64,000 nucleotides of DNA from Diprion similis (taxonomy: Eukaryota; Arthropoda; Insecta; Hymenoptera; Diprionidae). The notes below the pieces were generated by a model. It ran no database searches, had not been told where the DNA came from, and saw nothing but the letters and a program-made list of their open reading frames with translations. Numbering within the stretch: the first letter of the stretch is position 1; every line of letters starts with the position of its first letter. The stretch is from the NCBI RefSeq assembly GCF_021155765.1, contig NC_060107.1, forward strand, positions 16,850,501-16,914,500, in the 5' to 3' direction. Positions 1 through 64,000 of the stretch are shown one piece after another. The position numbers and the translations under genes are program-made.

Positions 1-394
1 TATTGGAATGAAGTTTACTTCACCTTTTATAAGATGGCTTCTCCTGGAATCGTTGCATAGGTGTGCTGAGGGAACTTGTTTTAAATGAACACTGAATTTA
101 GATTTGGAATTGGTTTAAAATGGAATATATTTCGATTAAACACACAGAATAAGAATGAACAATTTTAATAATAGAAAATTGGATAATGAATCGGGCAGAG
201 ATTCGTCGTTGGAATGCAAGTGCTAGAGGATTTTACCGCGAGGATTTACTGAGTACTAGTAGTTACTGGAGATAAAAACCAAGAGAGCAAATGAACGCTC
301 GGTGTTCGTATTTATTCAGATCGGTAGCGGTAGGGGTGTGAAATCCTCTCCTCAAGCATTGCCCCACACAATGCATTTCTTCCCCTTGTTCTAA
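1..394. repeat. Dispersed repeat, copy 1
   Basis: This stretch matches 18547-18944 almost base for base, with scattered substitutions and small indels. Shared landmarks are the start (tattRgaatgaagtttact), the AATCGGGCAGAGATTCGTCG block, the GATCGGTAG block and the end (GCATTTCTTCCCCTT). After about position 394 the two copies diverge. The copy may extend beyond the left edge of the window. No coding capacity is visible. It is probably a non-coding part of a transposable element of unknown class. Confidence 0.8.
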
Positions 395-1823
395 AAGATA
401 ATTAATTCTGATACACTGTTATATTTCGTCTCCAAAAATAATGTAGATGTTTTGATTTTGATGTTTTAATAATAGTCTATTCATCATTATTTTCCTAGGT
501 TGCCTTTTGATTGCTTCGCCCTACAGAATCATCCCGTGAGTTAGTTTACCTTCGGTGGTTTTGTTATTATGTTACTGATACCATCTTCAGGTGGCTTCTG
601 TACGGTTCTGCAATAGAGGTATACGTCCTAATCCTCTTTGGTATACGTTACCTCCAAAGTTTAGGCGCGTTGCCTACAATACGGCGTTTCGGAAGGGATT
701 CTATAATTCATGTTGAATAAGTTGTATTTACGTTTTTGGAGGTATCACAGTCCTTAGCCTTTATAGTTTATTACAGGAATGCTATTGATTTTCATGCTTG
801 TATGTCTTTTGCATTATAGTCTTATCTATCTCCCGAGCTGTAGAGTGTAGCGTAGGTTGCCTATAATGTGGCTCTAAACTCCGTGTTTGCGACTAGGTAT
901 TGTATAGTATTTGGATATAATAGTATTAGTAAATTGTAATAATAAAATAATAATATCACAGTCACCTGTAATGTGAGGATCCTGTAATACGGTTTCTGGA
1001 CTCTTGATTAATGATAATTGTTGTTATACCTCATCTAGGGGCATTCGGATGGTTAGGCAGTTTCCTTGTATGACTTACTTACAGAGTTCTCACATTTAGA
1101 GTTTTGGTTAGTTGATACTAATGTTAGGGAATAGTCATAAGCAATAAAACATAATAAGCAATAAAACATACGGACGTTCCGGTCGGATGTTACCATTGTT
1201 ACATTCCGGTCGGATGTTACAACCCCCTGAGTATAGTGATGAAAGTGCGTGTATATGAAAACAAAACAATCGCGCTACTTGCGACAGACTGCTGAGGCTG
1301 GGTTCACATGGGCGCGGTATTCGAATGGTGGGAACAGGTGTTTTTCTAGAGGTGAATATGACCCTGATGTAGCATCTACCGCAAAAAAATAATTGATTTT
1401 GAAAAAATGATTTTCGATGATGACTCTGCCATTTCATTGAATTCGGCGAAGATGATGTTTTTAGAGATAAATATGACCCTCACGTGGCGTTTAATGCAAA
1501 AAGGCGATTTTTTTGAAATTCCAAGTTGCGCTGGTCCCCTTCACTTGTAATTGAAGTAAGTTATTGTTAAATATATTATTCAAATCTGTGTCAGAGAGAT
1601 TCTATGTGCAAGTTACATAATGTCTATAATTAGCCATGATTCAAACGTAAAATCACAGTTCGAAACCAAACGGCTATTATTTACAGGCACGCTTGAAAGA
1701 TCTCAAGTTTTTGCTTACCGAGTACCTGTATGTACAGTAATGTACACATCTCTCATATCTCTACATATCCTGATTTCTGTAGGCAAAGTTTGTTAGTTTT
1801 CCTTCCATTCACCGTACAGTCAG
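395..1823. other. Non-genic stretch with short local repeats
   Basis: No gene is recognised. A 17-base motif TTCCGGTCGGATGTTAC occurs twice near 1180-1220. A partly diverged direct repeat is visible at about 1344-1391 and 1458-1508: each copy has TAGAG, then AATATGACCCT, then a run of A. The words GGGTTCACAT and GCGGT near 1300 recur near 31460-31640, which suggests pieces of dispersed elements. The 69-codon reading frame at 511-720 shows no family resemblance. Confidence 0.5.
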
Positions 1824-2589
1824 GCTGCAGATGATGAGATTCCGATACCAGAATATCCATCGAAGCCCTAAGACATGCTACGTATTGCCGATACACCCTG
1901 CAAATAGGTTTTCGAGAAATGCATCATCGTCAAACAAAAAGAACCCACAGGTGCACGACTGCGAGAAAATTGAGCAGCACATCACCGAAGCGTTGCAACC
2001 TTGCAGCTCATGGGACAGGTGAGGCAGGTTGCTAAGATGCTGGAAGATGTTCTTAGTGGTCGAACCGCAGCTGCAACACCAAAAGGTGCCATAATCGCAA
2101 TATATTATGAAATGTGAATTTTCAGAGACTTAATCTTTCATGGTTCAATGATAATCATTCGATCCACAGCTTGGACTCCGCGTGATGATCTGCTTCGAGC
2201 CAATACGTCGTCTTGCACATCGGCACAGGTTCATGATCGTTTGGTAGGGTCCGCCAGTCAGGGTGCCCAAAAAACATCGCAGCCTCCAATGTCCGCAGGA
2301 TTATGTTAAAACGCCGTCAACATCGGGTCTCGACACTTCTTCCATTACTAAGCAGAGAGGGAAATTTTCTTTTCATCCAAAACTAACGTATAACAAGGGA
2401 TTGAGGACGACAGAGAACTTTGGTAATTCATTGCGTCAACGGTCAGAAAAATACGGACCTTTATCAGCGGAAAGAGAGAATATTTGGCAAACAGCGAGTA
2501 GGAATAGAAGTAAGCTTTTGACGGCAGCCAGTAAAGTGTTAGCCAAAGGAAAAGAGTGGATAGATCAGTTTAATGTTAACAAAGATTAG
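1824..2589 (+). pseudogene. Frame-broken coding remnant, family not recognised
   Basis: Several adjacent segments read like protein but lie in different frames. The first, from 1824, reads AADDEIPIPEYPSKP. The second, about 1860-2022, contains KKNPQVHDCEKIEQHITEAL. The third, about 2000-2082, reads QVRQVAKMLEDVLSGRTA. After a possible intron ending at either of two AG sites near 2125 or 2171, a segment begins AWTPRDDLLRANTSS. The last frame (to the stop at 2587-2589) contains LTYNKGLRTTENFGNSLRQR. A strong donor (CAG/GTGAGG) lies at about 2018, so some shifts could be splicing rather than decay. At least two shifts are not easily explained by splicing. It may be a pseudogene, the 3' end of a gene starting outside the window, or a gene with sequence indels. 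Confidence 0.35.
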
Positions 2590-5439
2590 AAGGACAGTAT
2601 ATTTTGCAGTTCGTCAGCGGGTACCGAGCAGTCTCTGTTACCCAATAGGCAAAAAAAGACTTGCGAGTCAGGTATCCAAAAATATCTGTATTATCAAGTT
2701 CAGATTAAGAAAGTAAACAAATCGGCAGAGAGGCTTGACGTGGCCTCTGAAATGTCCCAAATGAGACTTGAAATATGAAGCAATTCATTCCTCAAAATTG
2801 AAAATATGTATTGTATCGTCGTTTAATTTGAATGACCAAATTTAATTGTTATTTATAAATTTTGTTGAAGCATGTTATGATTTCATTTATTTTTGTGTAG
2901 CAATTATCATGTCAAATTGTTATTTGTTCAACTCAATTCTGTTGTTCTTGTACTTCTGTAAAATGGTGGTGGTAATATATACATTCTAAGTTTTTTAACT
3001 TACGATATCTACGTACCAAATACTCAAAAAAGACTATTTATCAATTTTACAATATTTATTGGGTTTGAAAATATTTCATTATCAAGGAAAGTTCTCTTTT
3101 AGCTAGATTATACCGATTGCATACCTTTTACATTTTATTTATTAATGAATATTATAAGTATTTCATTTTTGAAGTCCATATTAGCTATAATTTTCATTTT
3201 CATTCAAAATATGAACTTATTCAAACAATCAAAAACCGGCGAATATTTTCAATTGTTTAAATTGAATTGATAAGAGAATAATTTAACGCGATGTAGCAGT
3301 CTTACCTTTACCGACCGAGCGAACTCATCCGTTTTCTTCTCCTTCTAAACCAGGAGCGTAGCATGGTAAATTTAGTGCCCGCGTCAATGATACGCAACTA
3401 ATTATAATTTTCTATGACATTTTGAAGAGCGTATGTTGCCTTCATTAAAGTATATTATATTATGTACGATAATTACGTATATAATTATTATTGTGTATCA
3501 TATACAATATGTTATGTATATTTCAATATAATATATAATATATAATATATAATAACATATTGTATTATATTTACACTAAAAAATTCATGACAATTGTAAC
3601 AAAAAAGGATGATTTTTGTTCGAAAAAAACTTGCTTTATGAATTTCTTGATAGCATCGAATTTTTGGGATTTTGGGTTCGAAGAAACAAAAAAAATGATA
3701 GTTTTATTCATGCAATGGCACTTTGACCATGCATAGTTTACTAAACTGTATTATCAACTTAGTACCTTTACTTATCTCGAAACTAACAAGTGGTATGTAA
3801 GAACCTGATTCCAAAGAGAATATAAACAATAAGGTAACCCATACAATTTTTAATATTACTTACTTGTGAAAATTGACGCTCGAACCATTTGGTTCGTCAC
3901 TTTCTATTTTGCAAATTCAGTATTTTAGAATTCGGTTGCGTTTATATCATTTTAACACTGCACACTTCGAACTACTCAAGCGCATGTCAAGCACTACGTG
4001 GGCACTGCAGTCTGCACCCTTACCGCATCGCTTGGTGCAGCTCTGACGCAGAGTCACGTGACTGTTTTGAATCGACCAATCACATGTTGTGAGAGAGAGA
4101 AAGGAACTCATGCTACAATATCTATGCTTTGCACACTTGTCGCTTATGGGACAGCCTTAGAGCATAGTGCTCTAAGGGGACAGCATAGGACTGGCTCCCT
4201 CCATGTACTACATGCTCTAAGCTGATTCCCTTTCCGTTTTTCGCCTCGCTGGTCTCACTTACCGCGCCGATAATGCCTCTTTGGGCTCCGTCCATAAGTC
4301 CGTGACCGACCGGGTTTACCGCCATACTATATACAAAAATTGATTAAAGCAACCGTCGATAATCATCGTCAAAAGCCTGCTAGCATGGAAAAGCAGCTCG
4401 CTAATCAGCTGATTGCTCTTGAACCAACACCTGAAGTCAAAGTAAAGCGCAAGTGCCACCAGTGCCACCGAAGTGGAACAAGCTCTGAGTAACGTTTTGC
4501 GAGAATAACGATAATCATCGTCACTTTATCAATTTCTTAGGTAGATCACAGAGATATAAAACAATTTAACCACACTTAAATTGTCACTTGTCAAACCTGA
4601 AGTGGGCACAAGATAATCATTCATCCGGACCAATTACCGTCTAACCGCATTCATAATAATTAGGTATGCGTCTAAAAAGTTAAGTTTCCATTTCATGAGT
4701 GTTCAAAGTTGCACATTGATCATTGTGATGTTTATGCGTCTGCATCTGTTATTTTGCTCTCCCGCTTTCCTCTAATAATATTAAAAAAGGTGATATATTT
4801 CCAGACCATATATAAGCTTTAGAATAATGTTGTCCTCATTTAATTCAGTACCAAATATTATTGGACCATGTTTTCCCCCCTCAACCTTCGCGTATCTTCT
4901 AGCGTTGACAGGATCGTGTATTATACAATTGACATACTAAAATAGGTACACACATGCATAACTGTACGTGTGTGACCTTGAATTCATTTCCACTGGCAAT
5001 AAATATACTTCTTTGATCACAACCTGACACAATATACACACAGTTTATCAGAGCTCATAACCCATAAGCTTTTCTAATTCCTCTCCTCAATATTACAAAC
5101 ATTTAGATTTCACACTCTGAATCATCATAAGATTGAAGCTCACTGTGCTATTTATAATCAAAATATTTATACTGCCACAATGATGGACACAATTTTTTTT
5201 CTATTTATAATAATAATGATAATAATTTGACGAATAGCTTGAATACTTGGATAAATCTAGAAAAGGAAATCTTAAAAAAAAAAACTTTCAATTTTTCCAT
5301 TTTTAGAAAAGAATTGCACAAATATTTTTATGATATATATTTATTTTGTTTCAATCTCTTAGGCCTGCGGTAATTAGTTGGTTAATCTGCGGTGAACAAG
5401 ATTCGAAGGTGCTTGAGAAGATTTTTTTAGGACGATGCG
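2590..5439. other. Intergenic, AT-rich
   Basis: No convincing gene. Positions 3460-3570 are a run of ATAT-type sequence with self-complementary stretches. A GC-richer patch at 3290-3400 contains, on the minus strand, a donor-like AAAG/GTAAGACTG and could be an untranslated exon. A short minus-strand frame starts at 4325 (MAVNPVGHGLMDGAQRGIIG) and meets GTAAGTGAG, so it could be a small first coding exon; no partner exon was found. A 35-codon plus frame at 4384-4491 ends CHQCHRSGTSSE and is unassigned. The region from about 5100 is the likely promoter and leader of the gene starting at 5440. Confidence 0.4.
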
Positions 5440-8400
5440 ATGGAGGGAAATTGTACAGATCCTTACGAACAGCAACTTTTAGCCGTATTTGAGAGTTGTC
5501 AAACGAAGGGGCAGATAGGTCTGGACGAAAATGGGCTGCGATCGTTATGTGAGAAATTACAACTCGAGGAGCAAGGAAAGGAGTTGATATCGTGTCTCCT
5601 GGAGCAAACCGACACTGATAAGTCTGTGTCCTTTTACGAATTCCGTGATGGTCTTCTTGCTTTATTGGGAAACGCTCAAGATAGAATCTCCAGTTATTCG
5701 GATCGAGAATTTCCCAACAGTGACTCGTTGCAAAGTTTAAATTCTGCCAAGTTAGCCAACAAGAGGTACGGACGGAAGACCAAACCAAAAGAACAAAACG
5801 CGGATATGATGGACTTTCAACACCAAAATTTAGGTAGGGATACAAAAATTTTATTTAAACTGCAATCGTGGAATATAAAACTTTTGTTTCAGATGGCGCA
5901 AAAAATGAAATATGGAGAGGCGTAGATGGTCTTCTCAATCAGGATATTAAAATAGAGGAACAGAGGCTGAGAGAAATATGGGCAAAAATTAACTTGGGTT
6001 TGGATCGGCAAGAGCTGCCCATTGTATCGCAATACGTCAGCATTCCTTTACTTCCTAAACAGGTATAATAACTGAAACTATTCTGAATGAAGCTGAAGAG
6101 TACGATTTAAATTTATGAACCTAAGTTTGCAGCAGGTTGTTTCACCAAACATCGATACTTTTCATTAATTTTATTATGCGATGGTCATACAATGAGTATG
6201 TATCTAATTATTATATTCGTTACTGAGAAAATCTTCTTGGAAATAAAAAAATAATTTGCACTGATATTGATTATAATTAACAATCGGCAATGTTGAATAG
6301 ACTACTGGAAAAAAATTCATATTAGTAAAGTTGTAAGATATAGTATTCTAAATATAACGAGTCAGTTTAGAGTCGAATTGATGGAATCTACTAAATTTTG
6401 TACAGTTTGGAAATGATGCAAAATCAACCATCGATTTGCAAGGTCTTCTTTATAATTCCAGTATTTTCAATTTTTTGCATTCTTAAAGAAAACTTCGTAG
6501 TTTATGGATATGTAATTTTCGCAATACTCGATGCGCAACGGTCTTGTGATAAAATGAATAAAACGCATTCATATTTGTCCAACCATCTACCTTAACCTTT
6601 GGCAACATTTTTTCAGACGTTGGAGCAGATTTTTGAAAAACTCGATATGGATCATGACGGACAAATTACTCTCGAAGAGTTTTTGCTGATATTCAGAAAC
6701 CCCAAAATGCTGCACGAGCAACTCAGCTCCGCGTGGAATGCTGGCCTTCGAAATGATATCATGAAACAAGACTCTGAGAGAGAAAGTATTCAAATCCGTG
6801 GCCCTCACCACACTGGGTAATGGTCGAAACCAATATGGAAGATTTTTAGGACTATAGAAAAGCGAATTAAATTAATTTGGGTATAATCCTTCCGTAAACA
6901 ATGACTGAGAATCGAAATTCAATTGAAAATGTTATTTGTTCCAATCTTTCGATTTTTTCACTACAGAAAAAAGTTGTTTCACAAAGTTTTGGTAACGTAG
7001 TTTAGATTTATTTATTATTTTTAGTGTTTAATAATAAAATATACCAAACAATAATAGCATACCTAAGAAATAAATTTGGTTAATGATTTCAACAAAATGT
7101 TCAGCTACGCCCGAAGCAGCACAGTTGTGGATATGTGGGAAGTTGCTGGCGTTCCTGATGCAGCCACATTTTTGTCAGAACTTGGATTCACCAGTCCAGA
7201 CATCAGCCTCACAGAGCTGACAAATGTGCTCTGCGAAGAGCTGAAAAGCCTCCGTGATGAGTCCGATAACAGAGTGATGGGAACTCACATTAGTTTGCTG
7301 AAAGGAACACTTGTATTGTATCAGGAAGAGGTCAGAAGTCTCAAGTAAGTCTGTTAATTTTGTCGAATGTTATAATTACTAATTTTTCAAAAGTTCAGTC
7401 GTCTTGAATCAGTATTATGTATGAAATTAATTTATTCTACTGCTTACGTGCAAGATTGATTTATAATAGCTAATTTCAGCACTTTAGTGGAGCATTTGAG
7501 CGGGGAAAGAGACAAGTTACGAGGAGATATAGCAGAAGCGAACCAAAGAGCAACTTTGCTGGCTCAAGAAGTAGATGAACATCATATCTGCTTGGAAAAG
7601 TCCAGTCAGAATCAAATTAAGCAGCTGGAATTGAAGAACGCGGAAATACTTAAGGACCTAACAGATCAGCTGACTTCTGAACACGAGTCTAATGCTGCTG
7701 CCTTGAAATTAATGGACCAAAGGCTGCAAATGCTTCAACAAGAAGACCAACGTATCAGAACTGAGTTAGCCAATGTCTTGTCTGAGAATCACACATTGGA
7801 GACTGAAAATCAAAATTTATCGGAGCACCTTTCCAAGCTCAAATCCTCAAATAATCAGCTGCAAATGCAGATACAAACACTGGCTGCTGAGCACGACGAG
7901 GTATGATTATTAATATATGTAACAATTGTTTGATGTCAATCGTTTGTGTTGCAATTCATGCTCCATTATCTTAAAAACCCAATTGCTAGGTCGAAAATGT
8001 TGAAGCGAAAGAAAATGAGGTTCTGGTTTCTCTATTAGACCGCATAAAAAAGCTTCAGTCTGACAACGCTGCGCTACGAGATCAAAATGACGAACTTACG
8101 TCTGAGCTAGAAGTGATGAAACATTCTGTGTCCGATATCCAAAGTTCCGGGTACGTGATGTTGAGTGTTTGAATCGTGTTCAGTTTAGAAAAAAAAACTA
8201 AAAAAATCTATCAATATTTTACAGAAATTCGGCTATAAGTAATTCAAAAGATTTGACTGATAGAGTGGCTGAGTTGGAGGAACTTTTACAATCGAAAACT
8301 GTGAGAAACGTGAGTAGTTTGAAGATTATCAGCAAATATATTTATTGTATGGATTCAAAACATCATCATTTAATTCATTACTTACAAATAAAATTTATAG

Positions 8401-11400
8401 AAGGACATTTCAATCGGAGCGAACAATTTGAACGCAATCGTTGAAACACAGGAACATCAGTTAGCGGAACTGCGAGGTGTGCTTGGAAAATTGAAAAAAG
8501 AACTGGTCAATGTTGTGACAGAAAAGAAAAATGATTGCACACTCGACAATTGTGTGCTGCAAAATAGAATTTTGGATGTGATTTGCAGAATAGATACGAA
8601 TGTATCTCCACATCCCCAAGAAACAGATTCTATTAAAAGTTTAGCAAATGAACTTGAGGCCGAAAGTACACAACAAACGACTGAATGTAGTAGAGATTTT
8701 GTCACTAATAAAGCCGAGAAGGGGAAAGTCAATAGGAAAGCAGTTGGCGGGGACGATATAGTTAAGAATATTGATAAGAACTTTAATAATTTAGATGTGA
8801 AAAGCGTGTCCAAGAACAAAATGACTGGCCTACGCGATTATCCACCACGCCGAGATGAAAATGGTTCCGATCAATCGAAAATTGAAAGAGAGAAGAACAA
8901 TGTTTTCTACAATGTAAGACAGTCATCTGAAAAAGCAGAAATTTCTAAAGATTGTAGAGATTTTGATAAAGTGACAGACATTTTGCAAGAGATGGAAGAG
9001 AAATATGTTAATGAGAAAAAGCAACTCAGTGAGCGCTGCACAGAATTAGAGAGAAGTTTGGATTTGTTAAGAACTGAGTATGAACAGTGCGAAGACTACT
9101 GGGCTGGGAAACTCGAAGAAGAAAGACAATTGTTCGAACAAGAGCAGCGAATTAGCGATGAAAAGTTGTCCGAGCTTATTGCTAAAATGGCTGAATACGA
9201 AGAGCAATTTGGCAACAGCGATAAAACCCACAATGACGGCCGCCTGTCGCCTATTGAAGAACGATTCAACCTTGAGCAGCAGGTGAGAAACAATTTCAAA
9301 GTCTACTAAGGATGAATAGTCACATCTTCTGAATCGAAATATTATAAAGAAAAACCGTTTAGAAAATCTCCAACAATGTTATTTGCGTTAATGATTGTGA
9401 ACACAAGTAAAGCAACATTTCTACTGTTTGATAGAAATGTATTTTGAGAAAAGTTAAATTACGGAATCTAATATATTAACAATTTGATGAAAGGTTTTGT
9501 AATCAGAATGTTTAAATTATTAAACTCGCAGGTATTTAATCGGACTCTAATGTCTCAGGTTTAATTTTTTCATTATAGAAATATCTAGATAGCCTGAAAT
9601 ATTGTTTACTAATGTTATCTCCAGTTTGGTTAAAAACAGACTTGTGTAAGTAGAGTGCAACAGATCTATGTTGAAACAAGTTGAAAACTTCTTGGCTGTT
9701 AATTCCTCTATGTAGTACCTGTCTTACCAAGAGAATATCATTATAGTTGTGAATAGATTTTAAGGTTTGCAGTTTCAAGGAAAAAGAAATTGCAGAGTAA
9801 TAGCTTTCCCCTAAAAACCTGAAAATTCTTAAGTGTCATGAAATATCATGCAATTTTACTAATGAACTGAAAATTTTATTTCTACTTTAATAAGTAACTC
9901 AGATTTCAGCAACATACGGAATATTAATACTCATTTCAATTGTTTTAAATTTTGAATCTCTTGTATAGATAGATCGATTTAAAGAAAATGTGACTTTTTT
10001 ATTCCCTGTATATGGAACATATTTTTATATTTATTGCGTGCATTGCTAGCATGATGTGAAAGTTGAAAAATCGAGATGTTAATGTCAAGTTGCTTGCTAT
10101 ACTCTAAATATTTGAAAAATTACATTTAAAAATTTTGTAATGTAGTTGTGGATTGTCAAAAAGGTCATGAAAAAATCCTTCAAGTCAATCTGATAATACG
10201 GACAATATGAAATCTCTTGCATGTTATTTAGAAAATTTTTGAGGATCTGGTCAGCAAGCGAAATGAGTGCAAAAACACTAGAATTGACGTTGTATGTATG
10301 TGTGACACTGCTGGAGATTTTGTAAATAGTTGTTTTCTCTTTTCCAAAGTCTGATTCAAAGCGTATGGCCAACTTATCCTTCAATGTTCCCCGAATGAAT
10401 TTCCACCGCTTGTAACATTGAGAATAATTTTGATTACAGTATACAAATTTGGAGGAAGAATTCAGCGAGTGGAAGTCTGAGATGCAAGAGGAGCTGACGA
10501 AAAAAGATCAAGAGATTCACGATTTGCGCGAAAAATTACAAAAGGGCAAAAGAATTCTGACTGCAGAAACTTCTGTGCAATGCTCAGAGGAATCAGTTTC
10601 ACATTCTAATCTGACAACTAGTTTGAGTGAAGTCATTCATGAGAAAAATTTATCATCCTCGAAAATCACTTCCTACGACACTGATTCCCGCATGCTGAAT
10701 GATTCGCTTCAGTTCAAGCATTCTACGGAATCTGAAAGTCCGAATGCTGAAGTGTGCACGTCTCGACCAGCAAGAATTTTACCCTGCCTGCACGGCTGTA
10801 GCTGTTATCAAATACAGCCCTACTCTGTTGCTGAAGAATTGTGTCGAGCTCACAAGGAGGAACTGAGACGATTGCATCAATTGAAAATCAATATCGAGAC
10901 CGAATGCAGTAATTTAATAAAACAGAAGGAAGCCTTGATGCAGGAAATACTGAAACTGCAAAGTCTTCGAGCCATTAGCTGTTCTTGTACAAAAACAATC
11001 GCCGGAGAACAGGCTTGCCGCATCGATCTCAATGTACTTCAAGCTCTAAACGCGCGATTGCAGTCCCAAGAACAAAAGTGTCATCATCTTCAAGTGTCCC
11101 TCAAACAACAGCAACAGTATACAGATCGAATTTTACATCGTAGGTTTCCATTAATCGTCTCTTTTACACTATATGATTTTGCTTATCTAACTAACGGATT
11201 CTAAATAGAAAATTTTATGTTAAACATCACTTCAAATCTGCATCTTCCATGATTTCAGAAACCTGGAAACAACATCGAAACGAAATTGCAGACTTACAAT
11301 TCCTATTGTGTGGTACCCAAGAAAAGTTACAACAACATTTACAAGCATATAAAGAACAGGTTTGCATACTTTTGAATCATTTGCAGTTGACTAGTTAGAA

Positions 11401-12375
11401 TTTTACCTGAGATAATGATTCATAGTTGAAGATGATTCAGCTGGACCAACTGTACTAAATTTAAGAAAAGAAAAAAAGCCACTTGAAAAATGTTCAACGT
11501 TGTTGTTTGCGTCAATTATGTTAACAACAATTGAAACAATATCTCTCAAAAATGAATTTGAGGAAATACGAATAACATGACTTAAGACATTAACAGTTTG
11601 AAAAGTGGTCTTCGGTCAAATTCTGATGTATTGCTGCTCATTTTTGCTAACGACCCAGATTTCCACAAACTGTCTAAAAACATCCAAGCAATCTCGCATT
11701 ATACTATAGATATAACGCACGAGGACAATCATTGAGAAATATCTGTTGTACCGTACTTACACAAATTCATTTTTTTCCTTTCTGAAGGTAACAGTTGGTA
11801 AATTTTCAATCAACAATTTTAAGGCCATTTATATGGTGAACGAAATAAGCCCAGAATCTTTAGAATAGATAAAAAACACCAGAGTTCAATTATTTTGAGC
11901 AACCTAAGCGATATGGAATCTGTTTTCGAATTGTTAATATCTTAGTTTGTGTTCTTTGCTTTGTTGAGAATCATTTCAGCCGCATAAGAGGGATGTCGTT
12001 TTATTCGTATTCACTGTCATTGGCGCAAACAACATTGCTAGGGGTTTTTAAACTATTTATTCTCTTTTTTTTACCTTTCGAGTTTAACAGTCCACCTGTT
12101 CGATTCTTTAATGAAATGAACTCATTTTCCTAGACATGATGCACGTGAACTTTTTCCCAGTTCTTTTAAACAAGTTTTGTGAAATTCGCAATGCACTTGA
12201 ATGACCAAATTTTTAATTAAATGAATTATTTCACCAGGCCGAGAGCTTAGCACGAGCTGACATGCTGGCTAAAGATTTGTATCTCGAAAATACATACCTG
12301 ATGGCGAGTGTGGAACGTCTGGAGCAGCACTGTCACGTGTTGACGCAGTATAGTACCGAATCGACATCGGTATGA
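5440..12375 (+). CDS. Bsg25D: Ninein/Bsg25D-like EF-hand and coiled-coil centrosomal protein
   Basis: Eleven coding exons join in frame: 5440-5833, 5893-6062, 6617-6816, 7105-7344, 7480-7900, 7990-8150, 8225-8309, 8401-9282, 10440-11139, 11259-11359, 12238-12375, giving about 1163 residues. The N-terminus carries EF-hand-like segments: residues about 12-75 (TDTDKSVSFYEF near 57-68) and a textbook calcium loop DMDHDGQITLEE at about 198-209. From about residue 330 the protein is long Glu/Lys/Gln-rich heptad sequence, that is, coiled coil, with a Cys-rich patch (CLHGCSCY) in exon 9. This order (EF hands, then long coiled coils) is that of insect Bsg25D, the ninein homologue, which acts at centrosomes in microtubule anchoring. 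The start follows a short leader and precedes the EF-hand region directly. The family call is by pattern; the C-terminus is short compared with vertebrate ninein. Introns 8 (9283-10439) and 10 (11360-12237) are the largest and hold old repeats. Confidence 0.85.
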
Positions 12376-13149
12376 CCCTCGAGTGGTGGTCTAATACATG
12401 TATTACCATAATTCAGCGATACGCAAGATGTTAGTATTGCGTAGTGTTCATCGATATTAGCAATAATTCTGTGAGAACGAATGATTAGTAACTCAGGAAT
12501 TAAATAGGTCGAAGAAATCAGTTACCCACTTCTCGATCAAATACCACTCGATATTTATTAACTCCAGCTTCTACTTACAGCAGGATAAAACATATTTCGT
12601 GGGTTTTTCATTTCATTGTATGTATGTACCAAAATATCAAAGGTAGATCTCTCAGGACCTTTTAGTATATTAATTGAAACCTCCAGTAGTCAAAGCGATT
12701 CTGCACGAAATTGTCATATTTAAATTTTATCATTCGATGATGTTAGTCAAAGTTATAACGCCTTAAATTCCCGACATTTTTTTGGGTTAATCTAGTTTGT
12801 TGAATTCTATTAAGAAAATCGTAATCGAAGATGAAAGATTAAATGTCGTAAGATTCTAGTGATATTTATTACGTATCGCATGTTGGGACACAGCATGTAA
12901 CCAACACAATACATTAGTAATCTTGATGTACGGAAACATTCACAATTATTTTTCTAAACAAGTGATATATCGTGTTTAACATATATTCATTATATTTTCA
13001 ATCATTCCGTGTCTAGTAATTAATATTGACTATTATTCAGATCATCGCTATTAAAAGACAAACCAAAGGTTTAGAAATCTTAATATAATGGATTCCCATT
13101 TGATTATTGCAACTAGTACCAATTATTTATAATATATAGTATTATAATC

Positions 13150-13152
<3 letters not shown>

Positions 13153-13196
<44 letters not shown>
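13153..13196. repeat. (TA)n microsatellite
   Basis: About 21 uninterrupted TA dinucleotides, flanked by TGTG on the left and ACACA on the right, so the tract as a whole is nearly self-complementary. Confidence 0.95.
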
Positions 13197-13201
<5 letters not shown>

Positions 13202-14106
13202 TTGATATAAACATTTGAATAAACAACAGTTTTCTTTTTTATATTGGAGAAACGATTCACTAGACAAAACTAGTTGCTAAAAGCTTCATAGACCCTCTAA
13301 AGACACGTATATAGAGTATCAACTGATTGTAGGATTTAAGATTATAAAAATATCCAGCACGTATTTATATATATACATACTTACGTATGCAGGGTCATTT
13401 AATCGTTACTGAACGAAGCAATGACTCTGTATGGACTGATGATTGAAGACGAAAAAAATGTAAACTGAAAACTATTAACCACTTTTAGTGGTTAATTCTT
13501 TGTTTTTTGAGAGAAATTAGAGTCAAAACTTTGAATACTATCCTGACTTTTTTCCTCCGATTTCAATGAATTGTGTAAAAAATATTGGCAGCGTTATTCC
13601 TTATGAAAGTTAGGTATCACCTGTTACTGTGAGTCAGAACTTTCTGTCTTCAGTATTTTCTATTCATAGCAAGTGTTGATTAGTATTTAAATTCTTACGT
13701 AATCGTCATTGTCTCAGTATTTCAATACTTATATCCTTGATATTTCATGCCTAGTTTGTTGTTAAATTAGAAAATACCGCATCTACTGAGATAACAAATG
13801 ATATAGTATATCCTTGTAAAAAACTAATTTCAAATCAGTTGAAAATTTTTCTGGATCTATTCGATATTTCTACATATTTCTGACTGACTTGGAAATCTCT
13901 TCCCCATAGAAACTTATTATTATACCTACAGGTGATATGAAAACAGAATGCGAGAGCTTTCACTTCTTAATGACATGCGCACGTAATCAAAGAACGCAAA
14001 TTGGAACATCAAATTTGCCGACTATGCATTATTTTTTTTTATAATCATTGAATATTTAAATACTGTAAATATGTATAAAAATGCGATTTAGTAGTGCAAC
14101 TTACTA

Positions 14107-14148
14107 TGATGATGATGATGATGATAATGATAATAATAATAATAATAT
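14107..14148. repeat. ATG/ATA trinucleotide microsatellite
   Basis: A run of ATG units grades into ATA units. It lies in non-coding DNA downstream of the ninein-like gene. Confidence 0.9.
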
Positions 14149-16386
14149 GAGTATACGAAACAATTATTCATCGCACCCAAGAAAAAAAGTTTCGTGCAAA
14201 TTAAAACTATATTTATGAACTTATTAAGGTTTAGCGTTCTATTGAACAAAGTAAAGAATTTTAGTATAATTGTTAATACTAATTACGTGATTTAGTGGAT
14301 AACTTTCGTCAGCATCGTCGCATATATATGATTATACATACACTTGAGAAGTTGTAGATATTGTCGATTGATCTATAAAATTTACCACCAAAACTAATAT
14401 TTGCCTTAAACAGCAATATTAATATGTTTACCGTTGCGAATGTGAGATTCTAATTGATATAATTACGTTTCACAAACTAGTTTATTAAATTAAAATCTTA
14501 ATATTCAACCTGACTGTATAATAATACACAATCTGTAAAGTTATACAAGGATGTTTCGTACTGTACATTGTTATTATTTTTCATCTTATGAAAACAATTA
14601 TCTTGTAAACTTTACCGAAGGTGAAAATCTAGCTGTTAGTCTAATTAGGCAATAATTGCAAATAATGTCTATGCACTGCATCGCATGTTCTGTATTGATT
14701 CAGCAATCATGTTAATAATCACTCAACATTCCAAAAAACTGAAGTATTAATTACGAGTAATAAAATAGTGGATCTTTCATACAGTGCGCGTCATTAAATT
14801 TTTTCTATATCCAAACAATCAACTATAAAGTCTACAAATTCTTGATATATCTCGATCAATGAATACAAACAATGATACCCATTAAATTTACGTAATATCG
14901 TTTAAGGAGATAGGTAGAACTGATGTAATAAATCTTATAAATAATTGCTATGAACTTTGAGGAAAATTCATAGCCAATGTGTACTCTGCACTGTATCGAA
15001 GTTTCATAACAAGCTTTATTTGTATTATCGAAGCTCAAGTTTTCAAGGATATTTCATTGAAAGTTGGTGAAGTCGTATGATTTTTTTTCATTTTTTGTTA
15101 CATATAAATTTTTTTTCCTTCGATCCAAACATGTCCTTGTCAGTTTGACTTTCAAACAATTTAGTGTTTAGAGTTCAGTATATCACATGACAGTAGGGTA
15201 AAATTATAAATTGGTAATTACAGGTATCTGAATGTAAGATTTATCACCTTATCGGACTGTTGAAAATAATGTGCCCAAATCTAAAAATATTGTAGAATTG
15301 TCAGTTAGTCCGATTGTGTAAAATCCTATAAAACATGTCAAATTCACAGTACCAACCAGAATATCATTTGTCTCTCTTTATAAATCAAATTTTATGGAGA
15401 TTATTTTCGAAAATTCATGTACTATTAGCTGAAAATTGCATAGGCTGCCTAAGCAATATGAAGAATATTTATACAACACATCTTTGAGTAATGCACGAGT
15501 AATGGCACCATGTGGTAAATGGACATTGACGTTGGAAAATCTACTATTTATAAACATTCCTGAGGATAGTAGTTAAGAATTAGTTATCGTTACACTGTTG
15601 TAACTTGGAACTAATACTTGGTGAAGTTTTCGGTTGTGTTAGTTTGTACATACCTACATAACGTTTAACTCCGTTGTGCCTTCATTTTTATGCAATTATT
15701 ATAAATGTTATCTGCTGTACATACCTGTATTACGAAAAAAAGTTTCTTTAATTTTATAATACGAATATTTATTAAGCTTACATATTACGTGCATTTGCCT
15801 CACGAGTCGTAATAAAATGAATGAACGTACAAATATACATTTCAATCTTATTGTAATTTTTATGAGTTTGTTGCAATTTTTTTTCAAGAATTAAGCAACC
15901 TTATGCTGTATATATGGGATTATAACGATAGGTGGCTGAAAAAGTGGGTAGGACAAGCAGTTATCGAATTCAATTTAAGTTTCTTCTATTCAAAAATATG
16001 TAAATCTAACTTTATTCACATCCTTTAAATTTTTACTCTAGTCAAGTAGAAGCAATATTATTAACAATAACGTCAAACGATCGCCATTTTGTTAAATAAA
16101 AAATAAAATGTTAATCCAGTTCGTGGCAAAGGATAAACTATCCAAGAATACTGTCTCTGAATTTGAAATAAATCGGGTGGGCCGTTACTTATAAGAAAAT
16201 ATGCAGATGAAGCTCAATTGAACAATTTGTTTCCGCAATGCTAATTTCCAAAATGCAGTATGAACCCAGTTTTTCAGCTGTTGGCTCACATTTTATGATG
16301 GGCCTATATTACCCAAGTTGTTCCTAATAGGTACAAGGAAAAATTCTATGGATAATATCAAAAAGACTTTGTAAATTTTCTTTGTT

Positions 16387-16392
16387 TTTATT
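16387..16392 (-). terminator. RpS7: Poly(A) signal of RpS7
   Basis: AATAAA on the minus strand, about 22 bases after the RpS7 stop codon. A very short 3' UTR is usual for ribosomal protein mRNAs. Confidence 0.6.
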
Positions 16393-16413
16393 TGAATGAC
16401 AATTTGTAACTTA

Positions 16414-17449
16414 TTACAAGTAGGGTTCAGGAAATTCAAACGTTACGTCACGACCCGTAAGTTTCTTGTAGACCGAAGCAAAAGTATCCACCTGTAAATT
16501 TTAATTGATAAGAAAAAGAGTAAGTAAAACCGTACATTACAGATTTGTTTAGAACAGTAAAGGAATTAAGTCAGCAACTTATTCTACTCGAAATCAGGAA
16601 CTTGAGACAATTTTGGAAAAATTATTAAGAAAACATGTAATCAGTTAAAGTGAGAAGCTCAAATTTCAATACCTTATGCTCAATATTTGTCTGTTCATTC
16701 TTGTCTAGATGAACTTTGATGAGCTGCGAGCCATCCAGCTTGACACGAATACGTTTGCCAACAATTTCAGCAGGGAACACCAAATCCTCCAAGAGAGAGT
16801 CGTAAACTGCCGTAAGAGTTCGGCTAAAACAAACAAACGGTAAATTGTGAAGAATGTTGGACAGTGATTGAAAAATTGAGGGGTTTAAACAGCCATGGTG
16901 AAGTTGTACTAGAATTGCAAGTATTATTGACAATTACAAATGACCAAAAAGTCATGCTAGCATACCTTCTAGGACGCTTCTGCTTGTTCTTGGTGCGAGT
17001 CTTTCTTGTTGGTTTGGGAAGGATCTTCCTCTCCCCAACAAACATGACATGCTTTCCAGAAAACTTCTTTTCTAGTTCGCGTACTAGACGTGTCTGTACC
17101 TTTTGGAAAGCTTTCAACTTCGGCATTGGTACGTAGATAATGATTGACTGTAAAACAAACAGAATTTGCCGATTTTATGATAGTTATAACACTTTGGATA
17201 GGCAGAATAATCTTACCTCACTATAAATCTGAGGTATGGATACAAATAGGGCTCATCGTAATTCAATGTAAACTGTACCTTCTTGTTGTTAGTTTCTATT
17301 TCCCTTGCCTTGGTGATGTAAAGCTCGCGCAGTTGGGACTTGAGGTCGGTGTTCATCTCCAGCTCGAAAAGGGCTTGCGAGATGCTGGTTTCGAACGGGT
17401 CGGCCTCAGCGCCCCCGCTCTTCATTATCTTGGCGCTAGCCGTAAACAT
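16414..17449 (-). CDS. RpS7: 40S ribosomal protein S7 (eS7)
   Basis: Coding exons on the minus strand are 17449-17279, 17147-16966, 16823-16673 and 16491-16414. They join in phase to 193 residues, the normal length for eS7. Landmarks along the protein are [56 protein letters not shown], then [19 protein letters not shown], and the C-terminal FEFPEPYL. The protein is a structural part of the small ribosomal subunit and is needed for subunit maturation. The start ATG follows a splice acceptor directly (tttcag/ATG), so the 5' UTR is a separate exon near 18164-18193. An ATG at 17512 is in frame but lies in the intron and is not used. The gene is convergent with the ninein-like gene. Confidence 0.97.
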
Positions 17450-18163
17450 CTGAAAACACAAGATGACAGAAATGAGCACAAATTTTTGGACGGTAGTTGA
17501 ATAACTCCGCATTAATTTGACTCAATTATCTTAGAACTCTGTTCGTAGTTAATCACTTAACTTGAGAGTAATCTACTAGAACATACATAGATGCAGTAAG
17601 TAAATACAGAGGTTACTTCATGTTATAAATTAACTTTGTGTCAGGTAGACAGACTGGAATTTGAAACCAGAGCTTACTAACACATTTAAATTCAAATCTA
17701 GAGAGCATAGTCGATGTTACTGGGATTTAGTTCAGTTGTTTATTTGAATAGGAGATCTAGACCGAAGTGTCAAGTGAAGGAGATTCTGCTCCACGTTAAT
17801 ATTTACAAGATTCGTTCAGGTTAGAAAATTGTTAACGATATTTACGAGATTGCTAATGAATATGGAGCTGTAACCAGTCTACAGGAACCTGCTGCTGGTA
17901 TATAAACTTTTGACCGAAGGGAAACGGTAAAACATAATGCAATTGAACATGTTGTAACTAGTTGTAACCGGGAGATTCACACATTTTGGAAATATTTTAG
18001 CGGATGGAATCCGTCCGTATCACTTCACAGTCGAGGCATCCGTCAAAAATAAAACATTGTTCGAATATATTAAACGTCGGCCAATGTTGAACAAGTCACA
18101 ATTTTAGTTTTTCCGATAACCACCTTATAATAACCTAAAGTCATAATTTAACATTCTTCGTAC

Positions 18164-18195
18164 CTTGCTGTGCTCGCAGTTCGCGTGAAAGAGAC
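18164..18195 (-). promoter_or_regulatory. RpS7: RpS7 leader exon with 5' TOP-like start
   Basis: On the minus strand the sequence TCTCTTTCACGCG runs into GAACTGCGAGCACAGCAAG and then a donor (GCAAG/GTACGA). A pyrimidine tract at the transcription start followed by a tiny leader exon is the usual arrangement for ribosomal protein genes, which TOR signalling controls through the TOP motif. The exact start site is inferred. Confidence 0.65.
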
Positions 18196-18546
18196 CAGCA
18201 CGAACCTGAAGTTGATCATTTGTGATGATTATTTTTTAGATCTAGTCAGCACTGCACTTTCAATTTTAGGTGTGTTCTTAAATTGGCCACCAGTCCTCCA
18301 AATTCCCTAGGAGTGAAACAGCTGTCCAACAACTCGATGGTGCAACAAAGATGCAGATAATGATGAGACTGTGACGTCGAACGGCACTCCACGAAAATTC
18401 CCCAAAGCTGCCACTAGATTATCGCGGATGCTTAGCTAGACTTCAGTAGTGTGGGTCGCCAATAACGATTAATCACTGAAGTGAAATGGACAACTTGATC
18501 GAATTTGCGTAATTGGGTGAACGGCGAGTTGGAAATTGTTGCAATT

Positions 18547-18944
18547 TATTAGAATGAAGTTTACTTTACCTTTTATAAGATAGCTTCTTCTGGAACTAAT
18601 GAATAGGTGTGATAAAGAGACTTGTTTTAAATGAATACTGAATTAAGATTCGGAATTGGTTTAAAATGGAATATATTTTGATTAACACACACAGAATATA
18701 AGAATGAACAATTTTAATAATATAAAATTGGATAACGAATCGGGCAGAGATTCGTCGTTGGAATGCAAGTGCGAGAGGATTTTACCGCGAGGATCTACTG
18801 AGTACTAGTAGTTAGCGGAGATAAAAACCAAGAGAGCGAATGATCGCTGGGTGCTCGTATTTATTCAGATCGGTAGCCGTAGAGGTGTGAAATCCTCTCC
18901 TCAAGCATTGCCCCATAACAACGCATTTCTTCCCCTTATTCTAA
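18547..18944. repeat. Dispersed repeat, copy 2
   Basis: Second copy of the repeat at 1-394, in the same orientation, about 18.5 kb away. Divergence is modest by eye. It lies upstream of RpS7. Confidence 0.8.
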
Positions 18945-19570
18945 GAATTAAAACTAGGTTGGTATGCTATGCTATGGGTTTTATTGGTGCCGGGTGCAAA
19001 GTCGGACTTTGGATTGTCCCCCCAACTCTTTGTTCCATACCACCTCTCCTTATAATTAATCTAAAATTGAAAACTAGAGTGGTGTTCATTTTTTAGGATT
19101 TGAATTAGTGTATGTTATGGGTATATGAGTTTCATGTATATGTGTGTTGGTGCAACGCGCTAGTGTATTTGTCGATAGGCGCGCGGTCCCTTGATAGCTG
19201 TACCGAAGGAGTAGGGGATCTAATACAACTTTATGGGGTGGCCTTCGAGCGCGTAACGCGCGTATGCTCGAGATCGCCGCGCGGACTTATTAGATCGCCG
19301 TTTCCTAGGGTTGAATCCATGTGAGCCTTACCTACACCCTTAAGTACCAAAAATTGTAACAACGTTGAGAGCGTTTAAAATATTACGCGATATTTACCCA
19401 CTTAAGTGTATGAATTGAATGTATTACCGAATTATCCTTTCATTCGTAATATCATAATAACTATTTATTGAATAACCTCGGCAGGTTATATTTTACACTT
19501 TTATTGCAATTGCACTCCATTAAATAAATTATCCATCACAATCCATCACGAACTATATAATACCTAATTA
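18945..19570. other. Non-genic stretch with a GC-rich island
   Basis: Positions 19150-19310 are clearly richer in CG (several CGCG and GCGCG words) than the surroundings and look like part of a transposable element. A 70-codon frame at 19112-19324 has no recognisable domain. The rest is AT-rich. Confidence 0.4.
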
Positions 19571-20130
19571 ACATCCAAAGGAGTTGATTCTTTTTTAATC
19601 GTTTTTAGGCGTTTATAAGTCATTTCCCGTAGTTTGTAAGTCAATAGTTCAATTTTTATTGATAGAACAAATTTGGCTAGGAAATTTGTATGATCTTAGC
19701 GCCTGATAGTTGCAATTTGCCATCAAATTCAGTTCTGCTTGTACGGAATCATTTGTAGGTGATCGTAGGTGTTTATAAGCACTTCTCCAACCTTTATTAA
19801 TCTCCCAATTATCTGTAAAACTTGGAACAAAAATCCCCCCCCCCCCCCCCGCCGCGGGGGCAAAAATAAAAAAAGTAAATAAAACCACTAGCCAGGTATT
19901 AGTCCAACCTCAGCGCACGCAACTTACAACGGCTGCTCATTAACTGAAAATTGCATCAAAATTCTTTTTCGGGTGAGGCAATTGTTCGTTTCTCATTTAT
20001 AGGTGTTGAATAACGCTATTCAGGCGTTTGATAGTCGATTGTCGATTCGCAAAAATTAAAACAATAGTAATAAGGTAGTAATCCCCATAGTTTGTTCAGA
20101 CCTAGCACATCGAAGTGATGACAGCTCCTC
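19571..20130 (+). repeat. Satellite-like repeat units, block 1
   Basis: Positions 19571-19790 match 21545-21745 (GAGTTGATT, TTTTTTAATCG, then GTAAGTCAATAGTTC, AAACAAATTTGGCTAGG, and AATTCAGTTCT). A related unit starts near 19927 (AAAATTGCATC, then AGGCAATTGTTCGTTT) and again near 20118. A poly-C tract with adjoining G run lies at 19835-19860. Confidence 0.7.
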
Positions 20131-20442
20131 GCTTTGACTGTAAATTGCATCGGAATTCAATTTCCCGTCAGGCGATCGTTTGTTGTTCGTTTGTTTGTGT
20201 ATGATAATTTCACTGAGCCAAACAGACAAAGGGTATGTAGTACGTTCCGAATTGAACTGGCAGCGCTACTGCTTGATACGTTGACTGAAGATGGATATCT
20301 TCCGTCAATGGTATTAGTCAGTTTCCGAACCACAGACATATTTTGAATACGACCTAGTTCTATTCCACCCACTCCTTTGGAATGATCCGTGCAACAACGG
20401 AACGGCGCTTGTTCTAAACAAGACAGTCACAATTCATGCTGA

Positions 20443-20673
20443 TTGACTCATGAAGACGGACGATATTATATAATTAGTGCAATAGTAAACGTCAAAGATG
20501 CATTGGAATTGGATGATTTTTCATCCGACGATGATGATGGACTGGCCATAATGATTTTAGATAATTCGATTAAGGATCCTCAAGTTCTGAGGCCACGAAT
20601 TCAATTATACGTTGAAAATGTTGTGCATAGGTTTGACGATGCAGAGTTCATATCACGCTTCACTTACGTATAA
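20443..20673 (+). pseudogene. N-terminal fragment resembling a PIF/Harbinger (HARBI1-type) transposase
   Basis: This 76-codon frame has an acidic stretch (DDFSSDDDDG) followed by RPRIQLYVENVVHRFDDAEF and ISRF, then a stop. The pattern of Arg-Pro-Arg, YVE, an acidic DAEF and a Phe-rich end resembles the N-terminal part of HARBI1-like transposases, just before the helix-turn-helix segment. The DDE catalytic part is absent. It sits between two blocks of the same satellite-like repeat, so both may belong to one composite element. The assignment rests on a short motif. Confidence 0.45.
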
Positions 20674-21544
20674 TTTTTTACTCATCTAAACATAATAATT
20701 TAATTTCACAAGAATAACGGGCGTGTACAATTACAAAAGATATTATTTGAGGAAACGTATATTCCCGATTGTTTTATGAAAAGATTTTAAAGATCTATAA
20801 AAATAAACTATGAATTCTAATTATTTTAATTTTTTGAGATCCAGTTTCTACATTTTAAAGTTATTCTGAAGATTTATATTTTTTGAATAAATAATGATCT
20901 TTGAATTTTCGAGAGTCTGTCTACTTACAGATAATGTTTATGAGTCTTCAAGTCTCCACAAGCCGTGTCCTTAAAAGATTATTCACGTAATACCTGCATA
21001 TATATAGGAAATTCGACTTTCCGCACTATAGAGGGTACACGAAAAGACCTATTTCCGAACAGTCCAAACGCTAGGGCATAAGGAATGTCTATTACCGCAC
21101 GGTCCCTGGCACGGCGGAGACTTGTGTGTACTAACTAATTGACTAACACTTCTGTGTACCCCCGACAGGTATGTGAAGTCAAACCTCCCATCGCTGGCCT
21201 TACATAAAATAGGATATGCAACGGTTGCATCGCCAACTTCCCGCAATCGTATCACAAATTGGTATCACAAAGTCTAAAATTATTAGGCTTGAGACAAGTA
21301 AGCCAACAACTACACGAGCAGTCCCTAACCAGTTTCTTCAAATTGCATTAATTGTATTTATATTGAAAACAAACTCATACAAATAAAGACGATTGATTGA
21401 AATTTATTAAATGCTTTGTTATAAGTGCATGGTATGTGAATAATTTCAGTGACCACTGCGTGCTTGAGCAGCATCTTCCAGATATATTTTTAATACTTTT
21501 TATGTACGTTTCCAGGTTTAGTATTTAGCCCCGCATTAACAACC
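20674..21544. other. Non-genic, AT-rich
   Basis: No gene or clear repeat structure. A GC-richer section at 21040-21260 has a 68-codon minus frame without family resemblance. Confidence 0.4.
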
Positions 21545-22382
21545 GAACGAGTTGATTTTTTTTTAATCGCTTGTAGGTCGTTTGTAGGTGTTTGTAAGTT
21601 GGTTCCCGTCGTTTATAAGTTAATAGTTCGATTGTTATTAATAAAACAAATTTGGCTAGGGAATTTGTGCGATGTTGGCCCCTCGTTATTGCAATTTGCG
21701 ATCTAATTCAGTTCTACTTGTATGGAATCGTTTGTAGCTGATTGTAAGTGATTTCGCGTCGTTTGCAAGTCAATAATTCAGTCGGTATTCATAAAACAAA
21801 TTCACCTAGGGAGTTCCCGTGACATGGCCTTCTAACAACACCTGCAATTCGCCATCGAAATGAGTTCTGCTTACACGGGATCATTCGTAGGTCGTTTGTA
21901 GGTGATTCTGAGTGATAATGCGTCGTTTGTAAGTCAATAGTTCAGTCATTATTGATAAAACAAATTTGTCTCGGAGTTCGCGTGACGTCAGATGATTGTG
22001 AAATATTTCTCGGCGTTTGTAAGTCCATGGTTCAGTCGGTATCAACAAAATTTGCAATCGAATTGAGTTCTGCTTGCGCGGAATTGTTTTGAGGTCGTTC
22101 GTTGATTATTGTAAGTGACTATGCGTTGTCTATAAGTCAATAATTCAGTCTATGGACTTACAAACGCCGAGAAATAATTCACAATCACCCGACGTCACAG
22201 GAACTCCCTAGACGAATTTGATTCATCAATAACGACAAAATTATTGACTTACAAATGACGGAAAGTCACTCACAAATTCACAATCACCTACAAATGACCT
22301 ACAAATGATTCCATATAAGTAGAACTGAATTAGATCGCAAATTGCAATCATGAGGACAAATCCCCTAGCCAAATTTGTTCAC
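21545..22382. repeat. Tandem satellite with an inverted right end
   Basis: Units of roughly 90-165 bases share GTTTGTAAGTCAATAGTTCAG and AAACAAATT. They occur in plus orientation near 21615, 21768, 21931, 22020 and 22134. From about 22145 to 22382 the same sequence runs in reverse complement (GACTTACAAACGCCGAG, then GCCAAATTTGTTC), so the block folds back on itself. It ends about 210 bases before the RBM7-like start codon. Confidence 0.8.
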
Positions 22383-22592
22383 CCAACACTTGCAGTTGTT
22401 CCCAGCCGATAACAGAGTGCTCTGATGATTGCGGTTAAAGTCACCAGTGCTAGCAATTTCCATCACAGTTATGTTGCGGCCATTTTTTGTGTATAGTAAT
22501 GCTGTCATCACATCAATGTTATTTTTGACAAATCGCATCGACAATTCCCTACGAAATTCGAGAATAGTATAGGAGGTAAATTTCCTGTCACA

Positions 22593-23313
22593 ATGGAAGA
22601 GGATCAACGTACTGTTTGGTGTGGTAATTTAAGCGATAAAGTTACCGAAGACATACTTTACGAGTTGTTTCTGCAAGTAAGACATGGCACCTTTTCCCGT
22701 CTAATCAAAGTGACGATTTCATAAGCAGTATAATAATTCATCCACCTTTCGCAGCATTTTGCCCGCCTGACCCAAGCGATATTCTCATTATTTGCAGGGC
22801 GGGCCAGTTCAGAGGGTTTCGATACCTAAGGACAAAGACGGAAAACAACGAACCTATGGTTTTATCACATTTAAGCACGCTGTTTCTGTACCGTACGTGC
22901 TTGATCTCTTTGAAGGCACAGCACTGTTCGACAGAACACTGAGTATGAAAACTCGAAACAATATAGAAGTACCAGTACAATCGCACCCCAACAGCAGATT
23001 GAGAAAACAAGAAGTCAGCCACGACTTGAACAACGTGCTCCAATTACAGAACAAAATGATAATTGGTAACTTGATGCATGGACTATGCGTTGGGCCAGAA
23101 ATGCTCATGTATCCGAGTCAATTAAATCCTGGGGCATATCCAGAAAATCGATCCCAACCGGCGTCGCAACCTTATCAGCAGTGCGAAGGTGGTAGAGAAC
23201 GTAACAGTTACAAAAGTAGAAATGATCGCAGGGAAAGACATCTGTCACATCGGTCAAATGATTACTCGCGAAATTCTGATCACAGAAATAGCAGAAGGCA
23301 TTATCGGAAATAA
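22593..23313 (+). CDS. RBM7: RBM7-like RNA-binding protein
   Basis: Two exons, 22593-22676 and 22798-23313, join in phase to 199 residues. One RRM fills residues about 5-85: RNP2 is VWCGNL (8-13) and RNP1 is RTYGFITF (46-53). The sequence between them (ILYELFLQGGPVQRVSIP) matches RBM7/RBM11. The C-terminal tail is basic and rich in Arg, Ser and Asn (RERHLSHRSNDYSRNSDH). RBM7 is the RRM subunit of the nuclear exosome targeting (NEXT) complex and binds U-rich RNAs for decay by the exosome. The ATG lies in a short leader (CACAATGG) just after the palindromic satellite, so this repeat adjoins the promoter. Confidence 0.85.
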
Positions 23314-23709
23314 CAACATAAACTCTCAGTTAAGATGTGTGATCAAAATCTAAAGATATCTATACTCAGTTTTGTAATGTATGTAATTTTAAAAAGAATG
23401 GCATTCGTGGCATGAATGCAACAAATACAATTTCTAAGTTTTTAATATTAGAAAGCCATATCCTGTTCGGAGTAGATGTAAAATATCTTTGGAGAAATTA
23501 AGAATATAGATGCGGTTGGGTTCATTGAGCACATAAATTTGAATCTGGAGTCTAACAATGTCTCTGAAGTTTTCAATGTTCATGATCTTTGCATCAGATA
23601 TTCACATTTAGGACATGCTTGTGTCAAGGCAATTGATCAATAATTTAGGGATATTTAAAGTTATTCACTTCCTCAGTAAGATTGATTCACATATCCAGAT
23701 TATATATAC
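23314..23709. other. 3' flank of the RBM7-like gene
   Basis: AT-rich sequence, probably partly 3' UTR. No other feature seen. Confidence 0.4.
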
Positions 23710-23718
23710 GTGTATTCT

Positions 23719-24547
23719 TAGGGTGCTTCATTTGAAACGAACATGTCTTTTTTTTCGTTGACACATAAAAATTTTGTTCCTTCTATCGAAAAAGAAATTC
23801 CCTGAAAATTTGAGCCCTTAATCTTAATTTTAAGTGGTTCCTCTCGATCGATGTATATTTCTCATTTAAATAACATGTAATTCATGATTTTTTTAATTTA
23901 AATTAACATAGCTCCGTTTGATTTCATGGTATTTCATTGCGATTAGTCAGAATTTGTAGTATATTAGTGACTCTTTGAAAGTACTCACTAACATTTTTTT
24001 GTACTTGAACCCGTCTCATCGGTGTCGGTCTCGAAAGCCCAATTTTCTTAAAAATTGTTATATTTTCGTACTTATCAACAAAACAATTGAAGTTATAAAA
24101 AAATTGTCAAAGAACAATTTGTAGGAAATTAAATTTCCTACAAAAATAGCCCCGTATCGATTTTCTGAGGTGCGTAGTCCAAAAGGTATAAACAGTTTAA
24201 TATATTAAAATCCCCCAAAAAATATGAAATTTCATATGAAATACCGATGAGATGGGTTCAAGTCCAAAAAAATGTTAGTGGGTACTTTCAAAGAGTCACT
24301 AATATACTACAAATTCTGACTAATCGCAATGAAATACCATGAAATCAAACAGAGCTATGTTAATTTAAATGAAAAAAATCATGAATTACGTGTTATTTCA
24401 ATGGGAAATATACATCAATCGAGAGGAACCACTTAAAATTAAGATTAAGGGCTCAAATTTTCAGGGAATTTCTTTTTCGATAGAAGGAACAAAATTTTTA
24501 TGTGTTAGCGAAAAAAATAAAATGTTCGTTTCAAATGAAGCACCCTA
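23719..24547. mobile_element. Foldback-type MITE with 305-bp terminal inverted repeats
   Basis: The two arms, 23719-24023 and 24243-24547, are reverse complements with few differences by eye. The ends are TAGGGTGCTTCATTTGAAAC and its complement. A perfect 9-bp direct repeat, GTGTATTCT, flanks the element at 23710-23718 and 24548-24556, as a target-site duplication. The middle (about 220 bp) has its own small palindrome near 24119-24145 (TTTGTAGGAAATT and its complement). No coding sequence. A 9-bp duplication would fit Mutator-like or foldback elements. Confidence 0.92.
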
Positions 24548-24556
24548 GTGTATTCT

Positions 24557-25389
24557 AGGATATCAAAAGATGATATCATAAATAATTTAAAATTATTTTA
24601 AATTTTGAAATTGATCTAGTTGCAATCAATGATGCGCTAACGTGTTTGAAGTGTAATCTGCTTCTACTTTTGATGCCAATTGAACTGATAAAATTGAAAT
24701 ATTTTTTGAAACCTATTAACTACAGAGGAGCAATGAAAGAAATGAAATTTCATTTTTCAGAATAATCTGTAGAAGAAATTCTCCTTATGGTACTTTGCGT
24801 CACCACATTCTATTAGGTTTACTTTGGTTTCTCATTGTGTGCGTTAACCGAAGCTATTCACGGTGCGTTGACTGAAGATAAGATTTATTCAAAAGTAATA
24901 TTCTAACTGCACGGATAAATGGCCAAACACCTTACGTGATAAACATTAATTAATGTATGAATATGACTGGGTGCTCGAATTTCAATACTTTCTATTGATT
25001 TTGTCAGACAGGCGCGAACGTATAAACGAATTGTCGTCATATTGTTGATATTTCAGAAACTCGTCAACATTTGACGCCATAATATTCACAGCATTCCCGA
25101 AATCTTCTTCTTCTTCTTTTTCCTTCTGAAGGATGTGTCAATATATTCTTAAGTGCTCCTGAAGTCCTCACGAGATTTCAGAAAACTATGCGCAGATCAG
25201 CGAGCGTGGAGAGAGTATTGTCTTGCAGATGCAGTCCTTTAGGTTATGTGGACCATGGTGGCTTGGCGTGTATCTGAGGGCTTCCTGGCAGTTTGCAGGT
25301 GAGGAGGAGGATGACGGCACAGTCGTAGGATGGGCAACAAAAAAAAACAGGAAACAAAAATAAATTTAAAAAAAAAAACCCAGACCGGA
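24557..25389. other. Non-genic stretch
   Basis: AT-rich with no gene seen. Positions 25105-25145 (CTTCTTCTTCT, then GAAGGATGTGTCAA) resemble 54727-54755 (TTCTTCTTCT, then GAGGATGTGCCAA), so a small dispersed repeat is shared by the two loci. Confidence 0.4.
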
Positions 25390-27240
25390 GAGACTGCTCT
25401 ACAAGTTTCACAACATGTGGAGTAAAGTTCGCAAAATACTCCAAGTCGAAGCAGGGAGAGAGCTTGGATGAGAAAATCCAGGAGACTTAGCCCCGCACAG
25501 ATAACCAAGTCTTGTATACCTATATACGAACCAGGTGGACCTGGATTTCGCCGCCGACGGTCCAATAGGATCTCCATCAACTGTAACTTGGGGATCACCG
25601 TGTTGCCCTGATTCGCGCGGATTTTATAGATGTAGTTGGTGGTTAGTTCGAGCCATCTGATTTGAAATGGAGGGAGGCCACCGAGGTGAAAGGTCACATT
25701 ATTAGGTGCTGTTTTAATGCATCCTAGACAAGTTCTGAGAGCCGAGACCTGAATCGAGTCCAGTCTAGCGAGATGGGATCCCGGCGTGTCCCTCAAGAGC
25801 TGAGCGCCCCAATCCAGGATGGCCCTTACATACCCCTTGTAAACCCCATGGTGAATGCATGGTGGAGTGGAGGGTTGAGCGCTCCAGGAAAGACTGGATA
25901 TGGCTTTAAGGTGCCGCTGACCTGGCTTGAAAATATCAAATCGTGACGTCATAAATACGTGCAGCGCCTCTGAACGTTGAACGGTGAACTAAGGCCGCTG
26001 ATTTCATTGGCTTGTTCTGTTAGATCCAACCAATGATGTCAGTTACAGATCGAAACATACTTCTTGTGGACCATAAACGGGCTGCTGTCACATGAAAAAC
26101 GCGTATACGAATCGAGCCATGTTTACAAAAAAATAACTGATAGTATAAGTTTTCCCGGATAACGTGTGTCCTTTTGTACGTGTGAATCTCCCTGGCGAGG
26201 GTGAAAGAAATTGTGGAACAGTGCAATCAGTGAATATTCAACATGCGATAGCTCCGATCGGCCATGTTTGTGTCGCGTGATTTTATTCACTTCATCATTC
26301 TTTATTATAAACATTATCAGCGATTTGCCTGAGCAGTGACTGAGATTCACACGTACACTATTATTCAAGCTACGATTTAAAATACTTCCGAGTAAGATTC
26401 ATACTCTCGTTATCGCAGGATTCGTATAGGCGTTTTCACCCAATTTCCCCGCTTCTGACATCACGAAATATATATATGACATGCCAGGTCAGCGGAGCCT
26501 TAAGGACCAGGACGACCCTATAATCCTTGCCGCGGTTATATTCTATGTAGTCTCTCCAGAACAATTTTCTATCCAATAGTAAGCCAAGGAACTGAACTGC
26601 GGAAGTGTTCCTAATGGGACAGCCTTTGAGTTGAATTTCAACAGGGTTGGGAACCTGGTATCTTCTCGAAAAGACACAGAGTTAGGTTTTCTCAGTACTC
26701 TGTACAAAACCTCTCAGAAAGTGCCAATCGCTGAGCGAGTTTAGAGACTCAGAGACCTCACTTAGAGCTAAATGCAGGTCCTTATTTGAAGAGTAGATGA
26801 CCACATAATCGGCATAGGTTGGGATCTTTGTATTAGCATGTATGCATTCCACATATATGCATGTATCGCGTTTTGAATAGATCTTAGGTATAGGTTGAAT
26901 AGGAGGGGGCTTAGGATCGAGCCCTGGGGGAGACCCAGGTTAGTTGTCCTTGGGCCCAATCGGCCCAATGAAGCTTCCTGCATTCTGCCATGCAACACCC
27001 TGCTCTGGACAATGTTCTTAATAAATGAAACAATTCGATCAGGAATGCCGTGAGCCAACAACTTTTGAAGCAGGATGTTAAGTATAATGTTATCGAAACC
27101 CCCCTCAATCTCCAAAGAAACTGCTGACAAGTATTCTTTTTTGATAAAGGCTAGTCTTATGTCTGTAGTTATTATTGTTACATTGTCTGCTACCGATCTT
27201 CCTTTCCGACAACCTAACCTAATACTCCACTACCGACCAG
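25390..27240 (-). mobile_element. Degenerate non-LTR retrotransposon (reverse transcriptase part), interrupted by a MITE
   Basis: Read on the minus strand, the segment begins with CRKGRSVADNV, then SLEIEGGFDNI, GLPQGSILSPLLFNLYL and TYADYVVIY. These are blocks of a LINE reverse transcriptase. The catalytic YADD has become YADY (near 26810), so the enzyme cannot be active. After the MITE at 25910-26499 the frame resumes as LKAISSLSWSAQPSTPP and continues with GYVRAILDWGAQLL and LDSIQVSALRTCLG, the typical C-terminal part of I/R1/Jockey-type polymerases. Stops and shifts are present, and both ends of the element are missing here. Confidence 0.88.
25910..26499. mobile_element. TTAA MITE, copy 1 (piggyBac-type target)
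   Basis: The element is flanked by TTAA at 25906-25909 and 26500-26503. Its ends form an inverted repeat: GGTGCCGCTGACCTGGC on the left and the complement of GGCTCCGCTGACCTGGC on the right. Removing it restores the LINE reading frame (VLVLKAISSLSW), so it inserted into the LINE. There is no coding sequence. The TTAA target points to mobilisation by piggyBac-like transposases. Confidence 0.9.
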
Positions 27241-27931
27241 CAACGACTGAGGATATATTCCTGTTGGAATTGATCAAGTTATAAATCACAGTATTTCTTT
27301 TTCTTCTCGTCTAGCTGTATCCTGATGGGATAAGTGCCAAAAATCATAATATTCAACATCTCAATTGAAGTTGTAGGGTCTTAAGAGTCTAAATTTGATT
27401 CTGCTGTTCAGCATAATTTTTTGCATGTTTTTATTGGCAGATAATTGAAATCAGTACACGAAATGTGACAATCTGAACAGTTGAGGTGTAATTGCAAAAT
27501 TCATATGTGTGTACATATGTAAAATAATAGTTATCAGAAACAATGATTGTGTGACAGAATAGCGAAATTACAATGAAACTTATCCTTCATGTATGGCTCT
27601 TGGTGGAAAATATATGTCAGGAATGGAAAATAACTGACAGTAATCGAAGCCCTTGGCCAGCTACATTTCTTGCACAACAGATACATAGGCGAATATCCGA
27701 AATATTGATTACATAGGAATTAGTAGAATAATTAGCATTGGGCTGTTTGATGGTTATATAAGTCCAAAATCGGCATTTGAAAAATCTTTCATTAAACGAC
27801 ATACTGCTTTAGCCGCAGTACGTTCATTTTTACCACAAGGTGTTGTAGCCACAGTATCTTGAATGTTTTCACATTTCCCACGATCTGCAAATGGATGTCC
27901 TTTACTTTTCTATGTAAATGATGAATATCGT
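27241..27931. other. Non-genic stretch between LINE and TPR gene
   Basis: No gene seen. It probably includes the 3' UTR of the minus-strand TPR gene that ends at 27932. Confidence 0.4.
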
Positions 27932-30357
27932 TTATGACAGATGCTTCGGTTGCCTTGTGCTTTTGGATTTATTTCTCTGATAGAACTGATACTGTGATTT
28001 TTTTGATTTACCACTGTTTCTCGAAAGATGATTTTTTTGTGTGGAAGATGCAGAACTTCGACGATGATAATTTTTATAGATGTTTGACCATTGTTGGCTC
28101 AGAGTTTGTTTTGAATCGCCAGAGATGGAAGATGAATCTTGATCATTCTCAGAACAGAGCTGCAATTTATTTTTCAACATGGCTGTGTCGCCTATACTAA
28201 GTTTTGTAGCTTGCGTCAGTAATGCAAGGTGCAATCTTACTGCCCATGCATGATATACATTCATTTGGTTCCCACGAGGAACGTGATATGCCTGAAGTAT
28301 GAAAGATTTTGTTGTTACAAACAAATCAATTGATTTTGGTAGTTTAGAAAATATTAAATCATATGATACTTTTGCTAATATAGTTTCTATCATTTAGGCA
28401 TTACAGTACAAATGGGAACATGCTCAGAAATTGAATTATTATTTCAAACGAATTATGTATGTACGTATATTATATATAATATATATCAACTCCATACCTT
28501 CAGGATTTGCGCATTTGGATCAATTTGAACAGCTTTGTCCAAGTATTGACTTGCAGACAGAATATCATCCGTGTGAAACAAATAATATAATCCGATCTCA
28601 ACGGTTATTTGTTGAATTTGGTAATCAGGATCTTTGCTGTACTTCTTCAATAATTCCAACAAATATGGCAGGGGATTCCAGTGAGTTTCAACTTTTTTCT
28701 TACACTCTATGTACGACCATTCTGCCGCAAAATTTGATTCCTTTATTGCAGCCGTGTAATGTGAAAGAGCAGCCTAAAAATTTGTTAACAAATGACTTGC
28801 AATTTATTTCTATAGTTTTCACACACTGTCTATGATGTTTTAATTCTTTGTAGTCTCAATTATTCATTAGCCAAATAAAAATAGCATTAATATCTTGGTT
28901 CACATCAATGAGGCAATATTATTCAAAAGTAGTTATAAACTGAATATAAATAAATTGACAATATTGTGTATAATTATCAGTCATTACCTTAAAGTTTTGA
29001 TGGCATTTTTCCTCATATATACCCATGTAATGTTGATAGATCGAAGAGTTGGGTGTCTTTTTAGCTACATAATCCAGACATCCCTTTGCATGAGAACATT
29101 CTTTTGCTCGTATTAATCCGAGGGCTAATTGTAATTGCACTTTGCAAGAAGTTGGTTCACCAGCAGCAATTTCCTTATAGCTTCGAGTAGCCTCTGAATA
29201 TTCTCCAGACTCTCGATACATTTGGGCCAAAGATACACCAAATAAAGCAGATTTAGATAGGTCGTAAGCTTTCTGAAAAGCCAATGATTCATCTTTATCA
29301 GGATGGTTACCAACCCAATAATGCCTCCGTCTTGACCTTCTGTACATTTTGCCCAACAAAAAGTGCCATTTGCCATTACTGGGCTCGTGCTGGACAGCCT
29401 TTCGTGCAGAGTTGATTGCCATAGAATGATCAGTGACGTGATACAGTGACCAAGCTAAGCATTGACACCCAGATAACATGGCTAATTCCGTTTCATTCAT
29501 GTCCTTAACAATGCTTATCTCTTTCAGTAGTTCATCTGCCTGTGTCACCTGCCCCAGTTGTTGAAGCACATGGTACTTTGTTCCAAACAAAATGTGTTGT
29601 AGAACATGTTCTGCACTTTCTGGTATTTTCCTAATTTTCATTATTATAATATTATTAGATCAGTGAAAAAACGTAAATAATTCGATGTAAAATTTAATCA
29701 GTACTTTCAATATAAGTAAAAATTAGAGTAATATTCATTAGAGTACTATATTTTTATAAACTGCGTGTATTCGCGTAATGGGATTTTAGATTTAGATTTC
29801 TCTCAACGGGGAATACGTATATGTTGGAAATATCAAACTTTTGGATTAATATATTTAAGGTATTTAGTTTTTCTCGTTACGATGTGATATCAAACTAACG
29901 TTGAGGAAAAATGTTATAGTGAATAATATCAGAACCTTTGTTTGATTTCATGAAAACTATCTTCAGCTTCCTTAATGCATTTCATAGCAGTTTGCAGATT
30001 CTTGTTCAATACATTTTCATAAGCCAGCATGAGATTGTAAATTAATACAAATTCTGGAAACTCTTCTTGGATATCAATAACTTCTTCAATACGATTCTTA
30101 TCATCCCATAATTTTTCTCGAGTTTCCGTGATAATTCCCATGTCCCAAGTGAATGGACAGCTAACCCCTGAAAAATATGAGGCTGAAGTTAGTTAATGTA
30201 TTCAAATGTTGGAATGAAAATTACTATTTTGCACCTTTAGAATACCTGAAAAAGTTGAGTTACGAGATCTGAGTTTGTTGCTGCTGTATGAACAGCTTAA
30301 TAAATTACAAGTAATCCGAAAGTTGCAAAATAACGACTTTTTCCAAACACGCATCAT
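27932..30357 (-). CDS. IFIT-like tetratricopeptide repeat protein
   Basis: Five minus-strand exons join in phase: 30357-30246, 30167-29936, 29630-28988, 28773-28498 and 28291-27932, giving about 540 residues. The second exon has CPFTWDMG, an acidic/basic spacer, then LIYNLMLAYENVLNKNLQ and TAMKCIKEAED. This is the order at the N-terminus of vertebrate IFIT proteins (CxFTW, then NLLAY, then A..L..AE). TPR-like helices follow (for example CLAWSLYHVTDHSMAINSAR, GKWHFLLGKMYR, ALFGVSLAQMYRESGEY, AASQYLDKAVQIDP-type repeats). The last exon ends in a Ser/Lys/Gln-rich, probably disordered tail. IFITs bind RNA or protein through a TPR superhelix; a role here is not known. The first exon (MMRVWKKSLFC) is basic and joins in frame, but the start is the least certain part; an upstream in-frame ATG exists at 30417. 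Confidence 0.75.
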
Positions 30358-30419
30358 TGCATTAACATTAAAAACTTCAACCTGATTGAAAAATAGGTGC
30401 ACACTGGAATTATACACGT

Positions 30420-31889
30420 GTACCTACTATGTGCTTAAGTCGAAAGCGTTCGGAATTTCTACTCTCAGATATGAGTCAAAATTTTGTTTCCCCACACCTG
30501 CTTGGGCAGTTCGAACCCTTCACACTTTCCTGAAACCAGTTTCCCGATCCATCAAATTCCTGAATCGTCGTTTCACCCAAACCGTTGTCACACCGAATCG
30601 TCATTTTCATGCAGATTCCCAACAGATAAAATTCCCGAATCATCGTATTGTCCATCTTATGAATTCCTCAAGTCCGCAGGGAAACCGATACGTCAAAACC
30701 ATAACAATTCGAGAATTTGCTAGGTTGGAAAAATGTCGATTCAAAAATTGTGCATGTAGAAAAGTTGACGGTTCGGGGTTATTACGGGTACTGTGAAACG
30801 CCTATTCTGGAATTTGCAAAGTCGGGAAAATGCTGGTTTGGAAATGTGACGAGAAAACGGTGATTTGGATATTTTATTGTTGGTTTTACCGCATTGTTTG
30901 GAAATAGGGCACTTTATGCAAGCCGCACAAGCTTCAAAGATGAAAATTTCCAAGCAGGTGTTCGCAAAAATTCATTCAAGATATTCTGTATCAAGTTTTA
31001 CAGTAATTTAATTTTAATTTTACAGCAAGGAAGCGACAAGGAATATGTCAAACTTATTGACGTAATTTTCTGTACAAAAATGTGTTATTTTGAGATATCG
31101 TTTTTTGACACCTTGCTACGCGAGTTATGGATCTCAGCGTTAATATGGAAAAAATTATAAAATACCTGTTTCTTTATGGGGCGGTATTGAACTCATGATG
31201 ATATCGTTGTAAAAATTCAGAGCAACTTAAATACGTCTGATAGACTCCGAAGACTGAATGACAATTGCGCGAATGTCCTCTTATATGCATATACGGTGTT
31301 TACGATGGATTTCAGCGGTGGTTCCCCTGTTCGTGTTGTTCGTCGTTTGTGAGGGGCGGAGGGGGATTTCCCTGTTATACGCGACACGCTATCGCCTGTG
31401 ATGGCCTGTGCGCACTTCGATGGTGCGCAACAAAGCAGAGAGCGGTGACGACGACCGATAAGGGTGGGTTCACATACGCGTGATCGCGCGGAGCGTGGCT
31501 GAGCGGTAACCAATCAAAGTGCTTGAAATCTAGTAAGCAATACATTTCAGGCATTTTAATTGGTTTTCGACCGGATGGTTAGGGTTGGGTTCACATGTGC
31601 ACGGACGAGTGGTAACTAATCAAAATGCTCGAAATATATTTTTTGACACAGTGTTGGTGTGCGGTAAGTTCGTTTTACCGTGTCTGCCGAGCGTGCGGTG
31701 AGTGAATGTTACCTTTACTTAGAATTTCGTTTATTCGTATTGAATGAAAAAATACTGATTGGCAAAAATGATTACAAAATCAAATACTGGTATTTATTGT
31801 GTGTACCTAGGGTTACAGGTTCAGATTTTTTTTAATGATTAAATATGTCATAATTAGTATTGTATTTATAGGACATGTAAGGAATATTT
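30420..31889. other. Non-genic, repeat-bearing stretch
   Basis: Positions 30490-30860 contain many short degenerate repeats (CGAATCGTCGTTT, CGAATCGTCATTT and CGAATCATCGTA in one direction, related complements further on). Positions 31461-31530 and 31582-31640 are a diverged direct repeat (GGGTTCACAT, GTAACYAATCAAARTGCTYG). Positions 31651-31720 (TTTGACACAG, GTTTTACCGTG, GAGCGTGCGG) recur at about 54967-55035. No coding gene is seen. Confidence 0.45.
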
Positions 31890-33069
31890 TTTGAACGTCG
31901 GAACAGGGGTTGATGTTGTGCTTCTAGAAAAAACTCCTAAGCTTTACTCTCGGGAGAGCAAAACAAGGGCATTCCCAAAATAGATGATTCACCGAACGGG
32001 AAGGGTGATCGCACCGGCATACCCTGGAAGCAACCAAGCCCATCCTGGCCAGGTGGTCATTACAATTGGTGTGGTTGGCCTTAAGGCTCCGCAGACCTGG
32101 CATGTCATATATATATTTCGTGACGTCAGAAGCGGGGTAATTGGGTGAAAAAGCCTATACGAATCCTGCGATAACGAGAGTATGAATCTTACTCGAAAAT
32201 ATTTCAAATCGTAGCTTGAATAATAGTGTACGTGTGAATCTCAGTCACTGCTCAGGCAAATCGCTGATAATGTTTATAATAAAGAATGATGAAGTGAATA
32301 AAATCACGCGACAACAAACATGGCCGATCGGAGCTACCGCATGTTGAATATTCACTGATTGCACTGTTCCACAATTTCTTTCACCCTCGCCAGGGAGATT
32401 CACACGTACAAAAGCACACACGTTATCCGGGAAAACTTATGCTATCAGTTATTTTTTTGTAAACATGGCTCGATTCGTATACGCGATTTTCATGTGACAG
32501 CAGCCCGTTTATGGTCCACAAGAAGTATGTTTCGATCTGTAACTGACATCATTGGTTGGATCTAACAGAACAAGCCAATGAAATCAGCGGCCTTAGTTCA
32601 CCGTTCAACGTTCAGAGGCGCTGCACGTATTTATGACGTCACGATTTGATATTTTCATTGATATTGCCGCTTATAATCAGCGGCACCTTAACTCGATTAA
32701 TCACTGTCGAACCAAGGTTTACAGGAGAATTTGCCTGCCAGGGAGCAATAAGTGATCCCCTTGTGTCGTCCAGCTTCCGAAATGTATGATTGGCTAGAAG
32801 TGGTGGTGTTATCTTTGGATACTTTTTTTAAATCGGAGTAAAAAAACTCGGTTGTCGAACTCGGCAGACCGATCCCTGATGGATCGGGCCGCCCAGTCCG
32901 CAAGCTCGTTACCCCGGATTCCTATGTGGGTGGGGATCCAGATAAAAGCCGGCTGTCTCACAGAATTTTGCATATCAAATATTTTTTGTTTGATTTGAAC
33001 CAAGATGGGATTGACCCCGCTCTTAGTATGGGGGGTTCCCGAAATTATTGAAGTTTCATCGGTTTTGAC
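31890..33069 (-). mobile_element. LINE 3' end (RNase H and zinc-finger tail), split by MITE and P element
   Basis: On the minus strand, downstream of the P element, the sequence encodes an RNase H segment (VKTDETSIISG, then FIWIPTHIGIRGNELADWAA). After a frameshift come YISEAGRHKGI and AGKFSCKPWF. The TTAA MITE at 32085-32687 interrupts it. Beyond the MITE it resumes as NRVKANHTNCNDHLARMGL and CRCDHPSRSVNHLFWECP, the Cys/His tail of I/R1-type LINEs, ending at a stop near 31924. The RNase H domain places it in the I group in the broad sense. It is inactive through shifts and insertions. It covers a different region from the LINE at 25390-27240, so they are separate remnants. Confidence 0.85.
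32085..32687. mobile_element. TTAA MITE, copy 2
   Basis: Same family as 25910-26499 but in the opposite orientation. TTAA flanks it at 32081-32084 and 32688-32691. The ends are GGCTCCGCAGACCTGGC and the complement of GGTGCCGCTGA. Deleting it restores a continuous LINE tail sequence. Two ATG-initiated frames inside are not conserved as protein. Confidence 0.9.
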
Positions 33070-33349
33070 CACGGTGTAAGAATAATAGGTGGTCCGGCTG
33101 CCCTATCCCCGCAATGCTAAGGCTTGTGATTATTTTAGCATAATTCAGTTCTCGGCCACCAGGCGGATACATGTCGCAAGGGCCAATTGTAAACAATAAT
33201 GGCGGCACGTTAGGTTTCATGCTCTAAGTTTCAATCACAACAGAGGAGGTATAACCATTGAAATATAAATCGTGAATATAATCAACGATAACGGTGTTCA
33301 ACGATATAATATTTATTTATTATTTATTTAGATAAGAATACATTTAAAT

Positions 33350-33529
33350 ATGGTCAAGACTTGTTGTGTCTGTCATCAACGTGCTTCAGACGCATATGGG
33401 AACAACATATCTTTTTTCAACGTTCCGAAAGAAATTGATTTGTATAATAAATGGAAAGACTCAATTGCTCGTATTGGTGTAGTTTTGAAAAAGGTTTTTG
33501 GAATACCGACTCCTTACAAGTCATACTAA
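33350..33529 (+). pseudogene. P-element transposase N-terminus: truncated THAP domain
   Basis: The frame opens MVKTCCVCHQRASDAYGNN and continues SFFNVPKEIDLYNKWKD, then runs to a stop at 33527-33529. The Cys-x2-Cys pair, the aromatic-rich FFNVP and the KW..SI pattern are the first half of a THAP zinc finger. The second Cys-x2-His pair is absent, so the finger is incomplete as it stands. THAP domains bind the element's own ends in P transposases. A splice donor-like GTTTTTGG follows LKK, so the frame may once have continued into a later exon. Confidence 0.75.
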
Positions 33530-33617
33530 AATTTAAAAAAAGTGATTTTTTCCCTGATGTTTCGTTATGTTCACGTTACTAACTTCAGCCTCATTATAAA
33601 ATAGTATCTAATCTATA

Positions 33618-34382
33618 TTGCAGCAATTTTTTGGGATTATCCGGCAAGCAGGAGCTGCCAATGACCACCCTACGCTTTCCTCATTTTTGCAACTTTATAA
33701 ATTGATATCAATATATCAACTGTTGAAACCCCCGAAATTTGGAAATTGTACAGTTCAAGAAGATACGCACAAGCCTTTAGTTTCATTGGCAGATTACCCA
33801 ATGATTTTCAAAAAGGATACTACACACATTTCAAAACATTTGCAAGAATTAAAGACAAAGTTAGACTCCATTATCCAAACAACAGAATGGGAATGCGAAG
33901 ATGTTGTCAGGTTTGACCATGATTATGCGTCGGCTTCGGTTGTCAATTGCATAATATATTATGTAACTGGATTTTTGTGTCGCAAATTAAGAAAACAAAA
34001 TAAGTGTCAAGTACGTCAGAAAGCTTTTCAGTCTGTTAAAGAAAATGATACTCTCAGCGAAGCAGAATTAATTAATATGAAAACCCGAGGTGGTTTAATT
34101 CATAGCAATATTTTTCTGTTTTCTCTTTTATCAGCGATCGAGAAATACTTTTGTAAGCACATAGAATCTGAAAATCGATCTGTATATGAATCGACTGTTT
34201 CTGACATGATACAGAATTATAGCTTTTCATTTCCTTGCGAACAACACAAGGATGAAATTGTGTCATATATCATGCACTATTATATAACGATGAGGATGCG
34301 ACAATGGGCAAAAATTCATACACGGGACATTTTAAAGCAGAGCCGTGAAAAGAGAAAATTATCAAGGTTGATGAGTGCGTAG
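33618..34382 (+). pseudogene. P-element transposase C-terminal fragment
   Basis: An open frame follows an acceptor-like TATTGCAG. It contains FFGIIRQAGAANDHPTLSSF (the conserved end of P/THAP9-type transposases), a helical stretch (LQELKTKLDSIIQ), the block ASVVNCIIYYVTGFLCRKL, then TRGGLIHSNIFLFSLLSAIE, and a basic end. About 250 residues are intact with no stop. The GTP-binding and main catalytic portions that should precede it are not present. Confidence 0.75.
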
Positions 34383-34861
34383 TTTTTAACAGGAAATTCG
34401 TAACGTTGCTGCAATAGAATATTGAAAAAAGGCACAATTTTGTGACTCAAATATTGTTATTGCAAAATAAGTGAGACACATAATGTTTGACTAAACTTCG
34501 AAAATTTCATCGCATAATTTCGTGTGTTTGAAAATTTCAAACTTTTATCAATCATTCTGTTGCGGCAACGTTATGAATTTCAACCTCATAAGTTTACTCG
34601 TATTTATTTTATATTACTTTACATGTTTTATATATTTTATAATTTGATATTATTGTCATTTTATGTTGGCAACTGCAACTTTTGCTCAAATTTTAATATA
34701 CATGACACCCTCATCTCCTCTTTTTCGAACACTGTGTGCGCCATAATTGTTTACAATTGACCCTTGCGACACGTATCCGTCTGGTGGCCAAGCACTGAAT
34801 TATGCTAAAATAATCACAGCCCCCAAGCCGCAGCCGGACCACCTATTATTCTTACACCGTG

Positions 34862-35934
34862 GTTTTGACCCACAGAGATATTGTAGGTAGAGTGGTGAGT
34901 CACCTCTGTAAGTGGAAATACGTTGTGAAAAGATAGAGAGAGCAGACCGCGGAATCCTTGTTATCTCCGACTGATGACGCATGCGCAATAAAGTTTCTTT
35001 GTAGATTTGAGATGGATTCGTTTTGCATATAACACAAGTCACCATTTTGATAATTATACGTAGTTTTTCACGTTAAAATGACTTTAATAATATTTTACAT
35101 CTTCAATAACATACATAACATATTTTGTATAGGTATAATAAGGAACTGTTCTTCTACAGTGTTGCTATTGGGGGATGTTTTATGCATTCACGGTGTACGA
35201 CACTACCTTTGACTACACATGTATAAGACCGTACCTTAGTTACTTACTTCATGCACTAGTTACGAGTTACCCTTAGAGCATGAGTTACCTTGATCACTAT
35301 TTTTCACTATTTTTCGTGCTGACAGGAAATATTTCTTGGAGTGAAACTCTATACTAGAATGCAGTTTAATGGCTTTGGTATTCGCAAGTTCGCTCAGCAG
35401 CCGAGCGCGACTCTGTTTAAATCGATTGACAGACGCAGAGAGACGTCGGTTCGGCAGCCATATTAAACTTTCTACCGTCAGTTTCTGTTCTATGCTTCCC
35501 TTCGTCGTGAAAGGAGCAATGGATTCGCCGTTTTGCAATCGATTTCCTCGCTATTGGTGTTAAAATATGATATATTCACAAACTCATAGCGCCGTTTTAC
35601 TGCCGCTAACACCATAATCGCCTGTAATTACGGGAATGTAAAATTTCGGCTCGAAGATCGACTCACTAACGGTTTAACCAGCTTATTTTATCACCGTTAC
35701 CACGTGTTTTCTCAGTTTCTGTCACAATTTAGAAGCTTGAAGTGAACTTTTCGTAATAGCTGGTCCCTTTTTATCGGCATCAGCGTCACCTCTGCAGATT
35801 CTTACCCATCCAAGACCGTCCTCGTCGTTCGTTCTACAACTGCGATCACAAAGAAATCTCATTCGGCAGGGTTGGAAATGAGAACAATATTGATTCTTTG
35901 TCTGTAACGAAGAAACAGGAATGCGAGAAACACG
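34862..35934. other. Non-genic stretch, then probable Chk1 promoter and leader
   Basis: To the right of the P element no LINE coding sequence could be followed with confidence. Positions 35360-35560 are GC-richer than the flanks and include frames open on both strands, which is typical of composition and not of a gene. Positions 35770-35934 probably hold the Chk1 5' UTR. Confidence 0.4.
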
Positions 35935-38900
35935 ATGTCGGACTTCGTGGAAGGTTGGACTTTAGGACACACTTTGGGGGAGGGGGCTTACGGCGAGTGA
36001 GTATTCATCATTATTTTCCCTCGTTAATCACTGCTTAGGCTTTTATTATCACGCTGTTACATCCCGCCTCCTTCATCCGTTTTAAATCATATCGCATTTA
36101 GCATTTGGAAGACATCTCACATATTTTAAGGACGAATGGACATTATTGGAATCGAAATCGAGACGGGAGAAAAAAACCACTCTAAACATCTCTAGTGTTA
36201 TTTGTGCCAATGATGGTAAACAGGTATCAAACATCATCCATACGACGTGATAAATATGATTCTGAGTAAATACAAATGCCACAAGCCAAGATATATCAAC
36301 GATTTGAGGAAAATTTTTATTATTATCACGTTCAGTGATACTCTGATCTTTTTCTGAAACTGAGATCAGTTGAATTCGATCCAAATTGCTTAAAGTCAAA
36401 ATAATGGAAACTACTATGGAGATCTACTGAAAATCACCATGAAATCACTCAAAATTGTTTGAAATCATTTAAAATCATCAGCTCTATATTACTTGAAATC
36501 CTTAAAAACCATACAAAATGTTCTTGAAATTGCTTTGAAGTCATCCAATTCACACCCAGATCTCCGCAATGAATACTCACTTGAATGTATTGAATTATGA
36601 TCTTTCGCAAAGAGATGCAAGATTTTATTTTCCATCTTTTTCACTTCAACCTTAGCTTCTGCACATATTCATTGTATCTTATCATTACTGTAAGTTTTCT
36701 TATAGACAATTGGTGAGTTTGTAACGACGTAACATTCTTTATAATTATTAATAAATTATGCGTAAATTATGATCGCAAACTTCTTAGCAAGGGTAGAGTA
36801 TAGTGAATATGTGCATAATCTGAGGTAAAAAAAAAAAATAAAAAAAAAAAATTAGAAATAGAAAAAAAATTTATTGGAAGGGATATTTCCAAGAAAAAAA
36901 TCATCTGTCTCCCTTGAAATCCTTCAAGTTTTGAATAAAACATTTTTCTTGCATCTCTTCTCAAGAATTCATTTTATTTACATGTAATACTTACACAAAA
37001 CTAAATCCAAAAGCATTATATGTAAAACGAAGGAATTAACTACGTATTCTTGCCGAAACATGGAGTGGAGGAAAAATGTAAAGGGATTTCAGACAGAAGG
37101 TTCACAACATCAAAAATATTTGCAAACCTGAAAGCTTATTTTAGAAATCCAAAATTTAGAATGCTCAGGTATAAAGAAGTGAAATGTAGACAGGTAACTT
37201 ACATACAAAACCAAAATATCGGATTGTTATAATTTTGAGGATTCTACCTATGTTTTGGCTTCTTATATTCGTCTTCCAAAACCAATTTTGACGGTTCAAT
37301 ATTTCAGCTTTCTGTACTTTAACCTTTCAACATTTTGACTCTTCTGTAATTCCACTTTCTACCTCTTCAAATTCTGTGACACACTTTTGGCATATTTGAA
37401 AATTTGATATTGTGACGTCTATTCTATGAGCTTTTTCATTTTTGACCCCCCCCCCCCCCCCCCCCCATAGTCATAAAATTACTTGAAAATAAAATGCAAT
37501 GGATGGAATGAAAAATTATTTAAAAAATGAAAGATGTGAAATTGCATGAAAACTCATCACATCCTGTTGAAACACATTTTTGATACGTAAACATATCTGA
37601 AATTCCTTCCCTACAGGCCAAAATAGAAATCACTGTATTCATTATGAAATCATTTTGAAATCAACATGAAACGCCATGAATTATAAGGTTCAAGTTCGTA
37701 ATGTTATCTTAAAGATGCGTGTTTAGGCAAAGTCGTAACTTCACACATCAGGATTGTTTGAAATTTAATAGACCACAATAAACAAAACACATCCATATTT
37801 TGAAAAGCCAGCTCATTGAAAGTCATTCTAAAATTGAACAATAATGAAGTTTTTCCTGATGTTTCGTTACAATAATGTTACTAAATTCAACTCCGTCATG
37901 AATTCATGTGAAATCGATGTGAAATCAATTCAAAATGGAAGATTTCTGAAATGTTTTTTTTTTATATAATTCTTGGCAATCATGTTAACAAGCAAAATGA
38001 GCACAAAACATCAGAATTAAATAAAAAACACTGGAGTTTAATCATTTGAACATTTAATTATAAAAACCTTTTCTCAAATTGTCGATATATGGAATTGTGT
38101 GAACCAAAATCCATCAGATTCATTTCTATTACATAGTACAGATGTTGTTTAATTTGTGTTTACCATAATTTGCAAATTTTTTTAAACAGGTCTTCCTCTC
38201 CTCACTTTCTATTTATATGGTGCATATTGCTATCGATTTACATTACTTATTTTATCCGTCACAGTCTCAATTTTGTATTACACATCATGTGACAAATATA
38301 AATTTCTGGTTAAATTGCATCTTTCAACATTTTTCTCCGAGTCATTGGGAATTACAAAGTGCAGAGTCCAAATGGACTTGAATAAACGTTTCATGATATT
38401 TTTTCTCGCCTTCATTTTAATCAAGATATATAATATTGCTTCAAATTTTCTATGCAATTCAATTGTATCGTTCTAAAGATTTGGTCAACTCAAGGCTCTG
38501 TCCTTTGGGCTCAATTATTTGTTGGTATAGATTTGATTAGATTTCATTTGATTAGAATATATTCTTCCTTCCAAATCATCGGTTCCCTTCGGAATATCTG
38601 AGAAATTATTCTCCATATGCCTGGATCATGAAATATGCTGATTCATTTACTTTAGAGTCTGCATTATGAATATTAAGACTGCCGTATCAACGTCATAATA
38701 AAAACTTGACAATTATTTCCAGTTTGTTCTTGAGTTTGTTTTCTTTTTCTCTTGAAACTGCCTCAAAACATAAACACATATATTACAATTTTTCTATGAA
38801 ACTTAGAACAAGTTGAGAAATTTTCCTGGTAACATCTAAATTTCAAAACGTATTTAGCTAAGAAACAAAGCCTCGCACTTATTTTATTCTCGAAAGAGTG

Positions 38901-41900
38901 AAAAGGACTAAATTTCAATTGCGCGATGATGTTATTTTCTTTACAGGAAGTTTTATACGGTAATGAATCTCAATCCAGTTAATAACCAAGAGCTAAATGA
39001 CACCAGTGAGAAAGTACTTCATACAATGAACTATGTCGTCTTGAAAACATTCTTTGTCTTCAAAATGAAAGAAAACTTATTCCCAATGCAAATTCAAACG
39101 ACGTTCAATTACATTTACATCCAAATGTGTAGAACAAGATTCAAGAACCCACTTCGGTTCATTGTGTGTTTAACATACCACGTAACTCGATCTTTTTTCA
39201 CTAAACAATTCTGCAGATTATTAAAATTGTTTTGTACGGTATTGCGAAGGTTTTTCCTAATGCCATCTGGAAAATATTCCGTGTTCAAAGTTTTTTTTTT
39301 TCCAATCTTTCTAGGGTAAAATTGGTGATCAACAGAGCATCGGGAGAAGCTGTAGCGATGAAAATGATCGACTTAGCAAAGCACCCAGATGCTCGACAGA
39401 ATGTTCGCAAGGAAACTACCATCCATCGAATGCTATCAAATCCCCATATTATTCATTATTTTGGACAACGTAGCGAACCCGCCATGGAATATATATTCCT
39501 AGAATACGCAGCTGGAGGAGAACTATTTGACCGCATCGGTAACACATTATATCTGTTATTTACATGCAAAACTTTTCAAATTGCTTTTTATAGCTCGTTT
39601 ACTGTAAAAAGTGAACAATTGTATTTCTATTTATAAAGTCGGTGATTGTTGGTCAGAAAAGAACTTGCAAAATTGTAAGAAAATTTAGCAAAATATCATT
39701 AAACTTCGGTAAATACATTTGTGCGAGTGAAAAATTAGTATAATACATTTTTGAAATTACGGAATATCATTTTTCAACACTCAATTAGCAGAGGATTTTG
39801 CCTTTTTGAATTCTAGTTATGAAATATACAAAGAAAACATACATTAGATAAAACTAATGAAAAAAAGTTTTTTTTAAACTCTATGACAATGGATTTAAGA
39901 AAATATAAGGTTAAACTTTGTAACTTCTTAACATCACAAAACATTGGAACAAAACATCCTTCTTTCGCTATTTCATAGTGACATTAATGTCGTTAAGTTT
40001 TTAAAATATGAGTATCTATTGCTTTATTATGGTTTGCTGTATTTTTCACACGTGTCAGAGTAGCGGCAGATCGAAAAACCAGGAATAGTCGGGGAATTAT
40101 ATTGTTCCACTGGAAAAAATGTACTTTTTTTTAGAAACACCAACTGTGCTTCACAAAAATTGAGCCAAACTTGCGGTTGGAAATAGTATTGTTTAGTTTT
40201 TATATCTCCCCCTGATGTACAATTTAATGTGTCGTTAGCTGTAAAAGTCGATCAATATTTTTCCAAATTTGGTGGCAAAACGTGAGGGAATATTGAAATT
40301 TCTGCTGGAAACAGTCGGGTAAATTTATTTTAACAAATTTTTGGCTACCCTGTGTGTTTACATTTCTAAAATTGCGAAATACCGATATTTTTCGAAACAT
40401 TCATCATTATAATAACATTACTAACTTCAGTCTTATGTTTATTCATTAGGAGGGGGGATTACTATTTTGCAAGTTTGTAGTGGCTTCGATGTAATTGAGT
40501 TTTCAAAATATGAATACGCGTTGCCTTATTATGATTTACTAAATTTCAGACATTCCTGCAATTGTGAAATAACGATTTTGCAAAACTTTAATCATTACAA
40601 TAACGTAGAAAGGGGGGAGTGGCCCCCGCGCGGATTGATCTGAAATTTTGGCGAGAAGTTACCTCTGACGTGTAATGAGTTCACCCCAAATTTCAACCTT
40701 GTAGCTACACTGGAATGGGAAATAAAAATACAAGTAGCCGTTTCAGATGATCCAGCTTTTTTCCGGCTTTAAGGGACTGATTTTCTTGAAAAAAATATAT
40801 GTCATTTTAGATCAATCCGCGCGAGGGTCGCTCCCACGTTCTCACCCGGCTACGGCCTTTAGCTTTATGTTTCAGTCTCGTTATTTTCACATTAATTTTC
40901 TGTGTATACTTTTAATTTTGTTGATACAGAACCGGACATAGGAATGCCAATGTGGGAAGCTCAGAAGTACTTTAAACAATTGATATCTGCAGTTGAATAC
41001 CTGCACAGCAGAGGAGTGGCGCACAGAGACCTGAAACCAGAGAACCTGCTTCTCGATGATAATGACAATCTGAAAGTAACAGATTTTGGTATGGCAACGG
41101 TATATAGATTGAATGGGAAAGAACGCTGCTTGGACAAGAGATGCGGAACTTTGCCTTACGTCGCTCCTGAAGTACTAGATCGGCCGTATCATGCAGAACC
41201 GGCGGATATCTGGTCTTGCGGAATTATCCTTGTTGCGATGTTAGCCGGAGGTAAATTTACGAATTATGAAAAATGCAACTAATAGTTTCGGGAGGAAAAT
41301 GTTTTTCGAACTACACCCTCACCGTTTCTCTCTATTATCGTATATATTTCTAATGTTTGACTTACATTCCTTAGTTTCTAAATGGTCCGTATATGAAATA
41401 TAGAACTGCCATGGGATCAGCCCTTGGCAGAGTGTCCTGAATATATAGCGTGGAAGGAGGGAAAACTTACGCTTACGCCTTGGAGTAAACTGGACAATAC
41501 TTCACTTTCCCTAGCCAAAAAAGTTCTCCGTCATTTACCGTCGACAAGGTTTACTTTGAAACAAATCAAGGAACATCATTGGATGCTCGCTAAACACCAC
41601 GAAGGTGAGAAAGACTGTAATTCATTAATTGTCAAAGTTATAAAAGTTTATTCATAAGTGATTTGAATACAATATTACTCGTATGACTTTACATTGACTG
41701 GATTTGAAGAAAGCGGCAGAAAAACTAATCCGGTGTTTCCTCAGTCAGGTACTGAGTGACTCTGAGTAAATATTCGATACTCAAAGCAACTCGGTACCCA
41801 ACTATGTGAACACTTTATACTTCGGCCTATAGAGCTGCTCGTTGTTAATCGTTGACTCTTGTGCACAAAGTAAGTAGCTCACAATGCCTGGAATTAAGTA

Positions 41901-43804
41901 TTCGTTTAATTTAGACTTGTTACTACATATTTATAAACATTGTTAAATAACTGAAGACACCTGTGTAATGACTCTGACTGATGTATTTTTTGCTCGCATC
42001 AATCGTCGTTTGTTTTTTCAGTGAGTAGTGATACCATGAAGGAAGATTTCAAATAGCTATTGCCTTTTCTTTGGTGATACAGCTGTATGATTTCAATTAA
42101 AGATCATAAAGCTAGATTACCAAAGCAAAGAACATGGCTTACTCAACCCATTCCTTGGATTATCCGCCATCACGTTGATCTGCACAATTCAGAAAAAGAA
42201 AATCGAATTTCTGTTGTCCTGTCTTTGGTTATCTAGCTGTATGACTTTTCTACTTCATAAAGCTAGAATACCGAAGTCAGGACGATAGCTGATATCGTCT
42301 AATTGTCCTCCTCTCAAGTCCGAAGCTAAACATTCTGACTTATTCGCTAAATTATTTACACAGAGATCAAATTACCATTATTTTTATTGTTAATAAATTG
42401 GAGATACTTTGAGAATGACACAATTCAAAACAATTTACATATCGATTGTAGATGGGAAATCAGTGGGAAGTGACGTGGTGGATGGAAATATACCAAAGCG
42501 ACTGTGTTCTGCGAATGGCGACGACGTGTCCAGATTCTGTTTGTCGCAACCTGAGATGCACGGTATTGAAATAAACAATACAGAGCGTATGAAGTTTGAA
42601 CAAAGGCCAGGATTTTCTTTCTCCCAGCCTACAGATGTAGAGGATTTATTACTATGCACCCCGTTACAAGCCACTCAACATACGCAGAGCACGAGTCAGG
42701 TAAGAAAGTCCACAAAATGGTTCATTTTATAGTTGTAGAAAAGCAATAATTTGCGAAAACCATCCTCCAAAGTGGCCATTAAATCTCTATCTCGAAATTC
42801 CCTGACTTTTCCAGGTTTTCTACACAAAAATCTTATAGTTTAACGAGGCCAATTCGGATCGGTTATAGCTAATTGAAAAAAATGTGTAGTTTCGAAATGA
42901 TTTTTTTTTTTTTCTTTTTTATGAAAGTACTGTCACTTGGGACACACTGTCCCATCCAGTCGACGCGTACGATCGTTTGTAAGGCAATATATAGGAATAT
43001 TCAAAGTTTGAAGAGAACCTTTCGGCGATGGTAAAAGAAATTTGCATTTGATATAATTTATCTAAAGCTTAAAAAAAATTGTGAGACGTATTTGAATGAA
43101 AAAAAACATAGTAAACGGTTTCCTGGCTTCCCGCAAAAACTCCTGACATTTCCCTGATTTTTCCAAAATTTCATGACATTTCCAGATTTTCTAGAATTCT
43201 CTGACCAGTGGCCACCCTGATATTCTTTGAACTAATTGAAATTTGTTTCTTTTTTTGACAGAACACCTTCCAAAAATTAGCACGCCGCATGACTAGATTT
43301 TTCGTAAAAATGGACGGTGACAGCTTTGCAAAGAAGTTGTTATCTGTTTTGGAAAAGGAAGGATACACATGTCGCGTCAGCGAAGTTGGTGTTGTAAGTT
43401 ATTTCACTACTCTAAACAAACAAATTTTTTGGCAACTTCAGTTAAGTTTGAGATAGAACTCGATAGTTACTCTGATCATAGATTACCTACAAATTCTAAA
43501 AAATATCATTGTAAGAACTTTTTGTCACGAGAACAATTGAAATTTTGCTAATAATATCACATTCTTCTTTCAGATCACAGTTACAACTGTTGATAGACGG
43601 AAAATGCCTCTTGTTTTCAAAGCAAACATCGTTGATATGGATGGGAAAACACTCGTAGATTTTAGATTGTCCAAAGGATGCGGTATCGAGTTCAAGCGAA
43701 GATTTGTCAAGATCAAATCTGATCTTAGAGACTTTGTTTCCAAAAGTACTGTTTCATGGCCTATTGAGATTGCCACTCACGACAATGTGTCACAATCATG
43801 CTAG
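35935..43804 (+). CDS. grp: Checkpoint kinase Chk1 (grapes homologue)
   Basis: Seven exons join in phase: 35935-35996, 39315-39538, 40930-41250, 41404-41604, 42452-42699, 43262-43393 and 43574-43804, giving 472 residues, the usual Chk1 length. Kinase landmarks: glycine loop LGEGAYGEV (14-22), catalytic Lys in AVAMK (37), HRD (127-129), DFG (147-149) and [10 protein letters not shown] in the activation segment. Exon 5 encodes a linker with SQ/TQ sites at about 301, 327, 344, 347 and 351, where ATR-type kinases phosphorylate Chk1. The C-terminal exons carry the KA1-like regulatory domain ([34 protein letters not shown]). Chk1 stops the cell cycle at damaged or unreplicated DNA. Intron 1 (3.3 kb) holds repeats, intron 2 a small MITE, and intron 4 a microRNA cluster. 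Confidence 0.97.
35997..39314. other. Chk1 intron 1
   Basis: A 3.3-kb AT-rich intron. It includes an A-rich tract at 36829-36860, a poly-C run at 37446-37466, a zone (36420-36560) with many degenerate TGAAATCA-type words, and a copy of an old dispersed repeat at about 37980-38170 (see findings). No exon or RNA gene was recognised. Confidence 0.6.
37446..37466. repeat. Poly-C tract
   Basis: About 21 consecutive C in Chk1 intron 1. Length in the assembly may be unreliable. Confidence 0.95.
40612..40843. mobile_element. Small MITE in Chk1 intron 2
   Basis: The ends are inverted repeats of about 27 bp. The left arm has GTGGCCCCCGCGCGGATTGA, and the right arm has the complement of GCGACCCTCGCGCGGATTGA; both inner ends read TCT/AGA. 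The GC-rich ends stand out in an AT-rich intron. The target duplication is not clear, so the limits are good to a few bases. No coding sequence. Confidence 0.75.
41736..41807 (+). ncRNA. mir-306: mir-306 precursor
   Basis: Hairpin in Chk1 intron 4. The 5' arm (41745-41766) starts with TCAGGTACTGAGTGACTC, the insect miR-306-5p sequence (seed CAGGTAC). The opposite arm (about 41780-41800) has TACTC and ACTCGGTACC, which pair with GAGTA and GGTACTGAGT. In Drosophila this microRNA lies with miR-9c, miR-79 and miR-9b in an intron of grapes, the same host gene. Confidence 0.9.
42060..42135 (+). ncRNA. mir-79: mir-79/mir-9b-type precursor
   Basis: Hairpin in Chk1 intron 4. The 3' arm at 42106-42127 reads ATAAAGCTAGATTACCAAAG, the miR-79 sequence (seed TAAAGCT). 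The 5' arm at 42068-42090 reads TCTTTGGTGATACAGCTGTA, of miR-9 family type. The arms pair over nearly their full length around a loop of about 15 bases. Both arms could give mature products. Confidence 0.93.
42213..42287 (+). ncRNA. mir-9: mir-9 precursor (canonical miR-9a-type 5p arm)
   Basis: Third hairpin of the cluster. The 5' arm at 42222-42244 reads TCTTTGGTTATCTAGCTGTA and ends TGA, the canonical animal miR-9 sequence (seed CTTTGGT). The 3' arm at about 42257-42277 reads ATAAAGCTAGAATACCGAAG. Outer stem bases TCCTG/CAGGA also pair. miR-9 acts in insects in sensory organ and wing development. Confidence 0.95.
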
Positions 43805-44809
43805 ATTGACAAACTAATTTTAAATCACCAACATTCAATAATGTACATTCTATTTTTCTACTGAATTTGAACTTTTATATTATACTCTCGATTATTTGGG
43901 ACTGGAATTCAACTAGGGTTTGTAAAATTTAAAATCTACACAACAGCTTTATGGCATAATGAATTAAAGTTGATTTCTGACTAGGTTTATCGAATGAAAG
44001 ACAAAACAATCGTTACTGTTTTTATACACTTAAACATTTAACAATAGATGTAAAAAATTTATATTGAACACTTTGATGAATATACTGTTGAACGATGACA
44101 CTTGATTGTGAATTTACCTTTTACTTGTTACTTCAATATATTATTATAAATTCAATACTTTGCTCCTTGACACTGAATTTCATAGTAAGAGCAAAATAGA
44201 TCATACATATATTGTATCATAAAATGTATACCTCTCATTAATTTGTGAAATATATTTACTTGTAATGGGAAAATTTGTACTATTTCGACAATCGTTTACC
44301 TCCGGAAGGTCGAACGAGGATTTCACCACCAAATATTACGCTAGATTTGATTACTCTAAGTAAGTCCGTTTAAAGACGAGTGGGATTTAAAATTGTCAAC
44401 AGATCAATTTCTTTTATTACTTTATTTACACATTTCACTTCACTGACGACGATACAATCATGGCTTATACTTGAATGGGAAATTTTTGTTGAAAACTTGG
44501 ACGATACCACGCAATTAAACTTCATCGGGTAAATAGTTCACGAATTTAATCTATATTCTTAAGATAGCTATTTCAGATTGGTGACAGCAGTGTTCATTTA
44601 GACTATTAGTTTCTATACTGTAAAGGTATCCAGATCTATAGAGTTCACAATCGTACATTAATTGTTGCGAATTACTTAGTCGTATGTATGTTTTAGAAAA
44701 ATATAATTTCGAATTAGTCGCATTATCCCATTGAGAAAGTCTTTTGGACACAGGTGATTAAATCGTTCATAACCACTGATCTGAGATAGCTGAATTCCGA
44801 AGTCTACAA
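43805..44809. other. 3' flanks of convergent Chk1 and NIPP1
   Basis: AT-rich sequence without a gene, taken to be the two 3' UTRs and a short spacer. Confidence 0.5.
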
Positions 44810-47800
44810 TTACACCAAAAGAGTGGGCATCGGTTTTTTCCCGGGCCAAGCTTCCTTCGCGTATTTTTTTTTCTTAGGCTCTAATGAATGTGGCTCCGAA
44901 GATCCTGATATATCTGGAATGTGGGGCACCTCCGTTTGCATTTGGTGCGGCGCCATTTCTACTTCGGGGGCCGGGTTTGGTAAAGCTATACCTAGGCGAG
45001 ACGTCAGTGATGTCAGTGCTGTAGAAAACGGGTTACTCGACATCGACGAATGTGCGTTAGAGAACTGTTCCGGAGGTAGATCGTGGTAGAGTTGTGGCAT
45101 TACAGAACTTGGCTGAAGATGCTTCATCATATGATGATGATTTTCCTCCGATAACGATATAAGGCCGCCCTCCATGCGCATTCGCTAAAAGAAGAAATTA
45201 TTAACAAATACTAATTAGTCACGACGGCAATGAATTGAAAAGGCTGTTTGATCGGTCAATCGAAAAAACGAATAATTGTAAGGGTCAATGATTCAATTAA
45301 TCAAAGTTTGATTAATTGCGCTACGCTAGTTACTACTATTTTCTATTCAACCTTTTGTTCCTTTAGTTCAATTTATAGTGTGTAAGGATTAGAAAATCAT
45401 AAACATTACTCGTTAAGAGAAAAAATGAATTTTTTAAAATTCTTATAGATTTCGCTGAACTTAACTCAACTAAAGGAAAGAATAGAAAAAAACAAACGAA
45501 ATCATTGGTAAAAGCAAGGCTATTGTAAGAACTTTCATTGAAGTTCGAGGCATCCAGTGCAAGCATTACGTTCCTGGTTAAAAAGAGATGGATATTGCCT
45601 GCAACTACCTCCATTTCTCTTGAACTTCCACAACACAATTTTAGAGCCATATGCACAGTCCATGCTCTGTGTCTACGATCGTACTAACGTAAAGAGAAAT
45701 TTGTAGATATCTCGGCTTTTTTTTTTTTATTGGTCGTTGGGAACTTTGGAAGTGACACCGAGGAGATTGACTTACTTTACTGGGAACAACAGTCGTTTGT
45801 ACAAGGTTTCGGAATCTCCCAACAGATGGATCCACATCTTCAGGATTAATAACTTCCTCGTCGTCGTTGAATGTGATGCCTTTCTTTTTTCTCTTTCTCG
45901 TCGCCTTATGAACATCATCATCCGTTATCCCCAACATTGAGATGCGTCTGTTGTGGGCTGTATTAAATTCCGTCAAATTCTGCAGGAGTGAATTTTGAAT
46001 TAGAAGCATGCTTAGTTGCGACTTTCAGCTGCATTTTGTGAACCATAACTTTAAATACTGTATTGGTTCAGACACTGAAATAGTTTTATAAATAGTACGT
46101 AGACCTATAATTGATTATGATATAACCAAAGTTCAAAATACATTAGTTAAACAGCAAAATAATTTTTCAATTGCTTTAAATAACATAGAAATAATACAAA
46201 CTTCATGTTCACTGTTGATTAAAGATTATTATTTCGTATATCTTACATCAAGCTCAGTCTCTGTCTCAGGCAGTCCAAGTAAGCCACCCGCATCATTATC
46301 TTCAGAAGATTTTTCTAATTCTTCAATTATCGGTCTTGTGCCGGACTGCGGTCTCTCTCGAATAATGTAGTATCTTGTCGATGCACCAAAATGAAAGGTA
46401 CTGTCGATGGGTAACTGAGTCGGTTTATTGGGATCTAGCCGCATATTTCCAATGTAAGTTCCATGTGCTGCAATTAAAAATTGTTAAGGCAAATTAAAAA
46501 AGTAAAAGGTGAAGGTGGTTGGTAAACCAAAAATATATACTTTTCATTAATTTTATCATGTGATAGTCAGTCATACGTTGAATATCTATCGAATTATTGT
46601 ATTAAAAAACTACAAAGATTTCTTTAGAAATACAAAAATAGAAAATGCTGCAATTGTAAACAAAAGCTTGGATATCGATGCTTTGTTTCAAATAGCTGCA
46701 AAATAATTAAAAGTGTGGTAGATTCATGTTCACTCTACAATGGCTTATTTCACTAGAACATTTTTCTAAGACTTTCACAAATTCATAGAAATACTTGTTT
46801 TTTAAATCACAGTGGCATCGTTAAACATTTAACTTTACAAAATTGCGCAGATATTAATTGTGATCAACAAATGACAATATTGAATAGACTACTGAAAGAA
46901 AAAAAAGGAAGTAGTCCTCTCAAGTACCATCGTAGAGTGAAATTGAACCTGATAGATTTTTTACTATTCTGAAGTTACTCTAAATGAAGCATTGATATTG
47001 AGGATTTTCAATTTTTACATTTTTAAAGAAACTTTTGTAGTTTCTGAATATAATAGTTTAATATAGTCGTCATGTACGACTATCTCATGATAAAATTACC
47101 AAAAATGATGAATTTTAGACAATCTAAGTACTGAAATTATCAATATACGAAATAATTAATGCCATATGTGCTACTCACTGCTACCAAGATCAACTAGAAA
47201 CGCTCTGTTCAGATGCTTGTGGTAAACCAACGCTGCATGAACTCGCGAACACGAAGCGTGATCAATACAGAAGTCATTCATTTGTTGGTTGCGGCCGAAT
47301 AAATAGCACTTCTTTTCGTCCACCATCAATTTCTGGGAAGAGTAATTCATTTATAGAGGGATTGATGTTGTAGTGACTCGAAGAGTCTCAAATGGCATAA
47401 GTGATATCGTGAATACGATAGCTGAAAACCATAAGAGTGAAAAAATCTTGTTGCGGGAAGAACTAATATTTTTATGGTAATGAACCAACGTTATTGTAAA
47501 CAAAACCATTTTTGAGTTTGCCGCTTTCTTTGAAAATGTGAGAATCGAAACTTCTCGAGAGGTGAAAAACTGACACACTAAATTCTTCTTGTAGGGGAAT
47601 AATGATATTACCTGGATTAATTTATCATCTTTTAATACATCCAAATGCAAACCAACCGGAGGTTTGCCAGCCCTGAAAACATAACCTGTTTACAATGATT
47701 GTCATTCTGGTGTTTTGGGTTGGAATAAGAAGCTTGTTATGAGAAATATTTTTTGTCAAACTATTCGTGATTCGGATATTGTTGTATGAATTACTATAAC

Positions 47801-47854
47801 GTAATAATTTCTCGTAATAACATACCAGCTAGGTACTTCGTAATGATTCGCCAT
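44810..47854 (-). CDS. PPP1R8: Nuclear inhibitor of protein phosphatase 1 (NIPP1)
   Basis: Six minus-strand exons: 47854-47826, 47672-47612, 47332-47179, 46467-46247, 45979-45776 and 45184-44810, giving 347 residues, close to vertebrate NIPP1. It begins MANHYEVPSWAGKPPVGLHL. An FHA domain follows (YLFGRNQQMNDFCIDH, SCSRVHAALVYHKH, THGTYIGNMRLDP). The stretch NLTEFNTAHNRRIS and NPEDVDPSVGRFRNLVQT is near-invariant in the family. The PP1-docking motif is GITF (189-192) after KRKKK, where vertebrates have RVTF. The C-terminus is KKKKYAKEAWPGKKPMPTLL. NIPP1 binds PP1 and, through FHA, phosphorylated splicing and chromatin factors. At exon 3 the donor GTGAGT was chosen over an upstream GTAGCA because only it gives the conserved STHGT join. 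Confidence 0.96.
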
Positions 47855-48149
47855 TATCTGTCATTTAGTTTGCGTACTTTTATTAAAACATCTATAACCT
47901 CAGTCTTGCTACCAATTTAGTAACCATTCTTAATTTCAAAGGAGATAGATCGAACTTCTAACAAAAAAATTTCAGGAAACAAACACGGGCTACGTCGATT
48001 GCAGATTTTTAACTCGACATTAAAAATAGCTCGGCTACTGAGAGCGAATTAATCGAAAACAGTTAATCAGCACCTTATATGTGAAGTTGGTCTGATTGTG
48101 AAACCTTCGAATTAACAAGAAATTTTATAACAAAATTTGCTCTCGAATT

Positions 48150-48720
48150 GGTCTTAATTGCTCTCTATTTTTTATTATTTGCTTCCGGACAGTTTTAGAG
48201 AAAATGGAAATAAAAACAAAAATTCATTTCCGGGAGCGACTGGATCACAAATCATGGATTTTCCGAAAAACACTTGTACCGAGTAATGCTCTTTAATTTC
48301 TCCCAAGTACTCCGTGAGTTTTACTATTTGCTTCCACATGGTTTTCGAGAAAAACGAAAACAAACGTTTCGGGTACTTGAGGACCAGCAAAATGGCGCCA
48401 AATTCAAACGAATGTTTGAAAAAACTACGGAATAGGATAAACCTGAACTGCTCTTTACTTGCTCCCGAATGTTCCATTATTTTTGTAAATCGCTTATTCA
48501 TAGTTTTCAGATAAATCAGAAAAAATCGAGGAAGGAGTTTTCGTGAGGCGTAGTATGGTCAAATACGATTTGACAGGTAGCTCAGAAGAATAAAGATGTG
48601 AAAAATCTGACAAATGCCACTGATTGCTCGCGTATTGTTAGTAATTACTCTGCAAATTCCGTAATTTACTTCCTCATAGTTTTTGAGAAAACTGTCTGCG
48701 ATTCATTTATTTTATGCTTT
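48150..48720 (-). repeat. Degenerate tandem array, module A
   Basis: Units of about 150-180 bases contain TTGCTTCCNNATNGTTTT followed by GAGAAAA. Copies of this core are near 48178, 48327, 48487 and 48665, with a further one near 49385. The reverse complement of the same core (TTTTCTCGAAAACCATGCGG, then AAGCAA) occurs near 56872, 57050 and 57815. Confidence 0.7.
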
Positions 48721-48910
48721 AATGTGCTAATTTTATGCGATTCAATTGTATGCGATATAAAAAATGTCAATTTGGTCCGAGTGACAATTGCTCCCAATTG
48801 CTCCTGATTAATTATCGAAAAAAACTGAAAAAACCAAAGATCTGTAGGTAAATTTGAAATCTAATCTGAAACAAAAGCCCCTTTCTTCGAGCTCAAAGCC
48901 CTTAAGAGAA

Positions 48911-49135
48911 ATGTGTACCAGCCGTCTAAAGAAATCCCTATGTTGTTAGGGAATCACTTTTCTGGCGAACGCTCCCTTTGCTTGGTAATTCCGTCATGTA
49001 TGGTGAGTGTGTGATCATGTGTAGTGTGAGTTATTTAAGGTCCCGCTCATTTTTACTCCATGCAGATTCAACGTTACAACAATTAATCACTACTGATATA
49101 GGGTATTTTGGCATCGTTGGTACACATCTTACTTA
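48911..49135. mobile_element. MITE, copy A
   Basis: It begins ATGTGTACCAGCCGTCTAAA and ends TTGGTACACATCTTAC. The whole is the reverse complement, with divergence, of 55681-55896. Inner landmarks shared are AAGAAATCCCTAT, TAGGGAAT and GAGTTATTTAA. No coding sequence. Confidence 0.8.
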
Positions 49136-50789
49136 TGTCCAGTTCAGCGCGAGAGAGAAACTTTTTTGGAGAGAGAAGCTGCACTCTTAAGCACACTATG
49201 TATATACTCACACCACGCTCTACCTTCCACAAATAAAAGAATCTTATTCCAAGTTCGGGGGTCAAGTCGCGGCGGATTCGAACTCGCGTATCTGACGAAA
49301 AAAAAAAAAAATTATAATTTGGCCGAAGTGCATATCACGTCCAATTACTCCTCGATTCCTTTCAAATAGTCTACCAATTTTTCATGTGCATCTTCTTAGT
49401 ATTCGAGAAAACTGGGAAAATGACAGGACCTCCTTACATAATGGTTCAGGATCGATCCCAATAAATTACCCCTAAAATCCGGTTATTCTACCTTTGCTCA
49501 TACCATTATTCTCATTAAGTCACACAATGTTGCCATTTGTTCACCAAAGAATTTAGCCGATTAAGAATGGTGAATCAGCTCCCACCGATATATCAGTCTT
49601 CATCGCTATCACTGCTGATCACGGCATTGATCTCCTGTATATCAAAGAGGCCTAAAAGGATGTTAGCCGGTCTTATAATTTTTTATAAGTATCGAGCATT
49701 TGATAAATAATAAATGATCGCGGCAATGTGGGAACACTACCTAGCGACACGTTTGCCATTTGGATTACGATGTTTCTAAGCCAACACGTAATTTATAAAC
49801 TTCTTGCCACTAAAATAGTCCTGTATCAATGTAATAAACTGAAATTAGCAATACTATCCTATTGTTTACATTTATTCGTATTTTTTATGTCTCACAACTA
49901 CTTTAGCCATGATCACCCATCAATTAAACCCAAAGAATGATTTATGTATGGTTTTTCAACGGAAATTGTGAAATTTTGTCGTCTTAATTTTTTTTCAATA
50001 TGGCGCGGGTCGAATGTTGAAACCAGAGATGAGTTGAAACGTTTCTTGTTGGAATTTGCAGGGAACGAAGAGTAAAATCATGTCAACATTTTTTTATAAT
50101 AACAGAAAAGTTGGTACACTCCAAAATGAGATCGTTTTTCAACGAAAAATGTGAATTTTCGTCATTTTTATTTTTTTCAATGTGGCGCGAGTCGAATTTC
50201 GAAACTTTTCTTTTTCGAATTTGCAGGGAACGAAGAGTAGAATCATGCAAACAGCAGAAAAATTGATACACTTCAAAATGAATTTTTTAAAGAAAGATTC
50301 CATGATTAAAAATAGAGTTCATCGTTTAAAAATTGGAGAATATTCTTCCATGAACGTCAAGATGTTTCAGATTCATTAGAATTTGTTCAGTTTTTTCGGG
50401 CGGCTCTTGGTATTTAAAAACTGCGAAAATCGAAAAAACACGTTTTTTCAGAGCAAAGACCTCTCGGAATCAACGTAGGAGGCTATAATTTGACTCAAAT
50501 TTTTTTTTCAGGTTGGGAACTTTCGAAAAAATCGGCACCACAAAAAACGGTGGGGGCAAATTCACCATTCTTATTCTGCTAGACCCTTTATTATTATCAG
50601 ATTCCTACAGTACTTACATTACATTACAAATCTTTGCAAACCATCATTTTGAATATTAAAAAATCAGTAATTTATCACAAGCGTTTCAAGTTCAGTAACA
50701 TTCCATTAATTGTATGTATCACAATAATATTTTTTTTTGGTAGCAAAAGCAGTATTACAAGGCTAATATAGGCATAAAGTATGGTTGAA

Positions 50790-53700
50790 TCAGGTCTCAA
50801 TACATCGTACGTGATTCAAAGTAGGTTCACCGAGTAAAGGATTACTCGCGTAAAATGGAAATTTTTCCATCCCATTGCAAGCAGCTCCGTACTCGCCATT
50901 CTTATTAAGAGCAATAACTCCACCGACAAACTTTGGATAATGCTGAGCTATACGACGAACTGCTGTCTCAGCAGCATGGCTTGGAGACGCTCCGCGGCGC
51001 ATTTCTTCCACTGCTAAGAAGCTGAAAAACAGAAGTAGTACATTAACCAAGGCACAGATTGAAACTATTACCATTGAATAAAATAATCGAACAACAGAAT
51101 GAATCGTCTATCATACCTAATTTAATAAAATAATCAAAGAACAGAATAAATTCCATTAAGACAAGGAATCCACCGATTGAATTCAAGTCTGAACAATAAC
51201 GATAATATTACATGAATCATCTGCAGAAAAAATACAGAAATTTTTCAAGGGAACATATACAGCTCTAAAAAAAATAATATTCAAAAAGCTATTGTGTCAA
51301 AGTAAAATGTTTCGATTTAATCAACTCACACTCACCTTTATTACAACAGATTACTGTTACTTTACAATAGCGTTCATCAAGACCAAAACAAGAAAAAGTG
51401 TTTGTTGTAACATACTGATTGCATCCTGTACCAAAAACTTCTGAAATGTAGTGGGAGCATTTAACAATCAGGTGATTTTAGAAAAAACTAATAATGTCTG
51501 AACAATTTAATTTTCCCACCTATAATTTTTAAGTTTTTTTTATTAGCACGGTTTGGAATAATTTTGAGGAAAAAGAAGTGAATTTCACTTTGAAGTATAG
51601 AATTCGGTTCATATTTATAGATATCATGGGTTTGCATGATTTCGGAAGTTTAAGATATATGATGTAGCGGCTATACAACGAGAACGCCTTTTTCTTCTTT
51701 TGACTTGTGCCCTGTGGGTATACTTAATTGCATGAATCTCTAATTGTGAGGAATTCTATTATAAAATACTAGTAATCTGTGAAATTAAAACTTAGCTAAT
51801 GAAATATATCATTTTGAAACAGTGTATATAAAAATCTTTTGAATATTATTATCTTTTAACGTGTACGTGTCTCGCACCTGGGAAGAAAGCGCATCATAAC
51901 ATCTCCGTCTCCTGTGCCAGCGGCAGCGCCAACTTCCTGATCAGCATAACAACCAGCCCCTGGAATCGGAGAGTCTCCGATACGCCCAGGAATTTTGTTT
52001 TTTGCTCCATTTGTAGATGTACCAGCAGCAATGTGTCCATTGATATCAATTGCGATCATACCAATGGTGTCATGGTTACTTTCGTCAATAGCTTTATTCG
52101 ACCTTTTCGGCTGGCTGCTGCTTCTAATTTCATTTGATGTTAGCTTGTATGGGCCACAAGAGTGTTTGGGATTTGGTGAAACATTCTGAAATGAAATGGA
52201 AGTCATTTTTTGAGTATTGATGTTAGATTTAATAGAAAAATACTGCATTGTTATTGCCTTTTCTCAAATTGTGTAATACCGCATTATTATAATTACTTAA
52301 TAGCTCTTTCAACAAACCTTCCAAAAGTTTGGCTGACAATTGTTGGCCTTCCATTTCAGCCACATATTCTTAGACTCAGGCGTTTGAAGATCTTCTTCAA
52401 TGAAGCCCATTTTGACTGCAAAGTCAGTGGCCAGTTTACCCGATAATAAAGTATGTTCTGTGTGATCTAGAACCTTACGAGCGACTGAAATAGCATTCTT
52501 TATTCTTCGTAAGCTGCCAACTGCACCAACATCCATTTTGACGCTACAAGCAGACAAGTGGAAGACTGAGGTTACGAGAGCCAAATTTTGCTGATTTAAG
52601 AGAATGCTATACTCAATCTTTACCGTCAGAGTAAAATTTCACTCTTTTTGACAATTATCAAAATCTACACATCACTAATGCTAAAATGCCGCAGTCATCA
52701 TAATTCTACATCTCTAATCCCAAACAAAAATATAGAAATACAAATTTTAGATGTCTAGCGAGAATAAGGTCTACAATAAGTGGTAATTCGATTACAGGAA
52801 TACATTTTTTGGCATTGCTATTGCTCAAAACAAAGTTTGTTTTGAGCTTTGTATTAGATATTGCATTTAGAATTGCGCTGACTATTGTATTTTCAAATAA
52901 ATGGTGTGTAGGCTTTGACAGTAGTCAAAATAACTGACATTTAATGCAGTCGGTACAGACTGAGGATAGCATCCTCTAAGGGATGAATGTGCTGTACTAT
53001 CTCAGTCAAAAGTTGGAAAAAGAGAAAAATCGTTTAAAAAATCTTCCTAGCATCCTCTTTTTTCCAAATATGGTACGACAAACGTTCATTAACATTCTCA
53101 TTTACATATTATAACCGTACTCTAAATTAAGATATATTTAGTATTTTCGACATAATCTGTGGGGAAACTGATCAGTGAGCAAAATGAACGGAAAATCTTT
53201 AGAATCAATTCACAAACACTAGAGTTTAACCATTTTAAACATTCAAATAGTAAAACCTTTTCTCGAATTGTTGATATCTTAACGAGTGTTATTCAAATTT
53301 GATTAGAATTATTTTAATTACATAGTAAGGATGTAGTTTTATTTATATTCGTATTTCAGATAGTTATTTCTCTTTTTTTCGAATTTTTGATTTAGATTTT
53401 CCTTTGTTCTGAAATTAATAAATAATATGCTAATGATCAATATTCATAGGATAATATCATGATCACCCATCCATTATCATTGCATCCAATGTTGTCTCGC
53501 CCATCTCATCAGGACTCCCACCAAATCCAACTGTCGTTCGGCATTGAAGCTGTTCGCACAAGCTGCATGCTAATTCTATAGCGTCCAGCGAACTACGTTT
53601 TTTTACATACAGAATATTCCACGCTAAAAATAAATTGAGATCATGGTTATTTCAGTGATATATTTCTCCTTATAAGAGTATAAAGAACAAACACTGGGAA

Positions 53701-54389
53701 AGTCGTGCTTATCGTTTGTTGAGACGCAACGCATGATAGTGATACTGCATTGTAGGATAAATATTATTTGAATGTATTTTATCATTGCAATTACAATTAT
53801 TGTCACCAACAAATCAACAAAGCAGATGTTTGTTCGTTAGAGATGTTTAGTAAACTTCTGACTCGTATGGAATTTCTCAAAAAAGCATAGAAACTAACTT
53901 AAAACTGATGAATTAGAATAATGTGAAGATAAATAATTAGAATGCCAACTATTTACATCCATCTATAACACAAACACGTTTACATTTGTCAAGATAAACA
54001 CAAAAGGTAAAATTTCATCATACAATCCATAAAAATTGAAACATATCTCCATGAAAGGCTGAAAAAAGCTTGGATTCTTACAAAGTATGAAAAAAATTTG
54101 AACGATACCAGAAGAAGTCACAGATATGAGTTGAAATCCAGGGTACTATTTCACTATTTCAAGTAAAGTTTTATTCGGAAACAATTAGAAGCGAATAACG
54201 CCTAATAGAAAGAAAAATTCAAGTATGAAATGCTTTCATCATTATAGTTGTACCTTTGTCTGTGGCGTTCCAGTAATCCCACGTTGTTACAACTAACGGA
54301 GTGGTTTTAGTAAATGTTTGAATCGAATTCTCCAGTAAATGACCTGTAGTTGCTATTATTGTAGGTAGAAACAAAATCGGAAATCTCAT
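50790..54389 (-). CDS. AGA: Aspartylglucosaminidase, N(4)-(beta-N-acetylglucosaminyl)-L-asparaginase
   Basis: Five minus-strand exons: 54389-54254, 53623-53467, 52543-52318, 52185-51878 and 51021-50790, giving 352 residues. The N-terminus ([16 protein letters not shown]) is hydrophobic and acts as a likely signal peptide. The alpha-chain part has [20 protein letters not shown] and [20 protein letters not shown]. The self-cleavage site and nucleophile are in NHDTIGMIA, with Thr at about 213. The beta-chain carries [27 protein letters not shown] and [17 protein letters not shown]. The enzyme is a lysosomal N-terminal nucleophile hydrolase that cleaves the GlcNAc-Asn bond in glycoprotein breakdown. 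All key motifs are intact. Intron 2 (52544-53466) has an old dispersed repeat. Confidence 0.96.
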
Positions 54390-54684
54390 TGTGAAAATGT
54401 CTCGATTCGATAGTATTTCAAGAAGGAACAGCTGTAATCGTGAATTCGTGTGTAATATTCAATGAGTGCAGATCACTTCTGCAATTACTGTTCTTCCAGC
54501 ACGAGCAAACATGCTGTGCGGATAAGGATAAACAGAGAATAAACATGATAAATACACGATTGCGATTCAATGACCAGTTCTGATTGGCTACTTGACACCA
54601 GTGCTTGACACGCATTTACACATATTCGTTATAAATGTATATCCCGTTCTAAACACGACGTTGTTTATCCAATGAGATAACTGC

Positions 54685-54785
54685 CGCGCGATCACTGAAC
54701 TCTATAGAGTTGTCCAAGTTGTTTTTCTTCTTCTTCTCCCCTTGAGGATGTGCCAAAAACTCTATAGAGTTCAGTGCGCGCGATA
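54685..54785. repeat. Short inverted repeat with palindromic arms
   Basis: Each arm contains the perfect 14-base palindrome AACTCTATAGAGTT next to CACTGAACTC/GAGTTCAGTG and a GCGCG block. Left arm about 54685-54711, right arm about 54757-54785. The 46-base centre has a C/T-rich stretch and GAGGATGTGCCAA. It lies about 300 bases upstream of the AGA start codon. Confidence 0.85.
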
Positions 54786-55680
54786 CGTTCAATTTGAATA
54801 ATCATAGAGATAATAAGAAATAGAAAGGGCAAGACGCGAGGGTTAGCATAGCGGGAAGGTCATGCTAATAAAAAGAGAAAGCAAATCGAGGTATGCCTCC
54901 ATATCGTAGGGTGAGTATACGTGATGCCGTGGTGTGCAGGAGTGCAGCATCTTTCTCCAAAAAAATTTTTTTGACACAGCGTGCGTCAAATTCGTTTTAC
55001 TGTACCTGCAGAGCGTGCGGTAAGTGTTACCTTTAGAGCGATCTCTAAAATTGTAATAACAAAGTCTCAGGCACTATGTATTTACCAGATTATACTGTAT
55101 ACAGATTATGGGTTTTATAATCTATGTAAACAAACGCGGCGCTAAGGAGCGAAGACGACGCTCGGATTACTAACGTCGATTACAAGAGGTCATATTAGTT
55201 TTTCTTTGTGTATACTGTTTCTGTATATTTATATATGCTGCTGTTTGCTCGATGTGACTGTTCCGATATTTCAGTACTTCCGAAACTGTAATTTCACTTT
55301 CAATATGAACAATAATAACAAAGGAAGTTTAAAAATAATTGTATACGCACGGACAGGTTTTGATGATCAATGTGACGCTTATAGTTAATTTTTTTAAATT
55401 ATTGTTAGTATATTTTTTAGGCCCTGGACCCGCTTTGCGTCCTGACTTTCGACACCCATTATTAGTCTTTGTTTTTCTACTATCAGTGTTATCTAATATC
55501 ACTTTTATCAGACTTTATCGCAAACTTACCACACTTGTGTCAAAAAATTGTATACATAACTCGTGCGGGCAGCTGACCCTGCACTCGTGTTTCCTGCCAC
55601 CCATCGTACTCGTGTATATATCACCTACTTCCTGCACTTGTCACGTAATATACTATACCCTCACACTGGGCTGAACTTAA
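54786..55680. other. Non-genic stretch
   Basis: Contains the repeat piece 54967-55035 shared with 31651-31720. Several frames here encode hydrophobic or Cys-rich strings without family resemblance. Confidence 0.4.
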
Positions 55681-55896
55681 GTAAGATGTGTACCAATGGC
55701 ACCAAAATACCCTAGATCGGTGGTGATTGATTGTCGTCACATTGAATCTGCGGGGGAAAAAATATGCGGGATTTTAAATAACTCACATATCACAACTATA
55801 CATGATGGGATTACTGAGCAGGGTAGCGTTCACGAGAGAAATAATTCCCTAAAAATATAGGGATTTCTTTAGACAATTGGTACACGTCTCACTTAC
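55681..55896. mobile_element. MITE, copy B
   Basis: The ends are inverted: GTAAGATGTGTACCAA on the left and TTGGTACACGTCTCACTTAC on the right. It is 216 bp long, AT-rich inside and non-coding. It is in reverse orientation to copy A at 48911-49135. Confidence 0.85.
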
Positions 55897-56093
55897 AGGT
55901 TTTGACCTCGACGAAAGGGGCGTGTCGTACGAGTTCTAGGCACTCCACGCTCCATATTATGGAGGATAGAGGCATACAATATAGGCAAATCACACCACGG
56001 CGTAGAGATATGGAGGACTATGTCCGTGCATAGAAAAAGTGTCCGTAAAGTAGAGCACATATGGGATGGCGTGGCTGTCCGCTAAATGACATT

Positions 56094-56487
56094 TCGAATC
56101 GAGCCATGTTTACAAAAAAATAACTGATAGTACAAGTTTTCCCGGATAACGTGTGTGCTTTTGTACGTGTGAATCTCCCTGGCGAGGATGAAAGAAATTG
56201 TGGAACAGAGCAATCAGTGAATATTCAACATGCGGTAGCTCCGATCGGCCATGTTTGTTGTCGCGTGATTTTATTCACTTCATCATTCTTTATTATAAAC
56301 ATTATCAGCGATTTGCCTGAGCAGTGACTGAGATTCACACGTACACTATTATTCAAGCTACGATTTAAAATATTTCCGAGTAATATTCATACTCTCGTTA
56401 TCGCAGGATTCGTATAGGCGTTTTCACCCAATTTCCCCGCTTCTGACGTCACGAAATATATGTATGACATGCCAGGTCAGCGGGGCC
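56094..56487. mobile_element. TTAA MITE, copy 3, left-truncated
   Basis: It follows 26100-26499 closely, starting inside the element at about ATTTCGAATCGAGCCATG. It keeps the right end GCCAGGTCAGCGGGGCC, followed by TTAA at 56488-56491. The left third, with the other terminal repeat, is missing. Confidence 0.88.
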
Positions 56488-56639
56488 TTAAGTCCCATAT
56501 GAATGAAGTTATTTGTTCCATTTGTTAAATCTATCGCTAAAAAATTTGAAATTCAGAATTAAAATGTTTAAAGAGTGAAATTTTCAATAAAACTTTTCAT
56601 ATAATCAGAATTAAATCGACGAGCAATCAGAAGCAATTG

Positions 56640-57160
56640 CCACCTGTATCGAATTGACGATTTTTGTTTCTTCCTACAAATCATACGCCTGCTTTTTTCA
56701 GTTTTCTCCATAATTATATAGGCTAGAGAAAATGTTTAAACTGTAAGAATGCTCATAAATGATCAAGCAGCAATAGAAGGACTTGTCACTTAACCGAATT
56801 GACATTTTTTGTGTCAGATACAATTTGGTACTCGTCGACATAACCTTCAAGCCAGTGCCCTCTTTTTCCTTAGTTTTCTCGAAAACCATGCGGAAGCAAA
56901 TGACAAGATCGCGGAGCAATTACAAGCGAATCAGGAGAATTACTAGTAATCATTAAAGTTTCCATATCTTGATTTGTATGCGCTAAAAGTCAAATAGAAT
57001 TCAATCACACTTCGCCTCGCGAAAATTCATTTTTCGATTTTCCTGATTTATCCGAAAACTATGCAGAAGCAATTTACAAAATTGATGGAATAATTGGTGG
57101 AAATTAAGGATAAATTATTCGATAGACGACTTTAACTCCATGATTTTTGAAAATCCGCGA
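56640..57160 (+). repeat. Degenerate tandem array, module B
   Basis: Same unit as 48150-48720 but on the opposite strand. Cores are near 56872 (TTTTCTCGAAAACCATGCGG, AAGCAAATGACAA) and 57050 (CCGAAAACTATGCAGAAGCA), with an isolated core near 57815. Confidence 0.7.
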
Positions 57161-57528
57161 ATCACCTCGCCACTCCTGGAAATGCAAATTCCTTTTTTTA
57201 AGATACTAGAGGCTCTGCCCCTGCACGCTTTGCGCGCCAACCCCGCTCGCCATGCGCTGTAGTGCGTTCTCATTTGTTTATTTTTTAGGAAAGAACTGTA
57301 CTTTCTGAGTTTTCACGCACTAACTTTGTCACCTATTGAATAGAGTGAATATTAGGGATTTCCTTATTTAAGGTGTTACTATATCATTTTATATTATTCA
57401 AAAGTTCGGCGCTTTACGCCTCACTCATGCGTAGGTTGAACTTATTCTAACTTTTGGGCTGCGACAGTCACCTTCTGTGTTTCGAAAACATCGTCCCGTC
57501 TATCTTGACGACGGAAATCATGGCACCC

Positions 57529-57690
57529 TCCCGTCGACCTGGACCACGAATGCTACGGAGCGGTGGTCTTGGACGACGAAAAGCATTGTCCCTGCGGCCC
57601 GTACCACGAATACGCTGGTTCGGTCGACTTGGACCACGAATACTAGGGAGCGCTTGTCCTGGACGACGAAAAACAATGTATCAAAAACGC
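57529..57690. repeat. GC-rich minisatellite, period about 30 bases
   Basis: Five or so units of the type CYTGGACSACGAA follow one another at 27-33-base spacing. The frame is open on both strands: one gives WTTN/WTTK repeats, the other FVVQ repeats. This is the result of the repeat and not evidence for a protein. Confidence 0.8.
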
Positions 57691-60273
57691 TAACTTCATG
57701 CGTCTCAATCATCCCTGCGATCCTGGTTGCGTCTTCCCTGCGATGCTGGTAGCGTCTAAATTGTTACAATATCTAAACGTTAACTTCAGGCGATGAAATC
57801 TTTTTATTACATAGAAATTCTCGAAAACCATGTGGGAACAAATAGTAAAAAAATAGAGAGCAATTAACAGCAATTCGAGAGCCAGTTTTTGGTGTAAACT
57901 TTTTCAAATAAATCAAAGGTCGCAGGCCAATTTCACATAGGTGGCGTGTTGTATGCGCTCATCGCTGTGCCGACATCACTTCGGTCGTCCGTCTGTGAGT
58001 CGGCGTCGCCGCATGCGTCGTCGGTGAACTGGGAACTGCATCTTTGATGTTATTCGGCCTGTACAGCACGGCCGAACATGTTACAGTATACATGTATATA
58101 TATCAATTCTCAAGACGTCAGATTCTGTAGTTGCAGCCAAAAAATGGAGCAATTTTGATTTTGATTTTCTAACTATAGGGCTAACGATTTCTCGTTCACC
58201 CGATTCGTGAATTTCATATTTTTTGGGCACTTTAATTGTCTCATTATACAATTAGGCGCTGTAAGTGCACCTGTCCCATATTTTCATTGATCTCACGCAG
58301 TATAAAACTATGTAAGCGTTGACCGAGGATAGGTAAGTAAGGTGTACTCGATAGAGGACCCACTTTCGTACAAGGTTGCGACTTCCGTCAGTTGACGTTA
58401 CATTGATGAACCCGTTGATGAAGCTGATAAACGCATAAACAAACGTGGTGGGTCACGTCGTGGTCACGCATCGCGTTTAGTCGTAACGTTTCACGAATTC
58501 AATAATAAAATGTTTAATTGTTCGGTTGAAGGCTGTAATAATCGTGGTGGGACTTGCAAACGTCAAAGTATTCGCATTTCCACTATACGTGAACTGCAGA
58601 ATTTTATGAACGTTTCTTGCGTAACCTTCTGATCTAATTCGGAACATATTAACAGTTTTGAATTAACCGCCTTTTGTGACGTCACTGGCGGAACTTTTCT
58701 ATTGGTTTGTCCGAAAAGCTGCGCAGTAGCACACTTGACTCCTTACTGTGCTCCTTACACAAACTATGGTTGTTATCGTTTGAAAATCCGGATTGTTTAA
58801 CTACTTTTATTCACGCTCGAAGATAATCCGAAATCAATTGATATAAAATTTACACCGTTCTTAACGTCTTACGAAAATAAATGATGGCGCTGTGTTTTTA
58901 TTTTTTGGTGTTCCAAGATGTAAATCGGTGAATTTGTGTTGAACATCCGTGGTATGATAACCTCCAGATCTACGTAACTAGTCATATGTGCATATTTTAT
59001 AAATAAAGTATCCGATGCTAATTCATCGATAACGTTCCACGTTCACTTATTTAGTGTTTTTTTTTTTCACTAAACAAAATGTTTCAGCTCAACAGCTGAC
59101 ACATTATCACAGCGGAATGTTTTTTTTTCATTGTGACACGAAAGGGATTCATTGGAACAGGTTAAATAAGCGTTTGATTTGTATAATCACCTCATCTCGA
59201 AATTTGTCGATTACTTTTTACGGTCTGTTATTCGAGCAGTTACGTTTCATTTCATTTTTAACGTCCAAGCAGTCACATTTGACATGTTTTTTTTTTACTT
59301 TCTCCTTCATCATCAGTAATGATAGTAATCGTTGAAACATTATAACAGCTTGCAGATATTTTGGGTAAAAATTTATTGAAGGTTAAATACTAGTCATTCA
59401 TTTATTTATTCAGCTAAATATACAAAAAAAAAATCTTATTTTTATTATTTATTCGCCTGGTATGCTTCAACAAAAATTGGAAAAAATAATTGCGACAAAA
59501 GTGAGAGGCATCTTGATTTGTCAGCCATTTATTTACAAATTTTTTACATTTTTTTCCTGTTCACCGTCCTACTACAAACGATTGAGTTACTTTAACTGAC
59601 GAGCTGCAAACCTATTTTCATTTGCAATAGTTCTATTGATCATTCACTTCTCTATTTCAGCATTCATTTTATTCAAAAACTACAAATAAAAAAAATGTGT
59701 ACAAGCATGGTTTTGTTTCTTAATTGTCCGGGTAATTCAGTCGACTGTCTGTATCCAATGTATTGTTTCATTGTGTTGGAATGACGTGAACTCGACTCCT
59801 GTTCAGTGAAGAATAATATCTATCATCACTGTCCTGTAGCATTATAACAATTCTTGTAATCTAGTTGACAAAATAGTGTGGTCAAAAAATTTCAATTGAT
59901 AAAAAAGATTTAATCCCACTCGTTACATAAATTCACAATTTCATAAATCGTAGTATACAATGTAGATTGACAAAATAATTCTTTCGCTATTTGCAGTTTT
60001 TCAGGTTTAGCTGTTATTGATTTTGTATAATTGCAATGTAAGCAGTGCCGTCAAATGAATACATTTTATTTACCTCTGAAATTATTCTTATTTTAGATTA
60101 CAAGAGGAGAAACGATACATCTTTTTACGTTGAAAACAGTTCTATTATTGGTGTTCATCTTACTTGCCGAATAAAGGTATATTGTTTTCTAAAACACACT
60201 TTTTTAAAGCATTTTTTGAATTGGTTTGTTAATATTGTTGAACGGTGTTTGATCCTCGATTTTTAGGGTTCCG
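57691..60273. other. Intergenic region upstream of Dr1
   Basis: AT-rich, apart from a CG-rich patch at 57940-58080. The 41-codon frame at 58510-58632 is listed separately. The last 150 bases are probably intron, since an acceptor (TTTTTAG) lies seven bases before the Dr1 start codon; its untranslated first exon was not located. Confidence 0.4.
58510..58632 (+). pseudogene. Possible THAP-like N-terminal remnant
   Basis: The frame reads MFNCSVEGCNNRGGTCKRQS and then stops after about 40 residues. The Cys-x4-Cys spacing and the CNNRGG context resemble the start of some THAP fingers. It is too short to be sure and has no visible partner exon or element ends. Confidence 0.25.
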
Positions 60274-60777
60274 ATGGCCTCGGCAACAGTGACTCCAGCC
60301 GAAGATGATGAGCTGACGTTACCTCGAGCGTCGATAAATAAAATGATAAAGGAAATTCTACCCCATATACGAGTAGCAAACGAGTCGAGAGAGTTAATAT
60401 TGAACTGCTGTACGGAGTTCATACATTTATTATCCTCTGAAGCAAACGATATCTGCAACCAACAGCAGAAGAAAACAATTAATGCTGAGCACATATTACA
60501 AGCACTGGAAAAGTTGGGGTTTGGAGATTACAGCGCCGAAGCTGAAGCTGTATTGCGAGATTGTAAGGCTGTGGCAGCGAAGCGAAGACGCCAAAGTACG
60601 CGGCTTGAAAATCTTGGAATTCCAGAAGAGGAACTTCTTCGACAACAGCAGGAACTTTTCGCAAAAGCACGCGAGGAACAAGCCGTTGCCGAACAACAGC
60701 AGTGGCAACAATTGCAGGCCGTTGCCCAAATGGCTTCTATGCAACAGCCGGATAGTGAGCAGGAAGATTACTCCTAA
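60274..60777 (+). CDS. Dr1: Negative cofactor 2 beta (Dr1), histone-fold repressor
   Basis: One uninterrupted coding exon gives 167 residues. A histone fold of H2B type occupies about residues 12-95 (LPRASINKMIKEILP, VANESRELILNCCTEF, ICNQQQKKTINAEHI, LEKLGFGDY). A basic segment (AAKRRRQSTRLENLG) and a Gln-rich C-terminus (AEQQQWQQLQA) follow, as in other Dr1 proteins. Dr1 pairs with DRAP1 (NC2-alpha), binds TBP on promoter DNA and blocks TFIIA and TFIIB entry; in flies it also supports DPE promoters. The ATG follows an acceptor by seven bases, so the leader is spliced. Convergent with SMG9. Confidence 0.97.
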   Translation: MASATVTPAEDDELTLPRASINKMIKEILPHIRVANESRELILNCCTEFIHLLSSEANDICNQQQKKTINAEHILQALEKLGFGDYSAEAEAVLRDCKAVAAKRRRQSTRLENLGIPEEELLRQQQELFAKAREEQAVAEQQQWQQLQAVAQMASMQQPDSEQEDYS

Positions 60778-61234
60778 ATTATTACCATTAAAATAGACAA
60801 TGCAAGTCTAATGAGTAAATTGATTGGTTCCTCTACTTATGAATCGGTTTTTCGAATAAAAGTGAACAGCATAAATGAGAAATTCACTTCTTATTGTCTT
60901 AACGATTTAGCTTTGAAAGTTTTCCTGTGTGAATTACGTAAAAAAAAGAGAAGAAATGAAGAAGGAAACAATGTTGAGTTTCCTAGAATACGTTCTCACC
61001 ATTATTTATGAATAAATGTGAATGATGTGATAGAATCAAGAAGTGAACCTAATTATACCTAATTTCTTTGGATAATTTAATCGAACCACACCTTTGAAGG
61101 TTTTTTTTTCATATACACGTTCCTGTTCAATATTTATGGAATTTAAAATTTGAACCAAGAAATACATACCACTTCGTTTCTGTTCCCAGCTTTGTGAATG
61201 ATTATACTCGTTCCACTTAGCCAAATTGCTATTC

Positions 61235-63704
61235 TCACGGCATTAATCTCCCATATTCAGAAAACAAATGACTTTTCTTTATCGTATCTAAAATTTTTGA
61301 AGCGTAATGGTACCTGTAATTAGTAAATAAAGATGTGTGACTAAAGTCTGTTTTTCATCTTCAGTGTCTGCTATGTATCGGAGTATCTGAATTTAGTACT
61401 AACCAATTTTTTTCAGTCAACACGGTTGAGGTCATGTTGTTACGTGATACACCATGTATTCTCATACGCAATTTTTCTGATATTTTTTCTGCACTATCAT
61501 GAACGATCGTGCCATCTGAAACAATTGATTAAATAAAAACACTTTTCTGATTGAAAATTAGTGAAACCAGGAAACTGTGTACAACATTGATGCAAAATGC
61601 AAATACGAATCGTTTCTGGTTTCATTTGAATTGGATTTTTACCTTCGTTTGTGATTTCTGGTATAAGGAATAAATTTAGTTGTCCGTCAACCACAGATGA
61701 AGCCATATTTAATCCACTGTGTGTCAGCAGTCTAGAGTTTATAAATACTTTGTTATAAAAGTCCTGGAAATTGAGAACTAAAGTTTATTATTTGTGCAAA
61801 ATGTTTGCGGAAATGATATTTCTTTGATAAGATATAATCCTCTAGTGCCTGGAAATACAAGCTCTGATTTCAGAGATTTAGAGATTTTGTCTAAAAAAAT
61901 CCGTGGCTACTAATTACTAAATCTATCTTACTTTGATCATGTTCATAGAATCGGGCATGAAATCCTGTAACTCAGCTTTATTGTGCAGAAAGAGAATGTG
62001 TGGATAATATTCGACAAAGTCTTGATCCATAGCAGACGCCGAAGAAGGTTTCAGCATCTCGGCAGTTTGAATGAATCTGAAACATGGCGAATAAAGTAAA
62101 CAAGTAAAATAAAGTGCCTAGTTAATATGAATTGGATAAATTCAGCCGTCAGAAAGTAAATACCTGATTAAATTGGGATCTACAAACCAGTCCTGAATGA
62201 ATATTACAACGTGACAAACGGATAGCAGAAACGATGTCAACTGTAAGGATTGAAGTTCCACGTTATTTTCTATGTTCGCAAAATCGTTGGTATTTTTTTT
62301 TTGCTCGTATAATCCAGAGTGATCAAGTGCCACTCCAGATAATATAGGCTGAGTGTCCAAGTAGATAACTCGGTTTTTAGTCACATAGAAATCTATGCCA
62401 GACGTGCAATTCGAGCCACTTTCGTGATGCGACAACGTTTGTGTTGGAAAAACATCAGACCTGAAAATAGGTAATATGTGATTAATCAGTTAAAAGCAAA
62501 GGTTCTATGTATTATAATCTTGTTCATTAATGTCAGTATGTTGAAATGGTGTGAAGCAATCGATCTCTACAAAATCTCTGAGTAACAAAAACTCTTTAAA
62601 TGTGTTAAAGTTACATGTAATTGGAGGTCAACAATGACATTATTGTAGACTTTCCTACTCCTCTCGTCCCGACGCATCCAACAACCAGGAAATCCTGTTG
62701 ATCGTATAAAAAATCTAAAGGAGTTTCCAAAAGTTGCATTCCTTCATCTAAGAACTTGATGGCGTGTGTCATTTCAAGGAGGGTAGGAAGTGGCGGTCGA
62801 GCTGAAGAAATTGTATGACATAATGAATAAACTCGTTTTATGGGACTATAAACGAGATGGCTGCAAAAGTGAGTGAATTTAGGGAATTTATACCTCAACA
62901 ACAAATTATTCATTTTGATTGGCATTTGTTTTTTTCAAAAGTATGTAGATGGCTCTTCATTTGCATCTTTTTTTCATTACAATCAATCGATGGAAAGTAT
63001 TGTTTTTGAAAATATGTCACCCATTTCGCACGGTAACTTGGTTTGCAGTCTCCACACTATATCAATAAACGGCTCTACCAATTTACTTCAAATTTAGAAA
63101 CAGTATTCTCAGATAGTTGATCTTTCTTTTGTTTGAATGCTGCTTCCAAATTCGAAAAAATCAATTGAGCCGTTTGAGATTGAGCAACAAATAATTTGTT
63201 GTTGAAATATAAATTTTCAAAATTTGCCCATTTTTTTAGCCATCTACTGATATTAACCTTTGCAGAAATTGATTCTGAGATCAATTCTAATTTTTATACT
63301 AATTCTTGATAATTTTTCTCTCTAGCTAGTTACATTGGTTGTCTCTGAATCAGTTTCTGCATTGTACCTGCTTAGGCGGGAGGTATTTAATACTTTAATT
63401 AAAGACTCACTATCTGCCAATTTAGATGAAGTATTAGATTGGTTTTCAGTATCTTTCCTGAAATAAACAAAATTACTTGGGTAATACCTTTGTAGAAATT
63501 TAGTTTTATAATCGCCAAATTGATCGCAAGAATTAATTACACATACTTGCTGCCATTTCGTTGACTCGGAGACACTGCACGGCTTTCTCCTTCTCGTGTT
63601 TTCAATATAAATGTCGGACGATCGATAACTTTGATCAGTGCTCTATTTTCACCTTCCTTATTCTCAGTATCTTTTGAAGCAGCAAGTGTTTTACGGGAAC
63701 TCAT
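61235..63704 (-). CDS. SMG9: SMG9, nonsense-mediated decay factor
   Basis: Eight minus-strand exons: 63704-63547, 63457-63411, 62801-62615, 62460-62164, 62076-61932, 61763-61643, 61515-61404 and 61313-61235, giving 381 residues. The N-terminus (MSSRKTLAASKDTENKEGEN) is polar and disordered. The G-like domain begins near residue 100 with DFLVVGCVGTRGVGKSTIMS; residues 113-120 form a full Walker A (GTRGVGKS). Then come SGIDFYVTKNRVIYLDTQPI, CHVVIFIQDWF, FIQTAEMLKPS and YYPHILFLHNKAE. It ends TVLTEKNWYHYASKI and SEYGRLM, matching the vertebrate end. SMG9 pairs with SMG8 and restrains the SMG1 kinase that phosphorylates UPF1. For exon 2 the donor GTGAGT at 63410 was chosen because it alone gives the right phase into the next exon. 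The protein is shorter than the vertebrate one in the N-terminal linker. Confidence 0.93.
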
Positions 63705-64000
63705 GTTTGCTTTAAATTTTCACCACGGTTTCACCTGATTGCAAAACGTTAAGGATGATAAGGCTGAAAAGAAATTAGCATAAAATTTGTTATTTGAAAC
63801 GACTATTTGTTCGGATAGGTTAAGAAATATTTGTGCAACCACCTGTACGATTAATCATAAAGAAATGTGATAGCTATTTGTACGGTTTCAGGTAAATTTT
63901 ATGAATTTTATTGATTTCATTTCGTGAATATACAGTCACACCGCCGTTACGAAAATTAATAATTTCTCGAGGAAACTACCCTACCGATACGTACATGTTT
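63705..64000. other. 5' flank of SMG9
   Basis: Short AT-rich sequence containing the likely SMG9 promoter. No further gene is visible before the window ends. Confidence 0.4.

Follow-up and report, generated by a model that had tools for sequence, protein, structure and literature searches.

The 64,000-nucleotide stretch of the Diprion similis genome analyzed here, which we refer to as the window, contains an intact gene for checkpoint kinase 1 (Chk1), and the fourth intron of this gene carries three microRNA precursor hairpins of the mir-306, mir-79 and mir-9 types, all on the strand from which Chk1 itself is read (Table 1). With the exon edges placed by hand, the spliced Chk1 reading frame is open over 473 codons (stop codon included) and GT-AG ends are found in 6 of its 6 introns. 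The predicted product matches the Pfam Pkinase family (225.8 bits), and its residues 3-263 match PDB chains of Chk1 (24 sequences among the matches listed; best E 1.5e-105). The initial annotation had reported three hairpins in this intron, in the order 306, 79, 9 and spanning 41736-42287, and the Rfam scores, the predicted folds and the spliced gene bear it out to within a few bases (41733-42286).

Table 1. Features of the Chk1-hosted microRNA locus in the window, with the related mir-9 loci elsewhere in the genome (C12 and C14)
Feature	Position	Strand	Details
Chk1 (checkpoint kinase 1) gene	35935..43804	+	seven coding exons
Chk1 coding exons	35935-35996, 39315-39538, 40930-41250, 41404-41604, 42452-42699, 43262-43393, 43574-43804	+	
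Chk1 intron 4 (carries the cluster)	41605..42451	+	847 bases; GTGAGA...TTGTAG ends; frame kept across
mir-306-like precursor hairpin	41733..41813	+	RF00858 33.7 bits, E 9.1e-4 (64-kb scan); z -5.37
miR-306-5p mature arm	41745..41766	+	22/22 identical to the 22-mer for which a thrips table (PMC6053560) names Apis mellifera as source
mir-79 precursor hairpin	42059..42135	+	RF00237 63.3 bits, above gathering score of 58.6; z -5.09
miR-79-3p mature arm	42106..42127	+	22/23 identical to Aedes miR-79
mir-9 precursor hairpin, third cluster member	42213..42286	+	RF00237 70.7 bits, E 8.4e-12; z -8.48
canonical miR-9-5p mature arm	42222..42244	+	23/23 identical to Aedes miR-9a and silkworm miR-9
miR-9-3p (star) arm, Chk1 copy	42257..42278	+	20/24 versus C14 mir-9a 3p arm, so distinct
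isolated canonical mir-9a	C14:4650395-4650471	minus	5p arm as in Chk1 copy; 3p arm 23/23 identical to Tribolium miR-9a-3p
divergent mir-9 family hairpin, fourth in genome	C12		RF00237 57.8 bits, just below cut-off of 58.6

By their scores, both the mir-79 and the mir-9 hairpins belong to the mir-9/mir-79 family (RF00237). The score of the first hairpin lies below the gathering score of its own family (52 for RF00858), and we therefore call it miR-306-like and leave it outside that family; its name rests on its place, its fold and its mature 5p arm, which besides its identity to the 22-mer listed for the bee is one base removed from Aedes miR-306. The plus strand was scanned for stable folds in 507 overlapping 90-nt segments, starting where exon 1 ends and reaching into exon 7, with a shuffle comparison (60 shuffles each) for the 45 segments at or below -18 kcal/mol; 8 segments had z scores below -3.5, and 8/8 overlap the three hairpins. 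No fourth hairpin upstream of them, of the kind that would restore the fly arrangement, emerged from this plus-strand scan of Chk1. When the hairpins were folded individually, 0 of 200 shuffles were as stable as the native sequence for any of the three.

The host gene and the order of the hairpins appear to be old, as had been proposed. The mir-9c/306/79/9b cluster of Drosophila melanogaster resides in grapes (grp), the Chk1 gene of the fly, according to a report on the fly (PMC4593001), and the sawfly locus is like it in its host gene and in the order of miR-306, miR-79 and a mir-9-type member. It is unlike the fly cluster in that no miR-9c was found and in that its last member has the canonical miR-9-5p arm, whereas that of the fly is miR-9b. 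In Aedes aegypti, miR-306, miR-79 and miR-9b are clustered in the same order and with similarly close spacing, and their contig also carries miR-9c at a distance of ~27 kb (PMC2797818). The last arm of the mosquito cluster differs from canonical miR-9 by one gap and three substitutions and matches the arm in the window at 20/23 positions with one gap; this comparison of miR-9b arms rests on the Aedes letters. More broadly, the survey by Ylla et al. (PMC5121899) counts a Mir-306/Mir-9 cluster among 13 found in Blattella and retained in most of the seven insects compared, with a loss in Tribolium. The likeness to the sawfly locus is drawn here at the level of the families.

Given its position in an intron of Chk1, its strand and the order of its members, we are highly confident that the locus is a three-member form of the insect Chk1-hosted mir-306/mir-79/mir-9 cluster, in which the canonical arm of the last member would have been kept by purifying selection, the dipteran miR-9b arm would be derived, and a fly-type miR-9c was most likely lost or relocated in the sawfly lineage. 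The three hairpins would be part of intron 4 in the Chk1 pre-mRNA; as in the general animal pathway, Drosha would excise them, Dicer-1 would convert them to duplexes of ~22 nt, and Argonaute would be loaded with miR-306-5p, miR-79-3p and miR-9-5p. The dipteran arm looks derived because silkworm miR-9b, taken as the orthologue of the last cluster member from its name and sequence, differs from canonical miR-9 by a single base. The few published sequences thus lead us to favor an ancestral cluster that probably held a canonical miR-9. The hosting of the cluster by Chk1 in the fly and the existence of a Mir-306/Mir-9 cluster in other insects were known already; what this locus adds is that the last member keeps the standard miR-9 and that the fourth member of the fly cluster was not found. 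It is one further example of intronic microRNAs that remain with their host gene over long periods even as individual members change or disappear.

The case for a loss of miR-9c, which we take as likely in the sawfly lineage, depends on how widely the missing member was sought. Neither an Rfam search of the window at lax thresholds nor seed and arm patterns uncovered a miR-9c-like hairpin there, and a pattern scan of the window together with 200 kb of flanking sequence found no fourth mir-9 hairpin within 100 kb on either side, in keeping with the earlier observation that none precedes miR-306. The scan of window and flank gave 12 further loose matches (11 to two arms, 3 of these in the window, and one to a 3p arm). 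Examined by eye, these were rejected as lacking miR-9 arms, and the 3 in the window have no Rfam mir-9 match. Across the genome, a fly-type miR-9c was found neither by a mir-9 family search, in which 64 of 25061 first-look candidates were scored, nor by a pattern search allowing up to 3 mismatches. The latter gave two matches (L028 and L029) against 105 and 90 for its reversed control, which puts matches of this type within noise; L028 and L029 were both rejected, as they form no mir-9 hairpin and have no Rfam match up to an E value of 1. Read by eye, L029 resembles protein-coding sequence. The dipteran form of the cluster, with miR-9c present and a last member of the miR-9b type, is thus not what the sawfly has.

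The absence of miR-9c might also have come about without a loss, either because miR-9c never belonged to the cluster in this lineage, because it was displaced and is now the divergent mir-9 family hairpin on C12, or because the assembly or the searches missed it. We regard this as a real possibility, if somewhat short of an even one. The C12 hairpin does exist as a fourth family member in the genome, the small fraction of family candidates that were scored leaves room for an oversight, and the distance between miR-9c and miR-306 in Aedes leaves little reason to expect miR-9c immediately before miR-306 at all. A cockroach miR-9c-5p and a bee miR-9c, whose sequences and places are outside the present comparison, are on record as well, and under some definition miR-9c may therefore persist in the Hymenoptera. 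On the other side, the 5p arm of the C12 hairpin agrees with fly miR-9c at 18/22 positions when one gap is allowed and with canonical miR-9 at 20/23 when ungapped, the hairpin adjoins matches below the cut-off to mir-2944, mir-279 and mir-3, and neither of the two pattern matches in the genome is a mir-9 hairpin. Pairwise arm counts that required three gaps (two, in the comparison with the silkworm 9d arm) were excluded as alignment artefacts. A more elaborate proposal takes the C12 hairpin as the counterpart of fly mir-4 (of the mir-309 cluster), which would make mir-4 a member of the mir-9 family, and adds that the sawfly kept the older cluster state, lost the fly-type miR-9c and draws a maternal dose of miR-9 from Chk1 by way of the canonical arm; taken as a whole, we consider this doubtful.

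The initial annotation also tied Chk1 to the microRNAs through shared transcription, and we infer that they are co-transcribed. Intronic microRNAs may possess promoters of their own, and by that general possibility the cluster could be driven from within the intron, with Chk1 and the microRNAs being neighbors rather than parts of one transcription unit. This seems improbable to us in view of the shared strand, the 847-base length of the intron and the 128 bases between the intron start and the mir-306 hairpin. The fly also speaks against it, in that the cluster and grp are both maternal or present in the oocyte (PMC4593001) and are reported to have female-biased expression in common. Targeting of Chk1 by its own microRNAs was considered and set aside, the seed matches being no evidence for it: the coding sequence has one 7-mer match (a count equaled by 106/500 shuffles) and the 1 kb past the stop codon has one (53/500).

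As an alternative to an ancestral canonical miR-9, it had been suggested that gene conversion or loss in one lineage might account for the last member of the cluster. The first part of that choice has gained from the silkworm comparison; gene conversion is not supported. A conversion by, or recent duplication from, the isolated mir-9a could have overwritten the last member with a canonical arm, and the 5p arms of the two loci are indeed identical over 23 bases, the canonical 23-mer having 2 exact copies in the 269-Mb genome (its reversed control has 0). The identity, however, is exactly that of the mature arm, with 0 additional bases on either side: the loops differ in length (11 and 14 nt), the 3p arms differ, and the 12-nt basal flanks match at 3/12 and 5/12 positions. 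The same 23-mer is also listed for mosquito and silkworm, so that identity can arise without conversion. Since the identity is confined to the mature arm, purifying selection is favored, and conversion is in our judgment very unlikely. The Chk1 copy shares with the isolated insect mir-9a, represented here on C14, its mature 5p arm and differs from it in contig, loop and 3p arm; with the mir-9a orthologue located on C14, the copy in Chk1 is no displaced mir-9a. Its 3p arm is closer to Aedes miR-79 (20/22, one gap) than to Tribolium miR-9a-3p (19/23), which fits a tandem relative.

That the hairpins are non-functional relics, as the sub-threshold mir-306 score might hint, is barely credible in the face of arms unchanged or nearly so relative to published ones (miR-9 23/23, miR-79 22/23, miR-306 22/22) and of folds that no shuffle equaled.

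Searches for further records yielded little. The 3p arm of the Chk1 copy, entered as letters, had no match in the literature search; for other insect sequence in public collections, there were 0 matches in viral contigs (miR-79 and miR-9 arms) and 0 in prokaryote contigs (miR-9 arm). A literature search for miR-306 with Chk1 returned 6 papers, and their titles point to no insect; name searches of this kind are weak, as the paper on the fly host gives the cluster members run together under a single name. Names call for caution in another respect: a bee mir-9b has been reported on the strand opposite to mir-79, and therefore does not correspond to the mir-9b in the fly cluster, although the two bear the same name.

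Three microRNA hairpins with conserved mature arms and stable folds lie in intron 4 of Chk1, the checkpoint kinase 1 gene (grp, or grapes, in Drosophila), in the order 306, 79, 9 that the initial annotation had described. The mir-79 and mir-9 matches passed the Rfam gathering score; the first hairpin missed it, and we call it mir-306-like because of its position, its fold and the sequence of its mature arm. That arm, miR-306-5p, equals the 22-mer given with Apis mellifera in PMC6053560, which weakly favours a hymenopteran source. The hairpin stretch has a weaker second Rfam match, to mir-276 (26.1 bits). Compared with 200 shuffles each, the folds gave z values of -5.37 (mir-306), -5.09 (mir-79) and -8.48 (mir-9), with 0 of 200 shuffles folding as well as the native hairpin in each case. 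The spliced reading frame of the host gene is open over 473 codons including the stop, and all six introns are GT-AG; the product matched Pfam Pkinase (225.8 bits) and its kinase domain Chk1 chains in the PDB (best E 1.5e-105; 24 distinct sequences among the matches listed). The trio is a real, conserved and largely ordinary locus, and the evolutionary point that it makes is modest.

Features of the Chk1 locus and of the mir-9 family hairpins elsewhere in the genome
Feature	Location	Strand	Score or remark
Chk1	35935-43804	+	seven coding exons; exon edges set by hand
Chk1 intron 4, cluster host	41605-42451	+	
mir-306-like hairpin	41733-41813	+	Rfam 33.7 bits, gathering 52
mir-79 hairpin	42059-42135	+	Rfam 63.3 bits, gathering 58.6
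mir-9 hairpin	42213-42286	+	Rfam 70.7 bits, gathering 58.6
mir-9a, isolated, canonical	G000:C14:4650395-4650471 (L002, L025)	minus	68.2 bits
mir-9 family hairpin with neighbours	L027:996-1910 (G000:C12, about 12871628-12872542)	one strand, mir-3478 opposite	

On the minus strand the hairpins also match their own families, all below the cut-off (mir-306 30.7, mir-79 57.6 and mir-9 54.4 bits); a bee mir-9b overlapping mir-79 on the opposite strand is described in PMC2394756, and eight antisense miR-306 reads are recorded for silkworm. Upstream of Chk1, a 256-codon open stretch (33612-34382, plus strand) looks by eye like part of a transposon-type protein.

The absence of miR-9c from the cluster, also noted initially, held under every search. 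A plus-strand fold scan starting where exon 1 ends and reaching into exon 7 (507 overlapping 90-nt windows, the 45 at or below -18 kcal/mol tested with 60 shuffles each) gave z < -3.5 in eight windows, and since all eight fall on the three known hairpins, folding reveals no fourth hairpin in the Chk1 introns. Across the window there was no miR-9c-like arm with up to three mismatches and, with lax Rfam settings, no further mir-9 place; an arm-pattern scan over 279046 bases in 24 sequences, which comprised the window, its flanks (200 kb) and three loci, including one within the window, returned only the known hairpins and 12 loose matches that by eye have no miR-9 arms. In the whole genome (269 Mb, 60 contigs), the mir-9 family model found four places among the 64 scored of 25061 first-look candidates: two in the window, one on contig C14 and one on contig C12 (57.8 bits; cut-off 58.6). 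On control genomes the model found something in 4 of 14, over the cut-off in none. The fly miR-9c-5p arm, at up to three mismatches, occurs at two places genome-wide, neither a mir-9 hairpin nor an Rfam match (reversed pattern: 105 and 90 matches).

The last member of the cluster carries the canonical miR-9 arm, for which an ancestral canonical miR-9 and gene conversion had both been proposed; the former is favoured. Silkworm miR-9b, taken as the counterpart on name and sequence, is a single base away from the canonical arm, and the Aedes miR-9b of PMC2797818 is one gap and three substitutions away. These sequences are most simply read as an old canonical arm and a derived dipteran 9b arm, the sequence compared being that of the mosquito and the non-canonical state of the fly arm being taken from the initial annotation. 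The C14 copy shares its 5p arm with the Chk1 mir-9, and its 3p arm agrees at 23/23 positions with Tribolium miR-9a-3p (letters derived from an antagomir printed in PMC10094939), which makes it in all likelihood the isolated mir-9a. Identity between the two covers exactly the 23-base mature arm and 0 bases beyond at either side; the loops (11 vs 14 nt), the 3p arms (20/24) and the 12-nt basal flanks (3/12 and 5/12) differ. Purifying selection on the mature arm explains this identity, the 23-mer being also that of Aedes miR-9a and silkworm miR-9, whereas a conversion tract would need chance stops at both ends of the arm, and we reject it. The 3p arm of the Chk1 mir-9 is closer to Aedes miR-79 (20/22, one gap) than to Tribolium miR-9a-3p (19/23), as expected of a tandem relative of mir-79.

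For miR-9c, loss or a move appears more likely than an original absence, by analogy with other insects. Silkworm miR-9d is one mismatch in 21 from fly miR-9c, and an arm in a thrips list, under an aphid source name, two in 21, compared with three in 21 for canonical miR-9; a microRNA named miR-9c is likewise reported from bee, and one named miR-9c-5p from cockroach.

According to PMC4593001 and PMC4043116, grp hosts or overlaps the fly mir-9c/306/79/9b cluster, with maternal and female-biased expression. The 2006 description of the cluster as Diptera-specific (PMC1388199) is contradicted by PMC5121899, which counts a Mir-306/Mir-9 cluster among those that most of seven insects retain and names Tribolium as a loss, and also by the present locus, provided that the species is non-dipteran. 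No account of this cluster at Chk1 outside flies stood among the papers listed by literature searches that reach few subscription journals, a negative of little weight. The cluster would be transcribed together with Chk1, its hairpins processed by Drosha and then Dicer-1, and miR-306-5p, miR-79-3p and miR-9-5p loaded; on the fly model, the trio might be supplied maternally. Fly miR-306 and miR-79 are reported to suppress tumours (PMC9612915). A single 7-mer for the common miR-79/miR-9-3p seed lies at 43945-43951, in what is presumably the 3' UTR of Chk1, 141 bases past the stop; as many seed sites occurred in 53 of 500 shuffles, within chance, and feedback on the host gene is a candidate idea at that chance-level count.

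The C12 copy has an altered 5p arm and a good fold (z -6.92). Its 0.9-kb stretch holds a mir-3478 match above the cut-off (67.9 vs 66) on the other strand and, on the mir-9 strand, matches below it to mir-2944 (47.5/56), mir-279 (39.7/56) and mir-3 (36.7/54), with no more such microRNA matches in a further 5924 bases around. The start of its 3p arm resembles miR-79-3p and also mir-4, which in the fly belongs to the mir-309 cluster, and from these resemblances fly mir-4 may itself belong to the mir-9 family.
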